From Candidatus Saccharimonadota bacterium (lineage in GTDB: Bacteria > Patescibacteriota > Saccharimonadia > Saccharimonadales > Saccharimonadaceae): a stretch of DNA of 64,000 bases. Shown here in pieces: positions 1 through 64,000 of the stretch. The notes beneath the pieces were generated by a model. It saw only the letters and a program-made list of their open reading frames with translations, had not been told where the DNA came from and did not search any database. The DNA is taken from NCBI GenBank assembly GCA_028289065.1, contig JAQGHA010000016.1, forward strand, positions 1 to 64,000, given 5' to 3'. Within the stretch, counting starts at the first letter, position 1. Every line of letters starts with the position of its first letter. Made by a program: the position numbers and the translations under genes.

Positions 1-121
1 TGGCGTATTAGACGCTGATGTTATTTCATTCAGCTTTAACGGAAAGTTATCACCTTGTATTTTGAAATCAACTGATAAAGATACGAATTATTACCACGTT
101 ATCATGCCTCTTAAGAGTTAA
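1..121 (+). CDS. dnaN: DNA polymerase III beta subunit (sliding clamp), C-terminal end, partial
   Basis: The window opens inside a gene read in frame from base 2. The last 39 residues, ending in YYHVIMPLKS, match the C-terminus of bacterial sliding clamps, which typically end with a Y-x-x-V-I-M-P-L/M-R/K strand. The clamp tethers DNA polymerase III to DNA. recF follows 36 bp downstream, the classic dnaN-recF order near the chromosomal origin. Only the end of the last clamp domain is visible, so the call rests on this short tail plus context. Confidence 0.8.
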   Translation, partial: GVLDADVISFSFNGKLSPCILKSTDKDTNYYHVIMPLKS

Positions 122-134
122 TAATTAATCTTAA

Positions 135-149
135 TTTCACAATGTGAAA
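135..149. promoter_or_regulatory. Perfect short dyad between dnaN and recF
   Basis: TTTCACA and TGTGAAA are separated by one base, just before the recF start. The spacer is too short for an RNA hairpin, so if functional this would be a protein-binding operator. No strong ribosome-binding site precedes recF. Function is inferred only. Confidence 0.3.
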
Positions 150-157
150 AGTGATTC

Positions 158-1201
158 ATGACTTCTATACAAAAACTTTCCGTTCAACACCTTCGTTCGC
201 ACGATGTGTTTACGATTGAATTTTCTCCGGAAGTAACCATTATTACTGGTCCGAACGGAAGTGGAAAAACCAGTTTACTGGAAGCTATTTATGTATCCCT
301 TCAAGGCAGCTCTTTTAAAGGTAGTGACAGTGATTTATTAAAAAGAGATACACCGTGGTGGCGAATTGACATTTCATTTGACGATAAGCCAAACCGGGTC
401 GTTAAATTTGACCCTGAAAAAACCACCAGCCGTAAACAATTTAGTATTGATAGTAAAACGACGGCACGGATTCCAGCTAAGTTGAAATACCCGGTGGTAT
501 TATTTGAACCAGAAGACCTTCGTTTGCTACATGGCTCCCCTGCCCGTCGTCGCCAATTCATTGATAGGTTTATAAGCCAACTAAACCCGCTGTATGGCCC
601 GGCACTGCGTAAATATGAACGTTCTCTTAAGCAACGAAATAATTTGCTTAAAAACGCTCAGGTGTCCAATGACGAATTATTCGCCTGGAATATATCTTTA
701 GCTGAACATGGTTCGTTTATTATTGAACAGCGCATTGCTTTTATTGAGCAAATTAACCAAAACCTCGGCCGTTTATATCAAGAAATAGCCGGTACACACG
801 ACGATATTTCTATCCATTATTCGCATACATTCGTAGGTGATATTAAACAGAAGTTAATTAATGAATTACATACCCACTTAGAACGTGATCGCTACCTGGG
901 CAATACTTCGGTTGGCCCACATCGCCACGATGTTATATTTCAAATCAATAACTCCCCCGCCCTATCGGTCGCATCCAGGGGTGAGGCTCGTACTATTGTC
1001 TTAGCATTAAAATTTCTAGAAGTCGATATTATTACCCAGTTAATCGACAAGCAACCAATCATTTTACTCGACGACGTGTTCTCTGAACTTGATGCCAACC
1101 GCCAGCAACTTTTAACAAGTCAATTAAAAGGTCATCAAATCATTATTACGTCAGCTACTAGCCATGCTGGTACTCACCTACGCCACGTAGATTTATCTTA
1201 A
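158..1201 (+). CDS. recF: DNA replication and repair protein RecF
   Basis: This is an SMC/ABC-like ATPase that binds gapped DNA and helps RecOR load RecA. The Walker A motif GPNGSGKT lies at residues 31-38. An ABC signature-like stretch (ASRGEARTIVLALKF) and the Walker B/D-loop ILLDDVFSELDANR are near the C-terminus. At 347 aa it is close to the usual 350-370 aa. The N-terminal sequence QKLSVQHLRSHD resembles the family's LxLxNFRN start. It follows dnaN closely and is probably co-transcribed with it. Its stop abuts the stop of the convergent PEGA gene. The identification is secure. Confidence 0.93.
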   Translation: MTSIQKLSVQHLRSHDVFTIEFSPEVTIITGPNGSGKTSLLEAIYVSLQGSSFKGSDSDLLKRDTPWWRIDISFDDKPNRVVKFDPEKTTSRKQFSIDSKTTARIPAKLKYPVVLFEPEDLRLLHGSPARRRQFIDRFISQLNPLYGPALRKYERSLKQRNNLLKNAQVSNDELFAWNISLAEHGSFIIEQRIAFIEQINQNLGRLYQEIAGTHDDISIHYSHTFVGDIKQKLINELHTHLERDRYLGNTSVGPHRHDVIFQINNSPALSVASRGEARTIVLALKFLEVDIITQLIDKQPIILLDDVFSELDANRQQLLTSQLKGHQIIITSATSHAGTHLRHVDLS

Positions 1202-1840
1202 TTATTCCCCGTACGGTTCGTCGAAGTTCGTTTCTTCAACAGGTGCTTCAAAATAGGTCTCATAATCATCTAAGTTAAAGCCACGGCTTGTAACGTCATC
1301 AATTGCCGATTGTTTGGCTTCCGGTTCATATAACGTTATACAAATTGCCACCTTAGATATATCATCAGGGTGTATTTTAGATTCACACACGTTTATGGCA
1401 TAAAATTTATCAACAATAGGAAGTTCGTCTAAAAGAGGATATTTTTTAGATAACGAATTTGCTGCTTTGAGCATATTTACATTCGTAACCCGCTGGATGA
1501 TTGCTTGGGATTTTTCGGTTTTTAACAATTCACGTGCTTCGTCAGTCTGCGCTACTAACGCTTGAAGTATTTCAATGCGTTGTCCGTTTTTAATGGTGAT
1601 TGTTTGCGTGTAATCCTCAAACCCTTCCCTTGATAACTTAAAGGTTACATCACCTGGGGTGACCGTAATAGCATCACCGGTTTTAACCTTATTATCGTGC
1701 CCATTAATCGTGACATTAAATTCCTCAGGCGCTACGGACATTATCAGCGTTGCTCTAGGTATTAATGAATATGTAATTAACCCAACTATTAACAATAAAA
1801 ATACTACCACAATAATTCTTATAATATTTTTACGTGACAT
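1202..1840 (-). CDS. Membrane-anchored PEGA-domain protein
   Basis: This 212-aa protein has an N-terminal membrane segment (about residues 7-27). A PEGA-like beta domain follows at about 35-95, with FNVTINGHDNKVKTGD, the VTPGDVTFKLSREGF turn typical of the family, and a closing ITIKNGQRIEI strand. The C-terminal half is acidic and not recognised. PEGA domains are extracytoplasmic beta modules found on surface and cell-wall proteins. Its start codon overlaps the stop of the upstream hydrolase gene by one base (TAATG), implying translational coupling. It is the last gene of the secretion-locus operon. Exact role unknown. Confidence 0.7.
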   Translation of the reverse strand: MSRKNIIRIIVVVFLLLIVGLITYSLIPRATLIMSVAPEEFNVTINGHDNKVKTGDAITVTPGDVTFKLSREGFEDYTQTITIKNGQRIEILQALVAQTDEARELLKTEKSQAIIQRVTNVNMLKAANSLSKKYPLLDELPIVDKFYAINVCESKIHPDDISKVAICITLYEPEAKQSAIDDVTSRGFNLDDYETYFEAPVEETNFDEPYGE

Positions 1841-3024
1841 TATTTTACAATCCTCGCTAACTCAATTTCGTTTTGGCTCAACATCCACTGCAATGCTGAT
1901 GAACTTCGAACGCTTGGTACACGGCCGTTTAACGACGCATCAACCATTGGGTATTTTTCTTTACCAGTATAAATAGTTGTATGCCCAGATATGTAAAGAA
2001 TATCGCCTGGTTGCAAGTCGGTTAGTTTCGGCTTTGTCATGACTATATATTTTGCTGTATTACTTTTTACGTAAGCTAACTGGGTGGAAACACCAACAGT
2101 TGGATAATTAGTATCGACTCCACTCGCATAGAGTGCTGTAGCAATATAGCCACCACAGTCCGTCCAGTCTACTGACGGGTTGAATTTTTCTTTTGCTACT
2201 TGATACGTATCTCGTGCGTCAGCCTTACTCGTTTTCCCTTCAGTTGCCGGGGTTTCTAATGCAAAATTTATAGCTGTTTGTACGAAATCTCCAGCTACAG
2301 CTGATGCGGTTGTACTACAGGTGTTAGCGCTTCCACCGAACATAGCGTACACAGCCGCTGCCGCTAAGATTCGTTTGTCATCATGCGCTTTAAGTGGGTC
2401 GGCACGTTCAAAAACAACTCGAAAACGTTGCGCTGCTACACTCGGGTCGGTGGCTGAGGCAAACTCGGCATCTTTTAGTACTGCTTGTTCTGAACCTTCC
2501 AATTCGGTTTTTAAATACGCCAGCTGTACGTTAATGTCGTCCCACGGTTTTGCTTGTTGAGCTGCAAAATTAGATAGGTTCGTCCATCGACCAAAGGTCC
2601 ACTGTACTAAACCATGGCCTTTGTCTGCCCGACGGGTATCTTCTATTGAACTTGGGTTTAGCCCGCCCGATTCAACATACATGTTACCAATTATTCCGGC
2701 GGCCTGAGCAGGAGTAAGTGGTTTATTATTGTTTGTCGTGAAGGGTGTTGAAGTTAAATAATTATAAATTATCGTCGCATTTTCAGTATTCTTGATAGTG
2801 GTGTTGGTTGATACAACCTCTTGCCCGGTTGTACAAGACGCTACACATGGGTCAAAAAAAGGTGGCACTTCGTTTTCATTAAGAAAAGCTTGAATTGATT
2901 TGCGATAATCTTCATCACAGTTCGCCGTTTCCACAGCCGAGCTGATTGTCGACAAAGGAAGTAGTACTGTACTTGTAGCACTCAATATGACTAATATGAT
3001 GTATATAATAATCTTCTTCATCAT
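1840..3024 (-). CDS. Secreted peptidoglycan hydrolase: phage-tail-lysozyme-like plus NlpC/P60-CHAP-like domains
   Basis: I place the start at the ATG-ATG pair at 3024/3021 because GGAGGG lies 4-7 nt upstream; the longer reading frame up to 3099 runs inside the preceding gene. Residues 3-30 form a signal peptide or membrane anchor. Residues about 85-215 resemble the phage tail lysozyme family, with LTPAQAAGIIGNMYVESG and GHGLVQWTFGRW supplying a likely catalytic Glu. Residues about 265-394 look like an NlpC/P60 or CHAP amidase/endopeptidase, with a DCGG catalytic-Cys motif and a later GHTTIYTG His motif. The protein probably cuts glycan and peptide bonds outside the cell. It sits in the type IV secretion operon, suggesting local wall opening, of self or host. 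Domain names are by eye. Confidence 0.75.
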   Translation of the reverse strand: MMKKIIIYIILVILSATSTVLLPLSTISSAVETANCDEDYRKSIQAFLNENEVPPFFDPCVASCTTGQEVVSTNTTIKNTENATIIYNYLTSTPFTTNNNKPLTPAQAAGIIGNMYVESGGLNPSSIEDTRRADKGHGLVQWTFGRWTNLSNFAAQQAKPWDDINVQLAYLKTELEGSEQAVLKDAEFASATDPSVAAQRFRVVFERADPLKAHDDKRILAAAAVYAMFGGSANTCSTTASAVAGDFVQTAINFALETPATEGKTSKADARDTYQVAKEKFNPSVDWTDCGGYIATALYASGVDTNYPTVGVSTQLAYVKSNTAKYIVMTKPKLTDLQPGDILYISGHTTIYTGKEKYPMVDASLNGRVPSVRSSSALQWMLSQNEIELARIVK

Positions 3025-3025
3025 A

Positions 3026-6016
3026 TTACCCTCCATTAATTGACCAGTGCCAACCCTCAGAACCAAGTTTTGAGAAGTGGTATTTACCAGCATTAGCAAC
3101 CAACCATTCGTATACTCTATTTCCAGGGTAAGTACTATTCGTTACAACCTTGTAACTAGTTGAATTACCACCATTAGCTGCCCCCATATTTATATCGAGT
3201 GCGAATCCCATCTGGTGGTTGGAATACCCAGGTTTAGCCGCTTGACGACTACCATACTGCGCAAATGCTCGTTGCTGGTCGGCCATAGTTCGGAAGCTGT
3301 CATTTAAGGTAACAGCACTTAACCCTAAATCCGTTTTCATCTGCTCGAACATTGCGAAAGCAACTCCGGATGCTCGTGAGTTTACAGCTACAGGAGCATT
3401 ACCTTTTTTGGTATTAGGTAATAAACATAATTTAATAGGGATTGGTGTACCCTTGTTATACCCAGTTTCTGTACCGGCATCTTGAGTACCTTCGGCACAG
3501 TCAATCGAAGTGGAGTCGTTAAATAAATTAGCATCATCAACTGAGGTATTTGCTACTGCAGGAGCCGATGGCCCACCTTCGTCACTACCGTTTATCATCT
3601 GAACTTGTTGGTAGTCAAGTAAAAAGACAGCCATCGCTTCAAGTGATCGAGGGTCTTTAAGGCCGGGTAGGTCTGAATCTGTAACTGCTGCACCACCGGT
3701 CGTAGATACCGTGCATCCCGCAGCATTAAATATGTAGTCGCCCGTAGAAGCATCACCACAAGAACTCATATAGTCTGAAAGTGGTGTGTCGGTTTTAATA
3801 ATATTTTTAGATAATAAATCATCTAATGTATCTGTATCACCAATAGGTTTTGAATTATCAACCCAACCCTCTTGAATCATTAGTTGCAAAGCAAAGTCGG
3901 TATCCATAGCAAGCTGGGTATCTGTCAGGCCAGTACATGGCAACCCGGCTGCATTGATAGCTGGAGTATCATCAGGGTTTTCTGTTTCTAAACCAAAATC
4001 CTTCGCGTAGTCACAGTACTTATCTTCATAAGTTTCAGCATTTACATTTGTCGATAGTGAAGCGCGTGAGAAGTTCATTAGTCCTGGAAGTAACGACAGG
4101 ATACTACCATTATAAGTTCCACTTTGAAGAACCGCGAGCTGTGCATTATTAACGATGCTTCCTAGAAAGGTGTATTTGCTAGAAGTATCGAATGGACTTA
4201 AGGTAGCTATATCCATGTTACGGTCTTGAGCTGCGTTTTCTAATGCTGCGGCTCTAAAGGCTGGAAGTTGTGTTTTCTTAAGTACCGGTAAGTGCCTAGC
4301 CATTCCCCCAGCTGAGAACATCGACATGAGTGATATTCCCGTGACATCACCCAGGGCTTGGCCTGATGCTTTGGTTATTTTATCATTTTTAGCTAAGTCA
4401 ATAACCGCTGTTTTTGCAGCATTGCCGGCAACGTTGACGGCAATTTCGGTCACAGCTGCAGATGCGAAGAAGTCGGCGACTGTTTTTACAACACCTCCAA
4501 TAACTGTAGTGGATAACGCAATGGTTACGCCAGCACTGATAGTCATAGCAGTATACATTGCCGCTGGGCTCATTAATACATTACAGGCAGGCTCTGATGC
4601 GGCACTTGCTTGATTCGCAGCTAATATAAGCGGGTTTCGTAGTATAGAATACCCAGGGGTATAGTCTTTCGATACTGGTGGTTTTGCAGAACTAACACCG
4701 GTGGCTGATTGTAGAAGCGGAGAGTCTAAGGCTGATGTCATTCTTCCATCGCCTTCACGCGCCGTTCTGTTTGTATATAACGTACCGACAGCATCAGCAT
4801 CCTCGCCTGAAATACTGTTTGCAGTATCAACACCCGATGCTTGGGCTTTAGCTCCAGGAGACAATATACCGTCCATTCCAACTGGCATAACTTGGGCTAG
4901 TTGAACAGCTGCAACACCCGATGCTATATATCCCGGGGCTTTTACGGCAATACAACTAGCAACCGCAAAAGTATAGACAGCGCCGGCTTTACCCGCTTTG
5001 CCAAGGTGGCCTCGGATTTTTCCTTCAACTGCACTAGGCACGGTACTAATTTTTTCAGAGCCTGGCATTCTCTCTCGTAATTTTTTGTTAATTGCGGCTA
5101 ACTTTTCTACTGGAGTTGCCTTTTTACCAGACCCATCAGCTAATCCACCATCTCTTTTTAAGCCGAATTTTTCATATAACCCTTTTGTAATATGTTTTCC
5201 ACTCCACGTACTTGCACGAGCATAAAAGGCACCAGCTCTACCGAGAACTTTGGCCGAAAGCTTTGGATCGTCAGATATATACTTAAGGAATTCAGGCGCA
5301 GGCACCCTTACCGGACCAGCACCATTTTTCATATCAATATCATAATGAGTTGGGTTTTTACTAGGGTACCCCGTCTTTTTTCGGTTAGTGTTATCCTCTT
5401 CGTTATCAAAAAACGGCGTAATATCTTTACTCGCCAACTTATCGAGGGCTTTGTTGGATATCCGGCCCATTTTACACTTTATAGTTTTACTGCTTCCGGC
5501 GCATATCGGGTCAGACGCTGCAGTTGTAAAACCGAATACTTTCATGAAACGATGTTGAATAGCTGTTGAGCTGGTGTCATTTTTTAGTGTAGCGTTTTGA
5601 GCTAAATTAATGAGCATTGAAGCCGGCCCAAAGAAAGTACTCAGCGCCCCGCCACCGATTGCGAGTGCTATGATAAGCCCAAGTATACCTCCACGTTTCT
5701 TGAAAAAAGCAGTTACCTTTTTTGGAAGCGTTATTTTTTTAGTACTACCACCTTGACCGCTATTATCTACCCAGCCGCCAGAAGCCACCTTATCCCCTTC
5801 TGACTCTTTTCGATTAATATCTATAGGTGTTACGTTGGACGGTAGGTCGTTAACATTACCTTCTTGTTCAGTATCTGATAGCTCCTGCGATGTATTATTT
5901 GGTACAGCACTAAGATTCCCTCTACGAGGGGTTGACTGACCTCCACCCGGAATGCTTCTTAAGTCTGGGCGTATGTCTGGTTCGAAGTCAGGTGTATGTT
6001 TTCGATTAGGCTCCAT
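3026..6016 (-). CDS. Large secretion-locus membrane protein with C-terminal M15 (VanY-type) peptidase domain
   Basis: This is a 996-aa protein. Residues 1-100 are polar and probably cytoplasmic, followed by a membrane segment near 110-130 (GGILGLIIALAIGGGALS). Further hydrophobic stretches occur near 355-380 and 495-525. The C-terminal ~120 residues carry D-Ala-D-Ala carboxypeptidase/LAS zinc motifs: SNHQMGFALDI (SxHxxGxAxD) and EGWHWSI (ExxWH). The middle is not recognised. A large envelope protein with an M15 tail beside VirB6/VirB4 genes suggests a channel component that trims peptidoglycan. A TATAAT sits 13 nt before the ATG, so part of the operon may be transcribed from here as well. The stop overlaps the ribosome-binding site of the next gene. 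Confidence 0.75.
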   Translation of the reverse strand: MEPNRKHTPDFEPDIRPDLRSIPGGGQSTPRRGNLSAVPNNTSQELSDTEQEGNVNDLPSNVTPIDINRKESEGDKVASGGWVDNSGQGGSTKKITLPKKVTAFFKKRGGILGLIIALAIGGGALSTFFGPASMLINLAQNATLKNDTSSTAIQHRFMKVFGFTTAASDPICAGSSKTIKCKMGRISNKALDKLASKDITPFFDNEEDNTNRKKTGYPSKNPTHYDIDMKNGAGPVRVPAPEFLKYISDDPKLSAKVLGRAGAFYARASTWSGKHITKGLYEKFGLKRDGGLADGSGKKATPVEKLAAINKKLRERMPGSEKISTVPSAVEGKIRGHLGKAGKAGAVYTFAVASCIAVKAPGYIASGVAAVQLAQVMPVGMDGILSPGAKAQASGVDTANSISGEDADAVGTLYTNRTAREGDGRMTSALDSPLLQSATGVSSAKPPVSKDYTPGYSILRNPLILAANQASAASEPACNVLMSPAAMYTAMTISAGVTIALSTTVIGGVVKTVADFFASAAVTEIAVNVAGNAAKTAVIDLAKNDKITKASGQALGDVTGISLMSMFSAGGMARHLPVLKKTQLPAFRAAALENAAQDRNMDIATLSPFDTSSKYTFLGSIVNNAQLAVLQSGTYNGSILSLLPGLMNFSRASLSTNVNAETYEDKYCDYAKDFGLETENPDDTPAINAAGLPCTGLTDTQLAMDTDFALQLMIQEGWVDNSKPIGDTDTLDDLLSKNIIKTDTPLSDYMSSCGDASTGDYIFNAAGCTVSTTGGAAVTDSDLPGLKDPRSLEAMAVFLLDYQQVQMINGSDEGGPSAPAVANTSVDDANLFNDSTSIDCAEGTQDAGTETGYNKGTPIPIKLCLLPNTKKGNAPVAVNSRASGVAFAMFEQMKTDLGLSAVTLNDSFRTMADQQRAFAQYGSRQAAKPGYSNHQMGFALDINMGAANGGNSTSYKVVTNSTYPGNRVYEWLVANAGKYHFSKLGSEGWHWSINGG

Positions 6017-6039
6017 AATTGAGTCTCATTATACTCCCT

Positions 6040-7881
6040 TTAAGGGTTCTGGATTCCTTGTGCTGCTTGTACGGCAGCTTGCGGGTTGGTTGTGATAAGT
6101 TGTTGCTCGGTTGGGCTAGCCTGAATTTGAATATGGACGTGGCTTTGGCCGGCAAAGAACAAGCCTTGGCCAATTGGGAAATTCGCTAAACGCTTCTTTT
6201 CTTCCTCGGTCAATTTAAATACATCCGAAAGTACATCAACGGCGCTGGCCGATTGTTTCAGTAGTAATTGCATTGAGCTGTTGGCAACAATCGCTCGGCC
6301 CATTTTGCTGCTCATGAAGTCTTCGACGTCTTGAGTAATGGTAGTTAATCCGAGGTAATATTTACGAGCTCGCTTTGCGAGGCTAAACAAGAAGTTCGCC
6401 GAATCGTCGTATTTCATTAATTGCCAAGCTTCATCAACAATCAACATTCGTTTCTTCTGAATAGTACGAGTTATATTCCAGATATGGCTGAGCACAATAT
6501 ACATAGCTACCGGTCGAAGCTCGTCTTCAAGGTCACGAATATTAAAGACAACCATTGGGTTATTGATATCAATATTCGATTGCTGGCTGAATATACCGGC
6601 GAATGTTCCGGTTGTATATTTACGAAGGCGCTGGGCCAGTGAAGGGCCAGTTCCACCCATGTGTAGTAATGTGTCATAAAGGTCACTGATAGTTGGCGGT
6701 GGTGAATTATGTGTCAGAGGGTCGCTCGTAATACCAACCCGAGCGTAGGTATCGATGAGTGCTTGGTCGAGGTCAGCTTCTTCAACGGGTGTTAAAGCAC
6801 CAATCGGCGCACCGTTTGAACCCATTTGGGTGCCACCAAGCATTAAGCGGAATAAACCGTGTAACGTAACCAGGTTTGCTCGCAAAGCGTCATCGGCTTC
6901 ATCGTTATCGATAACACTCGGGAGGTCGAACGGGTTAATACGTGTATTTGAGTTCAAACTCAAACGAATATATGCCCCACCAACCGCTTCGGCAAGTTTT
7001 TGATATTCGTTTTCTGGGTCGATAATAATAATTTCGCTTCCCAGCATCATACTGCGCAGCGCTTCAAGTTTCACAGTAAACGACTTACCTGCACCGGATT
7101 TTGCGAACACAATCATGTTAGCGTTTTCTAGTTTGAAGCGGTCGAAAATAACCAATCCGTTATTGTGCATGTTGATGCCATACAAAATACCGCTGTTATC
7201 GGTGAGGTCAGCGCTGGTGAATGGGAAGCTGGTGCTAATTGCACCGGTGTTCATGTTGCGACGGATTTGGAGTTGATCAGATAATTGCGGAATAGTACTG
7301 TTAAGCCCTTGCTCTTGTTGTGAAGAAGCGACCTTACTAAATACCAATTGCTGTCCGAAAATAGTTTCAACTTTTTGTTGAACAAAGTTAAGTTCGTCCA
7401 TACTGTCGGCCCATAAGGTAACGTACAAACCAAAACGGAAGAAACGCTCAGCACCAAGTTGAATTTGATCACGTAATTCTTCGGCGTCGCTAATCGCAGC
7501 TTCAAGCCCAGGGTCACGTGTTCTCCCCTTTTCATTGTTAATAGAAGTGCTAGCTTCAAGCTGAGTTACTTTTTTGCGCAGGTTATTAAGCACTACCTGG
7601 CTATCAACCGGGTATACATACATACTTACATCTAATACCTCGTCGATATTAATAAGTGAACTTAACCAACCAGTGTAAATTTGGCGTGGGTAGCCGTATA
7701 CATATAATGTACGGCCGTATTTTGTACCAAGGCGGAAATAAGACGAATGAATTTCAATACTACTTGGAGCAATCAAATCGCGGAGGGTTGAAACACCCTT
7801 TAAGAAAGCCTGTTCAACCTCGGCTTGTTCTTTGGCGCGTTGTTGAGCGGCAACGTCGACTGCTGAAAGTTGCTTAGCCAT
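6040..7881 (-). CDS. virB4: VirB4-family type IV secretion ATPase
   Basis: This 613-aa motor ATPase would energise assembly of, or substrate transfer through, a type IV secretion channel. The N-terminal ~230 residues match the TraC/TrbE N-domain pattern. Walker A FAKSGAGKS is near residues 258-266, Walker B MLIVDEAW near 480-487, and a TITQDVEDF sensor-like stretch follows. The DPENEY motif after Walker A is typical of VirB4/TraC ATPases. GGAGG lies 9 nt before the ATG, and the upstream gene ends 2 bp away, so the pair is co-translated. No VirD4 or VirB11 is seen in the window. Confidence 0.9.
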   Translation of the reverse strand: MAKQLSAVDVAAQQRAKEQAEVEQAFLKGVSTLRDLIAPSSIEIHSSYFRLGTKYGRTLYVYGYPRQIYTGWLSSLINIDEVLDVSMYVYPVDSQVVLNNLRKKVTQLEASTSINNEKGRTRDPGLEAAISDAEELRDQIQLGAERFFRFGLYVTLWADSMDELNFVQQKVETIFGQQLVFSKVASSQQEQGLNSTIPQLSDQLQIRRNMNTGAISTSFPFTSADLTDNSGILYGINMHNNGLVIFDRFKLENANMIVFAKSGAGKSFTVKLEALRSMMLGSEIIIIDPENEYQKLAEAVGGAYIRLSLNSNTRINPFDLPSVIDNDEADDALRANLVTLHGLFRLMLGGTQMGSNGAPIGALTPVEEADLDQALIDTYARVGITSDPLTHNSPPPTISDLYDTLLHMGGTGPSLAQRLRKYTTGTFAGIFSQQSNIDINNPMVVFNIRDLEDELRPVAMYIVLSHIWNITRTIQKKRMLIVDEAWQLMKYDDSANFLFSLAKRARKYYLGLTTITQDVEDFMSSKMGRAIVANSSMQLLLKQSASAVDVLSDVFKLTEEEKKRLANFPIGQGLFFAGQSHVHIQIQASPTEQQLITTNPQAAVQAAQGIQNP

Positions 7882-7883
7882 AA

Positions 7884-8786
7884 TTAAAAGCCTCCGTTCT
7901 GTGGGTTTGGACCAGCGTTATTAGGCGCCTTTTTAACAAATGTAGTTGCAACGTTATCGAAGTTACCAAGCGGTTGGTTAACTGATGTATCTGGGTTGTA
8001 AAAGTTGTAATACAACTCACCAAGCGCTTTAGTATCAAGTTGTGCGCTTTGAACGCCAATCTGGAACATACCAGACACTACAACATCAACTCGGTTTTTG
8101 ATTTCATCTTTTGCTTTTTGATAAGCGGCCGTATCAATTTTAGTAATGTTGTTTTGTGGTCGGGCAAATAGTTTTCCAAAGAAACCCTTCCCCTGTTCTA
8201 CTAAGTTGGCGGCATCGCCCAGTGGGAAGTACGGTACAACAATATAAAATGACTTCTCCATAATATTTGCATCCTGTGCCAAAGCATCCATAAAGCCGAT
8301 GTAATCATCCATTAATACACCAAGCAACATATTATCCTGTGTTCGACGAGTGGCAATTAACTTTTCAATGTATGGACCAATATCGACGCGTTGAGAACGA
8401 ACCAAAATTTGAACCGGGAAAGTTAACGAGTTTAGGAAGTTTTGATAACTATACTCGACACCTTCGCGTTCACGGTCACTCATGAGGTCGAAATTAATTG
8501 ATTTACAAGCAATTACGGCCCTAAATGAACCATCCACCATAATAACCATACCGTCACGAAGTTCTGAAAGCTGTAAGGTGCTTTGGGTTGAATTATTATT
8601 TTTAGGCGTTGGTTTGGTTGGCGCACCCGAACCAATTGGAGCGGCTGGGAATTGTTGTGGTTGAGCCTGAGGAAGTTGTTGTACTTGCTGGGGTTGTTGC
8701 ATAGCAATTGGAGCCCCTGGTATTTGAGAAGCTACTGGAACCCCGTTAACGGGTGGCATGGGGTATGAAGAATTATTTGGCGGCAT
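7884..8786 (-). CDS. TraC-like / VirB4 N-domain-like secretion protein
   Basis: This 300-aa protein has a Pro/Gln-rich, probably disordered N-terminus (1-70). A globular domain follows (LQLSELRDGMVIMVDGSFRAV, then FPVQILVRSQRVDI), which resembles the N-terminal domain of TraC/VirB4 proteins but lacks any ATPase motif. It lies directly upstream of the full VirB4, suggesting a regulatory or structural partner of the ATPase. Such TraC-like proteins recur in CPR secretion loci. The upstream AAAGGAG is unusually far (about 15 nt) from the ATG, so the exact start is uncertain. Confidence 0.7.
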   Translation of the reverse strand: MPPNNSSYPMPPVNGVPVASQIPGAPIAMQQPQQVQQLPQAQPQQFPAAPIGSGAPTKPTPKNNNSTQSTLQLSELRDGMVIMVDGSFRAVIACKSINFDLMSDREREGVEYSYQNFLNSLTFPVQILVRSQRVDIGPYIEKLIATRRTQDNMLLGVLMDDYIGFMDALAQDANIMEKSFYIVVPYFPLGDAANLVEQGKGFFGKLFARPQNNITKIDTAAYQKAKDEIKNRVDVVVSGMFQIGVQSAQLDTKALGELYYNFYNPDTSVNQPLGNFDNVATTFVKKAPNNAGPNPQNGGF

Positions 8787-8816
8787 AGCCTGGCTGAACC
8801 ACTCCTTTAGGACGAC

Positions 8817-9788
8817 TTAACGTAAGGTTATCACTACTTCTTCAGATTGGTCTTCGAGTTTCTTATGAATTCGATGCCCTTCACTCTGAAGCGTAGCAAC
8901 AGTCAAGTCAGTGTTGTTTACAAGGTTTATTATATCAGCTGGGACAGGTGAATCGCTAGTAGTAACTGAAGTTTGTTTTGTTGGAATTGGCGCTGTCGGT
9001 GTAACACGGGCTGCTGGCGTTGGTTTTGGTGCAATTACCGGAGCTTGTTGAATATTCTGTTCCGCCATGTGTGAGGGGTCATTTAGCGGTTGAATGACTG
9101 TTTGTTGAATATCAGTTGGATAAGGGTCAAATTCTGGCATTTCCATATTTAATACTGGCATCAATGAAACAGCTGGGGGTGGAGTTGGTGCAAATTGCGT
9201 CGTCTTCATAAGCTCTACCGCTTCTTCTTTGGCCTGAATGGTTTTCTCGGCCATCATATGGTTAAACGATTGTGCTACCGAGTTGTTATCATCAAATACA
9301 TCTACCGCACTTTGCGCTTCAATAAAAATGTCATTATTTATCGACGTACTTGGAGCTGCGTTCGTTCCACGAATTGCCCATCCACCTGAGTCAACAATAT
9401 TTGCTAAGTACCCCAGGCGTTGTTCGGCTTCGCTTTGGGATAAACCTTTAGTTCGGTTTTCAATATAGGTTTTTGGTGCAGTAATCTCAATGAGGGTTTC
9501 AATCCCCTCTGGATCCCAAAGTCGTTTGCGAGGTTTGAGAAAATATGAAACCATCGCCGCCATATACACCTCCATCGGCTGATCTTTACGAAGCGGTAAT
9601 GCTAAGGCTCCAAAAAAAACAATGACCGGCAAAGGAATAATCGCTAAACCAATAAATATTTGCGCCAATCCCCAGGCGGCTATTCCCGCCAACACTACGG
9701 CAATTAAGTATATAAATTGGCGAAAACTAAACGGCCCGATGAGCTTATCATCTGCTTCTACGTCTTGGGGTACTTTATAGGTTGCCAT
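8817..9788 (-). CDS. PrgI-family membrane protein of the secretion locus
   Basis: This is a 323-aa protein. Residues 1-100 match the PrgI family seen beside VirB4 in Gram-positive conjugation loci: YKVPQDVEADDKLIGPFSFR, then two membrane helices (about 25-45 and 48-65) and a YFLKPRKRLWDPEG signature. The remaining ~220 residues are hydrophilic, with Pro-rich linkers, and are not recognised. A TATAAT lies 8 nt upstream of the ATG, giving a possible internal leaderless promoter. The PrgI core presumably sits at the inner-membrane base of the channel. Confidence 0.85.
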   Translation of the reverse strand: MATYKVPQDVEADDKLIGPFSFRQFIYLIAVVLAGIAAWGLAQIFIGLAIIPLPVIVFFGALALPLRKDQPMEVYMAAMVSYFLKPRKRLWDPEGIETLIEITAPKTYIENRTKGLSQSEAEQRLGYLANIVDSGGWAIRGTNAAPSTSINNDIFIEAQSAVDVFDDNNSVAQSFNHMMAEKTIQAKEEAVELMKTTQFAPTPPPAVSLMPVLNMEMPEFDPYPTDIQQTVIQPLNDPSHMAEQNIQQAPVIAPKPTPAARVTPTAPIPTKQTSVTTSDSPVPADIINLVNNTDLTVATLQSEGHRIHKKLEDQSEEVVITLR

Positions 9789-9816
9789 TTATGGTTATTA
9801 TAACAGTAAAGCTATT

Positions 9817-12660
9817 TTATGGAGTAGGTGTATCACGGGCTATGGTTTCAATAGTAACAATGTTATGTTTAATTTTACCCTTAAGTGTTTCGTTCATTAA
9901 TAAGTCTTTAGCAGTATCTTGCATACGTTTTTTACCTTTATCGTTTGCTTGTTGATACGCGTACATCATATTAACTGAAGCTTCTGAGGCCATTTTTTCT
10001 TCAGAGTAGACACCTTTGGCTGTGTTATCAGCAGAAACAGAAGCCACAGTTCTTTTTATAGGTTGGCCAGTACTGTCGAGAATAACTTCGCCTTTTTCGT
10101 TTTTCTGTACTAGATTTCCTGATGCTATATCGTCAAGGTCAGACGCCTTCAAGAACTGTGGCCCATTCTCTCTTAACGAACCAGAAATTGATTGGCGTAA
10201 GACACTATTTGCCGGATCTTTATCAGTACTGTACTTATTAACATATTTTTGATAATTATCAGGGCTACCGATTTTTATCATCCTATCAAGCAGTGCGGCT
10301 GTTCGTGCTTGCGAATTGCCTGGGTCTTGAAGCTTTGTTTCTAGGTCAGGCATTTGCAGATTAGAAACGAACGACTGTTCGGCTTTAATATCTTCAAATT
10401 CAGCTTTTTCGATAGTAAACTTAGCTCCAGCTAACGCACGTTGCAATGCCGCAGGGTCGGCTGCTGTAGTCAAAGTACCACCAGCTACCCTATTTGCAAA
10501 TGGCGTAGCTTTTCCATCTTTAGTCATTGAATCAGCAAGATATTGTTGTTCTGTTCTACCGAGCTCAGATTTCGCACCGGATATTTCGGCGTTTCGTCGA
10601 GAACGCCATCTCACGTATGCTCCCCGGCCAAATTGACCAGCACCTTTAATAGCTCGGTCATCTCGAAGAATTCTTTGGTTTTCAGTACGCTTTCGACTGG
10701 CGTTTTTCAATCGGTCTACTGGACCCTTCTCTACACTGTTCACAATTCCACCAAACCTATTTAGAACCCCACCAGCAGTCTTCATAACAAGCGGTGTAAT
10801 TGCTAATGGCAAGATGGCGATACAGGCACCCATAATCTGAACCACTGTATTACCTTCAGCACCGTGCATGACAATCATCGATGCGAGAGCTGATGCCCCA
10901 AAAATACCAGCAATTATTGGATACATTAATAACAATGTCATAAATAGTTTTCGCCACTTAGTGAATAAGTCTTCAGTATTTGGTAGAAGGTAAGCTACAA
11001 ATGCTAAAGGCGATACAACAATTAATAGGATGATTAACGCCTGGCGTAGTGTTAATACTAAGAACACAGTAACAATTGCGACTACCGCTGCAAGTAAGGC
11101 TGGGACAAGCGCAGATAGCGTTACATAGTATAGAGCTGTACCTGCTGCTGTCGCAACAAGGGCTGCTCCAACCATATCGGTCCATTGCCCGCCGTTCAAC
11201 AATTTATCTCCAGTGTTGAATCCCCCACTTAAACTATCGCCGATTCTGTCTTTAACAGAATCAAAAACCTGTATAACCGAAGCCCCAATAATATTTGAGA
11301 GGTCCACCGCAATTGCACATACCCAAAATGATATATTCACTAATATTGCCGCCACTACTAAGCGAGGTAATAATTTCTTAACACCATAATTACTCACTCC
11401 AACCCCAGTTAACTGCGAGAAGATAACAATAAGAAAAGCAATTACAAAAGCTATATTTGCGACATTTCGCATGACAGCCCACGCTAAATATACCCCTTCA
11501 TTTTCACCGGTAGTGACAAGGGCTTTTACTACCAATAACCCCGATACGAAATTATAAGCACCATCTACAATACCACCCATAAATACAAGTACCGGGCAGA
11601 CTATCCAGCCCACACCCTCGATGTTACACGTGCTAACAGGGTCACAGGTGTCGGTAACGGTACAATTAGCGTCACCTGATCCTGTGTTGGCTACCGAATC
11701 GGGTGTGTCGTTATGTTGTTTATTCCAAAGTAAAAATGACGGCGCGCTTGAATTGATTTTAGAAACTAATTCTTTACAGCTAAAATGCTCTCCGTCCGAA
11801 CCTGGATAATTAGCCCCCCGGTAATTCCATGTAGATGCGTAACTAAGAAGGTTATTGCCAGACGTGTCGTCGCCTGTCGATTGTCGGCTGGCAGCATAGG
11901 TATATACGTAGTCAACTACGGCCGAGTCTTCGACAACTTTTATGACAGTATATGTAACACCGTCCCTAAATTGGTTTTTGTTTGCTGCTTCACGTTGGGT
12001 AGCGTCTACCGCTGATAATTTTCCAATTTGTTTCGCACTACAATCACTAAGGTTTTTATCTTTACTGCTAAATATTCCCATGTAAAGGGCGTACTTTGCA
12101 CTATTATCAAGCAGGTCGACAACATTACCGACCTTAGATAATACAGCTGATTTGAAGCCATCAAACCTTTTATTGCCATCTGTGCTTTTGTTTCCTTGGA
12201 CCCAGGCTGGAATATCACTGTCAAATGTATAGCCTATGTCTTTAAGGAACGTCTTGTAATCAGTCCATCCCCATAACTTAAGCGCATTGACCATGACCTG
12301 GTCGCAATCCTGTTTATTATTTGGATAAACAGTAACCCATGCGTCAACGTCGTCAAACCACTCGCCTTCATCAGAACCGTTCGAATTACCACTACCAGAT
12401 TGGCCGGGTTTCGTATCGCCATTCGCACCGACCTCAGTTTGAATTGTTGCACGCATGTGACTGGTTACGCATCTGCTTGTCGCTTTCCAGTAGCTGTAAG
12501 ATGCAGCTCTGGCAGATGGCGCTGTGTCTGTGGTCATTTTTGCCATTGCGTTTGTTGATAATAACAAACCAATTAAGATAGAAACTAAAAGAGCCACCCC
12601 GGATATCATGAATAAACTTGGTTTTATATCTTTGTAAGTTTTTGCGTTAAAAATAAACAT
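9817..12660 (-). CDS. VirB6/TrbL-like polytopic channel protein
   Basis: This is a 947-aa protein. An N-terminal hydrophobic anchor (about 15-38) precedes a Cys-containing, probably extracytoplasmic region to about 360. A membrane block follows at about 375-665 (FVIAFLIVIFSQLTGVG, LLPRLVVAAILVNISFWV, ALIILLIVVSPLAFVAYLLP, KLFMTLLLMYPIIAGIFGA). The ~280-residue tail is charged and probably cytoplasmic. The repeated LxxRxxxAxxLVNIS and PLAF patterns are those of VirB6/TrbL-like proteins of Gram-positive and CPR loci. It probably forms the transmembrane channel with the neighbouring PrgI and VirB4 proteins. Its start codon lies inside an inverted repeat that could mask it. Confidence 0.78.
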   Translation of the reverse strand: MFIFNAKTYKDIKPSLFMISGVALLVSILIGLLLSTNAMAKMTTDTAPSARAASYSYWKATSRCVTSHMRATIQTEVGANGDTKPGQSGSGNSNGSDEGEWFDDVDAWVTVYPNNKQDCDQVMVNALKLWGWTDYKTFLKDIGYTFDSDIPAWVQGNKSTDGNKRFDGFKSAVLSKVGNVVDLLDNSAKYALYMGIFSSKDKNLSDCSAKQIGKLSAVDATQREAANKNQFRDGVTYTVIKVVEDSAVVDYVYTYAASRQSTGDDTSGNNLLSYASTWNYRGANYPGSDGEHFSCKELVSKINSSAPSFLLWNKQHNDTPDSVANTGSGDANCTVTDTCDPVSTCNIEGVGWIVCPVLVFMGGIVDGAYNFVSGLLVVKALVTTGENEGVYLAWAVMRNVANIAFVIAFLIVIFSQLTGVGVSNYGVKKLLPRLVVAAILVNISFWVCAIAVDLSNIIGASVIQVFDSVKDRIGDSLSGGFNTGDKLLNGGQWTDMVGAALVATAAGTALYYVTLSALVPALLAAVVAIVTVFLVLTLRQALIILLIVVSPLAFVAYLLPNTEDLFTKWRKLFMTLLLMYPIIAGIFGASALASMIVMHGAEGNTVVQIMGACIAILPLAITPLVMKTAGGVLNRFGGIVNSVEKGPVDRLKNASRKRTENQRILRDDRAIKGAGQFGRGAYVRWRSRRNAEISGAKSELGRTEQQYLADSMTKDGKATPFANRVAGGTLTTAADPAALQRALAGAKFTIEKAEFEDIKAEQSFVSNLQMPDLETKLQDPGNSQARTAALLDRMIKIGSPDNYQKYVNKYSTDKDPANSVLRQSISGSLRENGPQFLKASDLDDIASGNLVQKNEKGEVILDSTGQPIKRTVASVSADNTAKGVYSEEKMASEASVNMMYAYQQANDKGKKRMQDTAKDLLMNETLKGKIKHNIVTIETIARDTPTP

Positions 12661-12695
12661 AACCGCTTACCATAATTAAAGGCTAAACGGTTATG
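12658..12695 (-). promoter_or_regulatory. Inverted repeat that includes the virB6-like start codon
   Basis: CATAACCG and CGGTTATG, 8 bp each with a 22-nt loop, flank the translation start. On the transcript the ATG is in the 3' arm, so the stem would hide the start codon. No good Shine-Dalgarno sequence is present. This suggests translational control, but is inference. Confidence 0.35.
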
Positions 12696-12716
12696 TTTTA
12701 CAAGAGGAGGCTTGGT

Positions 12717-13706
12717 TTAATTGGTGTCAACAATATCTAGGCTGGTGACAATCAAGCTGTCAGGTGCTTTAGGGTTTGGTACTAAAGTTATATATGTGTC
12801 AGAAGTATGGCCATCAAACGGAAGTTGCCCAGCATACATTGTTTTCTCGTCGTTAATTACAGATTCTTGGCTAATGATAAGTTCAAGTTCACCTTCAGTT
12901 TGACTAGCGTCTTGAACGCCGGTGTTTTTATATTCACCCTGTAGAGGTTCGATGTTCTCGGTATTACTATTCGGGGTTTCTTTGTCACCGTATGTGCGAA
13001 GGTAACCAATAAGGGAGGCCTTATTACTAGCTTCGAGACTTGAGATCGCATTTATTATGTTGGGATTAGTACTAAACGCATAATCTTCACCAAATAAGGC
13101 AGTTGCATACACAGGGGTATTCTTTTTGGCAATTTCAGCTGCATAAATTTCTTCGTCAGGTAGGCCAGCGTTCAGCCAGTCATAGAATGTCTTAGAAGTT
13201 GCACCACCCATGTCCCAGCGTGAAATAATTGAACTATATTTTTCACCGGCTTCCTGAGGGTTCATAGTAGAGGTGAATCGTAGACTTTGTAGAATCTCTT
13301 GTTCATTTTCTGCGGTAATTACAGGATCATTTTCACCTTGAACGGGTTGTTCAACAGGAGCTTCGGGATTATTTGAAGCATCAGGTTCTGATGTGTCTGG
13401 GTTTGGTTCAGCCGGAGCGGTTGCAACCGGTTCAGATTTCGGAGGTTGATTCATGGCGTTTACACTAAATACTGCCCCGGCAGCAATTGCAACAGCTGCT
13501 GCTGCAGCGCCAATATAAAGACCTTTTTTTGATTTCTGTTCAGGGGGTTTACTGGTCTGCTCAACAACAGGAACTATAAAACTACCCTCTTTAATCGCCT
13601 GAGTAAGTGGAGTTTTATCGAACTCACGAAAAGGTTCTTCGGGCGATTTAGGTTTGGGTGCCTTAGTAGTTTGATCTGCGTTGTTTGGTTCAAAAGGGCT
13701 TTCCAT
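12717..13706 (-). CDS. Single-pass membrane protein, first gene of the secretion operon
   Basis: The frame opens far upstream, but the first 56 codons are AT-rich promoter DNA. The ATG at 13706 (MESPFEPNNADQ) is preceded by AAGGA about 11 nt upstream and by a promoter-like TTGATA (13775-13780) with TTAATA (13752-13757), so I choose it. The 329-aa product has a Pro/Glu-rich cytoplasmic N-terminus, one membrane helix (about 80-100, GLYIGAAAAAVAIAAGAVFS), an acidic Pro-rich linker, and a globular extracytoplasmic C-terminus. Family not recognised. Its position at the head of the operon suggests an envelope accessory protein. Confidence 0.65.
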   Translation of the reverse strand: MESPFEPNNADQTTKAPKPKSPEEPFREFDKTPLTQAIKEGSFIVPVVEQTSKPPEQKSKKGLYIGAAAAAVAIAAGAVFSVNAMNQPPKSEPVATAPAEPNPDTSEPDASNNPEAPVEQPVQGENDPVITAENEQEILQSLRFTSTMNPQEAGEKYSSIISRWDMGGATSKTFYDWLNAGLPDEEIYAAEIAKKNTPVYATALFGEDYAFSTNPNIINAISSLEASNKASLIGYLRTYGDKETPNSNTENIEPLQGEYKNTGVQDASQTEGELELIISQESVINDEKTMYAGQLPFDGHTSDTYITLVPNPKAPDSLIVTSLDIVDTN

Positions 13707-13751
13707 GGAAGATTGTATCCTTGCTAGCTTATTACGTTGAAATAACAGTAC

Positions 13752-13897
13752 TATTAAATATGCGCTTTTTGAGGTATCAAATGTTGATTGATTAAAATAT
13801 AACACAAAAAGCTTAAAAAGTAAAGAGGAGGCGCCTTGTGCTATTAACACATTAACCTCCTGAATGACTTGCAATCTACCCCAAAACCTCGTAATCT
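13752..13897. promoter_or_regulatory. Divergent promoter region of the secretion and pilin operons
   Basis: Rightward: TTGCAA (13869-13874), a 17-nt spacer and TAATCT (13892-13897), with the first pilin ATG at 13907, giving an almost leaderless transcript. Leftward: TTGATA/TTAATA on the minus strand with a 17-nt spacer. Between them lies an inverted repeat (13826-13861: AGGAGG...CCTCCT, inner TGTG/CACA) that could be an operator or, leftward, a hairpin followed by a T-rich run. Confidence 0.5.
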
Positions 13898-13906
13898 ATA
13901 GATAAT

Positions 13907-14317
13907 ATGAACAAAAAACAAACAATACGAAATGTGATGGCGGGCTTCTTTTTACTATTTGGATTAGCATTCTTTTTAACCCCTGTGTCGGCTGTTGCAG
14001 CTACAAACAATGGTTGCGAGGTAGATACAGCTATTATTCACTGTTCGAATGTTAATGCAGACGGTGGTATTAAAAATACCGGCCTTTGGAGTATTTTATT
14101 GATGGTGATTAATATCCTCACCGCTGGTGTAGGTGTTTTGGCTTTAGCGGGCCTGGTGTATGGTTCTATCCTATACACCTCTGCTGGAGGGAGCCAGGAG
14201 CAAACTAAAAAAGCTATGACGGTATTTTCGAACGTCGTTATTGGCGTAATTGCATTTGCGGGTATGTGGGCCCTGCTTAACTTCTTAATTCCTGGTGGGG
14301 TATTTAAAGACCTATGA
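13907..14317 (+). CDS. VirB2-like pilin 1
   Basis: This 136-aa protein has a signal peptide (residues about 8-32, ending near SAVAA). A mature domain with two membrane helices (about 60-85 and 105-128) follows, separated by the loop YGSILYTSAGGSQEQTKKAM. Two helices with a G-rich YxTSxG loop are characteristic of VirB2/TrbC-like pilins of CPR type IV systems. Two cysteines in the mature N-terminus (C38 and C46) may form a disulfide. It leads a four-gene pilin operon, overlaps the next gene by 4 bp (ATGA), and is divergent from the channel genes. Confidence 0.75.
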   Translation: MNKKQTIRNVMAGFFLLFGLAFFLTPVSAVAATNNGCEVDTAIIHCSNVNADGGIKNTGLWSILLMVINILTAGVGVLALAGLVYGSILYTSAGGSQEQTKKAMTVFSNVVIGVIAFAGMWALLNFLIPGGVFKDL

Positions 14318-15021
14318 ACCGATTTATAAAAAATATTATTTTTGCTGGAGCTTTTGTGTTTCTGGTCGCCTCACCTATTGCAGCCGTAGCTTTGCCTCAG
14401 CCAGTACTCGCAGCCGATTCGGGTAATTGTGAAAAAAGTATTCTGGGAATTCCACCATGGTACCGTGGCTTAACCCAAGCTGATAGTAATGGTGACTGTG
14501 TCATTAAATCCCCCGATGACAGCGGTGGCCTATCGGCATTTATTTGGAAAATTGTTTTAAATGGAATACAGATTGCCTTAGTGATCGCGGGTTATGTTGC
14601 CCTCTTTTACATCATTTATGGTGGATTCCTGTTTATTACCGGTGGCGGTAACGCTAGCCAAGTTGAGAAAGCTCGAAAAAGCATTTTAAACGCGGTTATC
14701 GGGTTGGTTATTTCTATCGGGGCGATCGCCATTACAAACCTTATTTTTGGGGTTTTCGGCAGCGCAAGCACAACAAATAGTTTGGGTGTACCAGAATTAA
14801 GTGCCGATGACCTGCTTCGTAATGGTATAAACTTGGTGTATTACATTGGCGGTATTGTCGCGGTGATTGTTATTATTATTTCGGGAATTATGTACAGTAT
14901 TTCTATGGGTGACTCTGGTCGAGTAACCCGTTCAAAAAATATGATTCTTTACTCACTTATCGGTATAGTAATTTTAATCGCAGCCTTCGCAATTACTAAT
15001 TTTGTCTTTGAAAGGTTTTAA
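14314..15021 (+). CDS. Double VirB2-like pilin (two tandem pilin units)
   Basis: This 235-aa protein has a signal peptide ending near QPVLAAD. Two copies of the two-helix pilin unit follow: unit 1 around residues 75-150 with the loop IIYGGFLFITGGGNASQVEK, unit 2 around 165-235 with ISGIMYSISMGDSGRVTRSK. The second unit lacks its own signal peptide, so the gene appears to be a fusion or internal duplication. Two cysteines lie between the signal peptide and the first helix. It overlaps the first pilin gene by 4 bp and is followed immediately by the third. Confidence 0.72.
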   Translation: MNRFIKNIIFAGAFVFLVASPIAAVALPQPVLAADSGNCEKSILGIPPWYRGLTQADSNGDCVIKSPDDSGGLSAFIWKIVLNGIQIALVIAGYVALFYIIYGGFLFITGGGNASQVEKARKSILNAVIGLVISIGAIAITNLIFGVFGSASTTNSLGVPELSADDLLRNGINLVYYIGGIVAVIVIIISGIMYSISMGDSGRVTRSKNMILYSLIGIVILIAAFAITNFVFERF

Positions 15022-15399
15022 ATGAAAAAAATTCAAACGTACATCGCAGCTTTTATTCTACTCGCCATGAGTGCTGCTGTGTTAATGCCAATCGCATCGG
15101 TTAATGCACTTGGTCCTTTCGATCGTGTGTGTGCAGATGATAATTCTGATACGGCGGTATGTAAAAATAAGAACGATTCATCTGACAGCCTAGTTAATAA
15201 CATCGTTAATACGCTACTGTTCGTAGTTGGAGCGCTTTCTGTCTTGATGATTATTATCGGTGGCCTGCTTTATGTTACCTCTCAAGGCGATTCCGGTAGT
15301 GTTACCAAAGCAAAAAACACCGTTTTGTATGCAGTCATTGGCTTAATAGTGGCACTTCTGGCATACGCGATTGTTAACTGGCTATTTGACCGTTTTTAA
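15022..15399 (+). CDS. VirB2-like pilin 3
   Basis: This 125-aa protein has a signal peptide (about 8-30), a short Cys-containing segment (C38 and C48) and the two-helix pilin unit with loop GGLLYVTSQGDSGSVTKAKN and C-terminal AYAIVNWLFDRF. It begins right after the previous stop (TAAATG), implying translational coupling. The close similarity of its pilin unit to those of its neighbours points to tandem duplication. Confidence 0.72.
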   Translation: MKKIQTYIAAFILLAMSAAVLMPIASVNALGPFDRVCADDNSDTAVCKNKNDSSDSLVNNIVNTLLFVVGALSVLMIIIGGLLYVTSQGDSGSVTKAKNTVLYAVIGLIVALLAYAIVNWLFDRF

Positions 15400-15402
15400 T
15401 AA

Positions 15403-15433
15403 TTAACCCCTTCAAGAGTGAATAAGGGGTTAA
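15403..15433 (+). terminator. Hairpin between pilin 3 and pilin 4
   Basis: A 10-bp perfect stem TTAACCCCTT/AAGGGGTTAA encloses an 11-nt loop. It lacks a U-tract, so it is not a typical intrinsic terminator. It may stabilise an upstream mRNA end or partly attenuate transcription into the last pilin gene. Confidence 0.5.
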
Positions 15434-15492
15434 CAAACCGTGTTAAATCTGCTATAACTAACCTAGATTTCATAAGAAAGGAAACTAAATTA

Positions 15493-15909
15493 ATGAACGT
15501 AACAACAAAAAAGACATTGACCGGCATTTTTGCGGCTTTTGTATTCGCACTTGTGGCTTTATTCAGCCCAGTTGCCCCTACAGCAAGCGCAGCTGATTGT
15601 GGTACTGCATCAGAAGGTATCCAAGCTGGAATTAACTGTGCAGAAGGTAAAGATGTACCGGGCACCCTATTTGGTGGTTCTGACTCAATCTTCACTACAA
15701 TCGTAAACGTACTATTGTTCCTTATCGGTGCAATTAGCGTTATTATGCTGATCTATGGTGGTATTCGTTACACTACCTCTGGTGGTAACAGCGCAAACGT
15801 TACAGCAGCTAAAAATACTATTATGTACGCAATCATTGGTTTGATTGTTGCCTTCCTAGCATTTGCAGTTGTGAACTGGGTACTTAGTGCCATTACAACT
15901 AACGTTTAA
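15493..15909 (+). CDS. VirB2-like pilin 4
   Basis: The frame opens at 15418, but GAAAGGA before the ATG at 15493 and the signal peptide that follows mark that as the start. The 138-aa product has a signal peptide ending near TASAAD, two cysteines, and the two-helix pilin unit with loop IYGGIRYTTSGGNSANVTAA. It is separated from pilin 3 by a hairpin and has its own ribosome-binding site and a strong terminator, so it may be the main, separately dosed pilin. Confidence 0.75.
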   Translation: MNVTTKKTLTGIFAAFVFALVALFSPVAPTASAADCGTASEGIQAGINCAEGKDVPGTLFGGSDSIFTTIVNVLLFLIGAISVIMLIYGGIRYTTSGGNSANVTAAKNTIMYAIIGLIVAFLAFAVVNWVLSAITTNV

Positions 15910-15928
15910 TAGCGTTTACAAAAATAAA

Positions 15929-15957
15929 ATACCCTGCGCTATGCGGGGTATTTTTTT
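15929..15957 (+). terminator. Rho-independent terminator of the pilin operon
   Basis: ATACCCTGC pairs with GCGGGGTAT (9 bp, one G-U) around a 5-nt loop, followed by seven T. It lies 20 bp after the last pilin stop. Confidence 0.88.
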
Positions 15958-15977
15958 ATGCAAAAATACTGGGTATA

Positions 15978-16015
15978 AAATAACTCCCCTACTAAATATT
16001 AGAGGGGAGTTATTT
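15978..16015. terminator. Terminator between pilin operon and hsp20
   Basis: A 13-bp perfect stem AAATAACTCCCCT/AGGGGAGTTATTT has A/T-rich flanks on both sides, so it can work in both directions. It most likely ends the leftward hsp20 transcript. Confidence 0.8.
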
Positions 16016-16030
16016 GTACGAGCAAATAAA

Positions 16031-16495
16031 CTATTGAATTTGAATCTTTTTAGCTTGTTCTTGCTTGATCTTATTGAAGCTTACTGTTAGAACACCATCT
16101 TTTAAAACGGCTTCTACTTCGTCTTCTTTAACACTTACAGGAAGCGCTAGGGTGCGACTAAATTCACCCCAGTAACATTCTTGAATGTGCCATTGGGTTG
16201 CATCAGTATCGTCGCCGCTACTAAGGGTTCCACTGATTGTTAAAATACCGTCACTAATGCTGACGTCTAAATCTTCTTTGTTTACACCGGCTGTACGAGC
16301 CTTAACAACAAGCTTGCTTTCAGTTTCGTATACGTCAACCGCAAGTTGGCCTAAGAATTCTTCTTGGCTGTCGTCCCAGTCAGCGTTGCTCGCAGGCACG
16401 TTACTGTCGTCAGTTTGTGTTAGGTCGTCATCGCTTAAGAAGGCTGCTGCCAGCTCGTCTTCGATGAGTAAATCTTCGTTTGGTTTACGCGCCAT
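16031..16495 (-). CDS. Small heat-shock protein, Hsp20/alpha-crystallin family
   Basis: The start MARKPNEDLL at 16495 is fixed by GGAGG 6 nt upstream; 25 further upstream codons are leader. The 154-aa product has an acidic N-terminal arm (1-50) and an alpha-crystallin domain (about 55-150) with LAVDVYETESKLVVKA, the GVNKEDLDVSISDGILTISG core, and the closing VEAVLKDGVLTVSFNK strand. Such proteins are ATP-independent holdases. The clear minus-strand promoter (TTGATT, 17 nt, TATAAT) overlaps the promoter of divergent comFC. Confidence 0.88.
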   Translation of the reverse strand: MARKPNEDLLIEDELAAAFLSDDDLTQTDDSNVPASNADWDDSQEEFLGQLAVDVYETESKLVVKARTAGVNKEDLDVSISDGILTISGTLSSGDDTDATQWHIQECYWGEFSRTLALPVSVKEDEVEAVLKDGVLTVSFNKIKQEQAKKIQIQ

Positions 16496-16541
16496 GATAT
16501 CCTCCACTTTCTCTAGGCTCATTTGACAAATAGTCCCTCGT

Positions 16542-16570
16542 ATTATACCGGGCATATGCGGTATAATCAA
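16542..16570. promoter_or_regulatory. Overlapping divergent promoters of hsp20 and comFC in an inverted repeat
   Basis: Minus strand (hsp20): -35 TTGATT at 16570-16565, 17-nt spacer, -10 TATAAT at 16547-16542. Plus strand (comFC): -10 TATAAT at 16562-16567, 7 nt before its ATG. The two -10 boxes are the arms of a 9-bp inverted repeat (ATTATACCG/CGGTATAAT), and the hsp20 -35 overlaps the comFC -10, so polymerase cannot occupy both. Confidence 0.75.
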
Positions 16571-16574
16571 CTAA

Positions 16575-17270
16575 ATGGGTGGTATAAACGTAAAAATTAC
16601 AATGATCGAGGCGCTTATGCAAACAGTGGCGCCACACCCCTGTTTTGGGTGTGGTAAAATTGGCACTACTTTATGCGATAATTGTAAATATAACATCATT
16701 GATGAGCCATTTTCTGGCTGTATTCTATGCGGAAACGTTAGTCCAGAAGCCCTATGCGCACAACACGATGCGCCTATTTGTAAAGCCTGGGTAGTTGCTG
16801 AACGCCGCACGGTGTTGAGAAGGGTTATTGATGCGTATAAATTCGAGTACGTAAAAGCAGCTGGCCATACGCTTATTGAACTACTTGATGCAAAACTACC
16901 TATATTACCGGCTGATACTATTATTATTCCTATCCCAACCGCTCCTTCACATATACGGCAACGTGGCTATGACCATCTAGAAATCTTAGCTCGGTTGCTT
17001 GGACGACGACGCGAAATGCCCGTTACTCACCTATTACTACGTTCATCTGCCAAAACCCAGCATCGTTTGAATAAAGTCGAACGCCAGCAAGAAGCCAGCG
17101 GAGCATTTCATATATCCCCTCACCTCTCTATTGATAGCAACACGCCGATACTCTTGCTCGACGACATCGTTACAACCGGTTCAACAATAACTTCAGCTGC
17201 TCGCGTACTGGCGGATGCCGGCTTCAAGACAGTTTTTGTAGCAGCCCTCGCCTATCAACCTCTCGACTGA
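16575..17270 (+). CDS. comFC: ComF-family phosphoribosyltransferase-like protein
   Basis: This 231-aa protein has an N-terminal zinc-ribbon-like set of CxxC pairs (CFGC, CDNC, CILC) and a C-terminal type I phosphoribosyltransferase fold. The latter carries the PRPP-binding loop ILLLDDIVTTGST (about 194-206) and the ComFC hallmark RQRGYDHLEILAR. In other bacteria ComFC works in DNA uptake for natural transformation. The ATG is 7 nt after a TATAAT box with no ribosome-binding site, suggesting a leaderless mRNA; an alternative ATG lies at 16602. Confidence 0.88.
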   Translation: MGGINVKITMIEALMQTVAPHPCFGCGKIGTTLCDNCKYNIIDEPFSGCILCGNVSPEALCAQHDAPICKAWVVAERRTVLRRVIDAYKFEYVKAAGHTLIELLDAKLPILPADTIIIPIPTAPSHIRQRGYDHLEILARLLGRRREMPVTHLLLRSSAKTQHRLNKVERQQEASGAFHISPHLSIDSNTPILLLDDIVTTGSTITSAARVLADAGFKTVFVAALAYQPLD

Positions 17271-17310
17271 ACGGCTTCAATCTGTTAAAATATCCCAAGT
17301 ACCTACACCT

Positions 17311-17398
17311 GGAGAGGTGGCCGAGTGGTTTATGGTAACGGTCTTGAAAACCGTCGTGGGGCAACTCACCGAGAGTTCGAATCTCTCCCTCTCCGCCA
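17311..17398 (+). tRNA. tRNA-Ser, anticodon TGA
   Basis: A class II tRNA with a long variable arm. Acceptor arm GGAGAGG/CCTCTCC, anticodon loop CTTGAAA giving TGA (UGA), T-loop TTCGAAT, discriminator G, and CCA encoded in the DNA. An extended -10 (TGTTAAAAT) lies upstream. Confidence 0.96.
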
Positions 17399-17407
17399 AA
17401 ATTATTA

Positions 17408-17435
17408 ATATCTCCTATAACTAGGAGATATTTTT
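17408..17435 (+). terminator. Terminator after tRNA-Ser(UGA)
   Basis: ATATCTCCTA/TAGGAGATAT stem (10 bp) with a TAAC loop and a T-run, 10 bp downstream of the tRNA. Confidence 0.88.
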
Positions 17436-17506
17436 ATGTGCTATCGGTAGTTTCTGCCCCTGTTTTATGGTACAATCAATCACGTTGTTCCCTGTGAACA
17501 TACCAA

Positions 17507-17599
17507 GGAGGAGTACCCAAGTGGCTGAAGGGGATGGTTTGCTAAATCATTAGTCTGGGGAAACCTGGAGCGAGAGTTCGAATCTCTCCTCCTCCGCCA
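17507..17599 (+). tRNA. tRNA-Ser, anticodon GCT
   Basis: A class II tRNA with acceptor GGAGGAG/CTCCTCC, a GCT anticodon in loop TTGCTAA, long variable arm, T-loop TTCGAAT, discriminator G and encoded CCA. It reads AGY serine codons. Confidence 0.96.
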
Positions 17600-17607
17600 A
17601 AAGAATT

Positions 17608-17636
17608 CGCTCGGTTTTACCGGGCGTTTTCTTTTT
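17608..17636 (+). terminator. Terminator after tRNA-Ser(GCU)
   Basis: CGCTCGG/CCGGGCG (7 bp, one G-U) with a TTTTA loop, followed by TTTTCTTTTT. Confidence 0.85.
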
Positions 17637-17661
17637 GCGCTCATGGTATACTAAATTTGTA

Positions 17662-18276
17662 ATGGCAACAGATGAAAAAAATAATTATTGGGAACAAACT
17701 CTTGATGAACAGCCGCTCGATGGCCAACAGCCTTCTGTTAATGCTGAACCCGAGCCTTTGCAGCCCGACGAATCATCTGTAGCTCAATCTCCTGTTGTTG
17801 AAGATACACCTGACAACCCCCCTATTACCTGGACAGCTCAAGAATACGTTCACCTAGATAAAGGTACCGGTTGGTTTGTTTTATTTGTACTGATCGTTCT
17901 TGGGCTTGTCGCGATTGATATCTTTCTGTTAAAATCTTGGACTTTTTCAGCCCTGGTGGTTGTAATGGCTGTCGCAATTATTATTTATATTCGCCGTCCA
18001 CCTCGCACACTTACGTATGCCCTTAGCCCTACTCAAGGCTTGTATGTGGGCGAGCAACTCTATCATTTTGATGAATTTAAAGCCTTTGGCATTATTAAAG
18101 ACGGCGACGACCATTCAATTATGCTAATCCCACGAAAGCGTTTTTCACCTGGTGTTTCAGTTTTCTTCCCCGAAGAAGCCGGTGAACGAATTGTTGATAT
18201 ATTGGGACAACGCTTACCAATTGAAGAGTTAAAGCTTGATATTGTCGACCTTGTAGTACGTAAACTACGCCTTTAA
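17662..18276 (+). CDS. Two-TM membrane protein with PH-like C-terminal region
   Basis: The frame opens at 17635, but the ATG at 17662 lies 9 nt after an extended -10 box (TGGTATACT, 17644-17652), so I choose it; the mRNA would be almost leaderless. The 204-aa product has an acidic Pro/Gln-rich N-terminus (1-60), a tight membrane hairpin (about 71-90 and 95-112), and a C-terminal beta-rich domain (LTYALSPTQGLYVGEQLYHF, IMLIPRKRF) that resembles bacterial PH-like domains. Function unknown. The next gene has a related layout. Confidence 0.68.
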   Translation: MATDEKNNYWEQTLDEQPLDGQQPSVNAEPEPLQPDESSVAQSPVVEDTPDNPPITWTAQEYVHLDKGTGWFVLFVLIVLGLVAIDIFLLKSWTFSALVVVMAVAIIIYIRRPPRTLTYALSPTQGLYVGEQLYHFDEFKAFGIIKDGDDHSIMLIPRKRFSPGVSVFFPEEAGERIVDILGQRLPIEELKLDIVDLVVRKLRL

Positions 18277-18316
18277 CCGAAAACCAAAGTATAACTACAT
18301 CTGTTAGACTAGTAGC

Positions 18317-18985
18317 ATGACTGAACAAAACAACATGCCAACCGACGCAACATTATTAAAACCGATAGATAGTGAATTCGCACTTCCACCCGCTCCAACC
18401 CTTCCTTTTACAAGTAAGGCAAGTTTTTCTCAATACAAAACTAAAATAGGAACCGGAAGAGTTATTCTTGCACTCATCGTTTCTCTGTTCTTTTGGTTTA
18501 AGTTCGGACCAGTAGTGTGGATTGTAAGCGTTCTTGGGCTTGCTGTAGTAATTGGAATCTTTATTTACCTTGCGACTCACCGATCAGTAACCGTTGATCA
18601 AAATGGAGTGCGCTATAAGGGTATGTTTGGTAAGACAACTTCTATTAATTTTGATGAAATTGAAACGGTTAAAAGCTTTCCCTTCTACATGGAAGCAGGT
18701 TTCGGTATATTGCCACGGATTATCATAGCTAAGAAAGCTGGTGGATATTTCGTTAATCTTACCGGTATGTTTTATACAGATGAATCAATTTTTAACCTGT
18801 TGTCGGCTTTACGAAGTAAAAACGTTACATTAGAATTTTATGAAGACACTGTCGACTATTCAACAATCGCTAAACAATTCCCTCAACTTGTTGCTTCATA
18901 TGAACGTAACCCAATTGGACTAGGAGTGGTTCTTGCCCTCGTAATTGTTGTGGTTGTCGCTATCATCACCTTCAACTTCATGTAG
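18317..18985 (+). CDS. Membrane protein with PH-like domain
   Basis: This 222-aa protein has a membrane hairpin at about 49-86, a bacterial PH/YdbT-like domain (about 90-190, with SVTVDQNGVRYKGMFGKTTS and INFDEIETVKSFPF), and a C-terminal helix (about 200-222). The start lies 6 nt after an extended -10 (TGTTAGACT), so it is probably leaderless. It shares its architecture with the gene just upstream. No catalytic motif seen. Confidence 0.65.
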   Translation: MTEQNNMPTDATLLKPIDSEFALPPAPTLPFTSKASFSQYKTKIGTGRVILALIVSLFFWFKFGPVVWIVSVLGLAVVIGIFIYLATHRSVTVDQNGVRYKGMFGKTTSINFDEIETVKSFPFYMEAGFGILPRIIIAKKAGGYFVNLTGMFYTDESIFNLLSALRSKNVTLEFYEDTVDYSTIAKQFPQLVASYERNPIGLGVVLALVIVVVVAIITFNFM

Positions 18986-19060
18986 TATTTGGGTGTAAAT
19001 CATGCTACAATTACCTCTGTTCGCTTGATTTTTCAGGGGAAAGCACCTTCTAGTTACAAA

Positions 19061-19097
19061 GATAGAGCCCGTTGTTCTTAAGACAACGAGTTCTATC
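19061..19097 (+). repeat. Imperfect palindrome directly upstream of tRNA-Arg
   Basis: GATAGA...TCTATC and inner CGTTGT/ACAACG (loop TCTTAAG) form a long hairpin ending 4 bp before the tRNA. It may guide 5' processing of the tRNA or be a protein-binding site; function unknown. Confidence 0.5.
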
Positions 19098-19101
19098 ATA
19101 T

Positions 19102-19178
19102 GCACCTGTAGCTCAGCTGGATAGAGCGCTGCCTTGCGGAGGCAGAGGTCGTAGGTTCGAATCCTGCCAGGTGTACCA
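19102..19178 (+). tRNA. tRNA-Arg, anticodon GCG
   Basis: Acceptor GCACCTG pairs with CAGGTGT (first pair G-U). D-arm GCTC...GAGC; anticodon stem CTGCC/GGCAG with loop TTGCGGA, giving GCG; T-loop TTCGAAT; CCA encoded. Most bacteria use an ACG anticodon (inosine-modified) for CGN arginine codons, so GCG is uncommon. A copy of the 3' end recurs at 20039. Confidence 0.93.
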
Positions 19179-19216
19179 TAGAAAAAAGACGAGATTTGCT
19201 CGTCTTTTTTCTATGG
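19176..19216 (+). terminator. Terminator of tRNA-Arg
   Basis: CCATAGAAAAAAGACGAG pairs perfectly with its complement at 19199-19216 (18 bp, loop ATTTG). The stem begins at the encoded CCA end of the tRNA and includes a T-run. Confidence 0.85.
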
Positions 19217-19298
19217 TTTGTTCGATTAGATTAAAGTATTGTGGTCCTGTCACACTATGTTATAGTAAGTAAAATTACAAAAAACAAACAGGATCCAT

Positions 19299-19997
19299 AT
19301 GAATAGCAATGAAACCCCACGCCCACTTGATGTAGTAGCTAAGGATGCGCAACGCCTTGCCGTTGAACATCAATCGCTCTCCGAGTTACAAGATACGGCC
19401 AAGAAAAATATGTTTAATGCGTCTACGCGTGAAGATAGGTTTGCAACGGGCAACGTCTACGAAAATGTTGTGAAACTAGGTCGTGAGCAAGCGACTGCGG
19501 CTCGAAAGTTTTCTGCAGACAACCTTCCAGAGTTGAAAGAACTTGCCGAACGCGAGGCGGTGGCGGCTGGAAAGTCGATTGTGCATTTTGAAGAAGAACC
19601 ACTGTTTATAGAGGACGTAGAGGAATATCACAGGGTACTCGATGAGGCTGAAAAATCCGAAAAGTTTCTCCAAGGACAGCCTGATTACAATTTTGCGGCA
19701 AATCGAGTACAACTTGGCCTACTTGATACCTATACGAAGGAGCGCGGTATCTCGTTGGCAGACCTTCGGCCGCAGGATATGGAAATAATCGCAGAATCTA
19801 TTGAATGGCAGGATGCCGCACGTCAGGGCGCACGTATGTTTAATGATCTCGTGGTTGATAAGAAGTACGACGAGCGCAGAGAGCACGAAAAGGGTAAACG
19901 CGCCGTCAAAGCATTTGTTGTAGAGAGAGAAGATATGAACACAAGATTTCAAGCGGTCGAAGATGCATTCAGTCGGGGCGAAAATGTCTCTCGTTAA
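19299..19997 (+). CDS. Hypothetical charged, probably coiled-coil protein in a tRNA-flanked insert
   Basis: This 232-aa protein is highly charged and predicted mostly helical (long Glu/Lys/Arg/Ala runs), with no signal peptide or membrane segment. Family not recognised. The start is supported by AGGA 5 nt upstream and by a TTGTGG/TATAGT promoter (19239-19266, 16-nt spacer). It is the only gene between tRNA-Arg and a second copy of that tRNA's 3' end plus terminator, so it may have arrived by integration at the tRNA. Confidence 0.6.
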   Translation: MNSNETPRPLDVVAKDAQRLAVEHQSLSELQDTAKKNMFNASTREDRFATGNVYENVVKLGREQATAARKFSADNLPELKELAEREAVAAGKSIVHFEEEPLFIEDVEEYHRVLDEAEKSEKFLQGQPDYNFAANRVQLGLLDTYTKERGISLADLRPQDMEIIAESIEWQDAARQGARMFNDLVVDKKYDERREHEKGKRAVKAFVVEREDMNTRFQAVEDAFSRGENVSR

Positions 19998-20038
19998 CAA
20001 TACATTTGAAGCGTCGTTCTAACTTCGTCTATTGTGTT

Positions 20039-20077
20039 GTACCATAGAAAAGAGACGAGACCTACTCGTCTCTTTTT
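20039..20077 (+). repeat. Duplicate of tRNA-Arg 3' end and terminator (att-like), also a terminator
   Basis: GTACCATAGAAAA, AGACGAGA and CTCGTCT are shared in order with 19173-19216, differing mainly in the loop and in one compensated stem base pair. The stem AAAAGAGACGAG/CTCGTCTCTTTT followed by T still works as a terminator. Two such copies enclosing ~0.86 kb resemble attL/attR of a small element integrated at the tRNA 3' end. Confidence 0.6.
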
Positions 20078-20151
20078 ATAGCCAAAACAACAAGTTACGT
20101 ACACCCGCTTTGACGCACATATTATTGATGGGCAGTGATAGAATAATTCTA

Positions 20152-20907
20152 ATGAACAGAATTAAAAAAACCTACCCTAGTTATTACTACTTTGAAAAAG
20201 ATGATATCAAAAAGCTTTGTAAAGAGCTTGCCTCTATTGGTTTAAGTACTCAATCGTGGAAAGTCCCTACAAACGGCAGGTATGATCTTGGGGATGGGAT
20301 ATTAACTACTGAAAAATACTTTTCTTTGAATTATAATTTTGCTGCTGTAATTGGCGTTTTCGAAAATCCGACCAATAAAGATATCGTCAAAATACTTTTC
20401 GTGAATGTATCTGGCGCAAAGAAGACATTCAATGACTTTACTTTCCCCAATAGCGAAAGCGAAGGACCAAAATATAGCATTGAATCGGTTGATGAGATAA
20501 GAGCAAATGGTATGAATAATTACATTAGGAAAACATTAAAGACTATTAATAGGAATGATGCCCCTCAATATGTTTTCGTAAGTATCCTCAATCTAATTTC
20601 TTTTATATATGTCATTCTCTTTTTCTTCTTATTCGAAAACATAAATAGAAGCTATCCGGCTTTAGCCCCCGCTAGTGTTATATTGCTTGTGATGGCGGTT
20701 ATTATAGTGGTTTTTTATTTTGTATCTATCAAACGGGGAGTGTATATCAATAGCTTCCCCCACCCACTTGTTTCGTTTGTAGACCAAATGATTAAGGGTA
20801 GTTTCAAAGAGAACCCAATAACATATATATTTTTGAAATTATTGGCAGCTTCTGTTGTTGGTATTATTGGCGGATACGCACTGAGCCTTTTTCAAGCTGC
20901 TTTCTAG
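20152..20907 (+). CDS. Hypothetical membrane protein
   Basis: The frame opens inside the preceding terminator; I start at ATG 20152 (MNRIKKTYPS), 7 nt after a TAGAAT -10 box. The 251-aa product has a polar N-terminal domain (1-140) rich in aromatic and Lys residues. Three hydrophobic segments follow (near 145-168, 178-200 and 228-250). The codon pattern is more AT-rich than that of neighbours. Not recognised. Confidence 0.55.
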   Translation: MNRIKKTYPSYYYFEKDDIKKLCKELASIGLSTQSWKVPTNGRYDLGDGILTTEKYFSLNYNFAAVIGVFENPTNKDIVKILFVNVSGAKKTFNDFTFPNSESEGPKYSIESVDEIRANGMNNYIRKTLKTINRNDAPQYVFVSILNLISFIYVILFFFLFENINRSYPALAPASVILLVMAVIIVVFYFVSIKRGVYINSFPHPLVSFVDQMIKGSFKENPITYIFLKLLAASVVGIIGGYALSLFQAAF

Positions 20908-20926
20908 AAATGATTACTATTACGCT

Positions 20927-22132
20927 TTATGCCGGAATACTAATAGCCCAAGGCACAATATCATCCACTGAAAGCTCATGTTCAACCATTGAACTAAACT
21001 GACGTCCTTGTAGCTTAGCTACCCTTTTTTCGAGATCAAGAAATAAGCTTGATCGTGCGGAAGCGTCTCTTGATATCCAACCATCTTCATAACTTTTAGA
21101 AAAATCCTCTAAGGCATTTGGCTGGTCATATAGTGCCGTAAAGGCAATTTTTAATTGAGATGCTACCATTCTTTGATAGTTGCTATCGTAATTACTAAAA
21201 AAAGCATTTGCCCAGGAATCTGCTGGAATATTTGCAAGTTGTGGAGATGAAAGAAGCCCTATCGCTTTTCTTTCTTCGGCGTAGATATGGTCCGTTCCGC
21301 CAATGCGTTCGTAGGGGTTAAATACTTCTACTTGTGGGCCATGGCGACCACTAAACGCAACTTCGGTGCTGTGTGTTACGAAAAATTCTTCGAATACACG
21401 TCCTTCTAAAGGAGATGATGATTGATAAATGAAACCACCTTTACTAACACATCCACTAGCATGAAGTAATTCATGAAAGGCAATTTTTTCAAGGTTAATA
21501 CTAATCCCGTTCTGTTCTGTGGCTAATGCGTAAAGGTTCGCTAAGACAATGTCTTCGGTGTCAAAATGACCCATTTCCTGAAGTGCCCCAGCTTCAAATG
21601 AATCCATAGCCTTAAAACGGGGAAATGTTTCGGCAGCGAGGCGTACTCGTCGGAGTGCTTCGCCTGGAAAAAAGCCGAGCTCCATGAGTTTTAAAACTTT
21701 TTTGATGGATAATTCAACCAGTTTGTCATGATCGTGGGCAAGCTGAGCCTCAAGTGATCTTCGTCGTTCGACATTCCACTGCGCTAATTTTACAAATGCC
21801 GCGTCGTCTGCGCCGGCCAACCAGTCGAGAATTGGCTGCTCACCAAGTCGATGCGTACCAGACACGGCTTTGTTGTAGGTATATTGATCGTTAATACGAA
21901 AATTACTATTTATTTGAGCGGCAGCTTCTTTATCCGCTTCTGTCGGCGACTCTAGGAGTTTTAACACCCCCGATCGTAATGTTGCAACGGCGTGTGTGAC
22001 TTCTGGAGTAAAAGACATACTCTCGCTCATTTCTAAGGCTATAGCATGACCAAAGGCAAGCCCATCGCAATCGAGTAGCTCGATAGGTTCACGTGCAGAT
22101 GAAGATATATTTTCGGACATAGTGAAGGTCAT
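20927..22132 (-). CDS. Putative HExxH zinc-peptidase-like protein of unknown family
   Basis: This 401-aa, probably cytoplasmic protein has one HExxH motif in KIAFHELLHASG, about 215-225, followed by EGRVFEEFFVTHSTE, which could supply a third ligand. That arrangement suggests a zincin-type metalloprotease. The remainder is not recognised, and there is no signal peptide or membrane helix. A second ATG four codons in (MSENIS) is an alternative start. Function is inference from one motif. Confidence 0.55.
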   Translation of the reverse strand: MTFTMSENISSSAREPIELLDCDGLAFGHAIALEMSESMSFTPEVTHAVATLRSGVLKLLESPTEADKEAAAQINSNFRINDQYTYNKAVSGTHRLGEQPILDWLAGADDAAFVKLAQWNVERRRSLEAQLAHDHDKLVELSIKKVLKLMELGFFPGEALRRVRLAAETFPRFKAMDSFEAGALQEMGHFDTEDIVLANLYALATEQNGISINLEKIAFHELLHASGCVSKGGFIYQSSSPLEGRVFEEFFVTHSTEVAFSGRHGPQVEVFNPYERIGGTDHIYAEERKAIGLLSSPQLANIPADSWANAFFSNYDSNYQRMVASQLKIAFTALYDQPNALEDFSKSYEDGWISRDASARSSLFLDLEKRVAKLQGRQFSSMVEHELSVDDIVPWAISIPA

Positions 22133-22209
22133 TTAATACTAATTTAACCCTTTAAGCAAGCATAAGAACCATGCATATACTTACTCATTGTATTTTTAAC
22201 TACGGGTAA

Positions 22210-22518
22210 TTAGAAGGTTGAATAACTGGTAACTGAGGTTATGAAGGCTAAGGTGAATAGGATACTCGTTAAAGCTGCTAGGCCACCCGTGATAATTCCT
22301 GCAATAGCTAAGCCTTTGCTAGCTGGATTTTTAAGTGCTAATGCACCCAGTACAACTGCGGTTGAGCCTGAGAGCACTCCCCAAAAAGGTATCCAGCCGC
22401 TCATGAACGCCACAATACCGACGACAAATGACGCAATTGCAAAACCGTTACTTACTGCCGGTTGAGGTTTGCTGGTAGGTGTCACTTCTTCCGTTTGAAT
22501 TGGTTTGTCTTCTGGCAT
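22210..22518 (-). CDS. Small DUF4190-like membrane protein
   Basis: This 102-aa protein has a polar N-terminus and two membrane helices (about 25-60 and 68-95) carrying the DUF4190 pattern: NGFAIASFVVGIVAF, GVLSGSTAVVLGALALK, GLAIAGIITGGLAAL. Function of the family is unknown. AAGGGA lies just upstream of the ATG. Confidence 0.75.
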   Translation of the reverse strand: MPEDKPIQTEEVTPTSKPQPAVSNGFAIASFVVGIVAFMSGWIPFWGVLSGSTAVVLGALALKNPASKGLAIAGIITGGLAALTSILFTLAFITSVTSYSTF

Positions 22519-22600
22519 TTAGTTTCCCTTCATATGTATTACTTTTATAATACACTCTTGGTTCCAACCCCACTAGTCAGAATTACCATCCTATTTCTGC

Positions 22601-22606
22601 TATAAT
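22601..22606 (+). promoter_or_regulatory. Extended -10 promoter of tRNA-Ser(CGA)
   Basis: TGCTATAAT, a full extended -10 element, ends 9 nt before the tRNA; no clear -35 is seen. Confidence 0.65.
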
Positions 22607-22615
22607 ACCCCTGCT

Positions 22616-22703
22616 GGAGAGGTGCAGGAGTGGTTGAACTGGCCGCTCTCGAAAAGCGGTGAGCCGCAAGGTTCCGAGGGTTCGAATCCCTCCCTCTCCG
22701 CCA
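22616..22703 (+). tRNA. tRNA-Ser, anticodon CGA
   Basis: A class II tRNA: acceptor GGAGAGG/CCTCTCC, anticodon loop CTCGAAA giving CGA, long variable arm, T-loop TTCGAAT, discriminator G, CCA encoded. Confidence 0.96.
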
Positions 22704-22808
22704 AGTGGTGAATTTTTACTTTGAATTTATGGTTACAATTTGCTATTGTTATGTACATAGAACATAAGCGCAAATGATGGCAATAATTGCCGAAAGACGG
22801 GGGCTCAT

Positions 22809-23945
22809 ATGGGATTTGGTAGTGGAGGTAGCGGAGGCAGCAGTGTTGCTGGTTCTAATGATGTTGCGTTAAGTAACCCAGCGAATACGGAAGTTCTTTC
22901 CTACGATTCAGCCACTTCTAAATGGAAGAATGCTGCGACCATCACTCCAGCATCTCTCGACCTAAAGGCACCTCTTGAGTCACCGGCTTTCACCGGTACG
23001 CCAACTGGTATTACAAAAGCGCACGTCGGTTTAGGGAGTGTTGATAATACTTCCGATGCTGCTAAGCCTGTTTCGACAGCCACCCAGACTGCGTTAAACA
23101 CAAAACAAGACACATCTGCTAAGGGTCAGGCAAACGGTTACGCTTCTCTTGATGGTTCGACGTTAGTTCCTCGTACCCAACTTGGTACCGGCACGCCAGA
23201 TGGAACAAAAGTGCTATACGGTGATGGTACTTGGGCAGTTCCAGCGGCTACCGCTGCACCTGTCCAATCTGTAGCTGGTAAAACCGGCACAGTCACACTT
23301 GTAAAAGGTGATGTCGGCCTCGCAAATGTGGATAACACGGCTGACTCTGCGAAACCAGTTTCAACCGCTACTCAATCTGCGCTTGACCTCAAGGCGCCAC
23401 TCGCCTCACCTGCCTTTACTGGTACTCCAACCGGAATTACGAAAAACCACGTTGGGCTAAATAATGTGGATAATACATCCGACATTAGCAAACCAATTTC
23501 TAGCGCTACTATAAACGCACTCGACCTTAAGGCTCCAATTCTTAACCCCTCCTTTACTGGTCAGGTTGGTGGTGTGACTAAAGCTCATGTTGGTCTTGGA
23601 AATGTCGATAATACATCGGACGCAAATAAACCGATTTCCGCTGCAACTCAAACCGCTTTAACAGGTAAGGCCTCTACGATTCACTCTCATTCCGCAACTG
23701 ATGTTACTTCTGGTGTATTTAGTACCGCACGCTTACCAGCTGCAACCGATACTACTGTCGGTGTAGTAGAACTTGCTACAACAGCGGAGGTAGTGACTGG
23801 AACCGACACCATTTTAGCTGTCACTCCTGCAGGTGTTAAGGCTGCTGTAACCGCTTCCCTACATCCAGTAGTATTTATAAATACTCTTGGGGACTTGCCT
23901 GCAGGTACTCCAGTTGACACACTTGTGGTAGTAAGGGCGGCTTAA
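22809..23945 (+). CDS. Phage minor-tail/tail-fibre-like repeat protein
   Basis: This is a 378-aa protein. Four repeats of a VGLxNVDNTxD module (about residues 73, 169, 215 and 261), each followed by KPxSxATxxAL, match the collar-like repeats of phage tail fibres and actinophage minor tail proteins. The C-terminus (SGVFSTARLPAATDTTVGVV, then ELATTAEVVTGTDT and AVTPAGVKAAV) is also typical of tail fibres. There is no signal peptide. GGGGG precedes the ATG by about 5 nt. It abuts the next phage-like gene. No capsid, terminase or other phage genes are present, so this looks like a captured tail module, perhaps used for host attachment. Confidence 0.75.
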   Translation: MGFGSGGSGGSSVAGSNDVALSNPANTEVLSYDSATSKWKNAATITPASLDLKAPLESPAFTGTPTGITKAHVGLGSVDNTSDAAKPVSTATQTALNTKQDTSAKGQANGYASLDGSTLVPRTQLGTGTPDGTKVLYGDGTWAVPAATAAPVQSVAGKTGTVTLVKGDVGLANVDNTADSAKPVSTATQSALDLKAPLASPAFTGTPTGITKNHVGLNNVDNTSDISKPISSATINALDLKAPILNPSFTGQVGGVTKAHVGLGNVDNTSDANKPISAATQTALTGKASTIHSHSATDVTSGVFSTARLPAATDTTVGVVELATTAEVVTGTDTILAVTPAGVKAAVTASLHPVVFINTLGDLPAGTPVDTLVVVRAA

Positions 23946-26200
23946 TGGCCGCTCCTGTTTTTGGTGGCGTAACCACACTTCGTACTACTTCTAATTCTCC
24001 AGTGTTAAGTATTAGTTCGGTTTCTACTGGTGGCTGGATGATAGTGTCCGCGATGGCATCGGTAAGTTCTACTGTGGTCACAGCTCCTAATGGTTGGACG
24101 GTATTACACACACCTGAGATATCAGGATCTCGCAAAAATTATTTGTTTGCAAAGGTTAAAGATGTTTCCGATGGCTCGTCTGTAACATTTTCACAAAGTG
24201 CAGTAGATACGACTGCATATAGTCTCAGCTGGGGCACGGGAAGTGGTGATATAAGTACCTGGACGATTGGCGCGAGTTGGATACGAACATCGAGTTTACA
24301 GGCGAGCGGCTCACGCACAAACAGTATCGCAAAAAGTATTACGACACCGTCGAACGATCAATTAGTATTGGCTATATCGCATGAGGCGACTAACCTTAAG
24401 TCGGTTCCAATGGAAGTAACAGGTATTAATCCAAGTGGTTGGACACAGCGATTATGGCTTGAGCAAGTAGCGCCTAGTGATAATGTTGAAACCATCTGGA
24501 TTGGTTCAAAAGATATGACTACAGCCGGAAGTACAGGTGACCTTACCCTTACCTATGCTAGTCCGCAAGATGCCAATGGCTGGACAATCCAGCTAGCTAT
24601 CTCTGCGCCTACTTCAACTCCACCGGCGGCAGCTCCGGAAATTATTGGCACACCGGTTAACTTTTCTAGTAATGCCGTCCTTGATACATTTACGATTAAT
24701 CATCCTACGGGCGTGGTTCAAACGGGGGATTACATTATCGTTACCATTCGAGGTCAGTATGCATCTGCAACTGCCGAACCTTCAAGCTCTAACTTTACTC
24801 GGTTAGGTGCTGCTTTTGTGCCCTCAAGTAGCGACTCGAGAGTGCATGGTATTTACGGTAAGGCTGTAACAGATGCATCAACTGAACCGTCATCATATAC
24901 ATTTACCGTACTAAACAATAATAACCGAATGGTGGCTACCTGCTTTGTCGTGCGCGGTGTTGATCTAGTCAACCCTGTAGGCGGTTTTAGTAATAGTTAC
25001 TCTGGTACTGCACTAGGATCGGCGAGGCGCGTAGAAAGCTATGCTCCCAACGCCATTCCTATCCTTAGTTTATTCGTAGGAAGCTCAGAATTTGGTTCAC
25101 CAGATGACCATACACCAACGTCCTATCCATCTGGATACACTGAAGTAGCAAACGTTACGACAAGTACCAATACAGCCGTTTCACGAACCTATATGTGGGT
25201 TGGTAAAAGAACTATCACTCAACCTCCTGTTGCTGCAGCAGAGATACAGTGGAGTGTTACATCTGGAAGTGGCGCAGAAGGAATTGCCTTGAGAGGAACA
25301 GGATCGACGTTACCAGAACCAGCAGGCAATGGTATTAGCGCTCGCGATGGAAACGGCAATGTTACCAAGGTGTATTACAAAACCGCCAGCGGCGCTAAAA
25401 CCCCAAGTGCGTTAATTCCAATGCGCCGAGGTTTTAGTACTGTCCAAGAAATGCTGGCTAAACCTGGCTTCACCTGGGCACACCGTGGTGGATCAGGAAA
25501 TTATCCCGAAATGTCGCTTTATTCATACACGCAATGTGTTGCACTTGGCTATGGGGTATTAGAAATTTCCTTAGCGCGTACTAGCGACGGTGTCTGGTTC
25601 GGTTTACACGATCAAACAACTGACCGCACCTCTGGCGGAACATTTGGAAATGCTTCTTCGCAAACTTGGGCGCAAATTCAAGCTCAACAAAATAATACCG
25701 GAGCTCAAGGCGCGCCAAAACCATATATGCGTTGGGAAGAATTGATTGCTAACTACGGAAATAGCCATATTATCGTGGCTGACCCTAAATATGCACTCGC
25801 CTCGTACCGTGTCGAATTCTTGAATATGGTGAACCGTGACCTTGGCCCAACTCGAGCAATTATTAAGTTTAGCGGGTCAGGTTCGGGTGCCGTCTTCTTA
25901 AGTAACGCCGCTAAAGCCATGGGCTTTGAAACCTGGGGCTTTTTCTACGCAGTTGACGCGTCGGCTGCTCAAGGCGGAAACGGTAACTTGCAAACCTGGG
26001 GAGCTGATTGGACGTTGATTGGTATGGAATATACCGCTTCTCAAGCTATTTTCAATGAAGCCTTAGCCTTCGGAAAGCCAGTCATTGCTCATATTATTCC
26101 GAACCAAGCAGGATATGATTCAGCGATCGCCAAGGGTGCGGTTGGTGGCCAAATTAGCCACGTTGCTAACGTTGCCCCTGTTTCATGGTGGACGCCTTAA
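23945..26200 (+). CDS. Phage-tail-like protein with C-terminal glycerophosphodiesterase (GDPD) domain
   Basis: This is a 751-aa protein. The first ~480 residues are Ser/Thr-rich beta domains (GWTVLHTPEISGSRK, VDLVNPVGGFSNSYSG), like tail adhesin modules. Residues about 505-751 are a GDPD TIM barrel: WAHRGGSGNYPEMSLYSY with the catalytic HR, LEISLARTSDGVWFGLHDQT with the conserved E and H, and a terminal ISHVANVAPVSWW. GDPD-bearing minor tail proteins occur in actinophages. No signal peptide. It starts one base before the end of the previous gene, so the two are coupled. It may bind or cleave teichoic-acid-like glycerophosphodiesters on an actinobacterial partner; that role is inferred. Confidence 0.75.
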   Translation: MAAPVFGGVTTLRTTSNSPVLSISSVSTGGWMIVSAMASVSSTVVTAPNGWTVLHTPEISGSRKNYLFAKVKDVSDGSSVTFSQSAVDTTAYSLSWGTGSGDISTWTIGASWIRTSSLQASGSRTNSIAKSITTPSNDQLVLAISHEATNLKSVPMEVTGINPSGWTQRLWLEQVAPSDNVETIWIGSKDMTTAGSTGDLTLTYASPQDANGWTIQLAISAPTSTPPAAAPEIIGTPVNFSSNAVLDTFTINHPTGVVQTGDYIIVTIRGQYASATAEPSSSNFTRLGAAFVPSSSDSRVHGIYGKAVTDASTEPSSYTFTVLNNNNRMVATCFVVRGVDLVNPVGGFSNSYSGTALGSARRVESYAPNAIPILSLFVGSSEFGSPDDHTPTSYPSGYTEVANVTTSTNTAVSRTYMWVGKRTITQPPVAAAEIQWSVTSGSGAEGIALRGTGSTLPEPAGNGISARDGNGNVTKVYYKTASGAKTPSALIPMRRGFSTVQEMLAKPGFTWAHRGGSGNYPEMSLYSYTQCVALGYGVLEISLARTSDGVWFGLHDQTTDRTSGGTFGNASSQTWAQIQAQQNNTGAQGAPKPYMRWEELIANYGNSHIIVADPKYALASYRVEFLNMVNRDLGPTRAIIKFSGSGSGAVFLSNAAKAMGFETWGFFYAVDASAAQGGNGNLQTWGADWTLIGMEYTASQAIFNEALAFGKPVIAHIIPNQAGYDSAIAKGAVGGQISHVANVAPVSWWTP

Positions 26201-26224
26201 TACCTCCAGTAGTACCATAGAGGT

Positions 26225-26614
26225 ATGCAAGATTCTATTTTCACGAAAATTATTAAGGGAGAAATCCCTAGCCATAAAGTGTATGAAGACGAAAAGACTT
26301 TGGCTTTTCTAAGTATCTACCCTTCTGTTATTGGCCACACCCTAGTTATTCCTAAAATTCAGGTTGAAACATTATGGGATTTACCCTCTGAAGACTATTT
26401 GGCTGTTATGCGAACTGCTCAAAAAGTCGCCTTGCGGCTTAAGGAAGTGCTTGGTGTTGAACGGGTTGGGGAAAAAGTTATTGGTCTCGACGTTCCTCAC
26501 GCGCACGTTCATCTTGTTCCGTTTACTGCACCAGAAGAATATTATGCCAAAGAAACAACCGATGAACCAGATTACGCTGCCCTTGCAGCCTTATCTGAAC
26601 GTTTGAAGTTTTAA
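26225..26614 (+). CDS. HIT-family nucleotide hydrolase/transferase
   Basis: This 129-aa protein has the histidine-triad motif HAHVHLVPF (about 97-105) and the N-terminal FTKIIKGEIPSHKVYED typical of bacterial HIT proteins, which hydrolyse AMP-linked nucleotides. No ribosome-binding site is visible; the start is 7 nt after a weak -10-like TACCAT. rlmH follows 9 bp downstream. Confidence 0.92.
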   Translation: MQDSIFTKIIKGEIPSHKVYEDEKTLAFLSIYPSVIGHTLVIPKIQVETLWDLPSEDYLAVMRTAQKVALRLKEVLGVERVGEKVIGLDVPHAHVHLVPFTAPEEYYAKETTDEPDYAALAALSERLKF

Positions 26615-26622
26615 TAAAACCT

Positions 26623-27081
26623 ATGCCAATACATATCATCACCGTTGGAAAGAAACACGAAAGCTGGGTTGCCGAAGGCATCGAACGCTATCAGAAACGC
26701 TTAAAGGCACCCTTTAATGTTGAATGGGTAACTTTGCCACACTCATCACTTGAAGGCATTAGTGCCCGCCAGGAAGAGTCTGGGCGCATACTTTCCAGGC
26801 TTGATGCTTATGATTATATTGTTTTACTCGACGAACGTGGAAAATACATTGACTCACCTGCTCTCTCGCAACTTTTCGAAGCTCGACTAAACGAATCGCA
26901 AAAAATTGCAATTGTTATTGGTGGTGCCTACGGCGTAAACGATGAAATTCGAAACCAAGCTCACTTTACACTGTCATTCTCACCCCTGGTGTTTCCTCAC
27001 CAGCTCGTTCGTTTAATGCTCGTTGAGCAGATCTACCGTACCCAAGAAATTGCTCGTGGCAGTGCTTACCATCACGACTGA
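26623..27081 (+). CDS. rlmH: 23S rRNA (pseudouridine-1915 N3)-methyltransferase RlmH
   Basis: This 152-aa SPOUT methyltransferase modifies pseudouridine 1915 in helix 69 of 23S rRNA. Family landmarks: N-terminal MPIHIITVGK, YIVLLDERGK, the SAM-binding knot VIGGAYGVNDEIR, and C-terminal FPHQLVRLMLVEQIYR...YHHD. Length is standard. Confidence 0.95.
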   Translation: MPIHIITVGKKHESWVAEGIERYQKRLKAPFNVEWVTLPHSSLEGISARQEESGRILSRLDAYDYIVLLDERGKYIDSPALSQLFEARLNESQKIAIVIGGAYGVNDEIRNQAHFTLSFSPLVFPHQLVRLMLVEQIYRTQEIARGSAYHHD

Positions 27082-27084
27082 TAG

Positions 27085-27113
27085 TTGACATTTTATCAAG
27101 CTTATGCTACAGT
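27085..27113 (+). promoter_or_regulatory. Sigma-70-type promoter of the small downstream gene
   Basis: TTGACA (27085-27090), 17-nt spacer, TACAGT (27108-27113), giving a ~25-nt leader before the ATG at 27145. Confidence 0.72.
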
Positions 27114-27144
27114 GTTATTAATCAATAAAGATTAAAACACAAAT

Positions 27145-27468
27145 ATGCAAAAAACAATAAACCTCGCCACAATCTTTTTCACCCTAGCTGTAACCGCTGG
27201 TGTGCTGTTTCACGACATGCACCTTGATAAAGCAACGACTGTTGCCTTTGCGCTTCCTGCGGTGCTTGCAACCTACGGTGCTGCTCACTTAGTTGGAGGT
27301 AGCGAACATATCCACGTCGAACGTGTGGCTTTTTCAAACCAATCAAGCGTGTATCACTCGAGCTTACCTAAAGTAACACCCCGCGATAACGAGAACCGTT
27401 ATATACAGGGTAAAAAGTCATACACTAGTGGTGATAACGGTGACACCCAATTATGGCCATCAGTTTAA
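27145..27468 (+). CDS. Small membrane-associated hypothetical protein
   Basis: This 107-aa protein has two hydrophobic segments (about 6-24 and 30-50) and a polar C-terminus. Not recognised. Supported as a gene by the consensus promoter 32 bp upstream. It converges on valS with 3 bp between stops. Confidence 0.55.
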   Translation: MQKTINLATIFFTLAVTAGVLFHDMHLDKATTVAFALPAVLATYGAAHLVGGSEHIHVERVAFSNQSSVYHSSLPKVTPRDNENRYIQGKKSYTSGDNGDTQLWPSV

Positions 27469-27471
27469 AGA

Positions 27472-30021
27472 CTAATTAAGAACTTCAAGTTCATGTTGCA
27501 GGCGTTCAATGAGCGCCTGTTTTTCTGTTTGTTGCTTCTTACTCTCTTCAACCAGTGCGGCTGGGGCTTTAGCAAGGTAACCTTCATTGGTTAAGCGGCC
27601 AGTTAATACCTGTAGCTCGTTGTGAGTAGTCGCTAAGCGAGCTTCGAGGTTCGTTTGGTGCTCTGCTAGGGTTTCCGCAGACACATCAAGCCAAGCGTCG
27701 CGTCCGGTAAGGGCGAGGCGAATACCACGAGAGTCGTTCGATTGCTCAATCCCCTTCAACTTAGCTAAACGGGTAATCAGTTGAGCGTTATCTTCAATGA
27801 GGCTGTCTTGTTGATATAACAACCCATATCGGGCGTTACCTGGCAATGAAGTAGCGACAAAACGAGCCTCGGTAACGAGCTGTTGTACTTGGCCAAATTC
27901 AGCGGCGGAAATTTCATTGAATGAAAGCATTTCAGGCCATTGCTCACTGATAAGCAGGTTATTGTGCCATGAAAGTGTTTGCCAGATGGTTTCGGTGACG
28001 AATGGGGCAAACGGATGCGCTAATTTAAGTGAGGTATCAAGTACCCAAACCAGTAAATCGAGGTTATCTTGGTCTTTCGAGGCTTCAACGTACCAATCAG
28101 CGACGCTATCCCAAACAGCATGGTATACACTGTCCCCCGCTTCGGCGAACCGGTAACCGTCCAAAGAACGGTCAATATTTTGTTTAGCAGTAGTAAGTTC
28201 GCTAATTATCCAGTGGTCTGCAAGTGTTTGAGCTTCTGGCAGCTTCGGCTGATAATTTTCGCCAACTTTGTTTTCAATGAACCGTGCAATATTCCAAAGT
28301 TTATTACAGAAGTTGCGTCCAGCGACGACACGGTCAACGCTAAAGGCTTGGTTTTGACCGGGGCTACGGCTGGCAATAAGCCCTAGGCGCAAGGCGTCCG
28401 AGCCGTACTCGGCGACTAACTCCATAGGGTTAATAACGTTACCTTTACTTTTGCTCATCTTTTGGCTGTGTTCATCAAGCACCATACCGTGAAGGTAAAC
28501 GTCTTTAAACGGTGCCTGCCCAGTGGTGTACAGGCCGAGCATAATCATGCGGGCAATCCAGCGGTCCAAGAGGTCGGTACCGGTTTCCATAAGGCTGGTT
28601 GGGTAAAAACGCGCTAATTCACCTTTTTCAAGGAATTCTGTCGTAATGAACGGCCACTGACCACTACTGAACCAAGTATCAAAGGTGTCTTCCTCGCGGC
28701 GATAGGTTTTACCGTCAACAACTATTGTTTTATTGTCAACGTTTTCATTGAAGATCCAGTCATTATCATCGGCAACGTTTTGAAAGGCAGGAATAGGAAT
28801 ACCCCACGGAATTTGGCGTGATAAGTTCCAATCGTGGATATTATTTAGGTATTGGGTAAGGATGTTCTTTCGCCCAGCTGGGTAAAAGTTAATCTCTTCC
28901 CGTTCAATAACCTCTAAAGCTTTTTCGGCTAGTGGCTTCATATTCAAGAACCACTGCTCTTTGATGAGTGGTTGAATAGGCAAGCCACTTTTGTAGTCAT
29001 AGCCGACGCTATGTTCGATAACTTCTTCTTTGCGAATCAGCTCTTCAGCTTGAAGCGCCGCTAAAGTACGTTTTCGTGCTAACTCGACATCGAGGCCTCT
29101 AAATTGCTCGGGTACGTTCATCATAGTGCCGTCAAAGTCGATAACTTGGATACGTGGTAAGTTATGGCGCTTCCCTACTTCAAAGTCATTAGGGTCATGT
29201 GCGGGAGTAATTTTTACCGCACCGGTACCGAACTTGGGGTCAACGTATTCATCTGCTATAACCGGGATTTCACGGCCAGTTAGTGGCAACATAACCCGGG
29301 TACCAATAAAATCTTTATAGCGAGGGTCATCTGGGTGAACCGCAACCGCAACGTCACCATACATGGTTTCCGGGCGAGTTGTAGCGACGATGATTTCACC
29401 AATTTTATCAAGTAATGGGTAAGCAATATGCCAGAGTGTCCCCTTCTCTGTTTTGTGGTCGACTTCAATATCAGCGTAGCTGGTTTGGTACTTTGTGCTG
29501 TAGTTAACAATCCGTTCACCACGGTACACAAGGCCTTCATCCCACATCTTCTTAAAGGTTTGGTAGACGGTGTGAATTACCTTTTTATCGAGAGTAAATA
29601 CACCATGGTCCCAAGCGGCGCTAATACCTAAAGCGCGGACTTGAAGTTCCATGTTACCTCTTTTTTGCTCCACAAAGTCCCATACATTCGAATACAATTG
29701 TTCACGTGAAAAGTCGAAACGGCTTTTACCTTCTTTTTGTAATTGCTTCTCATACACAACCCAAGTTTCAAAACCAGCATGATCGGCACCAGGAATATAA
29801 ATAGTATCGCAACCATTCATCCGTTTGTAACGAACCATAATATCTTTTAGGCCCATATCGAGCGCGTGGCCAAGGTGTAAATCGCCATTAGCGTTTGGTG
29901 GTGGCATGACTGTACTAAAGGTTTCACCAGTCCCAGAGGGGTTAAAAGCACCGCTCTTTTCCCAAAGTGCATAGACATTTGGTTCGTACTCATTAGGGTC
30001 GTAAGTTTTAGCTAATTTCAC
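27472..30021 (-). CDS. valS: Valyl-tRNA synthetase
   Basis: This 849-aa class I synthetase attaches valine to tRNA-Val. It has the HLGH form of the HIGH motif in PPPNANGDLHLGHALD, the KMSKS loop (KMSKSKGNVIN), an editing-domain sequence (TTRPETMYGDVAVAVHPDD), and a C-terminal coiled-coil arm ending in LIERLQHELEVLN. I choose GTG 30021 because AGGA lies 6 nt upstream; the in-frame ATG at 30120 would prepend 33 unrelated residues. An extended -10 (TGGTATACT) sits upstream. Confidence 0.95.
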   Translation of the reverse strand: MKLAKTYDPNEYEPNVYALWEKSGAFNPSGTGETFSTVMPPPNANGDLHLGHALDMGLKDIMVRYKRMNGCDTIYIPGADHAGFETWVVYEKQLQKEGKSRFDFSREQLYSNVWDFVEQKRGNMELQVRALGISAAWDHGVFTLDKKVIHTVYQTFKKMWDEGLVYRGERIVNYSTKYQTSYADIEVDHKTEKGTLWHIAYPLLDKIGEIIVATTRPETMYGDVAVAVHPDDPRYKDFIGTRVMLPLTGREIPVIADEYVDPKFGTGAVKITPAHDPNDFEVGKRHNLPRIQVIDFDGTMMNVPEQFRGLDVELARKRTLAALQAEELIRKEEVIEHSVGYDYKSGLPIQPLIKEQWFLNMKPLAEKALEVIEREEINFYPAGRKNILTQYLNNIHDWNLSRQIPWGIPIPAFQNVADDNDWIFNENVDNKTIVVDGKTYRREEDTFDTWFSSGQWPFITTEFLEKGELARFYPTSLMETGTDLLDRWIARMIMLGLYTTGQAPFKDVYLHGMVLDEHSQKMSKSKGNVINPMELVAEYGSDALRLGLIASRSPGQNQAFSVDRVVAGRNFCNKLWNIARFIENKVGENYQPKLPEAQTLADHWIISELTTAKQNIDRSLDGYRFAEAGDSVYHAVWDSVADWYVEASKDQDNLDLLVWVLDTSLKLAHPFAPFVTETIWQTLSWHNNLLISEQWPEMLSFNEISAAEFGQVQQLVTEARFVATSLPGNARYGLLYQQDSLIEDNAQLITRLAKLKGIEQSNDSRGIRLALTGRDAWLDVSAETLAEHQTNLEARLATTHNELQVLTGRLTNEGYLAKAPAALVEESKKQQTEKQALIERLQHELEVLN

Positions 30022-30105
30022 GTGAAATCCTGTCAATTCATTAGAAGATTGTGTCTTTTCTCTTATTGCCAAGTATACCATAAAATAAGGCTGTATAATG
30101 GGGGT

Positions 30106-31083
30106 ATGATTGAACTTCAACGGTGTAGCGATAAAGAGCAGTGGGATGACTATATTTTAGAAAACGGTGGGCATCCGTTACAGCTCTGGGGATGGGGCCA
30201 AGTAAAAACCGGTCATGGCTGGAAAGCCGAACGGGTATTTGCCTATGACGATGAAACTATCGTAGGGGCAGCTCAGGTATTAATTCGTCGTCTCCCCTCA
30301 CCCTTTAAAAGTTTCGCCTATATCCCTCGAGGACCATTGGTTGAAAGTGCACATTCGGCTGACTTTTTAAACGCATTGTCGGGCCTAGTGAAACGCGACC
30401 ACCATTCACTTGCATTAAGTATTGAGCCTGATGAGTTAGATTTTGAGATACCAACTGGCTGGGTACGGTCACCGAATAAGGTATTACCAGCCGAGACGAT
30501 TTTGCTTGATTTAACGCAAACCGAAAGCGATTTATTAGCAGGAATGGCTAAGAAAACACGCCAGTACATCCGTAAATCGGCTGCTGATGTGGTCATTAAA
30601 CAGGTAAAAAACCGCGACGAGATTGACGCCTGCCTGGATTTATACGAGCAAACTTCAAAACGGGCTGGTTTTAATACACATGACCGACAGTATTACCTCG
30701 ATGTATTCTTGCAAATGCAAGACCACTCCCCTATTTACATCGCCTATGATGGCGATCAGCCAGTGGCGTTCTTGTGGTTGGCTATTACAGAAAAAACCGC
30801 TTATGAGCTGTACGGTGGCATGAACGACAGGGGTCAAGAACTGCGCGCTAACTATGCCCTTAAATGGCATGTCATGAAAAAAGTGAAAGAATGGGGTCTG
30901 GAACGCTATGATTTCGGTGGGCTAGTCGCTGGTGGTGTTGCTACCTTTAAACAAGGGTGGTCGCCGGATAGCACCTTGTTTGCCGGTACTTTCGATAAAT
31001 CACTCTCCCCTCTTTACGCACTCTGGGTTAAAGGGTTGCCAATTGCTAAAAAGACATTGCAAAAAGTTCGTCGCAAAAAATGA
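30106..31083 (+). CDS. FemAB/FemX-family aminoacyltransferase (first copy)
   Basis: This 325-aa protein has the two-GNAT-fold FemABX layout. N-terminal LQLWGWGQVKTGHGWKAER and SFAYIPRGPLV (about 28-85) and C-terminal AYELYGGMNDRGQELRANY and GLERYDFGGLV are family signatures. These enzymes add amino acids from aminoacyl-tRNA to the peptidoglycan stem peptide to build interpeptide bridges. The ATG is 6 nt after a TATAAT, so a leaderless start is likely; the longer reading frame from 30022 is rejected. A second copy lies at 36944. Confidence 0.88.
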   Translation: MIELQRCSDKEQWDDYILENGGHPLQLWGWGQVKTGHGWKAERVFAYDDETIVGAAQVLIRRLPSPFKSFAYIPRGPLVESAHSADFLNALSGLVKRDHHSLALSIEPDELDFEIPTGWVRSPNKVLPAETILLDLTQTESDLLAGMAKKTRQYIRKSAADVVIKQVKNRDEIDACLDLYEQTSKRAGFNTHDRQYYLDVFLQMQDHSPIYIAYDGDQPVAFLWLAITEKTAYELYGGMNDRGQELRANYALKWHVMKKVKEWGLERYDFGGLVAGGVATFKQGWSPDSTLFAGTFDKSLSPLYALWVKGLPIAKKTLQKVRRKK

Positions 31084-31108
31084 TAAAAACCTGAGATAAA
31101 GCTTAAAA

Positions 31109-32206
31109 TTAATTCTGTAACAGAGGTTTAGACCAAGCTGTTTTGGTCATAGATAAACTTGGATGGATTTCAAGGCTAAAAGGGGAGCTTGGTGCGACTT
31201 TTTCGGCGTAGAAACAGCCGAGGGTCGCAATCATGGCTGCGTTATCGGTACATAGTTGCATAGGGGCGTATTCAATAGTAATCGGTAACCGGTCTTGTAG
31301 TTCACGGCGAAGTTCTTGATTCGCTGCAACACCACCAGCTATAACAACCGAGGCAGGGGAGTAGTCATTAAAAGCAGCTTCGGCTTTATCGACTAACGTT
31401 TCAATTGCAACGCGCTGGAAGCTGGCAGCAAAGTCTTTGCGCTGAACGTCATTTAAAAGCTCTGGAAGCTTAAACGAAGGAAAAGTTGTATCCACACTTA
31501 CTTCGCGTTGAACCGCTCTTAGAACGGCTGTCTTAAGGCCAGAAAAGCTAAAGTCATAAGCACCTTGCATTTTTGCTTTGGGAAGTGGGTATTTTTTTGA
31601 ATCACCCTGCAAGGCAGCTTCAGCAATTGAAGGGCCACCAGGGTAGGGGAGTCCAATTATTTTAGCGACTTTATCAAACGCTTCGCCAACGGCATCATCT
31701 TGGGTTTGGCCTAAAAGTTCATAATCACCGTGGTCTTTGAACAAAACCAGTTGCGAATGTCCACCGCTAACAATTAAAGCAAGCATAGGAAAGGCGGGTT
31801 GCCGAGAGGGGAGGGAAAGGTTAATATGCTCTGCTTGACCGGTAATAAAGTTTGCATAAACGTGGGCTTCAACGTGGTGGATTGGCAAAAGCGGTTTGTT
31901 TTTGAGCAGTGCTAGCGTACGAGCGGCTAGGGTACCAACCAATAGTGAACCCGACAACCCCGGTGCGTAGGTAACGGCTATTCCGTCAATATCGTCCCAG
32001 CTTAGGTGCGCGTCTTGGAGCGCCTGCTCTATTACGGGGTTAATTACCTCTATGTGGCTTCGAGCCGCAATCTCGGGCACGACGCCACCGTATACTTTGT
32101 GAATATCAATTTGCGTACGAACAACGTTAGAAAGCAGCGTTTTGCCATCTTCTACAATGGCCGCTGCCGTTTCGTCACAACTACTCTCAATTCCAAGTAT
32201 CTTCAT
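31109..32206 (-). CDS. tsaD: tRNA N6-adenosine threonylcarbamoyltransferase TsaD
   Basis: This 365-aa ASKHA-fold enzyme makes t6A37 in ANN-decoding tRNAs with TsaB/C/E. The N-terminal MKILGIESSCDETAAAIVED, metal-binding IHHVEAHVYAN (HxxxH), LIVSGGHSQLVLF and VIAGGVAANQELR motifs are all present. No tsaB or tsaE is adjacent. The start is close behind -10-like sequence with no ribosome-binding site. Confidence 0.95.
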   Translation of the reverse strand: MKILGIESSCDETAAAIVEDGKTLLSNVVRTQIDIHKVYGGVVPEIAARSHIEVINPVIEQALQDAHLSWDDIDGIAVTYAPGLSGSLLVGTLAARTLALLKNKPLLPIHHVEAHVYANFITGQAEHINLSLPSRQPAFPMLALIVSGGHSQLVLFKDHGDYELLGQTQDDAVGEAFDKVAKIIGLPYPGGPSIAEAALQGDSKKYPLPKAKMQGAYDFSFSGLKTAVLRAVQREVSVDTTFPSFKLPELLNDVQRKDFAASFQRVAIETLVDKAEAAFNDYSPASVVIAGGVAANQELRRELQDRLPITIEYAPMQLCTDNAAMIATLGCFYAEKVAPSSPFSLEIHPSLSMTKTAWSKPLLQN

Positions 32207-32255
32207 CTGTTATAGTGTATCACGTGTTGTAATATGATACGAAGTATCTTGAAGT

Positions 32256-32308
32256 TTGCTGAGAGAATGCTTAGAATATTAAGCATAGACTAAGCTGGTA
32301 TTCAGCAA
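32256..32308 (+). promoter_or_regulatory. Nested hairpins in the leader of the SGNH hydrolase gene
   Basis: Outer TTGCTGA (32256-32262) pairs with TCAGCAA (32302-32308), which runs directly into the AAGGAGG ribosome-binding site. Inner ATGCTTA (32267-32273) pairs with TAAGCAT (32280-32286). The fold ends at the Shine-Dalgarno and could tune translation. Confidence 0.45.
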
Positions 32309-32317
32309 GGAGGACGC

Positions 32318-34759
32318 ATGTGGTGGGCGATTTTTAAGTATGCAAAAGTATTGTTTGTAGCGGTGTTAGCTGTTTTATTATTTACTACCAGCGTCCAAGC
32401 TTGGTCAGTACACACGACACCAGAATATAGGTTATCGGAAGTGAAGGAAAATAATCCTCAACCATGTTCTGGAATGTATGGAGATATACGCCTAAACAAC
32501 GGAGGGTCGGTTCAGGCCTGTATTATGGGCACTGCTACGCAAGTTGCTTCATATTTTCCGGCTCAAGGAGGGGTAGCGTATGCAATTCGATTTCCATTCA
32601 CAACTAATTTCTATCATTTAGATGTTTGCCAGGGAGTATGGGGGTGTGTGTATTCCGAAGAAGCTGATGTGCTTGCTGGTATACCCGGGGGTTATACGCA
32701 GTTTGTAAAAAGCCTTGAGAAGAAAGTGATAAACGGGGTAGTTCGGTATGTACCAAAGGATGTATCGCGCTATTTCTCAATAAGTCAGTTTGGCGGTAAA
32801 CAATTTTTGCCCCAATCGGTCGCTGTATCTGCCAATGGTAAGTGGCTTTTGGTGGAAATGAGAGACTACGGAATTTTTCGAATTAATGTTCAAACATTAG
32901 AAAATCGTCGAGTTATGGCACCTGGCTACGCTTACGGGTATGGGTACGACCCTCGTTTAGAAATGGCAATATCAAATAATGGCGCTACGATAGCGGTGAT
33001 GGGAACGCGAGCCGCCCTGCGAGTGATTGCGATTAACGACACTTGTGGCGATCGCCCAACAAGCCTAATGGAAACAAATTACACAGGGGCCGTGAGGGCC
33101 TGCGACTACCTAGATACACCCACTGAAAGTTATATTCCAGGTTTTTTTCATGCAATTAGGCCGCATTTTAGGAAGGACGGTTTGATGTTGGCTTTTGATG
33201 TCTATTCAAGTTTGACGGCACCGCAACACGTTAGCTTGTTTTCCAATACCACCACTGCACCTAGTGATAATCGTTATGTCGCACTGGGCGACTCGTTTAC
33301 AAGCGGAGAAGGTGAGCTAGACGATTCTCGCTACTTAGGAGGTGCTGTAAATAAATGTCATGTAAGTTCGCGGTCGTACCCTTATTTATTAGCGACCCCT
33401 TGGAACGTATCAAGCCTAAGCCTGGCCTGTTCAGGGGCAACGATGGATAGTTCGCTGGGTTCGGTATTAAAAACGAACCAACCGGTTCAATTGGATGAAC
33501 TAGAAACGCACTTTCCAAATATTACTACCGTTGGTATTGGTGGTAATGATGCTGGGTTAATTGGAAAACTAAAAGACTGTGTAGTGCCTGCTACGTGTGA
33601 ATGGGCCGAGACGCCAGAAGCTCGGCGAGCTACTGCAACGGAAATAAAAAATTTATTTCCACGTTTAAGAAGCTTTTATAAAGCTGCAAAACTTCGGACT
33701 TCAGGTCCTGTAATAGTAATTGGCTACCCGCTTATTATTTCGATTGAGGTGGAGTGTATTGATCCTGTTGGTCTTCTTTTAAACGAGATCGAACGATTAT
33801 TCATGAATGAAGCGGTTCATTATTTAAACGAGGTTATACGGGCAGCCGCCAATGATGCCGGAGTGGAATACGCCGATGTTGAATATGCTTTTAATGGCGA
33901 ATTTCTATGTTCGTCACTCTCTTCACCGGTAATGAATGGTATTAGGCTTGGGGATGACTACCCAAACCTTACTACCTTACCTTTTCTGAAGATAATAGGA
34001 TCGGAATCGTTTCACCCAAAACCTGAAGGCCATGTAAAGCTTGCAAATAAAATAGTCCAGGACTACCCAAATTGGAAACGAATCGATGGCTGTGGAAGCT
34101 GTAATATACCAAGAAGTGCACCGGAACCTAGCGACTATTGGGATGGACAAAACACCCAGCCGACGCGATACGCGCTGCCGTTCTTGAAGGCAAACTCTGC
34201 TAAAACGGCTGATATGTTTGATATTTCACTACCTGCTTTCAGTTTTGCGCCGCTATCAGATGTCATTTTTGAACTTCATTCTGTCGTAAAGAATTTAGGT
34301 ACGGTTAAAGCGGCTGAAGATGGGAGTGTGCATGTAAGTATTCCAGCAATCGCCGCAGAGCCGGGGTTTCATTCTATCCGCGCGATTGGAAAGGACTTTA
34401 CGGGAAACAACATTGAAGTATACGATTTTGTCACTATTGAAGAAGATTCGGTGGTGGATATAGTACCTAGCTCAGATATTCGTTCAAATAGTACTCCACT
34501 CGTTCTTGAAGAAAATCTCACAAAAGCGATTTCGTCCGATCCATCAGCAGATGTACTTGGTGTTTCCGTTGCTGGACCGCCAAACCTTGCCGTTAATACG
34601 AAACAAACCAAAAACCCTATTCATCCAATTGGCACTCATAAGCAGCCATTGTCTAATGGGTTACTATTCGGTGTGATTTGTGGAGCTGTATTTATAGCCG
34701 TCGGCGTATTGGCATATGCATACTATCGACAAAAACGGAGCCGGATTGAGGCGGGATAG
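32318..34759 (+). CDS. Surface-anchored SGNH/GDSL hydrolase
   Basis: This is an 813-aa protein. Signal peptide at residues 1-30 (FVAVLAVLLFTTSVQAWS). Residues about 35-300 are a beta-rich, possibly propeller-like exported region. Residues about 318-595 are an SGNH hydrolase with YVALGDSFTSGEGE (Ser), CSGATMDSS, VGIGGNDAGL (Gly/Asn) and SFHPKPEGHVKLA (Asp-x-x-His replaced by HPxxxGH). A further beta domain is followed by a C-terminal membrane helix (near 780-803) and a basic tail. It is likely an esterase or lipase tethered outside the cell. AGGAGG lies 4 nt before the ATG. Confidence 0.82.
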   Translation: MWWAIFKYAKVLFVAVLAVLLFTTSVQAWSVHTTPEYRLSEVKENNPQPCSGMYGDIRLNNGGSVQACIMGTATQVASYFPAQGGVAYAIRFPFTTNFYHLDVCQGVWGCVYSEEADVLAGIPGGYTQFVKSLEKKVINGVVRYVPKDVSRYFSISQFGGKQFLPQSVAVSANGKWLLVEMRDYGIFRINVQTLENRRVMAPGYAYGYGYDPRLEMAISNNGATIAVMGTRAALRVIAINDTCGDRPTSLMETNYTGAVRACDYLDTPTESYIPGFFHAIRPHFRKDGLMLAFDVYSSLTAPQHVSLFSNTTTAPSDNRYVALGDSFTSGEGELDDSRYLGGAVNKCHVSSRSYPYLLATPWNVSSLSLACSGATMDSSLGSVLKTNQPVQLDELETHFPNITTVGIGGNDAGLIGKLKDCVVPATCEWAETPEARRATATEIKNLFPRLRSFYKAAKLRTSGPVIVIGYPLIISIEVECIDPVGLLLNEIERLFMNEAVHYLNEVIRAAANDAGVEYADVEYAFNGEFLCSSLSSPVMNGIRLGDDYPNLTTLPFLKIIGSESFHPKPEGHVKLANKIVQDYPNWKRIDGCGSCNIPRSAPEPSDYWDGQNTQPTRYALPFLKANSAKTADMFDISLPAFSFAPLSDVIFELHSVVKNLGTVKAAEDGSVHVSIPAIAAEPGFHSIRAIGKDFTGNNIEVYDFVTIEEDSVVDIVPSSDIRSNSTPLVLEENLTKAISSDPSADVLGVSVAGPPNLAVNTKQTKNPIHPIGTHKQPLSNGLLFGVICGAVFIAVGVLAYAYYRQKRSRIEAG

Positions 34760-34772
34760 GTATAATGACTGT

Positions 34773-36074
34773 ATGGGTTTTAGAACAATTGTTAAAAAAG
34801 TAATTCCAACCAGCGTCTTTCGCACTATCGAGCCAACGGGACACCTTGTTGAAGCTATGATAATGACGATGCGATACGGCTTTCCTGGTCGTAAACTTAA
34901 GGTTATTGGTGTTACTGGTACAAACGGTAAAACGACAACCTCCTTCATGATTCATACCATGTTACATTCCGCTGGTATTAAATCAGCCCTTATTACAACC
35001 GTTGGGTATGGTATTGGTGATGATATTGTTCATCAGAAACAACACATTACCAGCCCGAAGGCCTCGGTATTACAGCAGCGCTTAAAAAGTTTTGCTGAAG
35101 CTGGTGTTGAATGGGTTGTACTTGAAACTTCCAGCCACGGGTTGGCACAGCACCGGGTATGGGGGGTTCCTTATCAGGTTGCAGTCATGACCAACATTAC
35201 TCATGACCATCTTGAGTATCACGGCACTTTTGAACGATACCTTGAAGCAAAAACCAAATTATTTAAAATAGCTAATAAACACGGCTTAAGGTTTGGCGTG
35301 GCTAACGCCGAAGATCCTAATGCCGATGCGTTCTTAAATTACGTTGAAAATAAAACAACATACGGTATAAATAAAGGCGACATACAGGCTAAGGATGTCG
35401 ACTTAAGGTCAGATGGCTCAAATTACACCGCGGTAGTTGGTGATGAAACCTATAGTATTCATGTCAAAATTCCTGGCGAATTCAATGTCAGTAACTCGTT
35501 GGCGGCTATATCAGTCGGGCGCAAACTTGGCCTTAACAAACAGCAAATCGAGCAGGGAATTGCTGCTCTTGAAACGGTTGAGGGTAGAATGAACTTGATT
35601 GATGCTGGGCAGAAGTTTAAAGTAATCGTTGATTTTGCGAGTACTCCAGATGGCTATCAAAAGTTCTTTGAAAGTATGCGGCCGTTGGTAAAGGGTAAGT
35701 TAATCGCCGTGTTTGGCTCTGCTGGCCGCCGTGATGAAACTAAGCGGGCCGAACAAGGGGCAATAGCCGGCAAATATGCTGACGTATTAGTTATTACCGA
35801 AGAAGACGACCGCGACGAAGATGGTCTGCAAATTATCAATCAAATTGCCGATGGTGCTAAAAAGCATGGTAAAAAAGAAAATGAAAATATGTTTTTCAAA
35901 CCAAATCGCGAAGAAGCGATTGGTTTTGCGATGACTTTAGCGACAGATGAAAACGATACGGTTGTTTTACTCGGCAAAGGCCATGAAAAAACTATTGAAC
36001 GGGCTGATGGTGAATATCCGTGGAATGAAACCGAAGCAGCCAAAGCAGCTATCGAAAGCTTATTGAATCGATAA
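34773..36074 (+). CDS. MurE-like Mur ligase (UDP-MurNAc-tripeptide synthetase family)
   Basis: This 433-aa protein has the ATP-binding GVTGTNGKTTTSF, the MurE-type VLETSSHGLAQHRVWG, THDHLEYHGTFERYLEAK, and a C-terminal VVLLGKGHE. Mur ligases of this group add the third residue to the peptidoglycan stem. Where MurE normally has DNPR (meso-DAP recognition), this protein reads EEDDRDEDG, so the amino acid used is unclear. The N-terminal domain is short. ATG 34773 is 6 nt after TATAAT (leaderless); the longer frame from 34716 is rejected. The 3' end overlaps the convergent gene by 15 bp. Confidence 0.82.
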   Translation: MGFRTIVKKVIPTSVFRTIEPTGHLVEAMIMTMRYGFPGRKLKVIGVTGTNGKTTTSFMIHTMLHSAGIKSALITTVGYGIGDDIVHQKQHITSPKASVLQQRLKSFAEAGVEWVVLETSSHGLAQHRVWGVPYQVAVMTNITHDHLEYHGTFERYLEAKTKLFKIANKHGLRFGVANAEDPNADAFLNYVENKTTYGINKGDIQAKDVDLRSDGSNYTAVVGDETYSIHVKIPGEFNVSNSLAAISVGRKLGLNKQQIEQGIAALETVEGRMNLIDAGQKFKVIVDFASTPDGYQKFFESMRPLVKGKLIAVFGSAGRRDETKRAEQGAIAGKYADVLVITEEDDRDEDGLQIINQIADGAKKHGKKENENMFFKPNREEAIGFAMTLATDENDTVVLLGKGHEKTIERADGEYPWNETEAAKAAIESLLNR

Positions 36075-36929
36075 ACTCGTGCAGCGAATGTAACCGCCAC
36101 CCTTGGCCAACTCGCTCACTTCAGGGGTTATGACGTTTAGGCCGCGTTGGCGTAATTCGTTGGCAAGAAGGGGAGCGTGGGCACTCATGATGACCGTTTC
36201 GCCGGTTGATACTAAATTACAGGCAAAGGCATGTTGAGCTTCTTCTAAGCTAATCTCTATTTTTTCAATATCAGTTAGCTCGCTCAGTACTCGGCGAGAT
36301 TCTTCAGTAAATGCTTCTGGGCAGTAGACTATGAGCCCGTTTCCGGTTTCCGAAGGAGCTTTTATTATTGAAAGGGCTAAATCGATATCATAAAAGAAAC
36401 TGTCGGCCCAACCAGATATCGCATTTATAACCGGTTCACCATTAGTGTCGCGTTGCGGAATGGTTTCGAGTTGAATTTTCGTAAAGCCCAGTTCATTGGC
36501 AGCAAATGTTTGAGCTGCTTCGTCGCTACGGTAGCCTTTGCCGCAGAATAAATAATCACCAAAAGCCAATGCATCGCCTTGGCCGCTGAATTTTAAACCT
36601 TCTGGTGCATCAATCACCTCAATACCCAGTTCAACTAAGTGTTGTCGAGCCCAGTCTTCTTCGGTTTTTCGTACTTCCGGCAAGCGTGATAGGATAGCTT
36701 TTTTATTACGAACCAGGGCCCAGTTGGCGGTATATACACCATCTTGGCTGGTAGTAGGAGAGGGGACTTGAATTACTTCAATACCAGCAGTTTCAAAAGC
36801 TAAACGGATAGAGTCATGCTCGGCTTGGGCTTTCAGTGTTTCGGTATGAGAATCGCCGTAATAAGGGTTAATCGCTTGTTCGGCGCTAAAATTGAGGGCG
36901 TCAGACATAAGGACGGTGCGGTTAATCAT
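36060..36929 (-). CDS. Guanidino-group hydrolase, pentein family (DDAH/arginine-deiminase-like)
   Basis: This 289-aa protein resembles the amidinotransferase/DDAH fold. It has DGVYTANWALV with a substrate-binding Asp (about 63), FSGQGDALAFG at the position of the family's EGGD, and a C-terminal KGGGYIRCTSLSI placing the nucleophilic Cys near 283. Such enzymes hydrolyse arginine-like guanidinium groups, for example releasing citrulline. Which substrate is used cannot be read here. AGGAG lies 5 nt upstream of the ATG. It follows a FemAB-like gene by 14 bp and is probably in its operon. Confidence 0.72.
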   Translation of the reverse strand: MINRTVLMSDALNFSAEQAINPYYGDSHTETLKAQAEHDSIRLAFETAGIEVIQVPSPTTSQDGVYTANWALVRNKKAILSRLPEVRKTEEDWARQHLVELGIEVIDAPEGLKFSGQGDALAFGDYLFCGKGYRSDEAAQTFAANELGFTKIQLETIPQRDTNGEPVINAISGWADSFFYDIDLALSIIKAPSETGNGLIVYCPEAFTEESRRVLSELTDIEKIEISLEEAQHAFACNLVSTGETVIMSAHAPLLANELRQRGLNVITPEVSELAKGGGYIRCTSLSIQ

Positions 36930-36943
36930 TGTTTCTCCTGAAT

Positions 36944-37978
36944 TTAGTAGTAGTAATCTTTAGTACGTTGGAAATAAAGCCGGCGATGAATTCGCTCGCC
37001 AAGCTTTGTCCAAATTTTGTAATTGGTTATAGAGATCACATAATCGTAGCAGCCAATATAATCAGTAACTTGCTTATTGAAAGCGGTTTTAAACATACCT
37101 ACCCCATGGTGTGGATGATCGGTATTATTTATCTCTTCACTAGGAGGTGACCCGCAAAAATCATGCAGTTTCACACCACGGGCTTTCGCCCATTTAATAA
37201 CATGCCATTGAAGCAGGTGACTAGCGCCGTAAGCAGTACGTTCCCGAACCGAGGCGCCATCTTTGTAGGTGCTTTTTGTACCAAAAGTCATAGCGTATGC
37301 TCCAGCAACAACCTTGCCTTCAAAATGAGCAAAAAATAACTGCCCAAGCCCGGCTTTTTCAAATGATTGCCAAAACTCTTTGTAGTAATTATAGCTACGT
37401 ATACCAAATTGGCCCTCGGCTGTGTCACTAAGAAGCTTAAACATAATTTTACAATTCTCTTCGGTAGCCGCTTCGGTTGTAACTTTTACACCATCGCGTT
37501 CGGCGCGGCGGATAGCATAGCGACCCTTTTGTGGCATATCTTCCAGTACTTTTTTGAGCGACGACGATATATCAAGGGTGATAGTCGATGGATTAGGAAT
37601 AATTGCCGCAGCTTTTTTCAACCCATGCCGTTCTAAGGTTGGTTGGCAGGCCCGGTCTAATTCGCTTTCAACCCTAATCGCAAAAACCCCAGCCTTTTTA
37701 GCTAAGGGTTTTAATGCCTTTAATGTATCAAATAATTGCTTCGCGGTAGTGACATTAGGGCCTTTTGGAAGGTACCATAATTTTCCTAGTGGGGGAGTTT
37801 GCTTTTCTAGTACCGTAATAGCCAGCGAGCTACTGATAATAAATCGCGGTGTATAATTTGTAAGCTTTTTTATTTCGCTATATTCAAAACTTGAAAAAAC
37901 GTTGCCACCATCGGGGTTTGCAATAATTAAACTATCCCATTTAGTAATTTCATCAGGCGTAGCATAGCGAGCGGTCAT
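36944..37978 (-). CDS. FemAB/FemX-family aminoacyltransferase (second copy)
   Basis: This 344-aa protein has the same FemABX layout as 30106-31083: NVFSSFEYSEIKKLTNYTPR at the N-terminus, LWYLPKGPNV, and TYKDGASVRERTAYGASHLL then HDFCGSPPSEE at the C-terminus. It is diverged from the first copy, so the two probably act at different bridge positions or on different substrates. The start is 8 nt after TACAAT. Confidence 0.85.
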   Translation of the reverse strand: MTARYATPDEITKWDSLIIANPDGGNVFSSFEYSEIKKLTNYTPRFIISSSLAITVLEKQTPPLGKLWYLPKGPNVTTAKQLFDTLKALKPLAKKAGVFAIRVESELDRACQPTLERHGLKKAAAIIPNPSTITLDISSSLKKVLEDMPQKGRYAIRRAERDGVKVTTEAATEENCKIMFKLLSDTAEGQFGIRSYNYYKEFWQSFEKAGLGQLFFAHFEGKVVAGAYAMTFGTKSTYKDGASVRERTAYGASHLLQWHVIKWAKARGVKLHDFCGSPPSEEINNTDHPHHGVGMFKTAFNKQVTDYIGCYDYVISITNYKIWTKLGERIHRRLYFQRTKDYYY

Positions 37979-38008
37979 TAGGTTCTATTGTACCTTAAAA
38001 ATGATAAA

Positions 38009-38048
38009 GCCGGCCAGCCCTCGGTATAAATACCTTGGGCCGACCGGC
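38009..38048 (-). terminator. Terminator of the small leftward gene
   Basis: An 18-bp GC-rich imperfect stem (GCCGG...CCGGC, G-U pairs on the minus-strand RNA) around a short TAAA-type loop, followed on the minus strand by TTTATCATTTTT. Confidence 0.75.
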
Positions 38049-38057
38049 GTGGGCGCA

Positions 38058-38330
38058 TCAACGCCCGACTACCACAAGCACGTAGCCGAAGGCTTCGCAA
38101 TCTTTCCGAGGAAAGTTCACGAGCACGGTATCACCGTTGCTTGTTGTTCCAGCTGCTTGCAGCTCTTTCACGGTGAATTCCTTGAAAAAGACATTGCGTA
38201 CAACATCGCGTTTGTCGTCGTTCTCTACGTCGATATCGATGGGCTTCTGTTTGTCGATGCTTTGCTGAATCGACTTTCGAAGCTCTTGACAGGACATTGA
38301 GGAAACGTGCGACGTTTGGACTGAGACCAC
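38058..38330 (-). CDS. Small hypothetical protein of higher GC content
   Basis: This 90-aa soluble protein is not recognised. The gene model is supported by a complete promoter (38366-38394), GGAGAGGG just before the GTG start at 38330, and a strong terminator 10 bp after the stop. Its DNA is visibly GC-richer than the surroundings, suggesting recent transfer. A plus-strand frame over the same bases lacks such signals. Confidence 0.6.
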   Translation of the reverse strand: MVSVQTSHVSSMSCQELRKSIQQSIDKQKPIDIDVENDDKRDVVRNVFFKEFTVKELQAAGTTSNGDTVLVNFPRKDCEAFGYVLVVVGR

Positions 38331-38365
38331 GACCCTCTCCGCTCTCTCGTAGTGTAGACACTCAT

Positions 38366-38394
38366 ATTATAGTACATTGAGCTAGATGAGTCAA
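38366..38394 (-). promoter_or_regulatory. Near-consensus sigma-70 promoter
   Basis: Minus strand: TTGACT (38394-38389), 17-nt spacer, TATAAT (38371-38366), driving the 90-aa gene with a leader of about 30 nt. Confidence 0.82.
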
Positions 38395-39279
38395 TTAATG
38401 ACCGAAATGATTTTTTGCCAGCATCCGAGCAGCCGTAAGTTCTTCAGGTGTAAGAGTAGGTGCTTTTACATGTTGAGGGCGGTTAAGAGTAAGTTCATCA
38501 TCCCGTATTTTAGAGAATACTTCACGAATTTCTTCAGTAGTTATACCAAATTCGTCAAGCCGCAGCATGGAGTTCATGACATTAGTAATATTATCGTGAG
38601 TGTACCGACGCGTACTATCTGCATTCTTCAGTTTAAGACGGGCGTTTTCAGATGTCCTGTCTTTTTCGAAGTCGCGTTCAGCCTGTACGTGATCCTTTAC
38701 GGTTACTAAGTAGTTAGTCCATCTTTTATTAACTTTTTCAGGAAAAAGGTCATAGGGGTAGAAATATTCGTTTACTCCGGAATCCTCACCAACTTTAACT
38801 TTTAAGCCAAGTGTATATAATGCTAAGTCAGCATTTTCTCGGTTTTTCGGCACATCTTTTAATAAGTTTTGAATATTATTTCTTGCATCTTCAACACCTT
38901 CAATACGAAAGTAGTCAGGAAGATTAAGTGTATTCACGATAAGTTCTGTTGCTCTTGCGTGCCGAGCTTTCATTTCAGGTCCGTAGGAATCACCACCACC
39001 GCGCTTTCTGTTTTCTGCAGCGCGACGCTTGGCAAATAATTCTTGATAATCAGGATCTCCAGAAAGGTATTCCGTTACTGCCTTTTCAACCTCTTCATCG
39101 AACTGCTCACGATCAATCTGGTAAAGAGCGGAGAGCCGTTCGTTATCGGACATAGTTCGTTCATATGCAGTAAATACTCGTCGTGCTAAAGCACGTGCTT
39201 GGTCGCTGAGGCCTCCAGGTTGAACAGGCTCAGCATCAATTGGGGTAGTGGTTGGTTGTGATTCGACGTTAAGTACCAT
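38395..39279 (-). CDS. Hypothetical soluble helical protein
   Basis: This 294-aa protein is highly charged and mostly helical (QFDEEVEKAVTEYLSGDPD, RAAENRKRGGGDSY), with no signal peptide, membrane helix or catalytic motif that I recognise. It has its own promoter (39319-39347). Confidence 0.6.
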   Translation of the reverse strand: MVLNVESQPTTTPIDAEPVQPGGLSDQARALARRVFTAYERTMSDNERLSALYQIDREQFDEEVEKAVTEYLSGDPDYQELFAKRRAAENRKRGGGDSYGPEMKARHARATELIVNTLNLPDYFRIEGVEDARNNIQNLLKDVPKNRENADLALYTLGLKVKVGEDSGVNEYFYPYDLFPEKVNKRWTNYLVTVKDHVQAERDFEKDRTSENARLKLKNADSTRRYTHDNITNVMNSMLRLDEFGITTEEIREVFSKIRDDELTLNRPQHVKAPTLTPEELTAARMLAKNHFGH

Positions 39280-39318
39280 GGTGGTTTATCGTTTTATACC
39301 ATTTAAACTATTTGTTTG

Positions 39319-39347
39319 ATAGTAGCATAAAAACTCACCAATGTCAA
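39319..39347 (-). promoter_or_regulatory. Consensus-like promoter of the 294-aa gene
   Basis: Minus strand: TTGACA (39347-39342), 17-nt spacer, TACTAT (39324-39319), 40 bp before the ATG. Confidence 0.8.
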
Positions 39348-39383
39348 TAAGCTAGAGGTGTTAATAGCTGTATTTCGAGTGAA

Positions 39384-39872
39384 CTAAAGTTGAGCTTGAT
39401 CTTTTTTAGAAAGGTAGTCAATTTCTTTGATGATATCAAGGAGAGCTTCAGCTTTTCGCTTTTCATCGGTAATGCCAATTGCAGCGGTATGCGCAGGGGC
39501 GATGAGGCTTGCGTCATCGGTGCTACGGATAAGTAGAAGGTAAGTATCAAACTTTTCTTCTGGTGGCAGGTCGATGTGGTCAATAAGAGGGCGAAGTTCT
39601 TGGATAGCATCCTTTTTTACGCTTTCGAGGTCAGAAGATGGCGCAGGTGAGTCGTAGAACGGCAAAACAGGCGTTTCGGCCGGAACAATTGGCGATTCGT
39701 CTAGAGGTGCAACAGGCATTGGTGCCGGTGTTTCTTCGAATTGCATAGCACTAGAATCGGTGCCGTTTACAGGCATGTTTGGATCGTCTGGAAGTACGCC
39801 AGCAAGTGCCTTGGCGAGTTCTTGGTCGTCGCTAATTGGTTGTGTTGTTGAATCTTGCGGAGTAATATCCAT
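39384..39872 (-). CDS. Hypothetical acidic, Pro-rich protein
   Basis: This 162-aa protein has a disordered acidic, Pro-rich N-terminal half (1-85) and a compact helical C-terminal half (ELRPLIDHIDLPPEEKFDTY). Not recognised. GAGGTGG precedes the ATG. It is divergent from the PGI/PMI gene. Confidence 0.65.
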   Translation of the reverse strand: MDITPQDSTTQPISDDQELAKALAGVLPDDPNMPVNGTDSSAMQFEETPAPMPVAPLDESPIVPAETPVLPFYDSPAPSSDLESVKKDAIQELRPLIDHIDLPPEEKFDTYLLLIRSTDDASLIAPAHTAAIGITDEKRKAEALLDIIKEIDYLSKKDQAQL

Positions 39873-39944
39873 GGCCCACCTCGAATAATATTGTTATGCT
39901 TATTAAAAATACTGTATCATAGATGAAGATTGGTGGGAATACTC

Positions 39945-41006
39945 GTGACAGATATATTGGATAACATTAACGTACTGAGCCAGAGAGACCCAGAGGGTGC
40001 TTTGGAAATTGTGGCTTCACAATATCAACAAGCTTCATTTGAAACAGAAGTCTTTAATTCGGAGCATGACACCCGTGAAATTACCTCACTGATTGTGACG
40101 GGAATGGGCGGTTCAGCCCTGGCTGCTTTAGTAATTAAAGTATTATTACAATCGAAGTTAAGTATTCCATTTGATATTATTCGTGGCTACGATTTGCCAG
40201 GCTACGTAAATGAAAATACTCTAGTGATTGCTAGCAGCTATTCTGGTAATACCGAAGAAACGCTTTCGGCGCTTGAACAGGCCCAGGTAAACCAGGCCCA
40301 GCTGGCTATTATCGCATCCGGTGGAAAATTAATTGATATCGCCAAAGAAAAAGACGTTGCTTACGTACAATTACCAACTGGCGTTCAGCCACGCATGGCC
40401 ATGATATACAACCTGCGTGGTGTTTTATCGTTACTCGAAACCTTTGGTATTATTAATGACGAATTAAATAATGAAGTAAAAGCTTTATCTGGCTGGTTAC
40501 AAACTGAAACTGCCAAGTGGACGCCCGATGTTGCCTTAGACCAAAATTACGCCAAGCAACTTGCCCATTTAGCTATTGGCAAAACGCCAATATTTTACGG
40601 TGGGGCAGTGACAGCACCGTTGGCCTACAAGTGGAAAATTAGTTGGAATGAAACTGCTAAAAATACTGCTTGGTGGAATGAGTATTCTGAATTTAACCAC
40701 AACGAATTTATGGGCTGGGCCTCGCACCCGGTTGAAAAGCCATTTGTGGTATTTGATATTTTAAGTTCGTTTGAGCGACCACGTATTTTGCAGCGGTTCG
40801 AACTGACCGATAAATTATTAAGCGGCAAACGTCCGGCGGCTAATACTATTCAGCTTCAAGGTGATACACTTTTAGCCCAATTACTTTGGGGAGCTATTCT
40901 GGCTGACTTTGCCAGTACGTATGCGGCTGCATTAAACGGCGTTGATCCTACGCCGGTTGTGCTGATTGAGAAATTGAAGCAAGAACTAACAGACGACCCA
41001 CGTTAA
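39945..41006 (+). CDS. Bifunctional phosphoglucose/phosphomannose isomerase-like SIS protein
   Basis: This 353-aa protein has two SIS domains with VTGMGGSALAA and ASSYSGNTEETLSALEQA (phosphosugar binding) and the C-terminal isomerase tail FASTYAALNGVDPTPV-like pattern of archaeal-type PGI/PMI enzymes, which interconvert glucose-6-P or mannose-6-P with fructose-6-P. The GTG at 39945 is chosen because GGTGGG lies 7 nt upstream; TTG 39930 and GTG 39933 are alternatives. Promoter TTGTTA/TATCAT upstream. Together with zwf it links to sugar-phosphate metabolism. Confidence 0.82.
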   Translation: MTDILDNINVLSQRDPEGALEIVASQYQQASFETEVFNSEHDTREITSLIVTGMGGSALAALVIKVLLQSKLSIPFDIIRGYDLPGYVNENTLVIASSYSGNTEETLSALEQAQVNQAQLAIIASGGKLIDIAKEKDVAYVQLPTGVQPRMAMIYNLRGVLSLLETFGIINDELNNEVKALSGWLQTETAKWTPDVALDQNYAKQLAHLAIGKTPIFYGGAVTAPLAYKWKISWNETAKNTAWWNEYSEFNHNEFMGWASHPVEKPFVVFDILSSFERPRILQRFELTDKLLSGKRPAANTIQLQGDTLLAQLLWGAILADFASTYAAALNGVDPTPVVLIEKLKQELTDDPR

Positions 41007-41012
41007 CGCGGA

Positions 41013-42245
41013 TCAATCGTATTGTCGTAATGCAGCTATAGGGTCCTTCTTAGCTGCTCTGATTGCTGGGTAAAGCCCAAATAGGGTACCAATGACTAAT
41101 GACACAATAAGCGCTGTACCGGCGATCTCCCAGTTGAAGACTGGATCGAAGGTCAGGAAGGTGCTGATAGCAAAAGCTAAAATGTAGCCAAAAATGTAGC
41201 CTGTTATTCCGCCACCGATACTTAGTGCTAAAGATTCGATTAAAAATTGAGAAATAATATCGCTGTTTGTAGCGCCGAGTGCTTTTCGAATACCAATTTC
41301 TCGGGTGCGCTCGGCCACGCTTACTAACATGATATTCATAATACCTACTCCACCGACGACCAGTGAGATGGCAGCAATTGCAACCGACACGCCGGCTAAG
41401 GCAGTAAATAAACCACTAGTCGGCTGAGCGATTTCATCACCTGATAAAACGGTAAAATCAGCTTGGTTAAAGTGGTTCTTTAAGAGCGTTTTATTAATTT
41501 CGGTAATAACCCCACCTAGGTATTCAACTGATTCACTTTGGACGTTAATTTGCTGAATTTGCGAAGCGCCTTGATTCAGTTCACGGCCATTAGCAAGATT
41601 TATAAGGACTGCATTATCAAAATCAACCGTATTGTAGTTGATTGGATTATTAGTTCGTTTCAAAATACCAATAATCGTAAAAGGCTGGCCCTTCACCTTG
41701 ATTGTTTTACCAATCGATTGGTCGGTACCAAATATATCAATCGATAATTGTGGGCCGATAACAGCGGTTGCGCCGTTAAGTTCGGGGTCGAGGAACTGAC
41801 CGTCAGATACCTCGATATCGCTAATTTGCTCAAGGTTTGGTGTAGTTGCCAAGATAGGGGTGTGGGCCGAGCCTTCCGTTACGCCGCTAACTGAACCGCC
41901 TAAAATCATCAGCGGAGCCACCGCTTTGACGTGTTCAATCCTTTCAATTGATGCAATATCAACATCACTAAGGCTACTGGCGGCGTATTGTTGGCCGATT
42001 GGGATTTTCGCTATACCGTCGAGCGTATTGTCTGAATTTGCTCCGGGTCGAATAACGGCAATATTTCCACCTAGTGAGTCGACTTGGTCAACGACAATCT
42101 TACTCGCGCCAGCGCTGAGCGCCAATATTGTTGTAATACTTGCAACGCCAATAGTAATACCAAGCATTGTCAGGGTGCTGCGCATGCGGCTACTGGCGAT
42201 TGATTGCCGAGCAATGTGAATGTGGTTGGCAAAAAGGATCTTCAT
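41013..42245 (-). CDS. MacB/FtsX-family ABC transporter permease
   Basis: This 410-aa protein has one N-terminal membrane helix (about 20-45), a large extracytoplasmic MacB-type core (about 50-280), and three C-terminal helices with the FtsX signature GVGIMNIMLVSVAERTREIG and YPAIRAAKKDPIAALRQYD. Such permeases transmit ATPase strokes to export lipids, peptides or macrolides, or to activate wall hydrolases. Its start overlaps the ATPase stop by one base. Confidence 0.92.
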   Translation of the reverse strand: MKILFANHIHIARQSIASSRMRSTLTMLGITIGVASITTILALSAGASKIVVDQVDSLGGNIAVIRPGANSDNTLDGIAKIPIGQQYAASSLSDVDIASIERIEHVKAVAPLMILGGSVSGVTEGSAHTPILATTPNLEQISDIEVSDGQFLDPELNGATAVIGPQLSIDIFGTDQSIGKTIKVKGQPFTIIGILKRTNNPINYNTVDFDNAVLINLANGRELNQGASQIQQINVQSESVEYLGGVITEINKTLLKNHFNQADFTVLSGDEIAQPTSGLFTALAGVSVAIAAISLVVGGVGIMNIMLVSVAERTREIGIRKALGATNSDIISQFLIESLALSIGGGITGYIFGYILAFAISTFLTFDPVFNWEIAGTALIVSLVIGTLFGLYPAIRAAKKDPIAALRQYD

Positions 42246-43033
42246 TATTTTTTATCCTTCTTTTTGGTAGTCGATGCTTTTGGTTTCTTAACAATGTTTA
42301 AAGGTTTTTTCGTACTGGTTCGGGATTGCAAAGGCAGCCGGAATGTATCGGTATCAATTTGGCCATCAAGCATCGTAATAACACGACTGGCGTACGTAGT
42401 GAGGTCGGGGTTGTGGGTGACCATAATAATTGTGTTGCCCTGTTTATGCAGGTCGGAAAGTTCTTGCATAATAATATGGCTGGCGCGCGAATCAAGGTTA
42501 CCGGTCGGCTCGTCAGCGAGAATAATGGCCGGGTCATTTACTAAAGCCCGGGCAATGGCAACACGTTGCATTTGGCCACCGGAGAGTTGGTTGGGCATAT
42601 AAAATTCTCGTTCACCCAGATGGAAACTTCGAAGCATGGTGCTGGCCTTTTTTTGGCGGGCTAGTTTGGTCATACCTTTATATATGAGCGGCAAAGCAAC
42701 ATTATCAATAACGTTCAAACGAGATACTAAATTGAAGCTTTGAAACACAAAACCGATTTGCTGGCTACGAATGCGTGCTTGGCGCTTGGCCGAGAGATAG
42801 GCGATTGATTTACCGTCAAGTTCATACTCACCTTCAATATGGCTATCAAGTAGGCCTAGTACATTTAAAAGCGTCGTTTTGCCGCAGCCACTGGGCCCCA
42901 TAATGGCAATAAATTCGCCTTTTTGAATGGTCAAATTAATACCATCAAGGGCGTAATGCTCAGCATCACCGATGCCAAACCGCTTCTTCAGCTGCTTTAA
43001 TACAATGACGGGAGGGGTTTTTGTGTCGGACAT
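42245..43033 (-). CDS. MacB/LolD-type ABC transporter ATPase
   Basis: This 262-aa protein has Walker A GPSGCGKT, Q-loop FVFQSFNLVSRL, signature LSGGQMQRVAIARAL, Walker B IILADEPTGNLDS and the switch His in MVTHN. A basic C-terminal tail of ~30 residues (TKKPLNIVKKPKASTTKKKD) extends past the usual end. The start is ATG 43033, 6 nt after TACTAT; 65 further upstream codons in frame are not coding. Confidence 0.92.
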   Translation of the reverse strand: MSDTKTPPVIVLKQLKKRFGIGDAEHYALDGINLTIQKGEFIAIMGPSGCGKTTLLNVLGLLDSHIEGEYELDGKSIAYLSAKRQARIRSQQIGFVFQSFNLVSRLNVIDNVALPLIYKGMTKLARQKKASTMLRSFHLGEREFYMPNQLSGGQMQRVAIARALVNDPAIILADEPTGNLDSRASHIIMQELSDLHKQGNTIIMVTHNPDLTTYASRVITMLDGQIDTDTFRLPLQSRTSTKKPLNIVKKPKASTTKKKDKK

Positions 43034-43137
43034 TACCCTATAGTATGAGAGGAATTTGCTGAATCGGCAACTATTTCGATGCAGTGGAAATAACAATGGC
43101 TTGAGAAAAGCGCATTTTTGCTTACAATAAAGAGTCT

Positions 43138-43227
43138 GGAGAGGTGGCCGAGTGGTTGAAGGCGCACGCTTGGAAAGCGTGTGTGCGAGCAATCGTACCG
43201 TGAGTTCGAATCTCATCCTCTCCGCCA
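43138..43227 (+). tRNA. tRNA-Ser, anticodon GGA
   Basis: A class II tRNA: acceptor GGAGAGG/CCTCTCC, loop TTGGAAA giving GGA, long variable arm, T-loop TTCGAAT, encoded CCA. Confidence 0.96.
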
Positions 43228-43245
43228 AACATGAATAGAATTCAG

Positions 43246-43270
43246 AAAGTCTCTAGCAATAGAGACTTTT
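43246..43270 (+). terminator. Terminator after tRNA-Ser(GGA)
   Basis: AAAGTCTCTA/TAGAGACTTT (10 bp) closed by a GCAA tetraloop and followed by T. Confidence 0.82.
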
Positions 43271-43285
43271 GTTATGATAAAGGTA

Positions 43286-43834
43286 ATGGCAGATGTAATT
43301 ATTGTTCCTGGACGAGGTGTGTATCCTGACGGAAGCTTGTTTAAGGATTCGCAAGCTCGCGTTCAAAAAGCGGTAGAACTATACAAGCAGGGTACGGCGC
43401 CGAAAATTATTATGTCTGGTGGTGTTAGTAATCATGTTGGAAATAAGGCCGAAACCATCGAAGCAAAAGCGATGAAAAAGTACGCTGTAGTGCTAGGTGT
43501 AGAAGCGGCAGATGTTCTCGAAGAAAGTGAATCGGCCAATACGATCGGTAATGCCTATTTCAGCAAAAAGGTTTACTGCGAACCTAACGGCTGGAGTGAT
43601 ATTCTCATTGTCGCATCTCGCGAACATATGAAAAGGGTTCGATACGTTTTCAAAAAAACCTTTGGTGATGCATACACGCTTTGCTTTGAGGAAAGCAAAA
43701 AGGTAATCAACCCGCTCCAATACCTTCGACAACTCATTCATGAAAGTATATCGATGAAATTAACCAGAAGTCGTCTTAATAGTATCGATGACGGCGACGA
43801 TGACACTATTCGAGACGAAGTACTCACTAAATAA
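43286..43834 (+). CDS. YdcF/DUF218-family protein
   Basis: This 182-aa protein has the DUF218 pattern: ADVIIVPGRGVYPDG, RVQKAVELYKQGTAPKIIMS, ESANTIGNAYFSKK and IVASREHMKRVRYVF. The family is associated with envelope metabolism, but its activity is not settled. The ATG at 43286 lies 7 nt after TATGAT, so it is probably leaderless; the in-frame ATG at 43274 overlaps the -10 box. Confidence 0.82.
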   Translation: MADVIIVPGRGVYPDGSLFKDSQARVQKAVELYKQGTAPKIIMSGGVSNHVGNKAETIEAKAMKKYAVVLGVEAADVLEESESANTIGNAYFSKKVYCEPNGWSDILIVASREHMKRVRYVFKKTFGDAYTLCFEESKKVINPLQYLRQLIHESISMKLTRSRLNSIDDGDDDTIRDEVLTK

Positions 43835-43862
43835 CCCATTTATACTTTGATATAGTTACTAC

Positions 43863-44312
43863 ATGAGAACAATCAAAAGAGATATCGCTGGTGGCTTATT
43901 ATTTTCCAACGACGGGCATGTCCTAATTGGCAAAAACGTCAAAGGTGGTGTGTACGAAAACCTATGGGTTATACCTGGCGGTGGAATTGATGAGGGAGAA
44001 TCTAAGGAAGACGCTGCGAAGAGAGAAATCCTTGAAGAAGTGGGAATTGATATCAGTAATGCACAAATGGAACTTCTACCAAATGTGCAGCACAGAACAG
44101 CAGAAAAAACGTTACGAGACACAGGCGAACGTGTTTTTGTTGATATGACATTTTATGATTTCAAAGTATTAATCGACCTACCTGCACAACAAATACCGAT
44201 TATCCTTGAAGATGATTTTGGCTATGCAGAATGGGTGCCTATTGCCGAGCTGGCCAAGCGAGGCTATTCGCCATCGGTTGAGATTTTATTGCAGTCGCTG
44301 GATCTTATTTAA
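43863..44312 (+). CDS. NUDIX hydrolase
   Basis: This 149-aa protein has a complete NUDIX box at about 40-62 (GGIDEGESKEDAAKREILEE followed by VGI). NUDIX enzymes cleave nucleoside diphosphate derivatives; the substrate cannot be assigned. TATAGT lies 6 nt before the ATG. It is followed closely by a DUF1653 gene. Confidence 0.9.
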   Translation: MRTIKRDIAGGLLFSNDGHVLIGKNVKGGVYENLWVIPGGGIDEGESKEDAAKREILEEVGIDISNAQMELLPNVQHRTAEKTLRDTGERVFVDMTFYDFKVLIDLPAQQIPIILEDDFGYAEWVPIAELAKRGYSPSVEILLQSLDLI

Positions 44313-44326
44313 CTGAATTACCTAGT

Positions 44327-44548
44327 ATGAAGAGTGACTCTAAGATTACCGGCGTCTATCGACACTATAAAGGTAAAGACTATGAAGTTATTGGTGTTGG
44401 AACCCATACTGAAACCGATGAAAAGTTCGTCGTATATCGCGGATTGAATGAGCCATACGATATGTGGATTCGGCCATTTGATATGTTTTTCGGCACAGTA
44501 ACAGTCAATGGCGTCAAGCAATTGCGCTTTCAAAAAACTGATAGTTAA
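44327..44548 (+). CDS. DUF1653 protein
   Basis: This 73-aa protein matches the short DUF1653 family: GVYRHYKGKDYEVIGVG, HTETDEKFVVYRGL and MWIRPFDMFFGTV. Function unknown; the gene is often near NUDIX genes. Confidence 0.88.
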   Translation: MKSDSKITGVYRHYKGKDYEVIGVGTHTETDEKFVVYRGLNEPYDMWIRPFDMFFGTVTVNGVKQLRFQKTDS

Positions 44549-44842
44549 ATACACCACATCTAGCGTTGTAAATAACAAACACTCCACCACCCATGGAATG
44601 TAAAGTGTTAGCGCAATCAGAATTGCTGTGTAGTCAAAAAAACCCGCTAAAATGCTTGAAAATCTACATGTAGGGGCCTATAGTCGTCACTAAGCACTAC
44701 GCAAGGTAGTGGATTAAAAATAAACATGAGGCAAGGAGGAGAAAACAACCGACTCCATCGGTTTCTTCTTGCACCCCACTACAAAGTAGAGGGGTACCTG
44801 GGGAGGTGTCATGAATCAATCAAAAAAGGGGATATAGGGGAA
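44549..44842 (+). promoter_or_regulatory. Promoter and structured leader of the ribonucleotide reductase operon
   Basis: No gene apart from a short uORF. Promoter: TTGAAA (44656-44661), 17-nt spacer containing the palindrome CTACATGTAG, TATAGT (44679-44684). The ~150-nt leader has H1 CACTAC/GTAGTG (44695-44711), H2 a long stem from 44731 to 44772 with an inner AACCGA/TCGGTT hairpin, and H3 CCCC-CTAC/GTAG-GGGG (44774-44794). GTAGTGG (44706-44712) can instead pair with CCACTAC (44776-44782), enclosing H2 and excluding H1 and H3. This is switch-like, but I recognise no known riboswitch class. Confidence 0.6.
44811..44837 (+). CDS. Upstream ORF (8 aa) before nrdA
   Basis: ATG follows a strong GGGGAGGTG and encodes MNQSKKGI, then TAG. 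It ends 5 bp before the nrdA ATG and contains the nrdA ribosome-binding sequence AGGGGA. Translation of this leader peptide could open H3 or couple to nrdA. It is too short for homology support. Confidence 0.4.
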   Translation: MNQSKKGI

Positions 44843-47236
44843 ATGAACAATATTACTGTGGTCAAGCGTGATGGCTCTCGCGAGCAATACGACGCTAACA
44901 AAATCAACTTGGCACTTGTTAAGGCCAGTGAAGGTTTAGAAGACCAAATTTCGAAAGTTGTTGAGGTTGCCTCGCAATTACAATTGACATTATTTGATGG
45001 TATTACCAGTGAACAACTTGATGAAGCGGTTATTCAAACTGCACTCCAAAATGTTAAAGATGACCCAGACTACGACAAGATCGCTGCTCGCTTACTTCTA
45101 AAGAACTTATATAAGAATATTCTTGGTGACTACGATACTGCCGAAGATTTGAAAAAAATGCACGAGAAAAAATTTAACGCTTTCCTTAAAGATAACGTTA
45201 AAGATGGCCTCCTCGACAAGCGTTTAACTGACGGCCGCTTCGACGTTGCGGCACTTGCTAAAGCACTCGACCCAAGTAAAGATGACCTATCGAAATTCCT
45301 TGGTGTAATTACCAACAAAAACCGCTACGCCCTTCGAAAGGGAAGTGGTGAACCAATTGAAGTTCCACAATTCACCCACATGCGTATCGCTATGGGACTA
45401 TCTATTAACGACACTGACCCAACCGCTGCTGCGCTTGATTTCTACACCCACATGAGCAACCTAGACTACGTTCCCGGTGGTTCAACCCGAGTGAACGCTG
45501 GTGGTGCCTTCCCGCAACTATCTAACTGTTTCTTGATGAACGTTGATGACGACATGGAATCAATTGCCCGCAGTGTCCGCGACACGATGTTTATCGCTAA
45601 AGGTACTGGTGGAATTGGTATTGGCTTTACGAAACTTCGTGCTGCCGGTAGCCCAGTAAAAACCACCAATACTGAAAGTACTGGCCCTATCCCATTCATG
45701 AAGATGATCGACACCGCATTATTTGCAGTTAGCCGTAAAGGTAAAAAAGCTGGCGCCGCGGCAATGTACATGGAAAACTGGCACCTTAACTTCCCGCAAT
45801 TCCTCGACCTTAAAGCTAACTCCGGTGACCCTTACCTCCGTACTCGTTTTGCTGACACCGCAACCTTCATTAGTGATGAATTTATGCGCCGCGTTGAAAA
45901 GGACCAAGACTGGTACCTATTTGACCCAGCTGAAACTATGGATCTTACCGAACTGTACGGCGACGAGTTCTCAAAACGCTACAAAGAATACACAAAAATG
46001 GCCGATGAAGGCAAAATGCGACGGTTTGAGAAAACTTCAGCTCGCCAACAATTCCGCCAGATCCTTATTCAACTGCAAGCAACTAGCCACCCATGGCTTA
46101 CCTGGAAAGACACTATTAACGTTCGTGCCTTGAACAACAATACTGGTACCATCCACATTTCTAACCTTTGTACTGAAATTACCTTGCCTCAAGATAACGA
46201 AAACATCGCTGTTTGTAACTTGGTCAGTATTAATTTAAGTGCTCACCTGAACGCTGATAAAACTTGGGACTGGAAGCGCCTAGAGGCAAGCTCACGCAGT
46301 GCTATTCGCCAACTTGATAACTTAGTTGATATTACCGAGCTACCTGTGCCACAAGCGATGCACGCTAACAGTACAACTCGTGCACTTGGCCTTGGCTTCA
46401 TGGGCTTTAGTGATGTTATTGAAAAGCTAGGCTACAGCTACGAATCTGAAGAAGCCTACGACTTAGTCGACCAACTTACTGAATACATTAGTTACCACGC
46501 CATTGATGAATCAGCTGACCTTGCTAAGAAACTCGGCAGTTACCCTAACTTTAAGGGCAGTGGTTGGAACAAAGGTATTTTGCCAATTGATACACTCGAT
46601 ACTTTAGCGGAAAACCGAAAAGTAAAAGTTAAAGTTGACCGAAAAGTACGTCTTGATTGGGATTCTCTGCGTTCTAAGGTAAAGAAGGGTATGCGAAACG
46701 CGACACTTATGGCAATTGCGCCAACCGCGAACATTGCGCACATTGCTGGAACAACACCTGGCATCGACCCTCAGTTCTCACAAATCTTCAGTCGCTCGAC
46801 TTTGAACGGTAAGTTCCTTGAAGTGAATGAAAACCTGGTTCGCGACTTAAAGCGACTTGGTATTTGGGATGAAGTAAAAGATGACTTGCTTATTAACCAG
46901 GGTGATATTCAAAATATTGAAGCCATTCCAGAAGAATTGAAAGCTGTCTACAAAACCAGCTTCCAGTTATCGCCATATGCTTTTATTGAAGTTGCTGCTC
47001 GGGCTCAAAAATGGGTTGACCAAGCGATTAGCCGTAACATGTACCTCGACACTCGCGATATTGATGAATACGAGAAGATTTACACCGAGGCTTGGAAGCG
47101 CGGCCTGAAAACGACCTACTACCTACACGTTAAACCTCGTCACCAATCTGAACAAACAACCGTTAAGTCAAACAAGGCCGAAAAGATTCAAAAGTCGAGT
47201 TCCGGTAAAGTTGGCTTCGGCTTCGCAAAACGTTAA
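44843..47236 (+). CDS. nrdA: Class I ribonucleotide reductase alpha subunit lacking the C-terminal cysteine pair
   Basis: This 797-aa enzyme reduces ribonucleoside diphosphates to deoxy forms. An ATP-cone occupies about 1-95 (VVKRDGSREQYDANKIN). The catalytic core has the cysteine pair C229 (LSNCFL) and C458 (AVCNL), and the thiyl site N441-L-C443-T-E445. PTANIAHIAGTTPGIDP is conserved. These three are the only catalytic cysteines; none follows C458. The tail ends SSSGKVGFGFAKR, whereas class I alpha subunits normally end with a CxxC or CxxxxC redox shuttle. ATG 44843 is preceded by AGGGGA; 39 upstream in-frame codons overlap the structured leader. nrdB lies 298 bp downstream, with one small gene between. 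Confidence 0.93.
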   Translation: MNNITVVKRDGSREQYDANKINLALVKASEGLEDQISKVVEVASQLQLTLFDGITSEQLDEAVIQTALQNVKDDPDYDKIAARLLLKNLYKNILGDYDTAEDLKKMHEKKFNAFLKDNVKDGLLDKRLTDGRFDVAALAKALDPSKDDLSKFLGVITNKNRYALRKGSGEPIEVPQFTHMRIAMGLSINDTDPTAAALDFYTHMSNLDYVPGGSTRVNAGGAFPQLSNCFLMNVDDDMESIARSVRDTMFIAKGTGGIGIGFTKLRAAGSPVKTTNTESTGPIPFMKMIDTALFAVSRKGKKAGAAAMYMENWHLNFPQFLDLKANSGDPYLRTRFADTATFISDEFMRRVEKDQDWYLFDPAETMDLTELYGDEFSKRYKEYTKMADEGKMRRFEKTSARQQFRQILIQLQATSHPWLTWKDTINVRALNNNTGTIHISNLCTEITLPQDNENIAVCNLVSINLSAHLNADKTWDWKRLEASSRSAIRQLDNLVDITELPVPQAMHANSTTRALGLGFMGFSDVIEKLGYSYESEEAYDLVDQLTEYISYHAIDESADLAKKLGSYPNFKGSGWNKGILPIDTLDTLAENRKVKVKVDRKVRLDWDSLRSKVKKGMRNATLMAIAPTANIAHIAGTTPGIDPQFSQIFSRSTLNGKFLEVNENLVRDLKRLGIWDEVKDDLLINQGDIQNIEAIPEELKAVYKTSFQLSPYAFIEVAARAQKWVDQAISRNMYLDTRDIDEYEKIYTEAWKRGLKTTYYLHVKPRHQSEQTTVKSNKAEKIQKSSSGKVGFGFAKR

Positions 47237-47254
47237 CAAGAAAGGAGTAGGGCA

Positions 47255-47524
47255 ATGGTTATTAAAACAGCTATAGTACCGCATCATACCGAAGAGGTTC
47301 TTGATGAACAAGATCGGGAAGAAGTACACCGAATGATCATTGCCCTTCGACAATCGTACGTTGAGCGGCATACCGAGGCGTTGTCGACCTATCACAAGAT
47401 AGAACGAGACGCTAACCGAGCGCTTCATGAGGTGAACCGCGTTGAACGGCACCTTGAACGAATAAATGAATTTTGTAACAAAAACGGCATTCCCTTCGGC
47501 AACGAAGTAACGAGTGAGAAATAA
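47255..47524 (+). CDS. Small helical protein between nrdA and nrdB
   Basis: This 89-aa protein is highly charged and mostly helical (EQDREEVHRMIIALRQSYVE, ALHEVNRVERHLERI), with a single Cys near the C-terminus. It is not an NrdI flavodoxin or glutaredoxin (no CxxC or FMN loop). AGGAG precedes the ATG by 7 nt. Its position suggests a reductase partner or assembly factor; not recognised. Confidence 0.65.
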   Translation: MVIKTAIVPHHTEEVLDEQDREEVHRMIIALRQSYVERHTEALSTYHKIERDANRALHEVNRVERHLERINEFCNKNGIPFGNEVTSEK

Positions 47525-47534
47525 GGAGAGCATC

Positions 47535-48539
47535 ATGGCAGATACATCAAACGAACATTCACACGGAATTTTAGGTACCGGCCTTCGAGACGGTTTGCAG
47601 CTTAAGCCAATTCGTTACCAGTGGGCATACGACTTGTATACTCAAGCGGTTGCCAACACCTGGTTTCCAAACGAAGTTCAATTAGTTCAAGACTTAGCTG
47701 ATTTCGACAAACTAACTGAAGAAGAAAAGCACGCCCTTAAAACAGTTATTAGCTACCTTAACCCAAACGAGCTCCTTATTAATAAGTCACTTGCTTTTGG
47801 TATTTACCCATATGTAAACGCCGCTGAAGCGCACATTTACCTCTCAAAGCAGATGTGGGAAGAAGCTAACCACTTCATGACTTTTGAATACATTATTGAA
47901 ACCTTTCCGTTTGACCGCGAAGAAATTTACGCGGCCGGAAACGGTAAAAAATCACTGGCTGATAAAGCTGCCTTCCAAAATAAGTACCTCGGTAAAATGC
48001 TTAATGGCAATGTAGATATTAATACAACAGAAGGTAAGAAGGACTTTGTTCGCAGTCTGGTTGCGTACAACATTGTACTAGAAGGTATCTGGTTTTACTC
48101 TGGCTTCATGGTAGGTATGAGCTTCCGTCAGCGAAACTTACTGCGTAACGTTGGTAGCCTTTTAGACTGGATTACCCGTGATGAAAACCTACACCTTACC
48201 TTCGGTATTAACTTGCTATTAACCGTTCTTGAAGAAAACCCTGACCTACAAACAGCTGAATTTGCTGAAGAAATTCGTGGTCTGATTCTCGAAGCGGTAG
48301 AGCTCGAAAAAGCCTACAACACCGACATGCTTCCTAAGGGTATTCTTGGCTTGAACGCCGATTACGTTAACCAATACGTTATGTACATGACCGACCGTCG
48401 TTTGGAAGAACTTGGTTTTGAAGCCGAATACAACGTTTCAAACCCTGCGAAGTGGATGGCAGCCGCTAACGACACACTTGAACTCGTAAACTTCTTCGAA
48501 AGCACCAATACCAGCTACGAAGTAAACGGCGGAAAGTAA
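47535..48539 (+). CDS. nrdB: Class Ic-like ribonucleotide reductase beta subunit
   Basis: This 334-aa protein (ATG 47535 with AGGAG 6 nt upstream) generates the radical for NrdA. Ligands by spacing: E79, E110, H113, E183, E217, H220. The intervals 31, 3, 70, 34 and 3 equal those of the Chlamydia trachomatis class Ic protein (89, 120, 123, 193, 227, 230), and F117 takes the place of the radical Tyr (F127 there). The first ligand is Glu, not Asp, as in class Ic. This predicts a Mn/Fe cofactor and no need for NrdI. The C-terminus keeps the NFFES...SYEV tail that docks to NrdA. Confidence 0.92.
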   Translation: MADTSNEHSHGILGTGLRDGLQLKPIRYQWAYDLYTQAVANTWFPNEVQLVQDLADFDKLTEEEKHALKTVISYLNPNELLINKSLAFGIYPYVNAAEAHIYLSKQMWEEANHFMTFEYIIETFPFDREEIYAAGNGKKSLADKAAFQNKYLGKMLNGNVDINTTEGKKDFVRSLVAYNIVLEGIWFYSGFMVGMSFRQRNLLRNVGSLLDWITRDENLHLTFGINLLLTVLEENPDLQTAEFAEEIRGLILEAVELEKAYNTDMLPKGILGLNADYVNQYVMYMTDRRLEELGFEAEYNVSNPAKWMAAANDTLELVNFFESTNTSYEVNGGK

Positions 48540-48543
48540 GAAT

Positions 48544-48951
48544 ATGAGCGACGAAGCCCGAGCGATTCTTTCTGAAAACATTCTTGGCACAATCGCGACT
48601 ACCAACGAAGATGGCTCGCCATGGTCAACACCAGTGCATATTTTTTCGGACGCCGAAGCGGTCTATTGGTTTTCGTATGAAGACAAAATACACTCAATAA
48701 ATTTACAGCGGGACCCACGGGTGAGTGTGACCTTGTTTTCGCCAGACGAAAGTAGGGGACCAAAAGGTATCTACATCAATGGCACCGCCACCAAGCTTGA
48801 TGACGAGTCTACAACGTCTGCTAAGCAACTTATGGTGGCAAAAATTGGTAAAATTCCGGCCTATTTTGAACAAGCTAGCGGATACAAGCTACTTATAGGG
48901 CAACTTAACAGTAGTAAATCGACTGGCAACTGTTGGTATTTTTACAGCTAA
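48544..48951 (+). CDS. PNPOx-like split-barrel flavoprotein
   Basis: This 135-aa protein of the pyridoxamine-5'-phosphate-oxidase-like family has TIATTNEDGSPWSTPVHIFS, YEDKIHSINLQRDPRVSVTL and the C-terminal GNCWYFYS barrel pattern. Members bind FMN or F420; the substrate is unknown. It begins 5 bp after nrdB and is probably its operon partner. Confidence 0.78.
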   Translation: MSDEARAILSENILGTIATTNEDGSPWSTPVHIFSDAEAVYWFSYEDKIHSINLQRDPRVSVTLFSPDESRGPKGIYINGTATKLDDESTTSAKQLMVAKIGKIPAYFEQASGYKLLIGQLNSSKSTGNCWYFYS

Positions 48952-48958
48952 AAATGTA

Positions 48959-48985
48959 TAGACAAGCGCTATATGTGGCGTATAA
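48959..48985 (+). promoter_or_regulatory. Promoter of the small CxxC protein
   Basis: A TAGACA-like -35, 16-nt spacer and TATAAT, located after the flavoprotein stop. It would allow the 60-aa protein to be made separately from nrdAB. Confidence 0.6.
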
Positions 48986-49042
48986 TACTTAAACATAAGC
49001 ACTACAAAATAATTGAACAATATATCAGGGGGAATAACAAAC

Positions 49043-49225
49043 ATGAACGCATCAACAATTATCACCGACACAATGAGCCTAGACGAAAAGCTTGCAGCCA
49101 TTGACGCGGCTATGGCAAATGCACAGGCACAAGCTAACGACGACGCACAGCAAAAATCAGGTAATGGCGCTTTTGCTGCTCCACTTGACCCAGCAGACCT
49201 CACCATGTGTCTTGGCTGCCAATAG
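49043..49225 (+). CDS. 60-aa protein ending in CLGCQ; candidate detached NrdA redox tail
   Basis: ATG 49043 (an in-frame TTG at 49013 is rejected because GGGGGA lies 9 nt before the ATG). Residues 12-32 are Ala/Gln-rich and helical, residues 33-47 form a Gly/Ala linker, and the end reads PLDPADLTMCLGCQ with C56 and C59. A C-terminal CxxCQ end after a flexible linker is exactly how the redox tail of many class I NrdA proteins looks, and NrdA here lacks it. It has its own promoter and a terminator and no signal peptide. Alternatives are a metal-binding peptide or a modified-peptide precursor. The role in reductase recycling is inference. Confidence 0.7.
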   Translation: MNASTIITDTMSLDEKLAAIDAAMANAQAQANDDAQQKSGNGAFAAPLDPADLTMCLGCQ

Positions 49226-49248
49226 TTCGTATCTTCGAATAAAAAGTA

Positions 49249-49277
49249 AAACCCCAGGAATACAGCCTGGGGTTTTT
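49249..49277 (+). terminator. Terminator after the CxxC protein
   Basis: AAACCCCAGG/CCTGGGGTTT (10 bp), loop AATACAG, followed by T-run. Confidence 0.9.
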
Positions 49278-49328
49278 GCTATATTTTGTATAGTAAAATA
49301 CATTGTGCCGGGTGTATAATAAGATTAT

Positions 49329-50522
49329 ATGAAAACACTTCTCGTTATTTTCGGAATTACCGGCGACTTAAGCGGTCGCAAACTTTTACCAGCCTTATCG
49401 CACATTATTGCTGATAACCCAGAACACGAGCTATCTATTCTTGGTGTATCGCGACGCGAGGCTGATGTAAAGAAACTGGTACTTGATTCTACAGCCAGCC
49501 AGGACTTGGCTAAGCGCACTGAACTTCATACTATGGACTTGGCAGAGATTGCTGACTATGCAGGCCTTAAAGACACTCTGACGGCGTATGATGCTGATCA
49601 AACATTGATGTACTTAGCTGTGCCTCCTGGAGCTGCCGCGCAGATTGTTGATTTATTAGGTGCAGCCGGCATTAATAGCCCTGACATCCACCTTCTTTTC
49701 GAAAAACCTTTCGGATATGACCTTGAATCAGCTCAAGATTTTTTACAACGAACAGCTGAATATTTTAGTGAAGAGCAAATTTTTCGGATTGATCATTACA
49801 TGGCAAAAGAGGTTTCGGCTGAGGTTATTCGTTTACGACGCAATGCGCAGAACCACCACCATAGTTGGGGGAATGCTTCAATTAAAGCCATTGAAATTGT
49901 AGCTTCAGAAAGCATTGGTATTGAGGGACGCGCTAGTTTTTACGAACAAACCGGCGCCCTGCGTGATTTTGTTCAAGGCCATTTAATGCAACTGCTTTCG
50001 TTAGTACTTATGAAAATACCAGCAGAATTAAACAATGATGACATTCCTGCACTTCGATTGGCTGCGCTTAACTCAATTAACGTTGCTACCACCGACGATG
50101 GTATCCGGGCTCAATATGACGGCTATCAAGAAGAAGTTCAAAACCCTGGCAGCCAAACCGAAACATTTGTAAGTATTAACTTAACAAGTGACGACGAAAA
50201 CTGGCAGGATGTTCCGCTTCGATTAACCACCGGCAAGGCATTAAACGAAAAGCGTTCATATATTGATGTCCATTATAAAGACGGCACAAACGACGTTTTT
50301 GAAGAAGGTAAAGTAACCAGTGAAGGTGGCCGGCAACTTGATGCGTATGAGCGAGTACTTTTGGAAGCAATTGCCGGTCGTAAGGCGTTATTTACCAGTG
50401 GTGAAGAAGTGCTCCGTTCATGGGAAATTTTGACGTATATTCAGCAAGCTTGGGCAATGAATCAGGCGCCTTTAAAACTGTACCCACAAGGGTCGGCGGT
50501 TGAAGCTGTTATCGAAAGCTAA
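49329..50522 (+). CDS. zwf: Glucose-6-phosphate dehydrogenase, short form
   Basis: This 397-aa enzyme oxidises glucose-6-phosphate with NAD(P)+. The dinucleotide fold GITGDLSGRKLLPAL, the catalytic RIDHYMAKE (about 157-165, usually RIDHYLGKE) and FYEQTGALRDFVQGHLMQLL are conserved. The family is usually ~480-500 aa, so this copy is ~90 residues shorter, mainly in the C-terminal half. No Shine-Dalgarno; TATAAT lies 8 nt before the ATG (leaderless). Confidence 0.92.
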   Translation: MKTLLVIFGITGDLSGRKLLPALSHIIADNPEHELSILGVSRREADVKKLVLDSTASQDLAKRTELHTMDLAEIADYAGLKDTLTAYDADQTLMYLAVPPGAAAQIVDLLGAAGINSPDIHLLFEKPFGYDLESAQDFLQRTAEYFSEEQIFRIDHYMAKEVSAEVIRLRRNAQNHHHSWGNASIKAIEIVASESIGIEGRASFYEQTGALRDFVQGHLMQLLSLVLMKIPAELNNDDIPALRLAALNSINVATTDDGIRAQYDGYQEEVQNPGSQTETFVSINLTSDDENWQDVPLRLTTGKALNEKRSYIDVHYKDGTNDVFEEGKVTSEGGRQLDAYERVLLEAIAGRKALFTSGEEVLRSWEILTYIQQAWAMNQAPLKLYPQGSAVEAVIES

Positions 50523-50621
50523 CGCTATCCCTAGCGTAGTGACAATACTACAACATCGTACATATAGCGCATTGAGCATATTGAATGGTACAATAAAATC
50601 CCATGGAGGTGCAAAACTAGC

Positions 50622-52205
50622 ATGGGGAACAAACAAAAGTATATCTTTGTAACTGGGGGAGTGCTTTCGGGCGTTGGTAAGGGTATTACCGCTGCTAGTA
50701 TTGGTGCAATTCTTCAAGCCAAGGGGGCTGAAGTCTCGATTCAAAAATGTGACCCGTATCTGAATGTAGATGCGGGCCTTTTGAACCCCAGAGAACATGG
50801 TGAGTGTTACGTCACAAAGGATGGTGCCGAGACTGACCTGGACCTTGGTCATTACGAACGGTTTCTCGATATTGAATTAACCCAAAAAAGCGCCACGCTT
50901 TCTGGCCGTCTTTTAAGCCAGTTAATTGCCGATGAACGGGCTGGTAAATTTAATGGCCAAACAGTTCAATTGGTGCCGCATCTTACTGGTGCTATCAAAG
51001 ATGCCATAGAAGAAGCTGGCCAAGGTTCAGACGTTCACATTGTTGAAATTGGCGGAACCGTAGGGGACTATGAAGGCCTGAGCTTTGTCGAGGCAATTCG
51101 TGATTTTGCTACTCGTGTCGGCCGCGAAAATTGTTTTTATGTTCATGTCGTATATGTACCGTTTATTCAAACCAGTAAAGAATTTAAATCAAAACCTGCT
51201 CAAAATGCTTTGAATGATTTACGTGGTTTTGGTATTGTGCCGGACTGTGTGGTTGTTCGTACCGACGAGCCAGCGCCTGGTGATATTGGGGCGAAAATTG
51301 CCCGTTTCAGCGGTATGGCTGAGGACGCCGTTATTTTACTGTCTAATGCTAAAACTGTGTATGAGGTGCCACTTACTATTTACGCCAGTGGAATTGGGCG
51401 GGTACTGGAACGTTTCACTGATAATCACATTAAGCCCGACCTTTCGAAATGGACTAAATTAGTTGAAGCCCAAAACAAAGTTTACAAAGATAGTGTAAAA
51501 ATTGGCATGATCGCCAAATACCTTGATAACGAAGATACCTATATTTCCGTTATTGAAGCCCTAAAAGCCGCTGCGTGGCAAGAAAACGTCGGGCTTGATT
51601 TGCAATGGATCGATGCCGAAGACACCACCGACGAAGAGTTAGCGAAGCTGGATGGTATTTTGGTACCAGGAGGCTTTGGTAAAAGAGGTATTGAAGGAAA
51701 AGTTGCCGCCGCTAGTTATGCGCTTGAAAATAAAAAACCGTACCTTGGCCTATGTTTAGGGTTACAGGTTGCCGTTATTGCCGCCGCTCGTAAGGCTGGT
51801 TTGGAAGATGCCAATAGTACAGAATTCGACGAAGACACTAAGCATAATGTTGTTTACATTATGGAAGGCCAACAAGGCAAAGAGTCAACTGGCGGCACAT
51901 TACGCCTAGGTGATTACGAGGCCAAATTAAAGGCCGGCTCGGTAGTTGAAAAAGCCTACGCAACAGAAACTACCATTGAACGCCACCGCCACCGCTACGA
52001 AGTAAACCAAAAATTTACATCTGAAATTGAAAAAGGTGGATTGGTGATTTCCGGAACATCACCAGATGGAAAATTAGTTGAATACGTTGAAGCCAAAGAC
52101 CACCCGTATTTTGCCGCCACCCAAGCTCACCCAGAGTTTAAAAGCCGTCCAAACCGGGCACACCCTTTGTTTGTTGGCCTAATTCGGGCTGCTTATAACA
52201 AGTAG
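50622..52205 (+). CDS. pyrG: CTP synthase
   Basis: This 527-aa enzyme aminates UTP to CTP. It has the N-terminal synthase domain (YIFVTGGVLSGVGKGITAAS; CDPYLNVDAG) and the C-terminal class I glutamine amidotransferase domain with LVPGGFGKRG and the nucleophile Cys in PYLGLCLGLQVA, then HPEFKSRP. GGAGGTG precedes the ATG, after an extended -10 TGGTACAAT, so this gene has a proper leader. Confidence 0.96.
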   Translation: MGNKQKYIFVTGGVLSGVGKGITAASIGAILQAKGAEVSIQKCDPYLNVDAGLLNPREHGECYVTKDGAETDLDLGHYERFLDIELTQKSATLSGRLLSQLIADERAGKFNGQTVQLVPHLTGAIKDAIEEAGQGSDVHIVEIGGTVGDYEGLSFVEAIRDFATRVGRENCFYVHVVYVPFIQTSKEFKSKPAQNALNDLRGFGIVPDCVVVRTDEPAPGDIGAKIARFSGMAEDAVILLSNAKTVYEVPLTIYASGIGRVLERFTDNHIKPDLSKWTKLVEAQNKVYKDSVKIGMIAKYLDNEDTYISVIEALKAAAWQENVGLDLQWIDAEDTTDEELAKLDGILVPGGFGKRGIEGKVAAASYALENKKPYLGLCLGLQVAVIAAARKAGLEDANSTEFDEDTKHNVVYIMEGQQGKESTGGTLRLGDYEAKLKAGSVVEKAYATETTIERHRHRYEVNQKFTSEIEKGGLVISGTSPDGKLVEYVEAKDHPYFAATQAHPEFKSRPNRAHPLFVGLIRAAYNK

Positions 52206-52235
52206 ATACTGACACCTCTGATATACTAGAACCAA

Positions 52236-53921
52236 ATGGAAAAAACTCTCAATGAAATTGCTCAACGTTTATATGGCGTTGACGTCGATACTAAACTTAC
52301 TCGCCCTGACCCTCAGTTCGGCGATTATGCTACTAATATTGCCTTGCAACTAGCTAAGCCTTTAGGTAAAAACCCACGGGAAGTTGCCGAGGAGATTGCA
52401 TCAGCCCTTCGTGAAACCGGCGAATTTAGCGAAGTAACTGTGGCCGGGCCAGGTTTTATTAATGTCCGTATTTCAGCTGGCGCCTTAGCTGAGAAATTGC
52501 AAAACCAATGGAGTGCGACGTTTGGCGAAAACCAAGATGGTGCTGGTAAAACGGTTATTGTGGAATACCCGAGCCCAAATATGGCCAAGCCATATAGCGT
52601 CGGCCACCTTCGCCCTGGAAACCAAGGGTGGGCCGCACGCCAACTCATGAAAGCGACCGGCTGGAATGTTATTACCGATAACCACTTAGGTGATTACGGT
52701 GCTCCGTTAGGTATCTGGATTACCGGTTTTCGCTTATTTAGCAGTGATGAAGCCTTAGAACGTGACGGTGTCTACGAATTAGGCCGGGTATATATTGAAA
52801 CCAAAAAAGCTCTTAAAGAAGAAACTGAACGCGGCGAAACAAAACTTGCCGATGAAGTACAAGATTGGCTACAAAAATTTGAAGCCGGCGACGAAGAAGC
52901 GTTGAACTACAGCCAACGCTTCAATGAAATTTCTCTTGGTCACATCCATACTGTTATGAACCGTTTAAAAATTTCAACCGACTTTGAGTTGGGTGAAGCT
53001 TTCTTCGCACCACAAGGTAAAGAAGCGGTTCAGAAATTATTAACTTCCGGCGTTGCCGTTCAAAACGAAGACGGTTCAATTATCGTTCCGCTCGATGAGT
53101 TTGGTTTTGACGTACCTTTACTGGTGCAAAAGAGTAACGGAACGGCTTTATATGCCACAACCGATTTAGCGACAATGCTATACCGCCAAGACAATTGGCA
53201 CCCCGATAAAATCATCCATGCCGTTGGTGCTGAACAACAATTTTACTTCTCGCAATTGTTTGCCATGGCGAAAAAACTTGGCCTGGAAATGGAATCAATT
53301 CACTTATGGTTTGGAACTATCGACCAGTTGAACGAAGACGGTACCCGTGAAAAAATGAGCAGCCGTAAGGGCGTCGTGTTAATGGAAGAACTTTTAAACC
53401 AAGCTGAAGATAAGGCTCGGGCGGTCGTTGAAGGCCGTGATATTTTAGAAGATGACATTAAAAAGATTGCTTTAGGTGCAATTAAATTCAGCGACTTTAT
53501 GTCGGACCGCCGAACGAACATCTTATTCGACTGGAATACTATTTTTGCACTCACCGGCTATAGCGGGCCATATGTTCAATACGCTGCCGTACGCGTCAAC
53601 GCAATTCTACGCGAAAACGGCAATGGTGAAGCTTTTGTAGCCGGCTACGATTATAGCCCTGAAAAAGATATAATTTCGCACATTTTGGAATACCCAGAAA
53701 TAGTTCGGCGCGCTGCTGCTGAACTTGAGCCACACCGGATTGCTGGTTACTTGTATGAGTTAGCTCGTGAACTAAACCGATACTACGAAGCCACACCAGT
53801 TGCGACCGGGGGAGTAGACGATACGCAAAAAGCCGCTCGACTTGGCGTGCTGACAAAAGTCAGCCAAATCTTCACCCATGGCCTAGGCTTGTTGGGTATT
53901 GAAGTCCCAGAACGCATGTAA
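52236..53921 (+). CDS. argS: Arginyl-tRNA synthetase
   Basis: This 561-aa class I synthetase has an N-terminal Add-1 domain (DPQFGDYATNIALQLAKPLG), the HIGH-like motif in EYPSPNMAKPYSVGHLRPG, and a catalytic core with EKMSSRKGVVL (KMSK equivalent), followed by the DALR anticodon-binding domain (YVQYAAVRVNAIL...). TATACT lies 8 nt before the ATG. Confidence 0.95.
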   Translation: MEKTLNEIAQRLYGVDVDTKLTRPDPQFGDYATNIALQLAKPLGKNPREVAEEIASALRETGEFSEVTVAGPGFINVRISAGALAEKLQNQWSATFGENQDGAGKTVIVEYPSPNMAKPYSVGHLRPGNQGWAARQLMKATGWNVITDNHLGDYGAPLGIWITGFRLFSSDEALERDGVYELGRVYIETKKALKEETERGETKLADEVQDWLQKFEAGDEEALNYSQRFNEISLGHIHTVMNRLKISTDFELGEAFFAPQGKEAVQKLLTSGVAVQNEDGSIIVPLDEFGFDVPLLVQKSNGTALYATTDLATMLYRQDNWHPDKIIHAVGAEQQFYFSQLFAMAKKLGLEMESIHLWFGTIDQLNEDGTREKMSSRKGVVLMEELLNQAEDKARAVVEGRDILEDDIKKIALGAIKFSDFMSDRRTNILFDWNTIFALTGYSGPYVQYAAVRVNAILRENGNGEAFVAGYDYSPEKDIISHILEYPEIVRRAAAELEPHRIAGYLYELARELNRYYEATPVATGGVDDTQKAARLGVLTKVSQIFTHGLGLLGIEVPERM

Positions 53922-53983
53922 CGGTGCGGCATTTTAAGCAGTGATATAATTTATATAGATAATTCAGACCTAAGGAGACAATT

Positions 53984-54388
53984 GTGGCAAAGACCGAAGC
54001 AGAAAAAGCAAAAATTGCGAGAGAAAAAGCAACCGAGCTTGTTAGTATTGTAACGACCGATAGTAAAAAGCATGTAGCTGGTTTCCTAGATTTTATACGA
54101 ACTCAAGGTGTAATTGGTCTGGCTATAGGTTTAGCTGTGGGTATGGCCGCAAGTGATACAGTCAGAAAAATTGTTGAGGGTTTCATAAACCCGATTGTTC
54201 AGTTCCTGGTTGGATCAAACGATAAGCTTGTCTCTGCCACGTGGACTTTTGAAGCTTGGGGCCGTACGGCTACCTTTGCATGGGGAGCGGCTGTTTCTTC
54301 GCTAATCACTCTTATTGCAACTGCAATGGTTATTTATTGGCTGGTGCATGTGTTCCGGCTTGATAAGCTCGACAAGAAGAAGGACTAA
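53984..54388 (+). CDS. mscL: MscL-family mechanosensitive channel
   Basis: This 134-aa protein has the two-helix MscL layout: FLDFIRTQGVIGLAIGLAVG as TM1, KIVEGFINPIVQFLVG, then FAWGAAVSSLITLIATAMVIY as TM2 and a charged tail. The family opens under membrane tension to release solutes. GTG start with AAGGAG 9 nt upstream; promoter TATAAT upstream. Overall similarity to standard MscL is moderate. Confidence 0.78.
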   Translation: MAKTEAEKAKIAREKATELVSIVTTDSKKHVAGFLDFIRTQGVIGLAIGLAVGMAASDTVRKIVEGFINPIVQFLVGSNDKLVSATWTFEAWGRTATFAWGAAVSSLITLIATAMVIYWLVHVFRLDKLDKKKD

Positions 54389-54390
54389 TA

Positions 54391-54942
54391 ATGCCAACCA
54401 AATCAGGTACAAAAAAATCATCTCGAATACTTTGGGTTGATTTAGAGATGACTGGGCTTGACCCGGTGAAAGACCGTATTTTAGAAGTTGCGGCAATTGT
54501 TACTGATTGGGATTTAAATGAACTCGCTACATATGAAGCGGTAAAAAAAGTTGGCCCTAGCTTAATGAAAAAACGTATGGTGGGTGAATTTTGGGAAGCC
54601 AATAGTGTTGCTCGTGATGGTTTGATTGCTCAAAATGCCAGCGGAAAAAATGGCCGAACAGTTGAAAATGAACTGCTCGCATTTTTAGCCGAATGGTTTC
54701 CTGCCGAGGAGCGAGTCATTTTAGCCGGTAACTCAATTCATCAAGACCGTAAATTTATCGTGAACGAATGGGGCCGGCTGGATAAGCGGCTACATTACCG
54801 TATGCTGGACGTCAGCGCCTGGAAGGTAGTGTTTGAACATAAATATCACTCTAAATTTTCTAAGCCCGAAGCCCACCGTGCCCTTAGTGATATCCGTGGT
54901 AGTATTGAAGAACTTAAGTACTATTTGAAAAAAATTAAATAG
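54391..54942 (+). CDS. orn: Oligoribonuclease
   Basis: This 183-aa DEDDh 3'-5' exoribonuclease degrades 2-5 nt RNAs and pGpG. Exo I WVDLEMTGLDPVKDRILEVA (D and E), Exo II NSIHQDRKFI, and Exo III HRALSDIRGSIEEL with the catalytic His. Begins 2 bp after mscL with AAGGA upstream. Confidence 0.95.
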   Translation: MPTKSGTKKSSRILWVDLEMTGLDPVKDRILEVAAIVTDWDLNELATYEAVKKVGPSLMKKRMVGEFWEANSVARDGLIAQNASGKNGRTVENELLAFLAEWFPAEERVILAGNSIHQDRKFIVNEWGRLDKRLHYRMLDVSAWKVVFEHKYHSKFSKPEAHRALSDIRGSIEELKYYLKKIK

Positions 54943-54975
54943 GCACAGTGCTATAGATACCTGTAGAATAACAAT

Positions 54976-55311
54976 ATGACCCATAAAGAAATTGAACAAT
55001 ATTTACTTAGCTTCCCCAACACTTGGTTAGATTTTCCGTTTGGTGAAGGTACGAGTGTATATAAAATTGGCAAAAAAGAAGACGGCGAAGGTAAGATGTT
55101 TGCTTTAATCGACAATGGCAGTAAGCCGCTTCGAGTTAGTTTGAAGTGCGACCCAATTTTAGCTGAAACCTTACGTGAAAAATACGAAACCGTTGTCTCA
55201 GGCTATCATTTAAACAAGAAGCACTGGAATACTATTATTTGTACTGGCCAGTTGAGTGATGGAGAAATTAAAGACTTAGCTAACCTAAGCTACCAATTAG
55301 TTTCAGCTTAA
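54976..55311 (+). CDS. MmcQ/YjbR-family DNA-binding-like protein
   Basis: This 111-aa protein has family landmarks IEQYLLSFPNTWLDFPFGEG, MFALIDNG, VSLKCDPILAETLREKY and HLNKKHWNTIIC. The fold resembles DNA-binding CyaY-like proteins; role unknown. TAGAAT lies 6 nt before the ATG. Converges on the next gene with 1 bp between stops. Confidence 0.88.
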   Translation: MTHKEIEQYLLSFPNTWLDFPFGEGTSVYKIGKKEDGEGKMFALIDNGSKPLRVSLKCDPILAETLREKYETVVSGYHLNKKHWNTIICTGQLSDGEIKDLANLSYQLVSA

Positions 55312-55312
55312 A

Positions 55313-55930
55313 TTATTCGTTTGAAGCACTAAATTCGGACAAGCTTTTTTGAACCGGCAAGAAGTTATTGTAGGTTGTTTCCAAAAAAGTTTTATTCATT
55401 TCGTTCGAACTTGATGAATACATTTGGCGTAGTAAAGTAAGCAGGTTTGAAAGCTGGTAACTCATCTCACGTGCGTAGGTACTGTCGTATTTTGCATTTA
55501 AGCGGGCATCTTCTAAGCGGGCAATCATTTTATCACTTGATTCAGAGCTAATAACCGATGGTGATATTTTTTCAACATTTATACCAACTGTTGTAAGTGG
55601 GGCGGTTAAATCACGCTGAGTATTCGTAAGCGAAATCTTAACGTTACTATTTACCGAACGCAGCTGGCTATTTTTGATTTTACCTTCAGAGCTTTCGGCT
55701 ATTTCGGCCGTAGCAGCGATGCGTGCACTCAAACGCTCCCAGGGTTCTTTTTTAGCGTTACCGATGGCCCCAGCGACATATGCCATGATCATGACAAGTA
55801 TTATTGCTACAATACCAATCAGCAAAATTAATCGCGGCCGGCTAAGAGAAAACGAGCGCTTGGCTGTTTGCGGGGCAATTTGGTCTAGATAATTAGGGGG
55901 GAGGGGTTGCTGAGGATTCATTGACTCCAT
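55313..55930 (-). CDS. Single-pass membrane protein, hypothetical
   Basis: This 205-aa protein has a Pro-rich cytoplasmic N-terminus, one membrane helix (about 32-54, LILLIGIVAIILVMIMAYVA) and a helical extracytoplasmic domain of ~150 residues. Not recognised. Confidence 0.62.
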   Translation of the reverse strand: MESMNPQQPLPPNYLDQIAPQTAKRSFSLSRPRLILLIGIVAIILVMIMAYVAGAIGNAKKEPWERLSARIAATAEIAESSEGKIKNSQLRSVNSNVKISLTNTQRDLTAPLTTVGINVEKISPSVISSESSDKMIARLEDARLNAKYDSTYAREMSYQLSNLLTLLRQMYSSSSNEMNKTFLETTYNNFLPVQKSLSEFSASNE

Positions 55931-55976
55931 TTAACCATAATCAATAACAGAGGTAAAGGGTGCTATAATATAGATA

Positions 55977-57725
55977 ATGCAAGATGCCAAAGAAGAAGTT
56001 CGGTCGCGGCTAAATATTGAGGATGTTGTAGGGGAGTACGTTCAGCTAAAAAGAGCTGGTCGAAACTTTAAAGGCCTCAGTCCTTTTTCGGGTGAAAAAA
56101 CGCCAAGTTTTTATGTCAGTCCAGAAAAAAATATCTGGCACGACTTTTCGTCCAATAAAGGTGGCGACGTGTTTAGCTTCATTATGGAAGTTGAAGGTGT
56201 TGATTTTCGCGAAGCTCTAGAACTGCTGGCGCGCCGGGCGGGGATTGAACTATCTGATTACGATTCTTCGGGCAACCAAGAATTTGCCAAGATGAAACGC
56301 CGCTTACTTGAAGCCCATCGCTGGGCATCGTTATATTATCAGGAGAGCTTGAAGCAAAATGACCGCGCTTTACAATACGTGTTTAAACAACGCGGGCTTA
56401 GTAAAGAGATTGTGCAAACTTTTCAAATTGGCTATGCGCCTGATTCGGGCGATGCTTTAGTGCAGTTCTTAACGAAAAAAGGTTTTACAAAACAGGAACT
56501 GTCGGTGGGTGGGTTAACGAACCGTTTTGGTGGCGATTTATTCCGAGGCCGCATGATGGTCCCGTTGATGGACCCATCAGGACAGGTAATTGGCTTTACT
56601 GGCCGCATCCTTAAAGACGAGCCGAACGCGCCAAAGTATTTAAATACGCCCCAAAGCCCGTTGTACGATAAAAGCCGGCATGTGTTTGGTTTAAGCCAGG
56701 CTAAAGAAGCAATTCGCAAAAACGACTACACAGTTGTAGTTGAAGGTAACTTAGACGTTGTTAGTAGCCACCAGGTCGGTATTAAACAAGTTGTAGCCAC
56801 CGCTGGTACGGCTATGACCGAACCACATCTAAAAGCACTGGTGCGTTTAAGCCCAAACGTTAGGTTGGCTTACGATGGCGATGCCGCTGGTTTAGCCGCG
56901 ACCGAACGTTCAATACCTATCGCTCAGAATGTTGGCACCGAACTTACCATTATCAGCCTGCCAGAAGACGTAAAAGACCCTGATGAACTGATTCAAAAAG
57001 ATGTAAAGCTTTGGCAAAAAGCAATTGATGATGCCGAAGGGGTAGTAGACTGGCTACTGACTCAATATACAAAGCGGGAAAATATGGCGATACCTTTAGG
57101 AATGCGCCGTTTTACGACTGCCGCGTTAACAGTAGTGCGAGCGTTGCAAGACCCGGTTGAACAAGAATTTTATTTGAAGAAAATTGCTGGCTATACATCG
57201 ACGACGCTCGAAACGGTACGAGAAAAATTTGATTCAAACGACGACGTGGAAACAAAACCAGCTTTGAAAGAAGTCAAGTATAGCGGTGATACGGTTGTTG
57301 ATGAATACAGCTACCAAGATAACTTACTAGCACTTGGTTTATTGTACCCGGAGGTACGAGAATTGTTTGCCGAAATAGATGGTTTGATGCTTTCAAATGA
57401 CGACCGTCGAACCGTTTTGTCGTTCTTAAAAACATCAAGCGAGCCAGTTCAGACCACCCCTAAGGACTTGCAAATTGTAGACACCTATGTCAAAATATTA
57501 CTATTGAAAGCCGACGCACGGTACGGAGATTGGAGTGACCAAGATCGTTACTTTGAAACAGCCCGCCTCGTCCGCATTATCGTAACAAAACACAAGCAAA
57601 CCCAAAAAGATGAATTGACCGCTGCTTTACGTATTGCCGAAGATGAAGGCAAAGATGAAGAAGCGCTTCGATTACGCCATTCCCTAAACGAACTTATAAA
57701 GGAGATACCCCATGCCAAGAGGTAA
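55977..57725 (+). CDS. dnaG: DNA primase with degenerate zinc-binding domain
   Basis: This 582-aa primase makes the RNA primers for replication. The N-terminal CHC2-type domain keeps its fold landmarks ([35 protein letters not shown]), but all four zinc ligands are replaced: S35, S38, D56 and S59 stand where C, H, C and C are expected. The TOPRIM catalytic domain is intact ([32 protein letters not shown]). A helicase-binding-like C-terminus follows. ATG lies 7 nt after an extended -10 TGCTATAAT (leaderless). It overlaps rpoD by 14 bp. Confidence 0.94.
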
Positions 57726-58737
57726 GAAAAAAGATGAACCAATCATCGACGACGCTGCAATTGAAGAAGAAACTCAAGAAATTGTTGCCGCTATTGGCGA
57801 ACTTCCGCTTGATATTGACGGCCCTGCACCCGAGGACCTAGAGGAAGAAGAAGTTGATACCGATGAAGATGTTCTTAGCCAAGAACAATACTTTGATGAC
57901 GCCAGTGACGACAGCGTCCGTTTGTACCTACGCGAAATTGGTAAAATCCCACTGCTTAATTCTGAAGAAGAACTTGCTTTAGCCCACCGGGTTGTAGCTG
58001 GTGAAAAGAAAGCCAAAGATAAGATGGCTGAAGCCAACATGCGTTTGGTAGTTTCGATTGCTAAGCGTTATAGCGGCCGTGGTTTAGACTTCTTAGACCT
58101 GATTCAAGAAGGAAACACCGGTTTACTCCGTGCAGTTGAGAAGTTCGACCCAGACAAGGGCTTTAAATTCTCAACTTACGCGACTTGGTGGATTCGCCAA
58201 GCGATTACCCGTGCCATTGCCGACCAAGCCCGTACTATTCGTATTCCAGTACACATGGTTGAAACAATTAACAAATTGCTTCGTACTCAACGCCGCATGA
58301 CCCAAGAACTAAACCGTGAACCGACCATTGAAGAGCTTGCTAAAGAGCTTGAAATGGAACCAGAAAAAGTTGAATATGTCATGAAAATCAAACAAGACAT
58401 TACTTCACTCGATGCCGGTGTTGGTCGTGATGGTGACGATGAAGATTCAGTCCTGCGTGACTTTATTGAAGACGAAGATTCTGCGACTCCTGAAGAATCA
58501 GCTGCCTCACAACTTTTGAAAGAACAAGTACAAGCTATCCTTTCAACACTATCTGACCGTGAACAAAAGATTATCAAGATGCGTTTCGGCCTTGAGAATG
58601 GCAAAAGCCACACACTTGAAGAAGTTGGTCAAGAATTTGCGGTCACCCGTGAACGTATTCGCCAAATTGAAGCTAAGGCTTTGGCGAAACTTCGCAAGCA
58701 TAAAGATTCTAAGAAACTACACGAATACCTTAGCTAA
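57712..58737 (+). CDS. rpoD: Primary sigma factor RpoD
   Basis: This 341-aa housekeeping sigma factor has an acidic N-terminal region 1.1, region 1.2/2 ([60 protein letters not shown]), region 3, and region 4 with the helix-turn-helix [20 protein letters not shown]. It recognises the TTGACA/TATAAT promoters seen through the window. The dnaG-rpoD pairing is a conserved macromolecular-synthesis operon. Confidence 0.96.
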
Positions 58738-58753
58738 ATCTTAGGTATTGAAC

Positions 58754-58785
58754 AGCAAAACGCAGGCTTTGACCTGCGTTTTGCT
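58754..58785. terminator. Terminator of the dnaG-rpoD operon
   Basis: AGCAAAACGCAGG pairs with CCTGCGTTTTGCT (13 bp perfect) with loop CTTTGA; T-run within the 3' arm. Lies 14 bp after rpoD. Confidence 0.85.
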
Positions 58786-58826
58786 TATGGTTTGAGTAGG
58801 GGTAGGGAGGTGTTAGTATTAGGTCA

Positions 58827-61793
58827 ATGAGTGAGAGAATGAGTGAGAGAATTAGTGATGCCGAGCCTACGTCGAACTATCAACGTAAAGCCTATCTAAA
58901 TGACCGCCCTGGTATTGCGTCTGTTCCAAGTGAACAATTGCTAAAACGGCAATTACAAGCCAAGCAATCTAGAGCTCAAACCCTAGAGAAAATTCGAGCC
59001 GCACAGGCGCTGAAGGCGTCTTTGCCGGTTTCTGAATCTGTACCGAGCGGTAGCCATGCCGAAATTGCAGCAAATGCTGTTGAAAACATCATTAAAGAAG
59101 TTATTCTTCCAGTTACCGCATATCGCGAACAAATTATAGATATGATTAATAATAACAAAGCGTCGGTTATTATCAGTGAAACAGGAGGTGGTAAAAGTAC
59201 GCAAATTCCACAATATGCAATAGACGCAGGCTATGTTCATGTGTTTGTTGCTCAGGGAAGGAAGGGTATGACCGATAGTCTCGCTGACCGTATTCAGGAT
59301 GAAATGAACGCGAGGCTCGGCACAGAAGAAGCGTATGGCTTAGTAAATTCAATTCACGGCGGCCGAACTCGTCGGTTCGAGAATGCTCGTTTTACGATTG
59401 CCACTGCAGCTTCGCTTACTTTTATGATGGCTGATATCGAAAAAGAGTATGGTGATGACCCAGTTCTGTTTATTGCTGATGAAATACATGAAGACGATCC
59501 TCATGTTGAGCTAGCAGTCGGTGTTATTGGGTCGTCTGTATCGAAAAAAGAAAAATGGCGAACTGTGGCGATGAGTGCCACTATTGACCCTGTACCGCTA
59601 AAAATTCCACTTGGTCGAATTACTAATTTCGCTAATCCTGAACAAGTCGATGTTCCGGTACTAACAATTGAAGGTAGACCTTTCACAATTGAAATTCATG
59701 AAGATTCTAAACATAACCCAGCCGAAGGTTTTGTTGCAAATGGTGCCGATCACCGACGGGCTATTTTAGGTACCCGCGGTATGAACCAACTTGAGCGTAT
59801 AAAAGAAGAAGTGATTGCTGGGTATGAAGCGCGACAACCTGGCAGTTCTGCAAACCTTATCTTTAAAAAATATAGCGGTAAAACTTCTCCATTGCAACGA
59901 GAGGAGATTAGTCGAATCTCAAGAGAACTACCTGACGACATGCAGCTTGTTATACTAGCAACGCCAGCCGCCCGTTCGGGTGTCACTATTCCAGGCGTAA
60001 CGTATGTGGGTATGGACGGTATGATTAACCGCGAGAAGCGACAAATAGATGGCGGCCGTGGAATAATCGGTGAATATATTGCTCAATCAGAAATAATTCA
60101 GTTTGCCGGCCGTGCCGGTAGGGATGTACCGGGTGGCGTAGCTTATTTAAATAAGCCAATGCCGAGCCGTCAGGGTGATGACGAAAAGAAAACATTTGCT
60201 AAGATATATCCATTTAAATCTATTGCCGAACGTCCAGAATATCCTCTTGCTGCAATCTTTAATAGTAACTTAGCAGAACTTATTCTCAATGCTGCTACTG
60301 TTGGTAAATTACCGAATGAAATAAATAAATTTATTATCAATGAACAAGACGGGCCAGTACTTCGTCAGGCAGTGAGCCGCTTGCGTAGAGAATTCGGTGC
60401 CTTAGATGATGACGATAGAATTACCGAAACAGGTGGCCTTATGAGCCGTTTCCCTGTAGCGCCAGAGCTTGCTAGGGGAATGGCAGAAGGTATGCTTCAA
60501 GGCAGGTCTCGCCAGCAGCTCGCACGCATGGCAGTTATTGCGGCTGCAATTGATGCCGGTGGTTTGCAGATGACTTCTAAACGAGCCGATAATGCGCTTT
60601 GGAATGGTCTTCTTAGCGCTGGTGCGGTCGATGACTTCTCGGCTCAACTTGATTTCTCACTGGCGGTAAGGGAAGCATCACGCGCGGGCGGTTCTTCAAA
60701 AGAAGGCTTTACGTTTGCCTATTTGAATGACCTTGATTATGGTCGAATAATGAGCACCGATGAACCTACAGAAAAGATGTTCAGACGGTTAGGTATCAAC
60801 CCTGAAATATTCGAACTTGAGCCACCAACTCAAGCCGAATTGCAGCAAATGAGGGACGATTTCACGGCTGGAATGTACAACCTTACATTTACTCATTTCA
60901 AAAAACCCCACGACTTAAAAGATTACTTCAAACGAGTCCGCGGTAGCGATAATTACCCAGAACTTACATTAGCAAAACAAAGCGTGATTCAGCCTAATAA
61001 GGGTGAATTAGTTGCGGGTATGCATCAGTTCTACGAAACAATCCGTGGAGATAAACTTGAGCTCTTTGATATTCTTGGAGCAACACTGCGGGTAGACCCT
61101 GAAGTGGTCGCACGTAATGCCATAGCAAACCGTCTGGTTGAATATGTTGAAGTTCCTGGAACTTCACGGATTAATGGCGGCATTGTTGTTGAAAGCGAGC
61201 AGGGTATGTTCGGTAATTTGAAGGTTGGTGCACACCGCGTGGTAAAATCTCGTGAATTTGTTCCGAAAGAAAGTCAACATAGGCTTGTTGAGACCGTCCA
61301 AAATAAACCAGGTCCAGAGCTAAGAGATTTGCGTGCAGTTGCGACTGAACTCGCAGAATATCGTCGCTTGATGCCTAAAGATATACTCGATGGTTATCGA
61401 CGACCGTCAGCACCTGTTGACCTTACAGAAACAGAAATATCTCGCTTATTACGTCATTACGCGGAACGCACTCGCGATGCTCAAGAACTCGACCGTTTAA
61501 TTGGTAACCATGCCTATGAAAATAATATCGTGATTGATATGTATTATGATGCTGTAGCACGTGAAGAGATATTGCGCCGTTCGCCAAGCACAATTGAAAT
61601 TGCTGGTGCTGAAGTAGAGATCCATTATGATGGCGGTAAGCCATACGTAACTCGATTAACTGAAGCACAACTTGCGAATATAACCGGGCCAATCTATATT
61701 GACGAAGCTTTTAGTAATAAAAGGGAAGTGCTCCATCAGATTAAAAAAGAAGGCGGTCGCGGTACCCGTCGTGTCTCTTTCGGAACGTATTAA
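58827..61793 (+). CDS. DEAH-type RNA helicase, HrpA-like
   Basis: This 988-aa helicase has Walker A SETGGGKSTQIPQY (about 122-136), motif II as DEIH, motif III MSATID, and motif VI QFAGRAGRDVPGG. A winged-helix/ratchet region and a long C-terminal part (about 600-988) follow that I do not recognise. The N-terminal ~95 residues are a charged extension. HrpA-like helicases remodel RNA or ribosomes. TAGTAT lies 7 nt before the ATG; a second ATG is four codons in. The end overlaps the convergent kinase gene by 4 bp. Confidence 0.82.
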   Translation: MSERMSERISDAEPTSNYQRKAYLNDRPGIASVPSEQLLKRQLQAKQSRAQTLEKIRAAQALKASLPVSESVPSGSHAEIAANAVENIIKEVILPVTAYREQIIDMINNNKASVIISETGGGKSTQIPQYAIDAGYVHVFVAQGRKGMTDSLADRIQDEMNARLGTEEAYGLVNSIHGGRTRRFENARFTIATAASLTFMMADIEKEYGDDPVLFIADEIHEDDPHVELAVGVIGSSVSKKEKWRTVAMSATIDPVPLKIPLGRITNFANPEQVDVPVLTIEGRPFTIEIHEDSKHNPAEGFVANGADHRRAILGTRGMNQLERIKEEVIAGYEARQPGSSANLIFKKYSGKTSPLQREEISRISRELPDDMQLVILATPAARSGVTIPGVTYVGMDGMINREKRQIDGGRGIIGEYIAQSEIIQFAGRAGRDVPGGVAYLNKPMPSRQGDDEKKTFAKIYPFKSIAERPEYPLAAIFNSNLAELILNAATVGKLPNEINKFIINEQDGPVLRQAVSRLRREFGALDDDDRITETGGLMSRFPVAPELARGMAEGMLQGRSRQQLARMAVIAAAIDAGGLQMTSKRADNALWNGLLSAGAVDDFSAQLDFSLAVREASRAGGSSKEGFTFAYLNDLDYGRIMSTDEPTEKMFRRLGINPEIFELEPPTQAELQQMRDDFTAGMYNLTFTHFKKPHDLKDYFKRVRGSDNYPELTLAKQSVIQPNKGELVAGMHQFYETIRGDKLELFDILGATLRVDPEVVARNAIANRLVEYVEVPGTSRINGGIVVESEQGMFGNLKVGAHRVVKSREFVPKESQHRLVETVQNKPGPELRDLRAVATELAEYRRLMPKDILDGYRRPSAPVDLTETEISRLLRHYAERTRDAQELDRLIGNHAYENNIVIDMYYDAVAREEILRRSPSTIEIAGAEVEIHYDGGKPYVTRLTEAQLANITGPIYIDEAFSNKREVLHQIKKEGGRGTRRVSFGTY

Positions 61794-62359
61794 AAGTCTA
61801 ATTCCTCAGATAGTTTAGCTAGCTTCTCGTGCAACTCTTCAGTAGAACCATCGTTAACGACGTAGTGGTCGGCAATCGCAATTGGGCCACCTTTTTCTAA
61901 GTGTTCAATTTCGGTAATGTCACGTTCATGGGCTTCAGTAGCGGTGAAGGGTCGAATAGTACGTTCAGATAGGCGGTGGTAGCGCAGGTGTCGCGGTGCA
62001 ACAATGGCAACGACGTCTAATTCCCCCGGGAAGGCTTTCTTTAATACTTGGAATTCAGTCCATGTATATAAACCGTCGGCGATAATCCGGTGCTGGCCTG
62101 AATTAGCTAAATGTTCAATTTGTTCAACAATTTTATTAGCAACAAAATCATTTCCATTTTTCTCGCGAATTTCTTCTCGAAATTTTTGTTCATGGTCGGC
62201 AGTTCGCTCAATACCAGCTTCTTCCATTGCGTTTAATATGACGCCGCCAAAATAAACTTTTGGATAGCCTTTTTCGCTAAAATATTCAACGGCAGTCGAT
62301 TTACCCGAGCCGGCTAAGCCAACAAAGGCGATAATTTTGAGGTTTTCGTGATGTGTCAT
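61790..62359 (-). CDS. P-loop nucleotide kinase-like protein (dephospho-CoA-kinase-like)
   Basis: This 189-aa protein has Walker A VGLAGSGKST, ADGLYTWTEF and a lid-like ERTIRPFTATEAHERD. The pattern fits P-loop kinases, closest to dephospho-CoA kinase or the archaeal AAA/NMP-kinase-like relatives; the exact substrate is not certain. TACAAT lies 6 nt before the ATG. Confidence 0.72.
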   Translation of the reverse strand: MTHHENLKIIAFVGLAGSGKSTAVEYFSEKGYPKVYFGGVILNAMEEAGIERTADHEQKFREEIREKNGNDFVANKIVEQIEHLANSGQHRIIADGLYTWTEFQVLKKAFPGELDVVAIVAPRHLRYHRLSERTIRPFTATEAHERDITEIEHLEKGGPIAIADHYVVNDGSTEELHEKLAKLSEELDF

Positions 62360-62391
62360 AAGGGTATTGTAACAGATTATACCGCTTTTGC

Positions 62392-62420
62392 TTGTGGGCT
62401 GAAGGGGAGAGGTCTATTAT
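62392..62420 (+). promoter_or_regulatory. Promoter of the WhiB-like gene
   Basis: TTGTGG (62392-62397), 17-nt spacer, TATTAT (62415-62420), then GGAG 9 nt before the ATG. Unlike many neighbours, this gene has a leader with a Shine-Dalgarno. Confidence 0.72.
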
Positions 62421-62446
62421 ATGCAAATATATAGGAGACGACAGTT

Positions 62447-62770
62447 ATGACTGTAAATTCAGAATTTTCAAATAATGGTAGCCAATCCGCATCAACCGAG
62501 CAAATTCCCTGGGATAAAGACGCGTTATGTGGCCAAACAAGCCCAGAAGCGTTCTTTCCTGAAAAAGGTACGAGCAACCGGGATGCTAAAAAAATCTGCG
62601 GCCAGTGTGAGGTTGCACGTGAGTGCCTTGACTATGCATTGGAGAATGATGAACGTTTTGGGGTACTCGGCGGTATGTCTGAACGAGAACGCCGAAAGCT
62701 TAAAGGCTTAGGAGCACAAGCAATTACGGTGGAGTTTGAGAATTCACAAGCTAAAAACCGAAGACTTTAA
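62447..62770 (+). CDS. WhiB-family iron-sulfur transcription regulator
   Basis: This 107-aa protein has the four [4Fe-4S]-binding cysteines of the Wbl family, C28, C51, C54 and C60 (CGQCEVAREC), the following FGVLGGMSERERRKL turn (usually G-V/I-W-G-G; Trp is Leu here), and a basic C-terminal tail for DNA contact. Wbl proteins bind the primary sigma factor and regulate cell division, redox or antibiotic responses. The family is essentially confined to Actinobacteria and their phages, so this gene suggests transfer from a host. rpoD, the expected partner, is 4 kb away. Confidence 0.9.
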   Translation: MTVNSEFSNNGSQSASTEQIPWDKDALCGQTSPEAFFPEKGTSNRDAKKICGQCEVARECLDYALENDERFGVLGGMSERERRKLKGLGAQAITVEFENSQAKNRRL

Positions 62771-62809
62771 TAGCCCGAATAACACCTCAGCCAGTGGTAT
62801 ACTAAAGTA

Positions 62810-64000
62810 ATGAAACGGCTGGCAGTTATTGATGGAAAATCCGTATTTTATCGTGGCTATTACGCGATGCCCGGACTTTCGTTACCGGACGGCACTCCTA
62901 CGGGCGGTGTTTTTGGGTTTACCTCAATTGCAATCGAGCTTATTAAAAAACTTGAACCCGACTACGTAGCCGTTGCTTGGGATATAAAAGGGACGAGTGC
63001 GGCTAAGCGCTTAGAAATTTACCCTGAATATAAGGCTGGTCGCACCAAGCCATCTGAGGATTTTTACGCCCAACTACCAATCCTGCGTGAAGTTTTAGAA
63101 GCTTTTAACTGGCCACTGTACGAACTTGACCAATACGAAGCCGATGACATTATGGGCACCTTTGCTGCCCAAGCCAAAGAAAATAACGTTGAAGCCTGTT
63201 TAATAACCGGCGACTACGACCTTTTGCAATTAATTGACGACAACACTGGTGTTTATATTACTCGTAGCGGTAGCAGCGATTTAGTACGTTACGATGACGA
63301 AGCCTTTGAGAAAAAATATGGCGTTAAAGTAAGCCAATTTGTGGACTACAAAGCCTTAGTAGGGGATAGTAGCGATAATATTCCTGGTGTACCACGTATT
63401 GGTCCAAAGGCGGCTCAAACACTGCTTACAACCTATAACGATTTAGATGGGATTTACGCCCATCTTGACGAAGTGAAGGGCTCACAGCAAAAATATCTGA
63501 CTGACGGCAAAGAGTCGGCGTACATGAGTAAAGAATTAGCCGGCATTTATACCGATGCACCAATTAAAATCGACTGGGACGAAACCAGTATTGAACGTAC
63601 GCGAGTCGATAAGATTGTTGAAGTACTGCATAAATACGAATTTAACTCACTAGTGAAGCGGCTACCAAAGCATATGAAGCTAGGCGACGAAGTAGTTGAA
63701 GTAATTGAGGCTGAAAAGATCGAAATTGCCCCTCTTGAACAAGTTGAATGGCCATCACCTTTAATGATTGACGGCCCGGTATTCGTTGAAGTGTTTGGTG
63801 ATGATGTTTGGATATCGACGAATGGCAAGACGGCGTCTAAAAAGGCCATTACTGAAGTTGACCGGAACTTTTGGCATGCCCTAGTTATGGCTCGAACGGT
63901 TACCTACGATGCCAAGGCTTTATATCATGCTTTAGATAAACTAGGTGCGGCGGCCCGCTTCGATGATGTGCACGATTTACGCCAAGGCGCCTTTTTACTC
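62810..64000 (+). CDS. polA: DNA polymerase I, 5' part (truncated by window end)
   Basis: The first 397 residues are visible. The 5'-3' exonuclease domain (1-300) has MKRLAVIDGKSVFYRGYYAM, AVAWDIKGTSAAKRLEIYPE, YEADDIMGTFA, GDYDLLQLI and the H3TH GDSSDNIPGVPRIGPKAA. The start of an inactive or weak 3'-5' exonuclease-like domain follows. The enzyme fills gaps and removes primers. ATG 62810 lies 6 nt after an extended -10 TGGTATACT (leaderless). The gene continues beyond the window. Confidence 0.95.
   Translation, partial: MKRLAVIDGKSVFYRGYYAMPGLSLPDGTPTGGVFGFTSIAIELIKKLEPDYVAVAWDIKGTSAAKRLEIYPEYKAGRTKPSEDFYAQLPILREVLEAFNWPLYELDQYEADDIMGTFAAQAKENNVEACLITGDYDLLQLIDDNTGVYITRSGSSDLVRYDDEAFEKKYGVKVSQFVDYKALVGDSSDNIPGVPRIGPKAAQTLLTTYNDLDGIYAHLDEVKGSQQKYLTDGKESAYMSKELAGIYTDAPIKIDWDETSIERTRVDKIVEVLHKYEFNSLVKRLPKHMKLGDEVVEVIEAEKIEIAPLEQVEWPSPLMIDGPVFVEVFGDDVWISTNGKTASKKAITEVDRNFWHALVMARTVTYDAKALYHALDKLGAAARFDDVHDLRQGAFLL

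Follow-up and report, generated by a model that had tools for sequence, protein, structure and literature searches.

A phage-type fibre and glycerophosphodiesterase gene pair in a Saccharibacterium and a candidate Tat route for its display

Two adjacent genes in the genome of a Candidatus Saccharimonadota bacterium resemble parts of actinophage tails and raise a double question: what might an epibiont do with phage-type fibres, and how could these reach its surface? For ultrasmall epibionts, knowledge of how a specific host is recognised and attached to goes little further than type IV pili and some adhesins (PMC11665869, PMC12206443). We analysed the pair within a stretch of 64,000 nucleotides (hereafter, the window; contig JAQGHA010000016.1). 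The initial annotation had described a VGLxNVDNTxD fibre gene next to a gene for a protein with a glycerophosphodiesterase (GDPD) domain, free of other phage genes, and had proposed that a single captured actinophage-like module is used to recognise or pierce the host. The two genes, the lack of phage genes among the neighbours examined and the actinophage relationship are borne out below; the single module and the piercing are not.

The gene pair and its insertion site

ORF1 (gene A; 22809-23945, + strand) encodes an intact protein of 378 amino acids and is followed in the same direction by ORF2 (gene B; 23945-26200, + strand), also intact and 751 amino acids long. The first base of ORF2 is the last base of ORF1, and translation of ORF2 is thus probably coupled (TAATG-type). 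Reading both N-termini by eye, we saw neither a signal peptide nor a twin-arginine signal. The translated ORF1 contains four repeats (VGLGSVDNTSD, VGLANVDNTAD, VGLNNVDNTSD and VGLGNVDNTSD) in a region delimited, from the translation and the stretches matched in PHROG, at 23025-23609 (+ strand). A Pfam search returned no match for ORF1; 42 PHROG families match it (best E 7.5e-57), minor tail and tail fibre families included, as do 681 phage records, most of them from phages of Gordonia, Mycobacterium and Arthrobacter. Its first 42 residues (22809-22934, + strand) form what we call the type-a adapter, DVxxxxPxxxxVLSYDxxTxKWxN, defined by alignment and present in six copies found by searching the genome. 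At the other end, comparison of the upstream partners of GDPD genes revealed a conserved tail (23868-23942, + strand; ending in GDLPAGTPVDTLVVVRAA), common to such partners in Saccharibacteria and phages alike. The pairs that we read have gene A in front of gene B and share a similar terminus of A, PxGTPxDTLVVV (in its longer form PxGTPxDTLVVVR), which is also seen in phage or actinobacterial contigs.

ORF2 matches the Pfam GDPD family PF03009 over residues 513-601 (E 4.3e-10; 40.6 bits versus a gathering score of 23.6) and the phosphodiesterase family phrog_17803 over residues 253-744 (E 2.8e-80). It has 85 matches in phage records, mostly to Microbacterium phages, with 37% identity over 66% of its length to Huwbert gp33 and 43% over 63% to vB_MoxS-R1 gp68. 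Two phages show this order of genes as well, Huwbert (gp32, then the GDPD protein gp33) and Lifes (gp27, then the tailspike gp28). Like our pair, Huwbert gp32-gp33, vB_MoxS-R1 gp68 and phrog_17803 represent a fibre gene followed by a GDPD gene; the Huwbert and R1 genes differ in lying inside phage genomes, where we saw no link to Tat or to the mini-protein described below. The best relative of ORF2 among 295 genomes of the family is a 60% identical protein of another Saccharibacterium (G029), and its nearest named relatives belong to Candidatus Saccharibacteria MAGs. Related loci were recovered with an alignment as query; ORF2 alone as query gave none.

The N-terminal domain of ORF2 (residues 1-225; 23945-24619, + strand) is beta-rich, and its homologues head type IV pilins in the same genome and in G007, G041 and G045, an arrangement that puts this domain outside the cell and suggests a part in binding. 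Residues 229-465 (24629-25339, + strand) are predicted from the AlphaFold2 model and from relatives to form a beta-sandwich, a putative binding domain. The GDPD domain itself spans residues 505-747 (25457-26185, + strand), as delimited from Pfam, the model, the alignment and Foldseek. The model, with a mean pLDDT of 67, is good in the GDPD part only; there, residues 500-747 match GDPD structures of the TIM-barrel fold (E about 1e-11), the best Foldseek matches being the phi812 central spike, phage K gp155, GlpQ and other GDPDs. The phi812 spike is part of a contractile phage baseplate, and GlpQ hydrolyses glycerol-phosphate teichoic acids and is secreted with a signal peptide of its own. ORF2 has in common with the phi812 spike and gp155 (PDB 9eul, 9f5m) a GDPD domain borne by a tip protein of phage type; here, no phage structure was seen around it and the fibre partner is another one. 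It shares the fold of Bacillus subtilis GlpQ (PDB 5t9b), with a difference at the metal site. Nine residues are invariant in 16 relatives (H513, R514, E522, E540, S542, H555, D613, K615 and K641); H513 and H555 correspond to the catalytic His pair and E540 to the Glu of the ExD metal site, and the position of the metal-site Asp is taken in all 16 by the invariant Ser542. Given this replacement of the second metal ligand, we consider both the glycerophosphodiesterase activity of ORF2 and its substrate putative.

The pair lies beside tRNA-Ser(CGA) (22616-22703, + strand; ARAGORN), which marks its insertion point, and its neighbours are this tRNA, HIT, RlmH, valS and a gene for a DUF4190 protein; none of the neighbours examined in the window is a phage gene. 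The order tRNA-Ser(CGA)-HIT-rlmH is conserved within the genus. Nothing separates tRNA-Ser(CGA) from HIT in 4 of the 10 same-genus genomes read (G158, G105, G143 and G090), and the others show different genes or a different arrangement at this site. Because relatives have empty sites, we regard the pair as an insertion polymorphism beside a tRNA. We rejected site-specific integration, since we found no att-like repeat of the tRNA-Ser end and no integrase adjoining the pair. We likewise rejected a recent transfer from an actinophage, as the GC content of the pair (46-48%) is that of neighbouring genes and the nearest relative of ORF2 is itself Saccharibacterial.

No prophage or tailocin context was seen around the pair or at the relatives' loci inspected. 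The GDPD pairs of G029, G008 and G110 have housekeeping genes on either side, and ORF1, by sequence a member of phage tail families, has no phage or prophage structural cluster around it in the window or at those loci. Two findings would have spoken against the initial annotation by its own account, nearest homologues that are ordinary bacterial surface proteins or a pair that is part of a complete prophage in relatives; at the pairs inspected, we found neither.

Dispersed fibre loci with interchangeable adapters

Rather than a single module, the genome carries at least eight fibre loci, six of type a and two with a different N-terminal cap. This second cap, the type-b adapter, was defined by alignment as MxRLPxPGxDxGxWGxILNDYLxxxHxxDGTLK and occurs in 78 of the 295 family genomes, in up to 20 copies per genome. 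One type-a copy of our genome carries an in-frame stop. On contig C14, a type-a gene of 136 amino acids is followed by two GH81 glucanases (E 7e-86 and 5e-78), and on C6 fibre loci lie amid ribosomal-protein genes. ORF1-like repeats are found in 32 of the 295 genomes, and substantial ORF2 matches in 7, ours included, all Tat-positive. Full-length type-a copies occur in three genomes only of the family sample, again all Tat-positive; at three loci, genes of type a and type b are grouped together.

The effector, gene B, stands behind a type-a adapter in the window and in clean405, behind a type-b adapter in G029 (the genome with the closest ORF2), and behind type-b adapters with collagen-like stalks in G034, MAG32 and others. 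Since the same effector follows either adapter, the two appear interchangeable. We rejected the idea that type b is a general actinophage domain: significant matches were obtained in only 6 of 50,697 phage records, all from Streptomyces phages. No type-b adapter was found on plasmids.

Association with Tat and a small YG protein

Across the relatives, such fibre genes are almost confined to Tat-positive genomes, which makes Tat a candidate answer to the question of how fibres without signals get to the surface. Of the 295 family genomes, 77 have TatC, whose co-occurrence with the type-b adapter is nearly perfect: 72 genomes have both, 6 the adapter only, 5 TatC only and 212 neither (phi 0.90, p 5e-55, uncorrected for phylogeny). 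Within the genus of our genome, the adapter is found in 9 of 9 TatC-positive genomes and in 0 of 8 TatC-negative ones. A sample of 104 genomes from elsewhere in the phylum, beyond the family, shows the same trend (6 with both, 1 with the adapter only, 4 with TatC only, 93 with neither; p 9e-7, uncorrected for phylogeny). As to the type-b genomes without TatC (G070, G217, G045, G065, G102 and G115), G070 and G217 are fragmented assemblies in which the mini-protein is present, and G102 has a marginal type-b match. In G045 a deletion has removed the enzyme and left the adapter joined to the final 35 residues of a GDPD; in G065 the type-b gene is frameshifted and lies in a lepA-hrcA-grpE-dnaK locus, which is a site of the tat genes in other genomes.

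The mini-protein is a product of about 70 amino acids with a Tat-like motif (RxxFLK), one hydrophobic segment and a C-terminal YGxSxYGG, typically ending in GYGxSxYGG. Among 41 distinct mini-proteins, RxxFL is present in all 41, the hydrophobic segment in 40 and a YG-type C-terminus in 37. Its association with TatC across the 295 genomes is stronger still (phi 0.956, uncorrected for phylogeny), with one genome (G117) having TatC and type b and no mini-protein detected. The gene adjoins tatC in most loci read, an arrangement that recurs in other families, and the fibres are linked to it in operon-like fashion: type-b genes start within 300 bp of it in at least 10 genomes (G153, G048, G123, G155, G080, G081, G176, G098, G037 and G028). 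In our genome, C14 carries tatC and tatA together with one mini-protein gene, and another mini-protein gene lies on C4; none adjoins the pair itself. The ordinary Tat signal PF10518 has no match in this genome at E<=10. We regard the genomic association of adapter b, mini-protein and Tat as strong, and that of the type-a adapter in the window as indirect, resting on the Tat-positive genomes that carry it, its clustering with type b and the interchange of adapters.

The YG peptide recurs in phages. In 26 IMG/VR contigs with type-b fibres, 17 of the 49 ORFs that neighbour the fibre on the same strand contain the motif [YF]G.[GSAN]x[YF][GNS], compared with 5 of the remaining 314 ORFs (p 1.7e-12); 22 control phage-related loci without type b have it in 2 of 327 ORFs. 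In the adjacent phage ORFs, the motif is no further than about 14 residues from the C-terminus or 20 from the N-terminus. No adjacent motif is present in 9 of the 26 contigs, nor was one seen in the neighbours read of the type-b fibres of Streptomyces phages. Most YG-bearing phage ORFs have no match in PHROG or Pfam; one matches a virion structural family and another, adjoining a type-b fibre, DUF2460, a phage tail family. A second small protein, unrelated to the mini-protein, has an N-terminal YGxGxY and a C-terminal LPxTG-like anchor; among the loci scanned it is confined to Tat loci, including that of our genome. The simplest reading of these sequences is that the YG peptide may be the docking mate of the adapter, and that these bacteria may have transferred it from the tail of a phage to mini-proteins exported by Tat and anchored to the wall.

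A proposed display route and its alternatives

We consider it somewhat probable that the pair, as one of the dispersed loci for phage-derived fibres, encodes proteins that are exported by Tat through the mini-protein, displayed on the surface and used to bind the host. Gene A would provide the stalk of the fibre, its N-terminus serving as the docking adapter, and gene B the tip, joined to the C-terminal tail of A and composed of putative binding domains and a glycerophosphodiesterase resembling GlpQ and phage spikes. Folded in the cytoplasm, the signal-less fibres would dock on the mini-protein, which combines a Tat motif and a hydrophobic segment with the peptide that marks a phage tail protein beside the fibres. 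The complex would then hitchhike through TatAC and remain anchored, or perhaps be passed to the wall- or membrane-anchored proteins with a YGxGxY motif; type-a fibres may take the same route as type b. Outside the cell, ORF2 could bind the actinobacterial host and trim glycerol-phosphate polymers of the teichoic-acid type. There is precedent in E. coli PaoABC (PMC4273604), a ternary case of Tat hitchhiking in which folded partners without signals cross on one signal-bearing subunit; here, in contrast, a dedicated mini-protein would carry many cargoes by means of a short docking peptide. A search of the literature found neither a Saccharibacteria-fibre nor a Saccharibacteria-Tat link.

The co-occurrence could instead reflect lifestyle, with larger-genome environmental Saccharibacteria keeping Tat for other cargo and also acquiring fibres, which would exit otherwise (by type IV secretion or lysis) or stay inside. 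Tat-less genomes in our listings are often smaller, and Starr et al. (2018; PMC6031116), who describe Tat as exceptional in Saccharibacteria and two TAT-motif genes as of no known function, list four TAT-motif genes for one Saccharibacterium, those of a lysyltransferase and an MFS transporter among them. We nevertheless hold this rather unlikely, as the association persists within the genus and outside the family, tatC is physically linked, the YG peptide is shared with phage tail genes, our genome lacks the PF10518 signal, and the fibre genes are broken in two of the Tat-less exceptions. Distinctly unlikely, in our view, is that the mini-protein is a TatB-like component whose cargo does not include fibres, its YG resemblance being convergent low-complexity sequence. 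It does match NCBIfam NF038009 ('TatB_1', a 'twin-arginine translocation system-associated protein' whose description shown has no fibre link), at E 2e-15 and 56.7 bits, below the curated cut-off of 100. The strong and mostly terminal enrichment of YG in phage neighbours and its presence in the unrelated anchored protein of Tat loci argue otherwise.

The insertion at a tRNA-Ser hot spot, absent in relatives, and the in-frame stop in one type-a copy would suit inert or selfish debris, prophage or satellite fragments at tRNA sites that lack a function in the cell; intact coupled ORFs, invariant active-site residues, the high copy numbers and the Tat association make this very improbable. To an actinophage tail tip reused for piercing, as initially proposed from the homology to actinophage fibres and spikes, we give hardly any credence: the ORF lists of the loci examined contain no tube, sheath, baseplate, hub or injection part. 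Domesticated phage tail parts are something that the pair shares with tailocins and extracellular contractile injection systems, from which it differs in lacking such structures nearby and in its proposed export, by Tat and not by lysis.

Returning to the display of fibres by Tat, the broader proposal appears to us evenly balanced: that there are Patescibacteria with a dedicated system in which the YG mini-protein exports and holds interchangeable folded phage fibres, the epibiont being akin to a phage particle whose repertoire of adhesins and enzymes sets its host range. If true, this would define a short peptide-domain docking pair and a new way for cells to domesticate phage fibres without the tail, and it would explain why no more than about one in four of the 295 family genomes that we searched retains Tat. 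Phage-type receptor-binding proteins that form a defined, countable set and have a proposed route of export would also offer direct candidates for the determinants of host range.

Insertion site and other type-a loci

The interval from tRNA-Ser(CGA) to HIT (window 22616-26225; loci L265-L274) is a variable insertion site within the genus, and the cargo genes lying between these two markers differ in several relatives. On contig C14 of the same genome (L064:10197-16576), two GH81 beta-1,3-glucanases, both without signal peptides, are encoded downstream of a type-a adapter gene; fungal glucan is a possible candidate substrate of this pair. A further type-a copy in this genome (C6:101738-101863) contains an in-frame stop and is possibly a decaying member.

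Divergent adapter-b genes and Tat loci

Streptomyces phages BRock and GiJojo (L209, L210) encode divergent adapter-b proteins inside dense tRNA gene arrays, distant from the structural genes, and no YG neighbour was found at either locus. At L144:14346-16000, the gene for a second class of mini-protein, ending C-terminally in GFGSSKFG, immediately precedes that for a divergent adapter-b fibre (MAQQRLPIVNSDDGVWGDILRQYL), an arrangement that would fit the existence of paired lineages. In the relative G147 (C63:1985-4419), a mini-protein gene is flanked by two tandem tatC-like genes. Tat loci also encode a small protein with an N-terminal YGxGxY motif and a C-terminal LPxTG-like anchor (L141:9090-9353), present in relatives at L068, L143, L150, L152, L245, L276 and L278.

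ORF2 domain 1 and type IV pilins

Homologues of ORF2 domain 1 (residues 1-225) form the C-terminal heads of type IV pilins, both in the same genome (C1:79402-80490; L002) and at L028, L011 and L013, with E values of 2e-16 to 2e-19 across the four loci. The pili of all four carry a phage-type domain.
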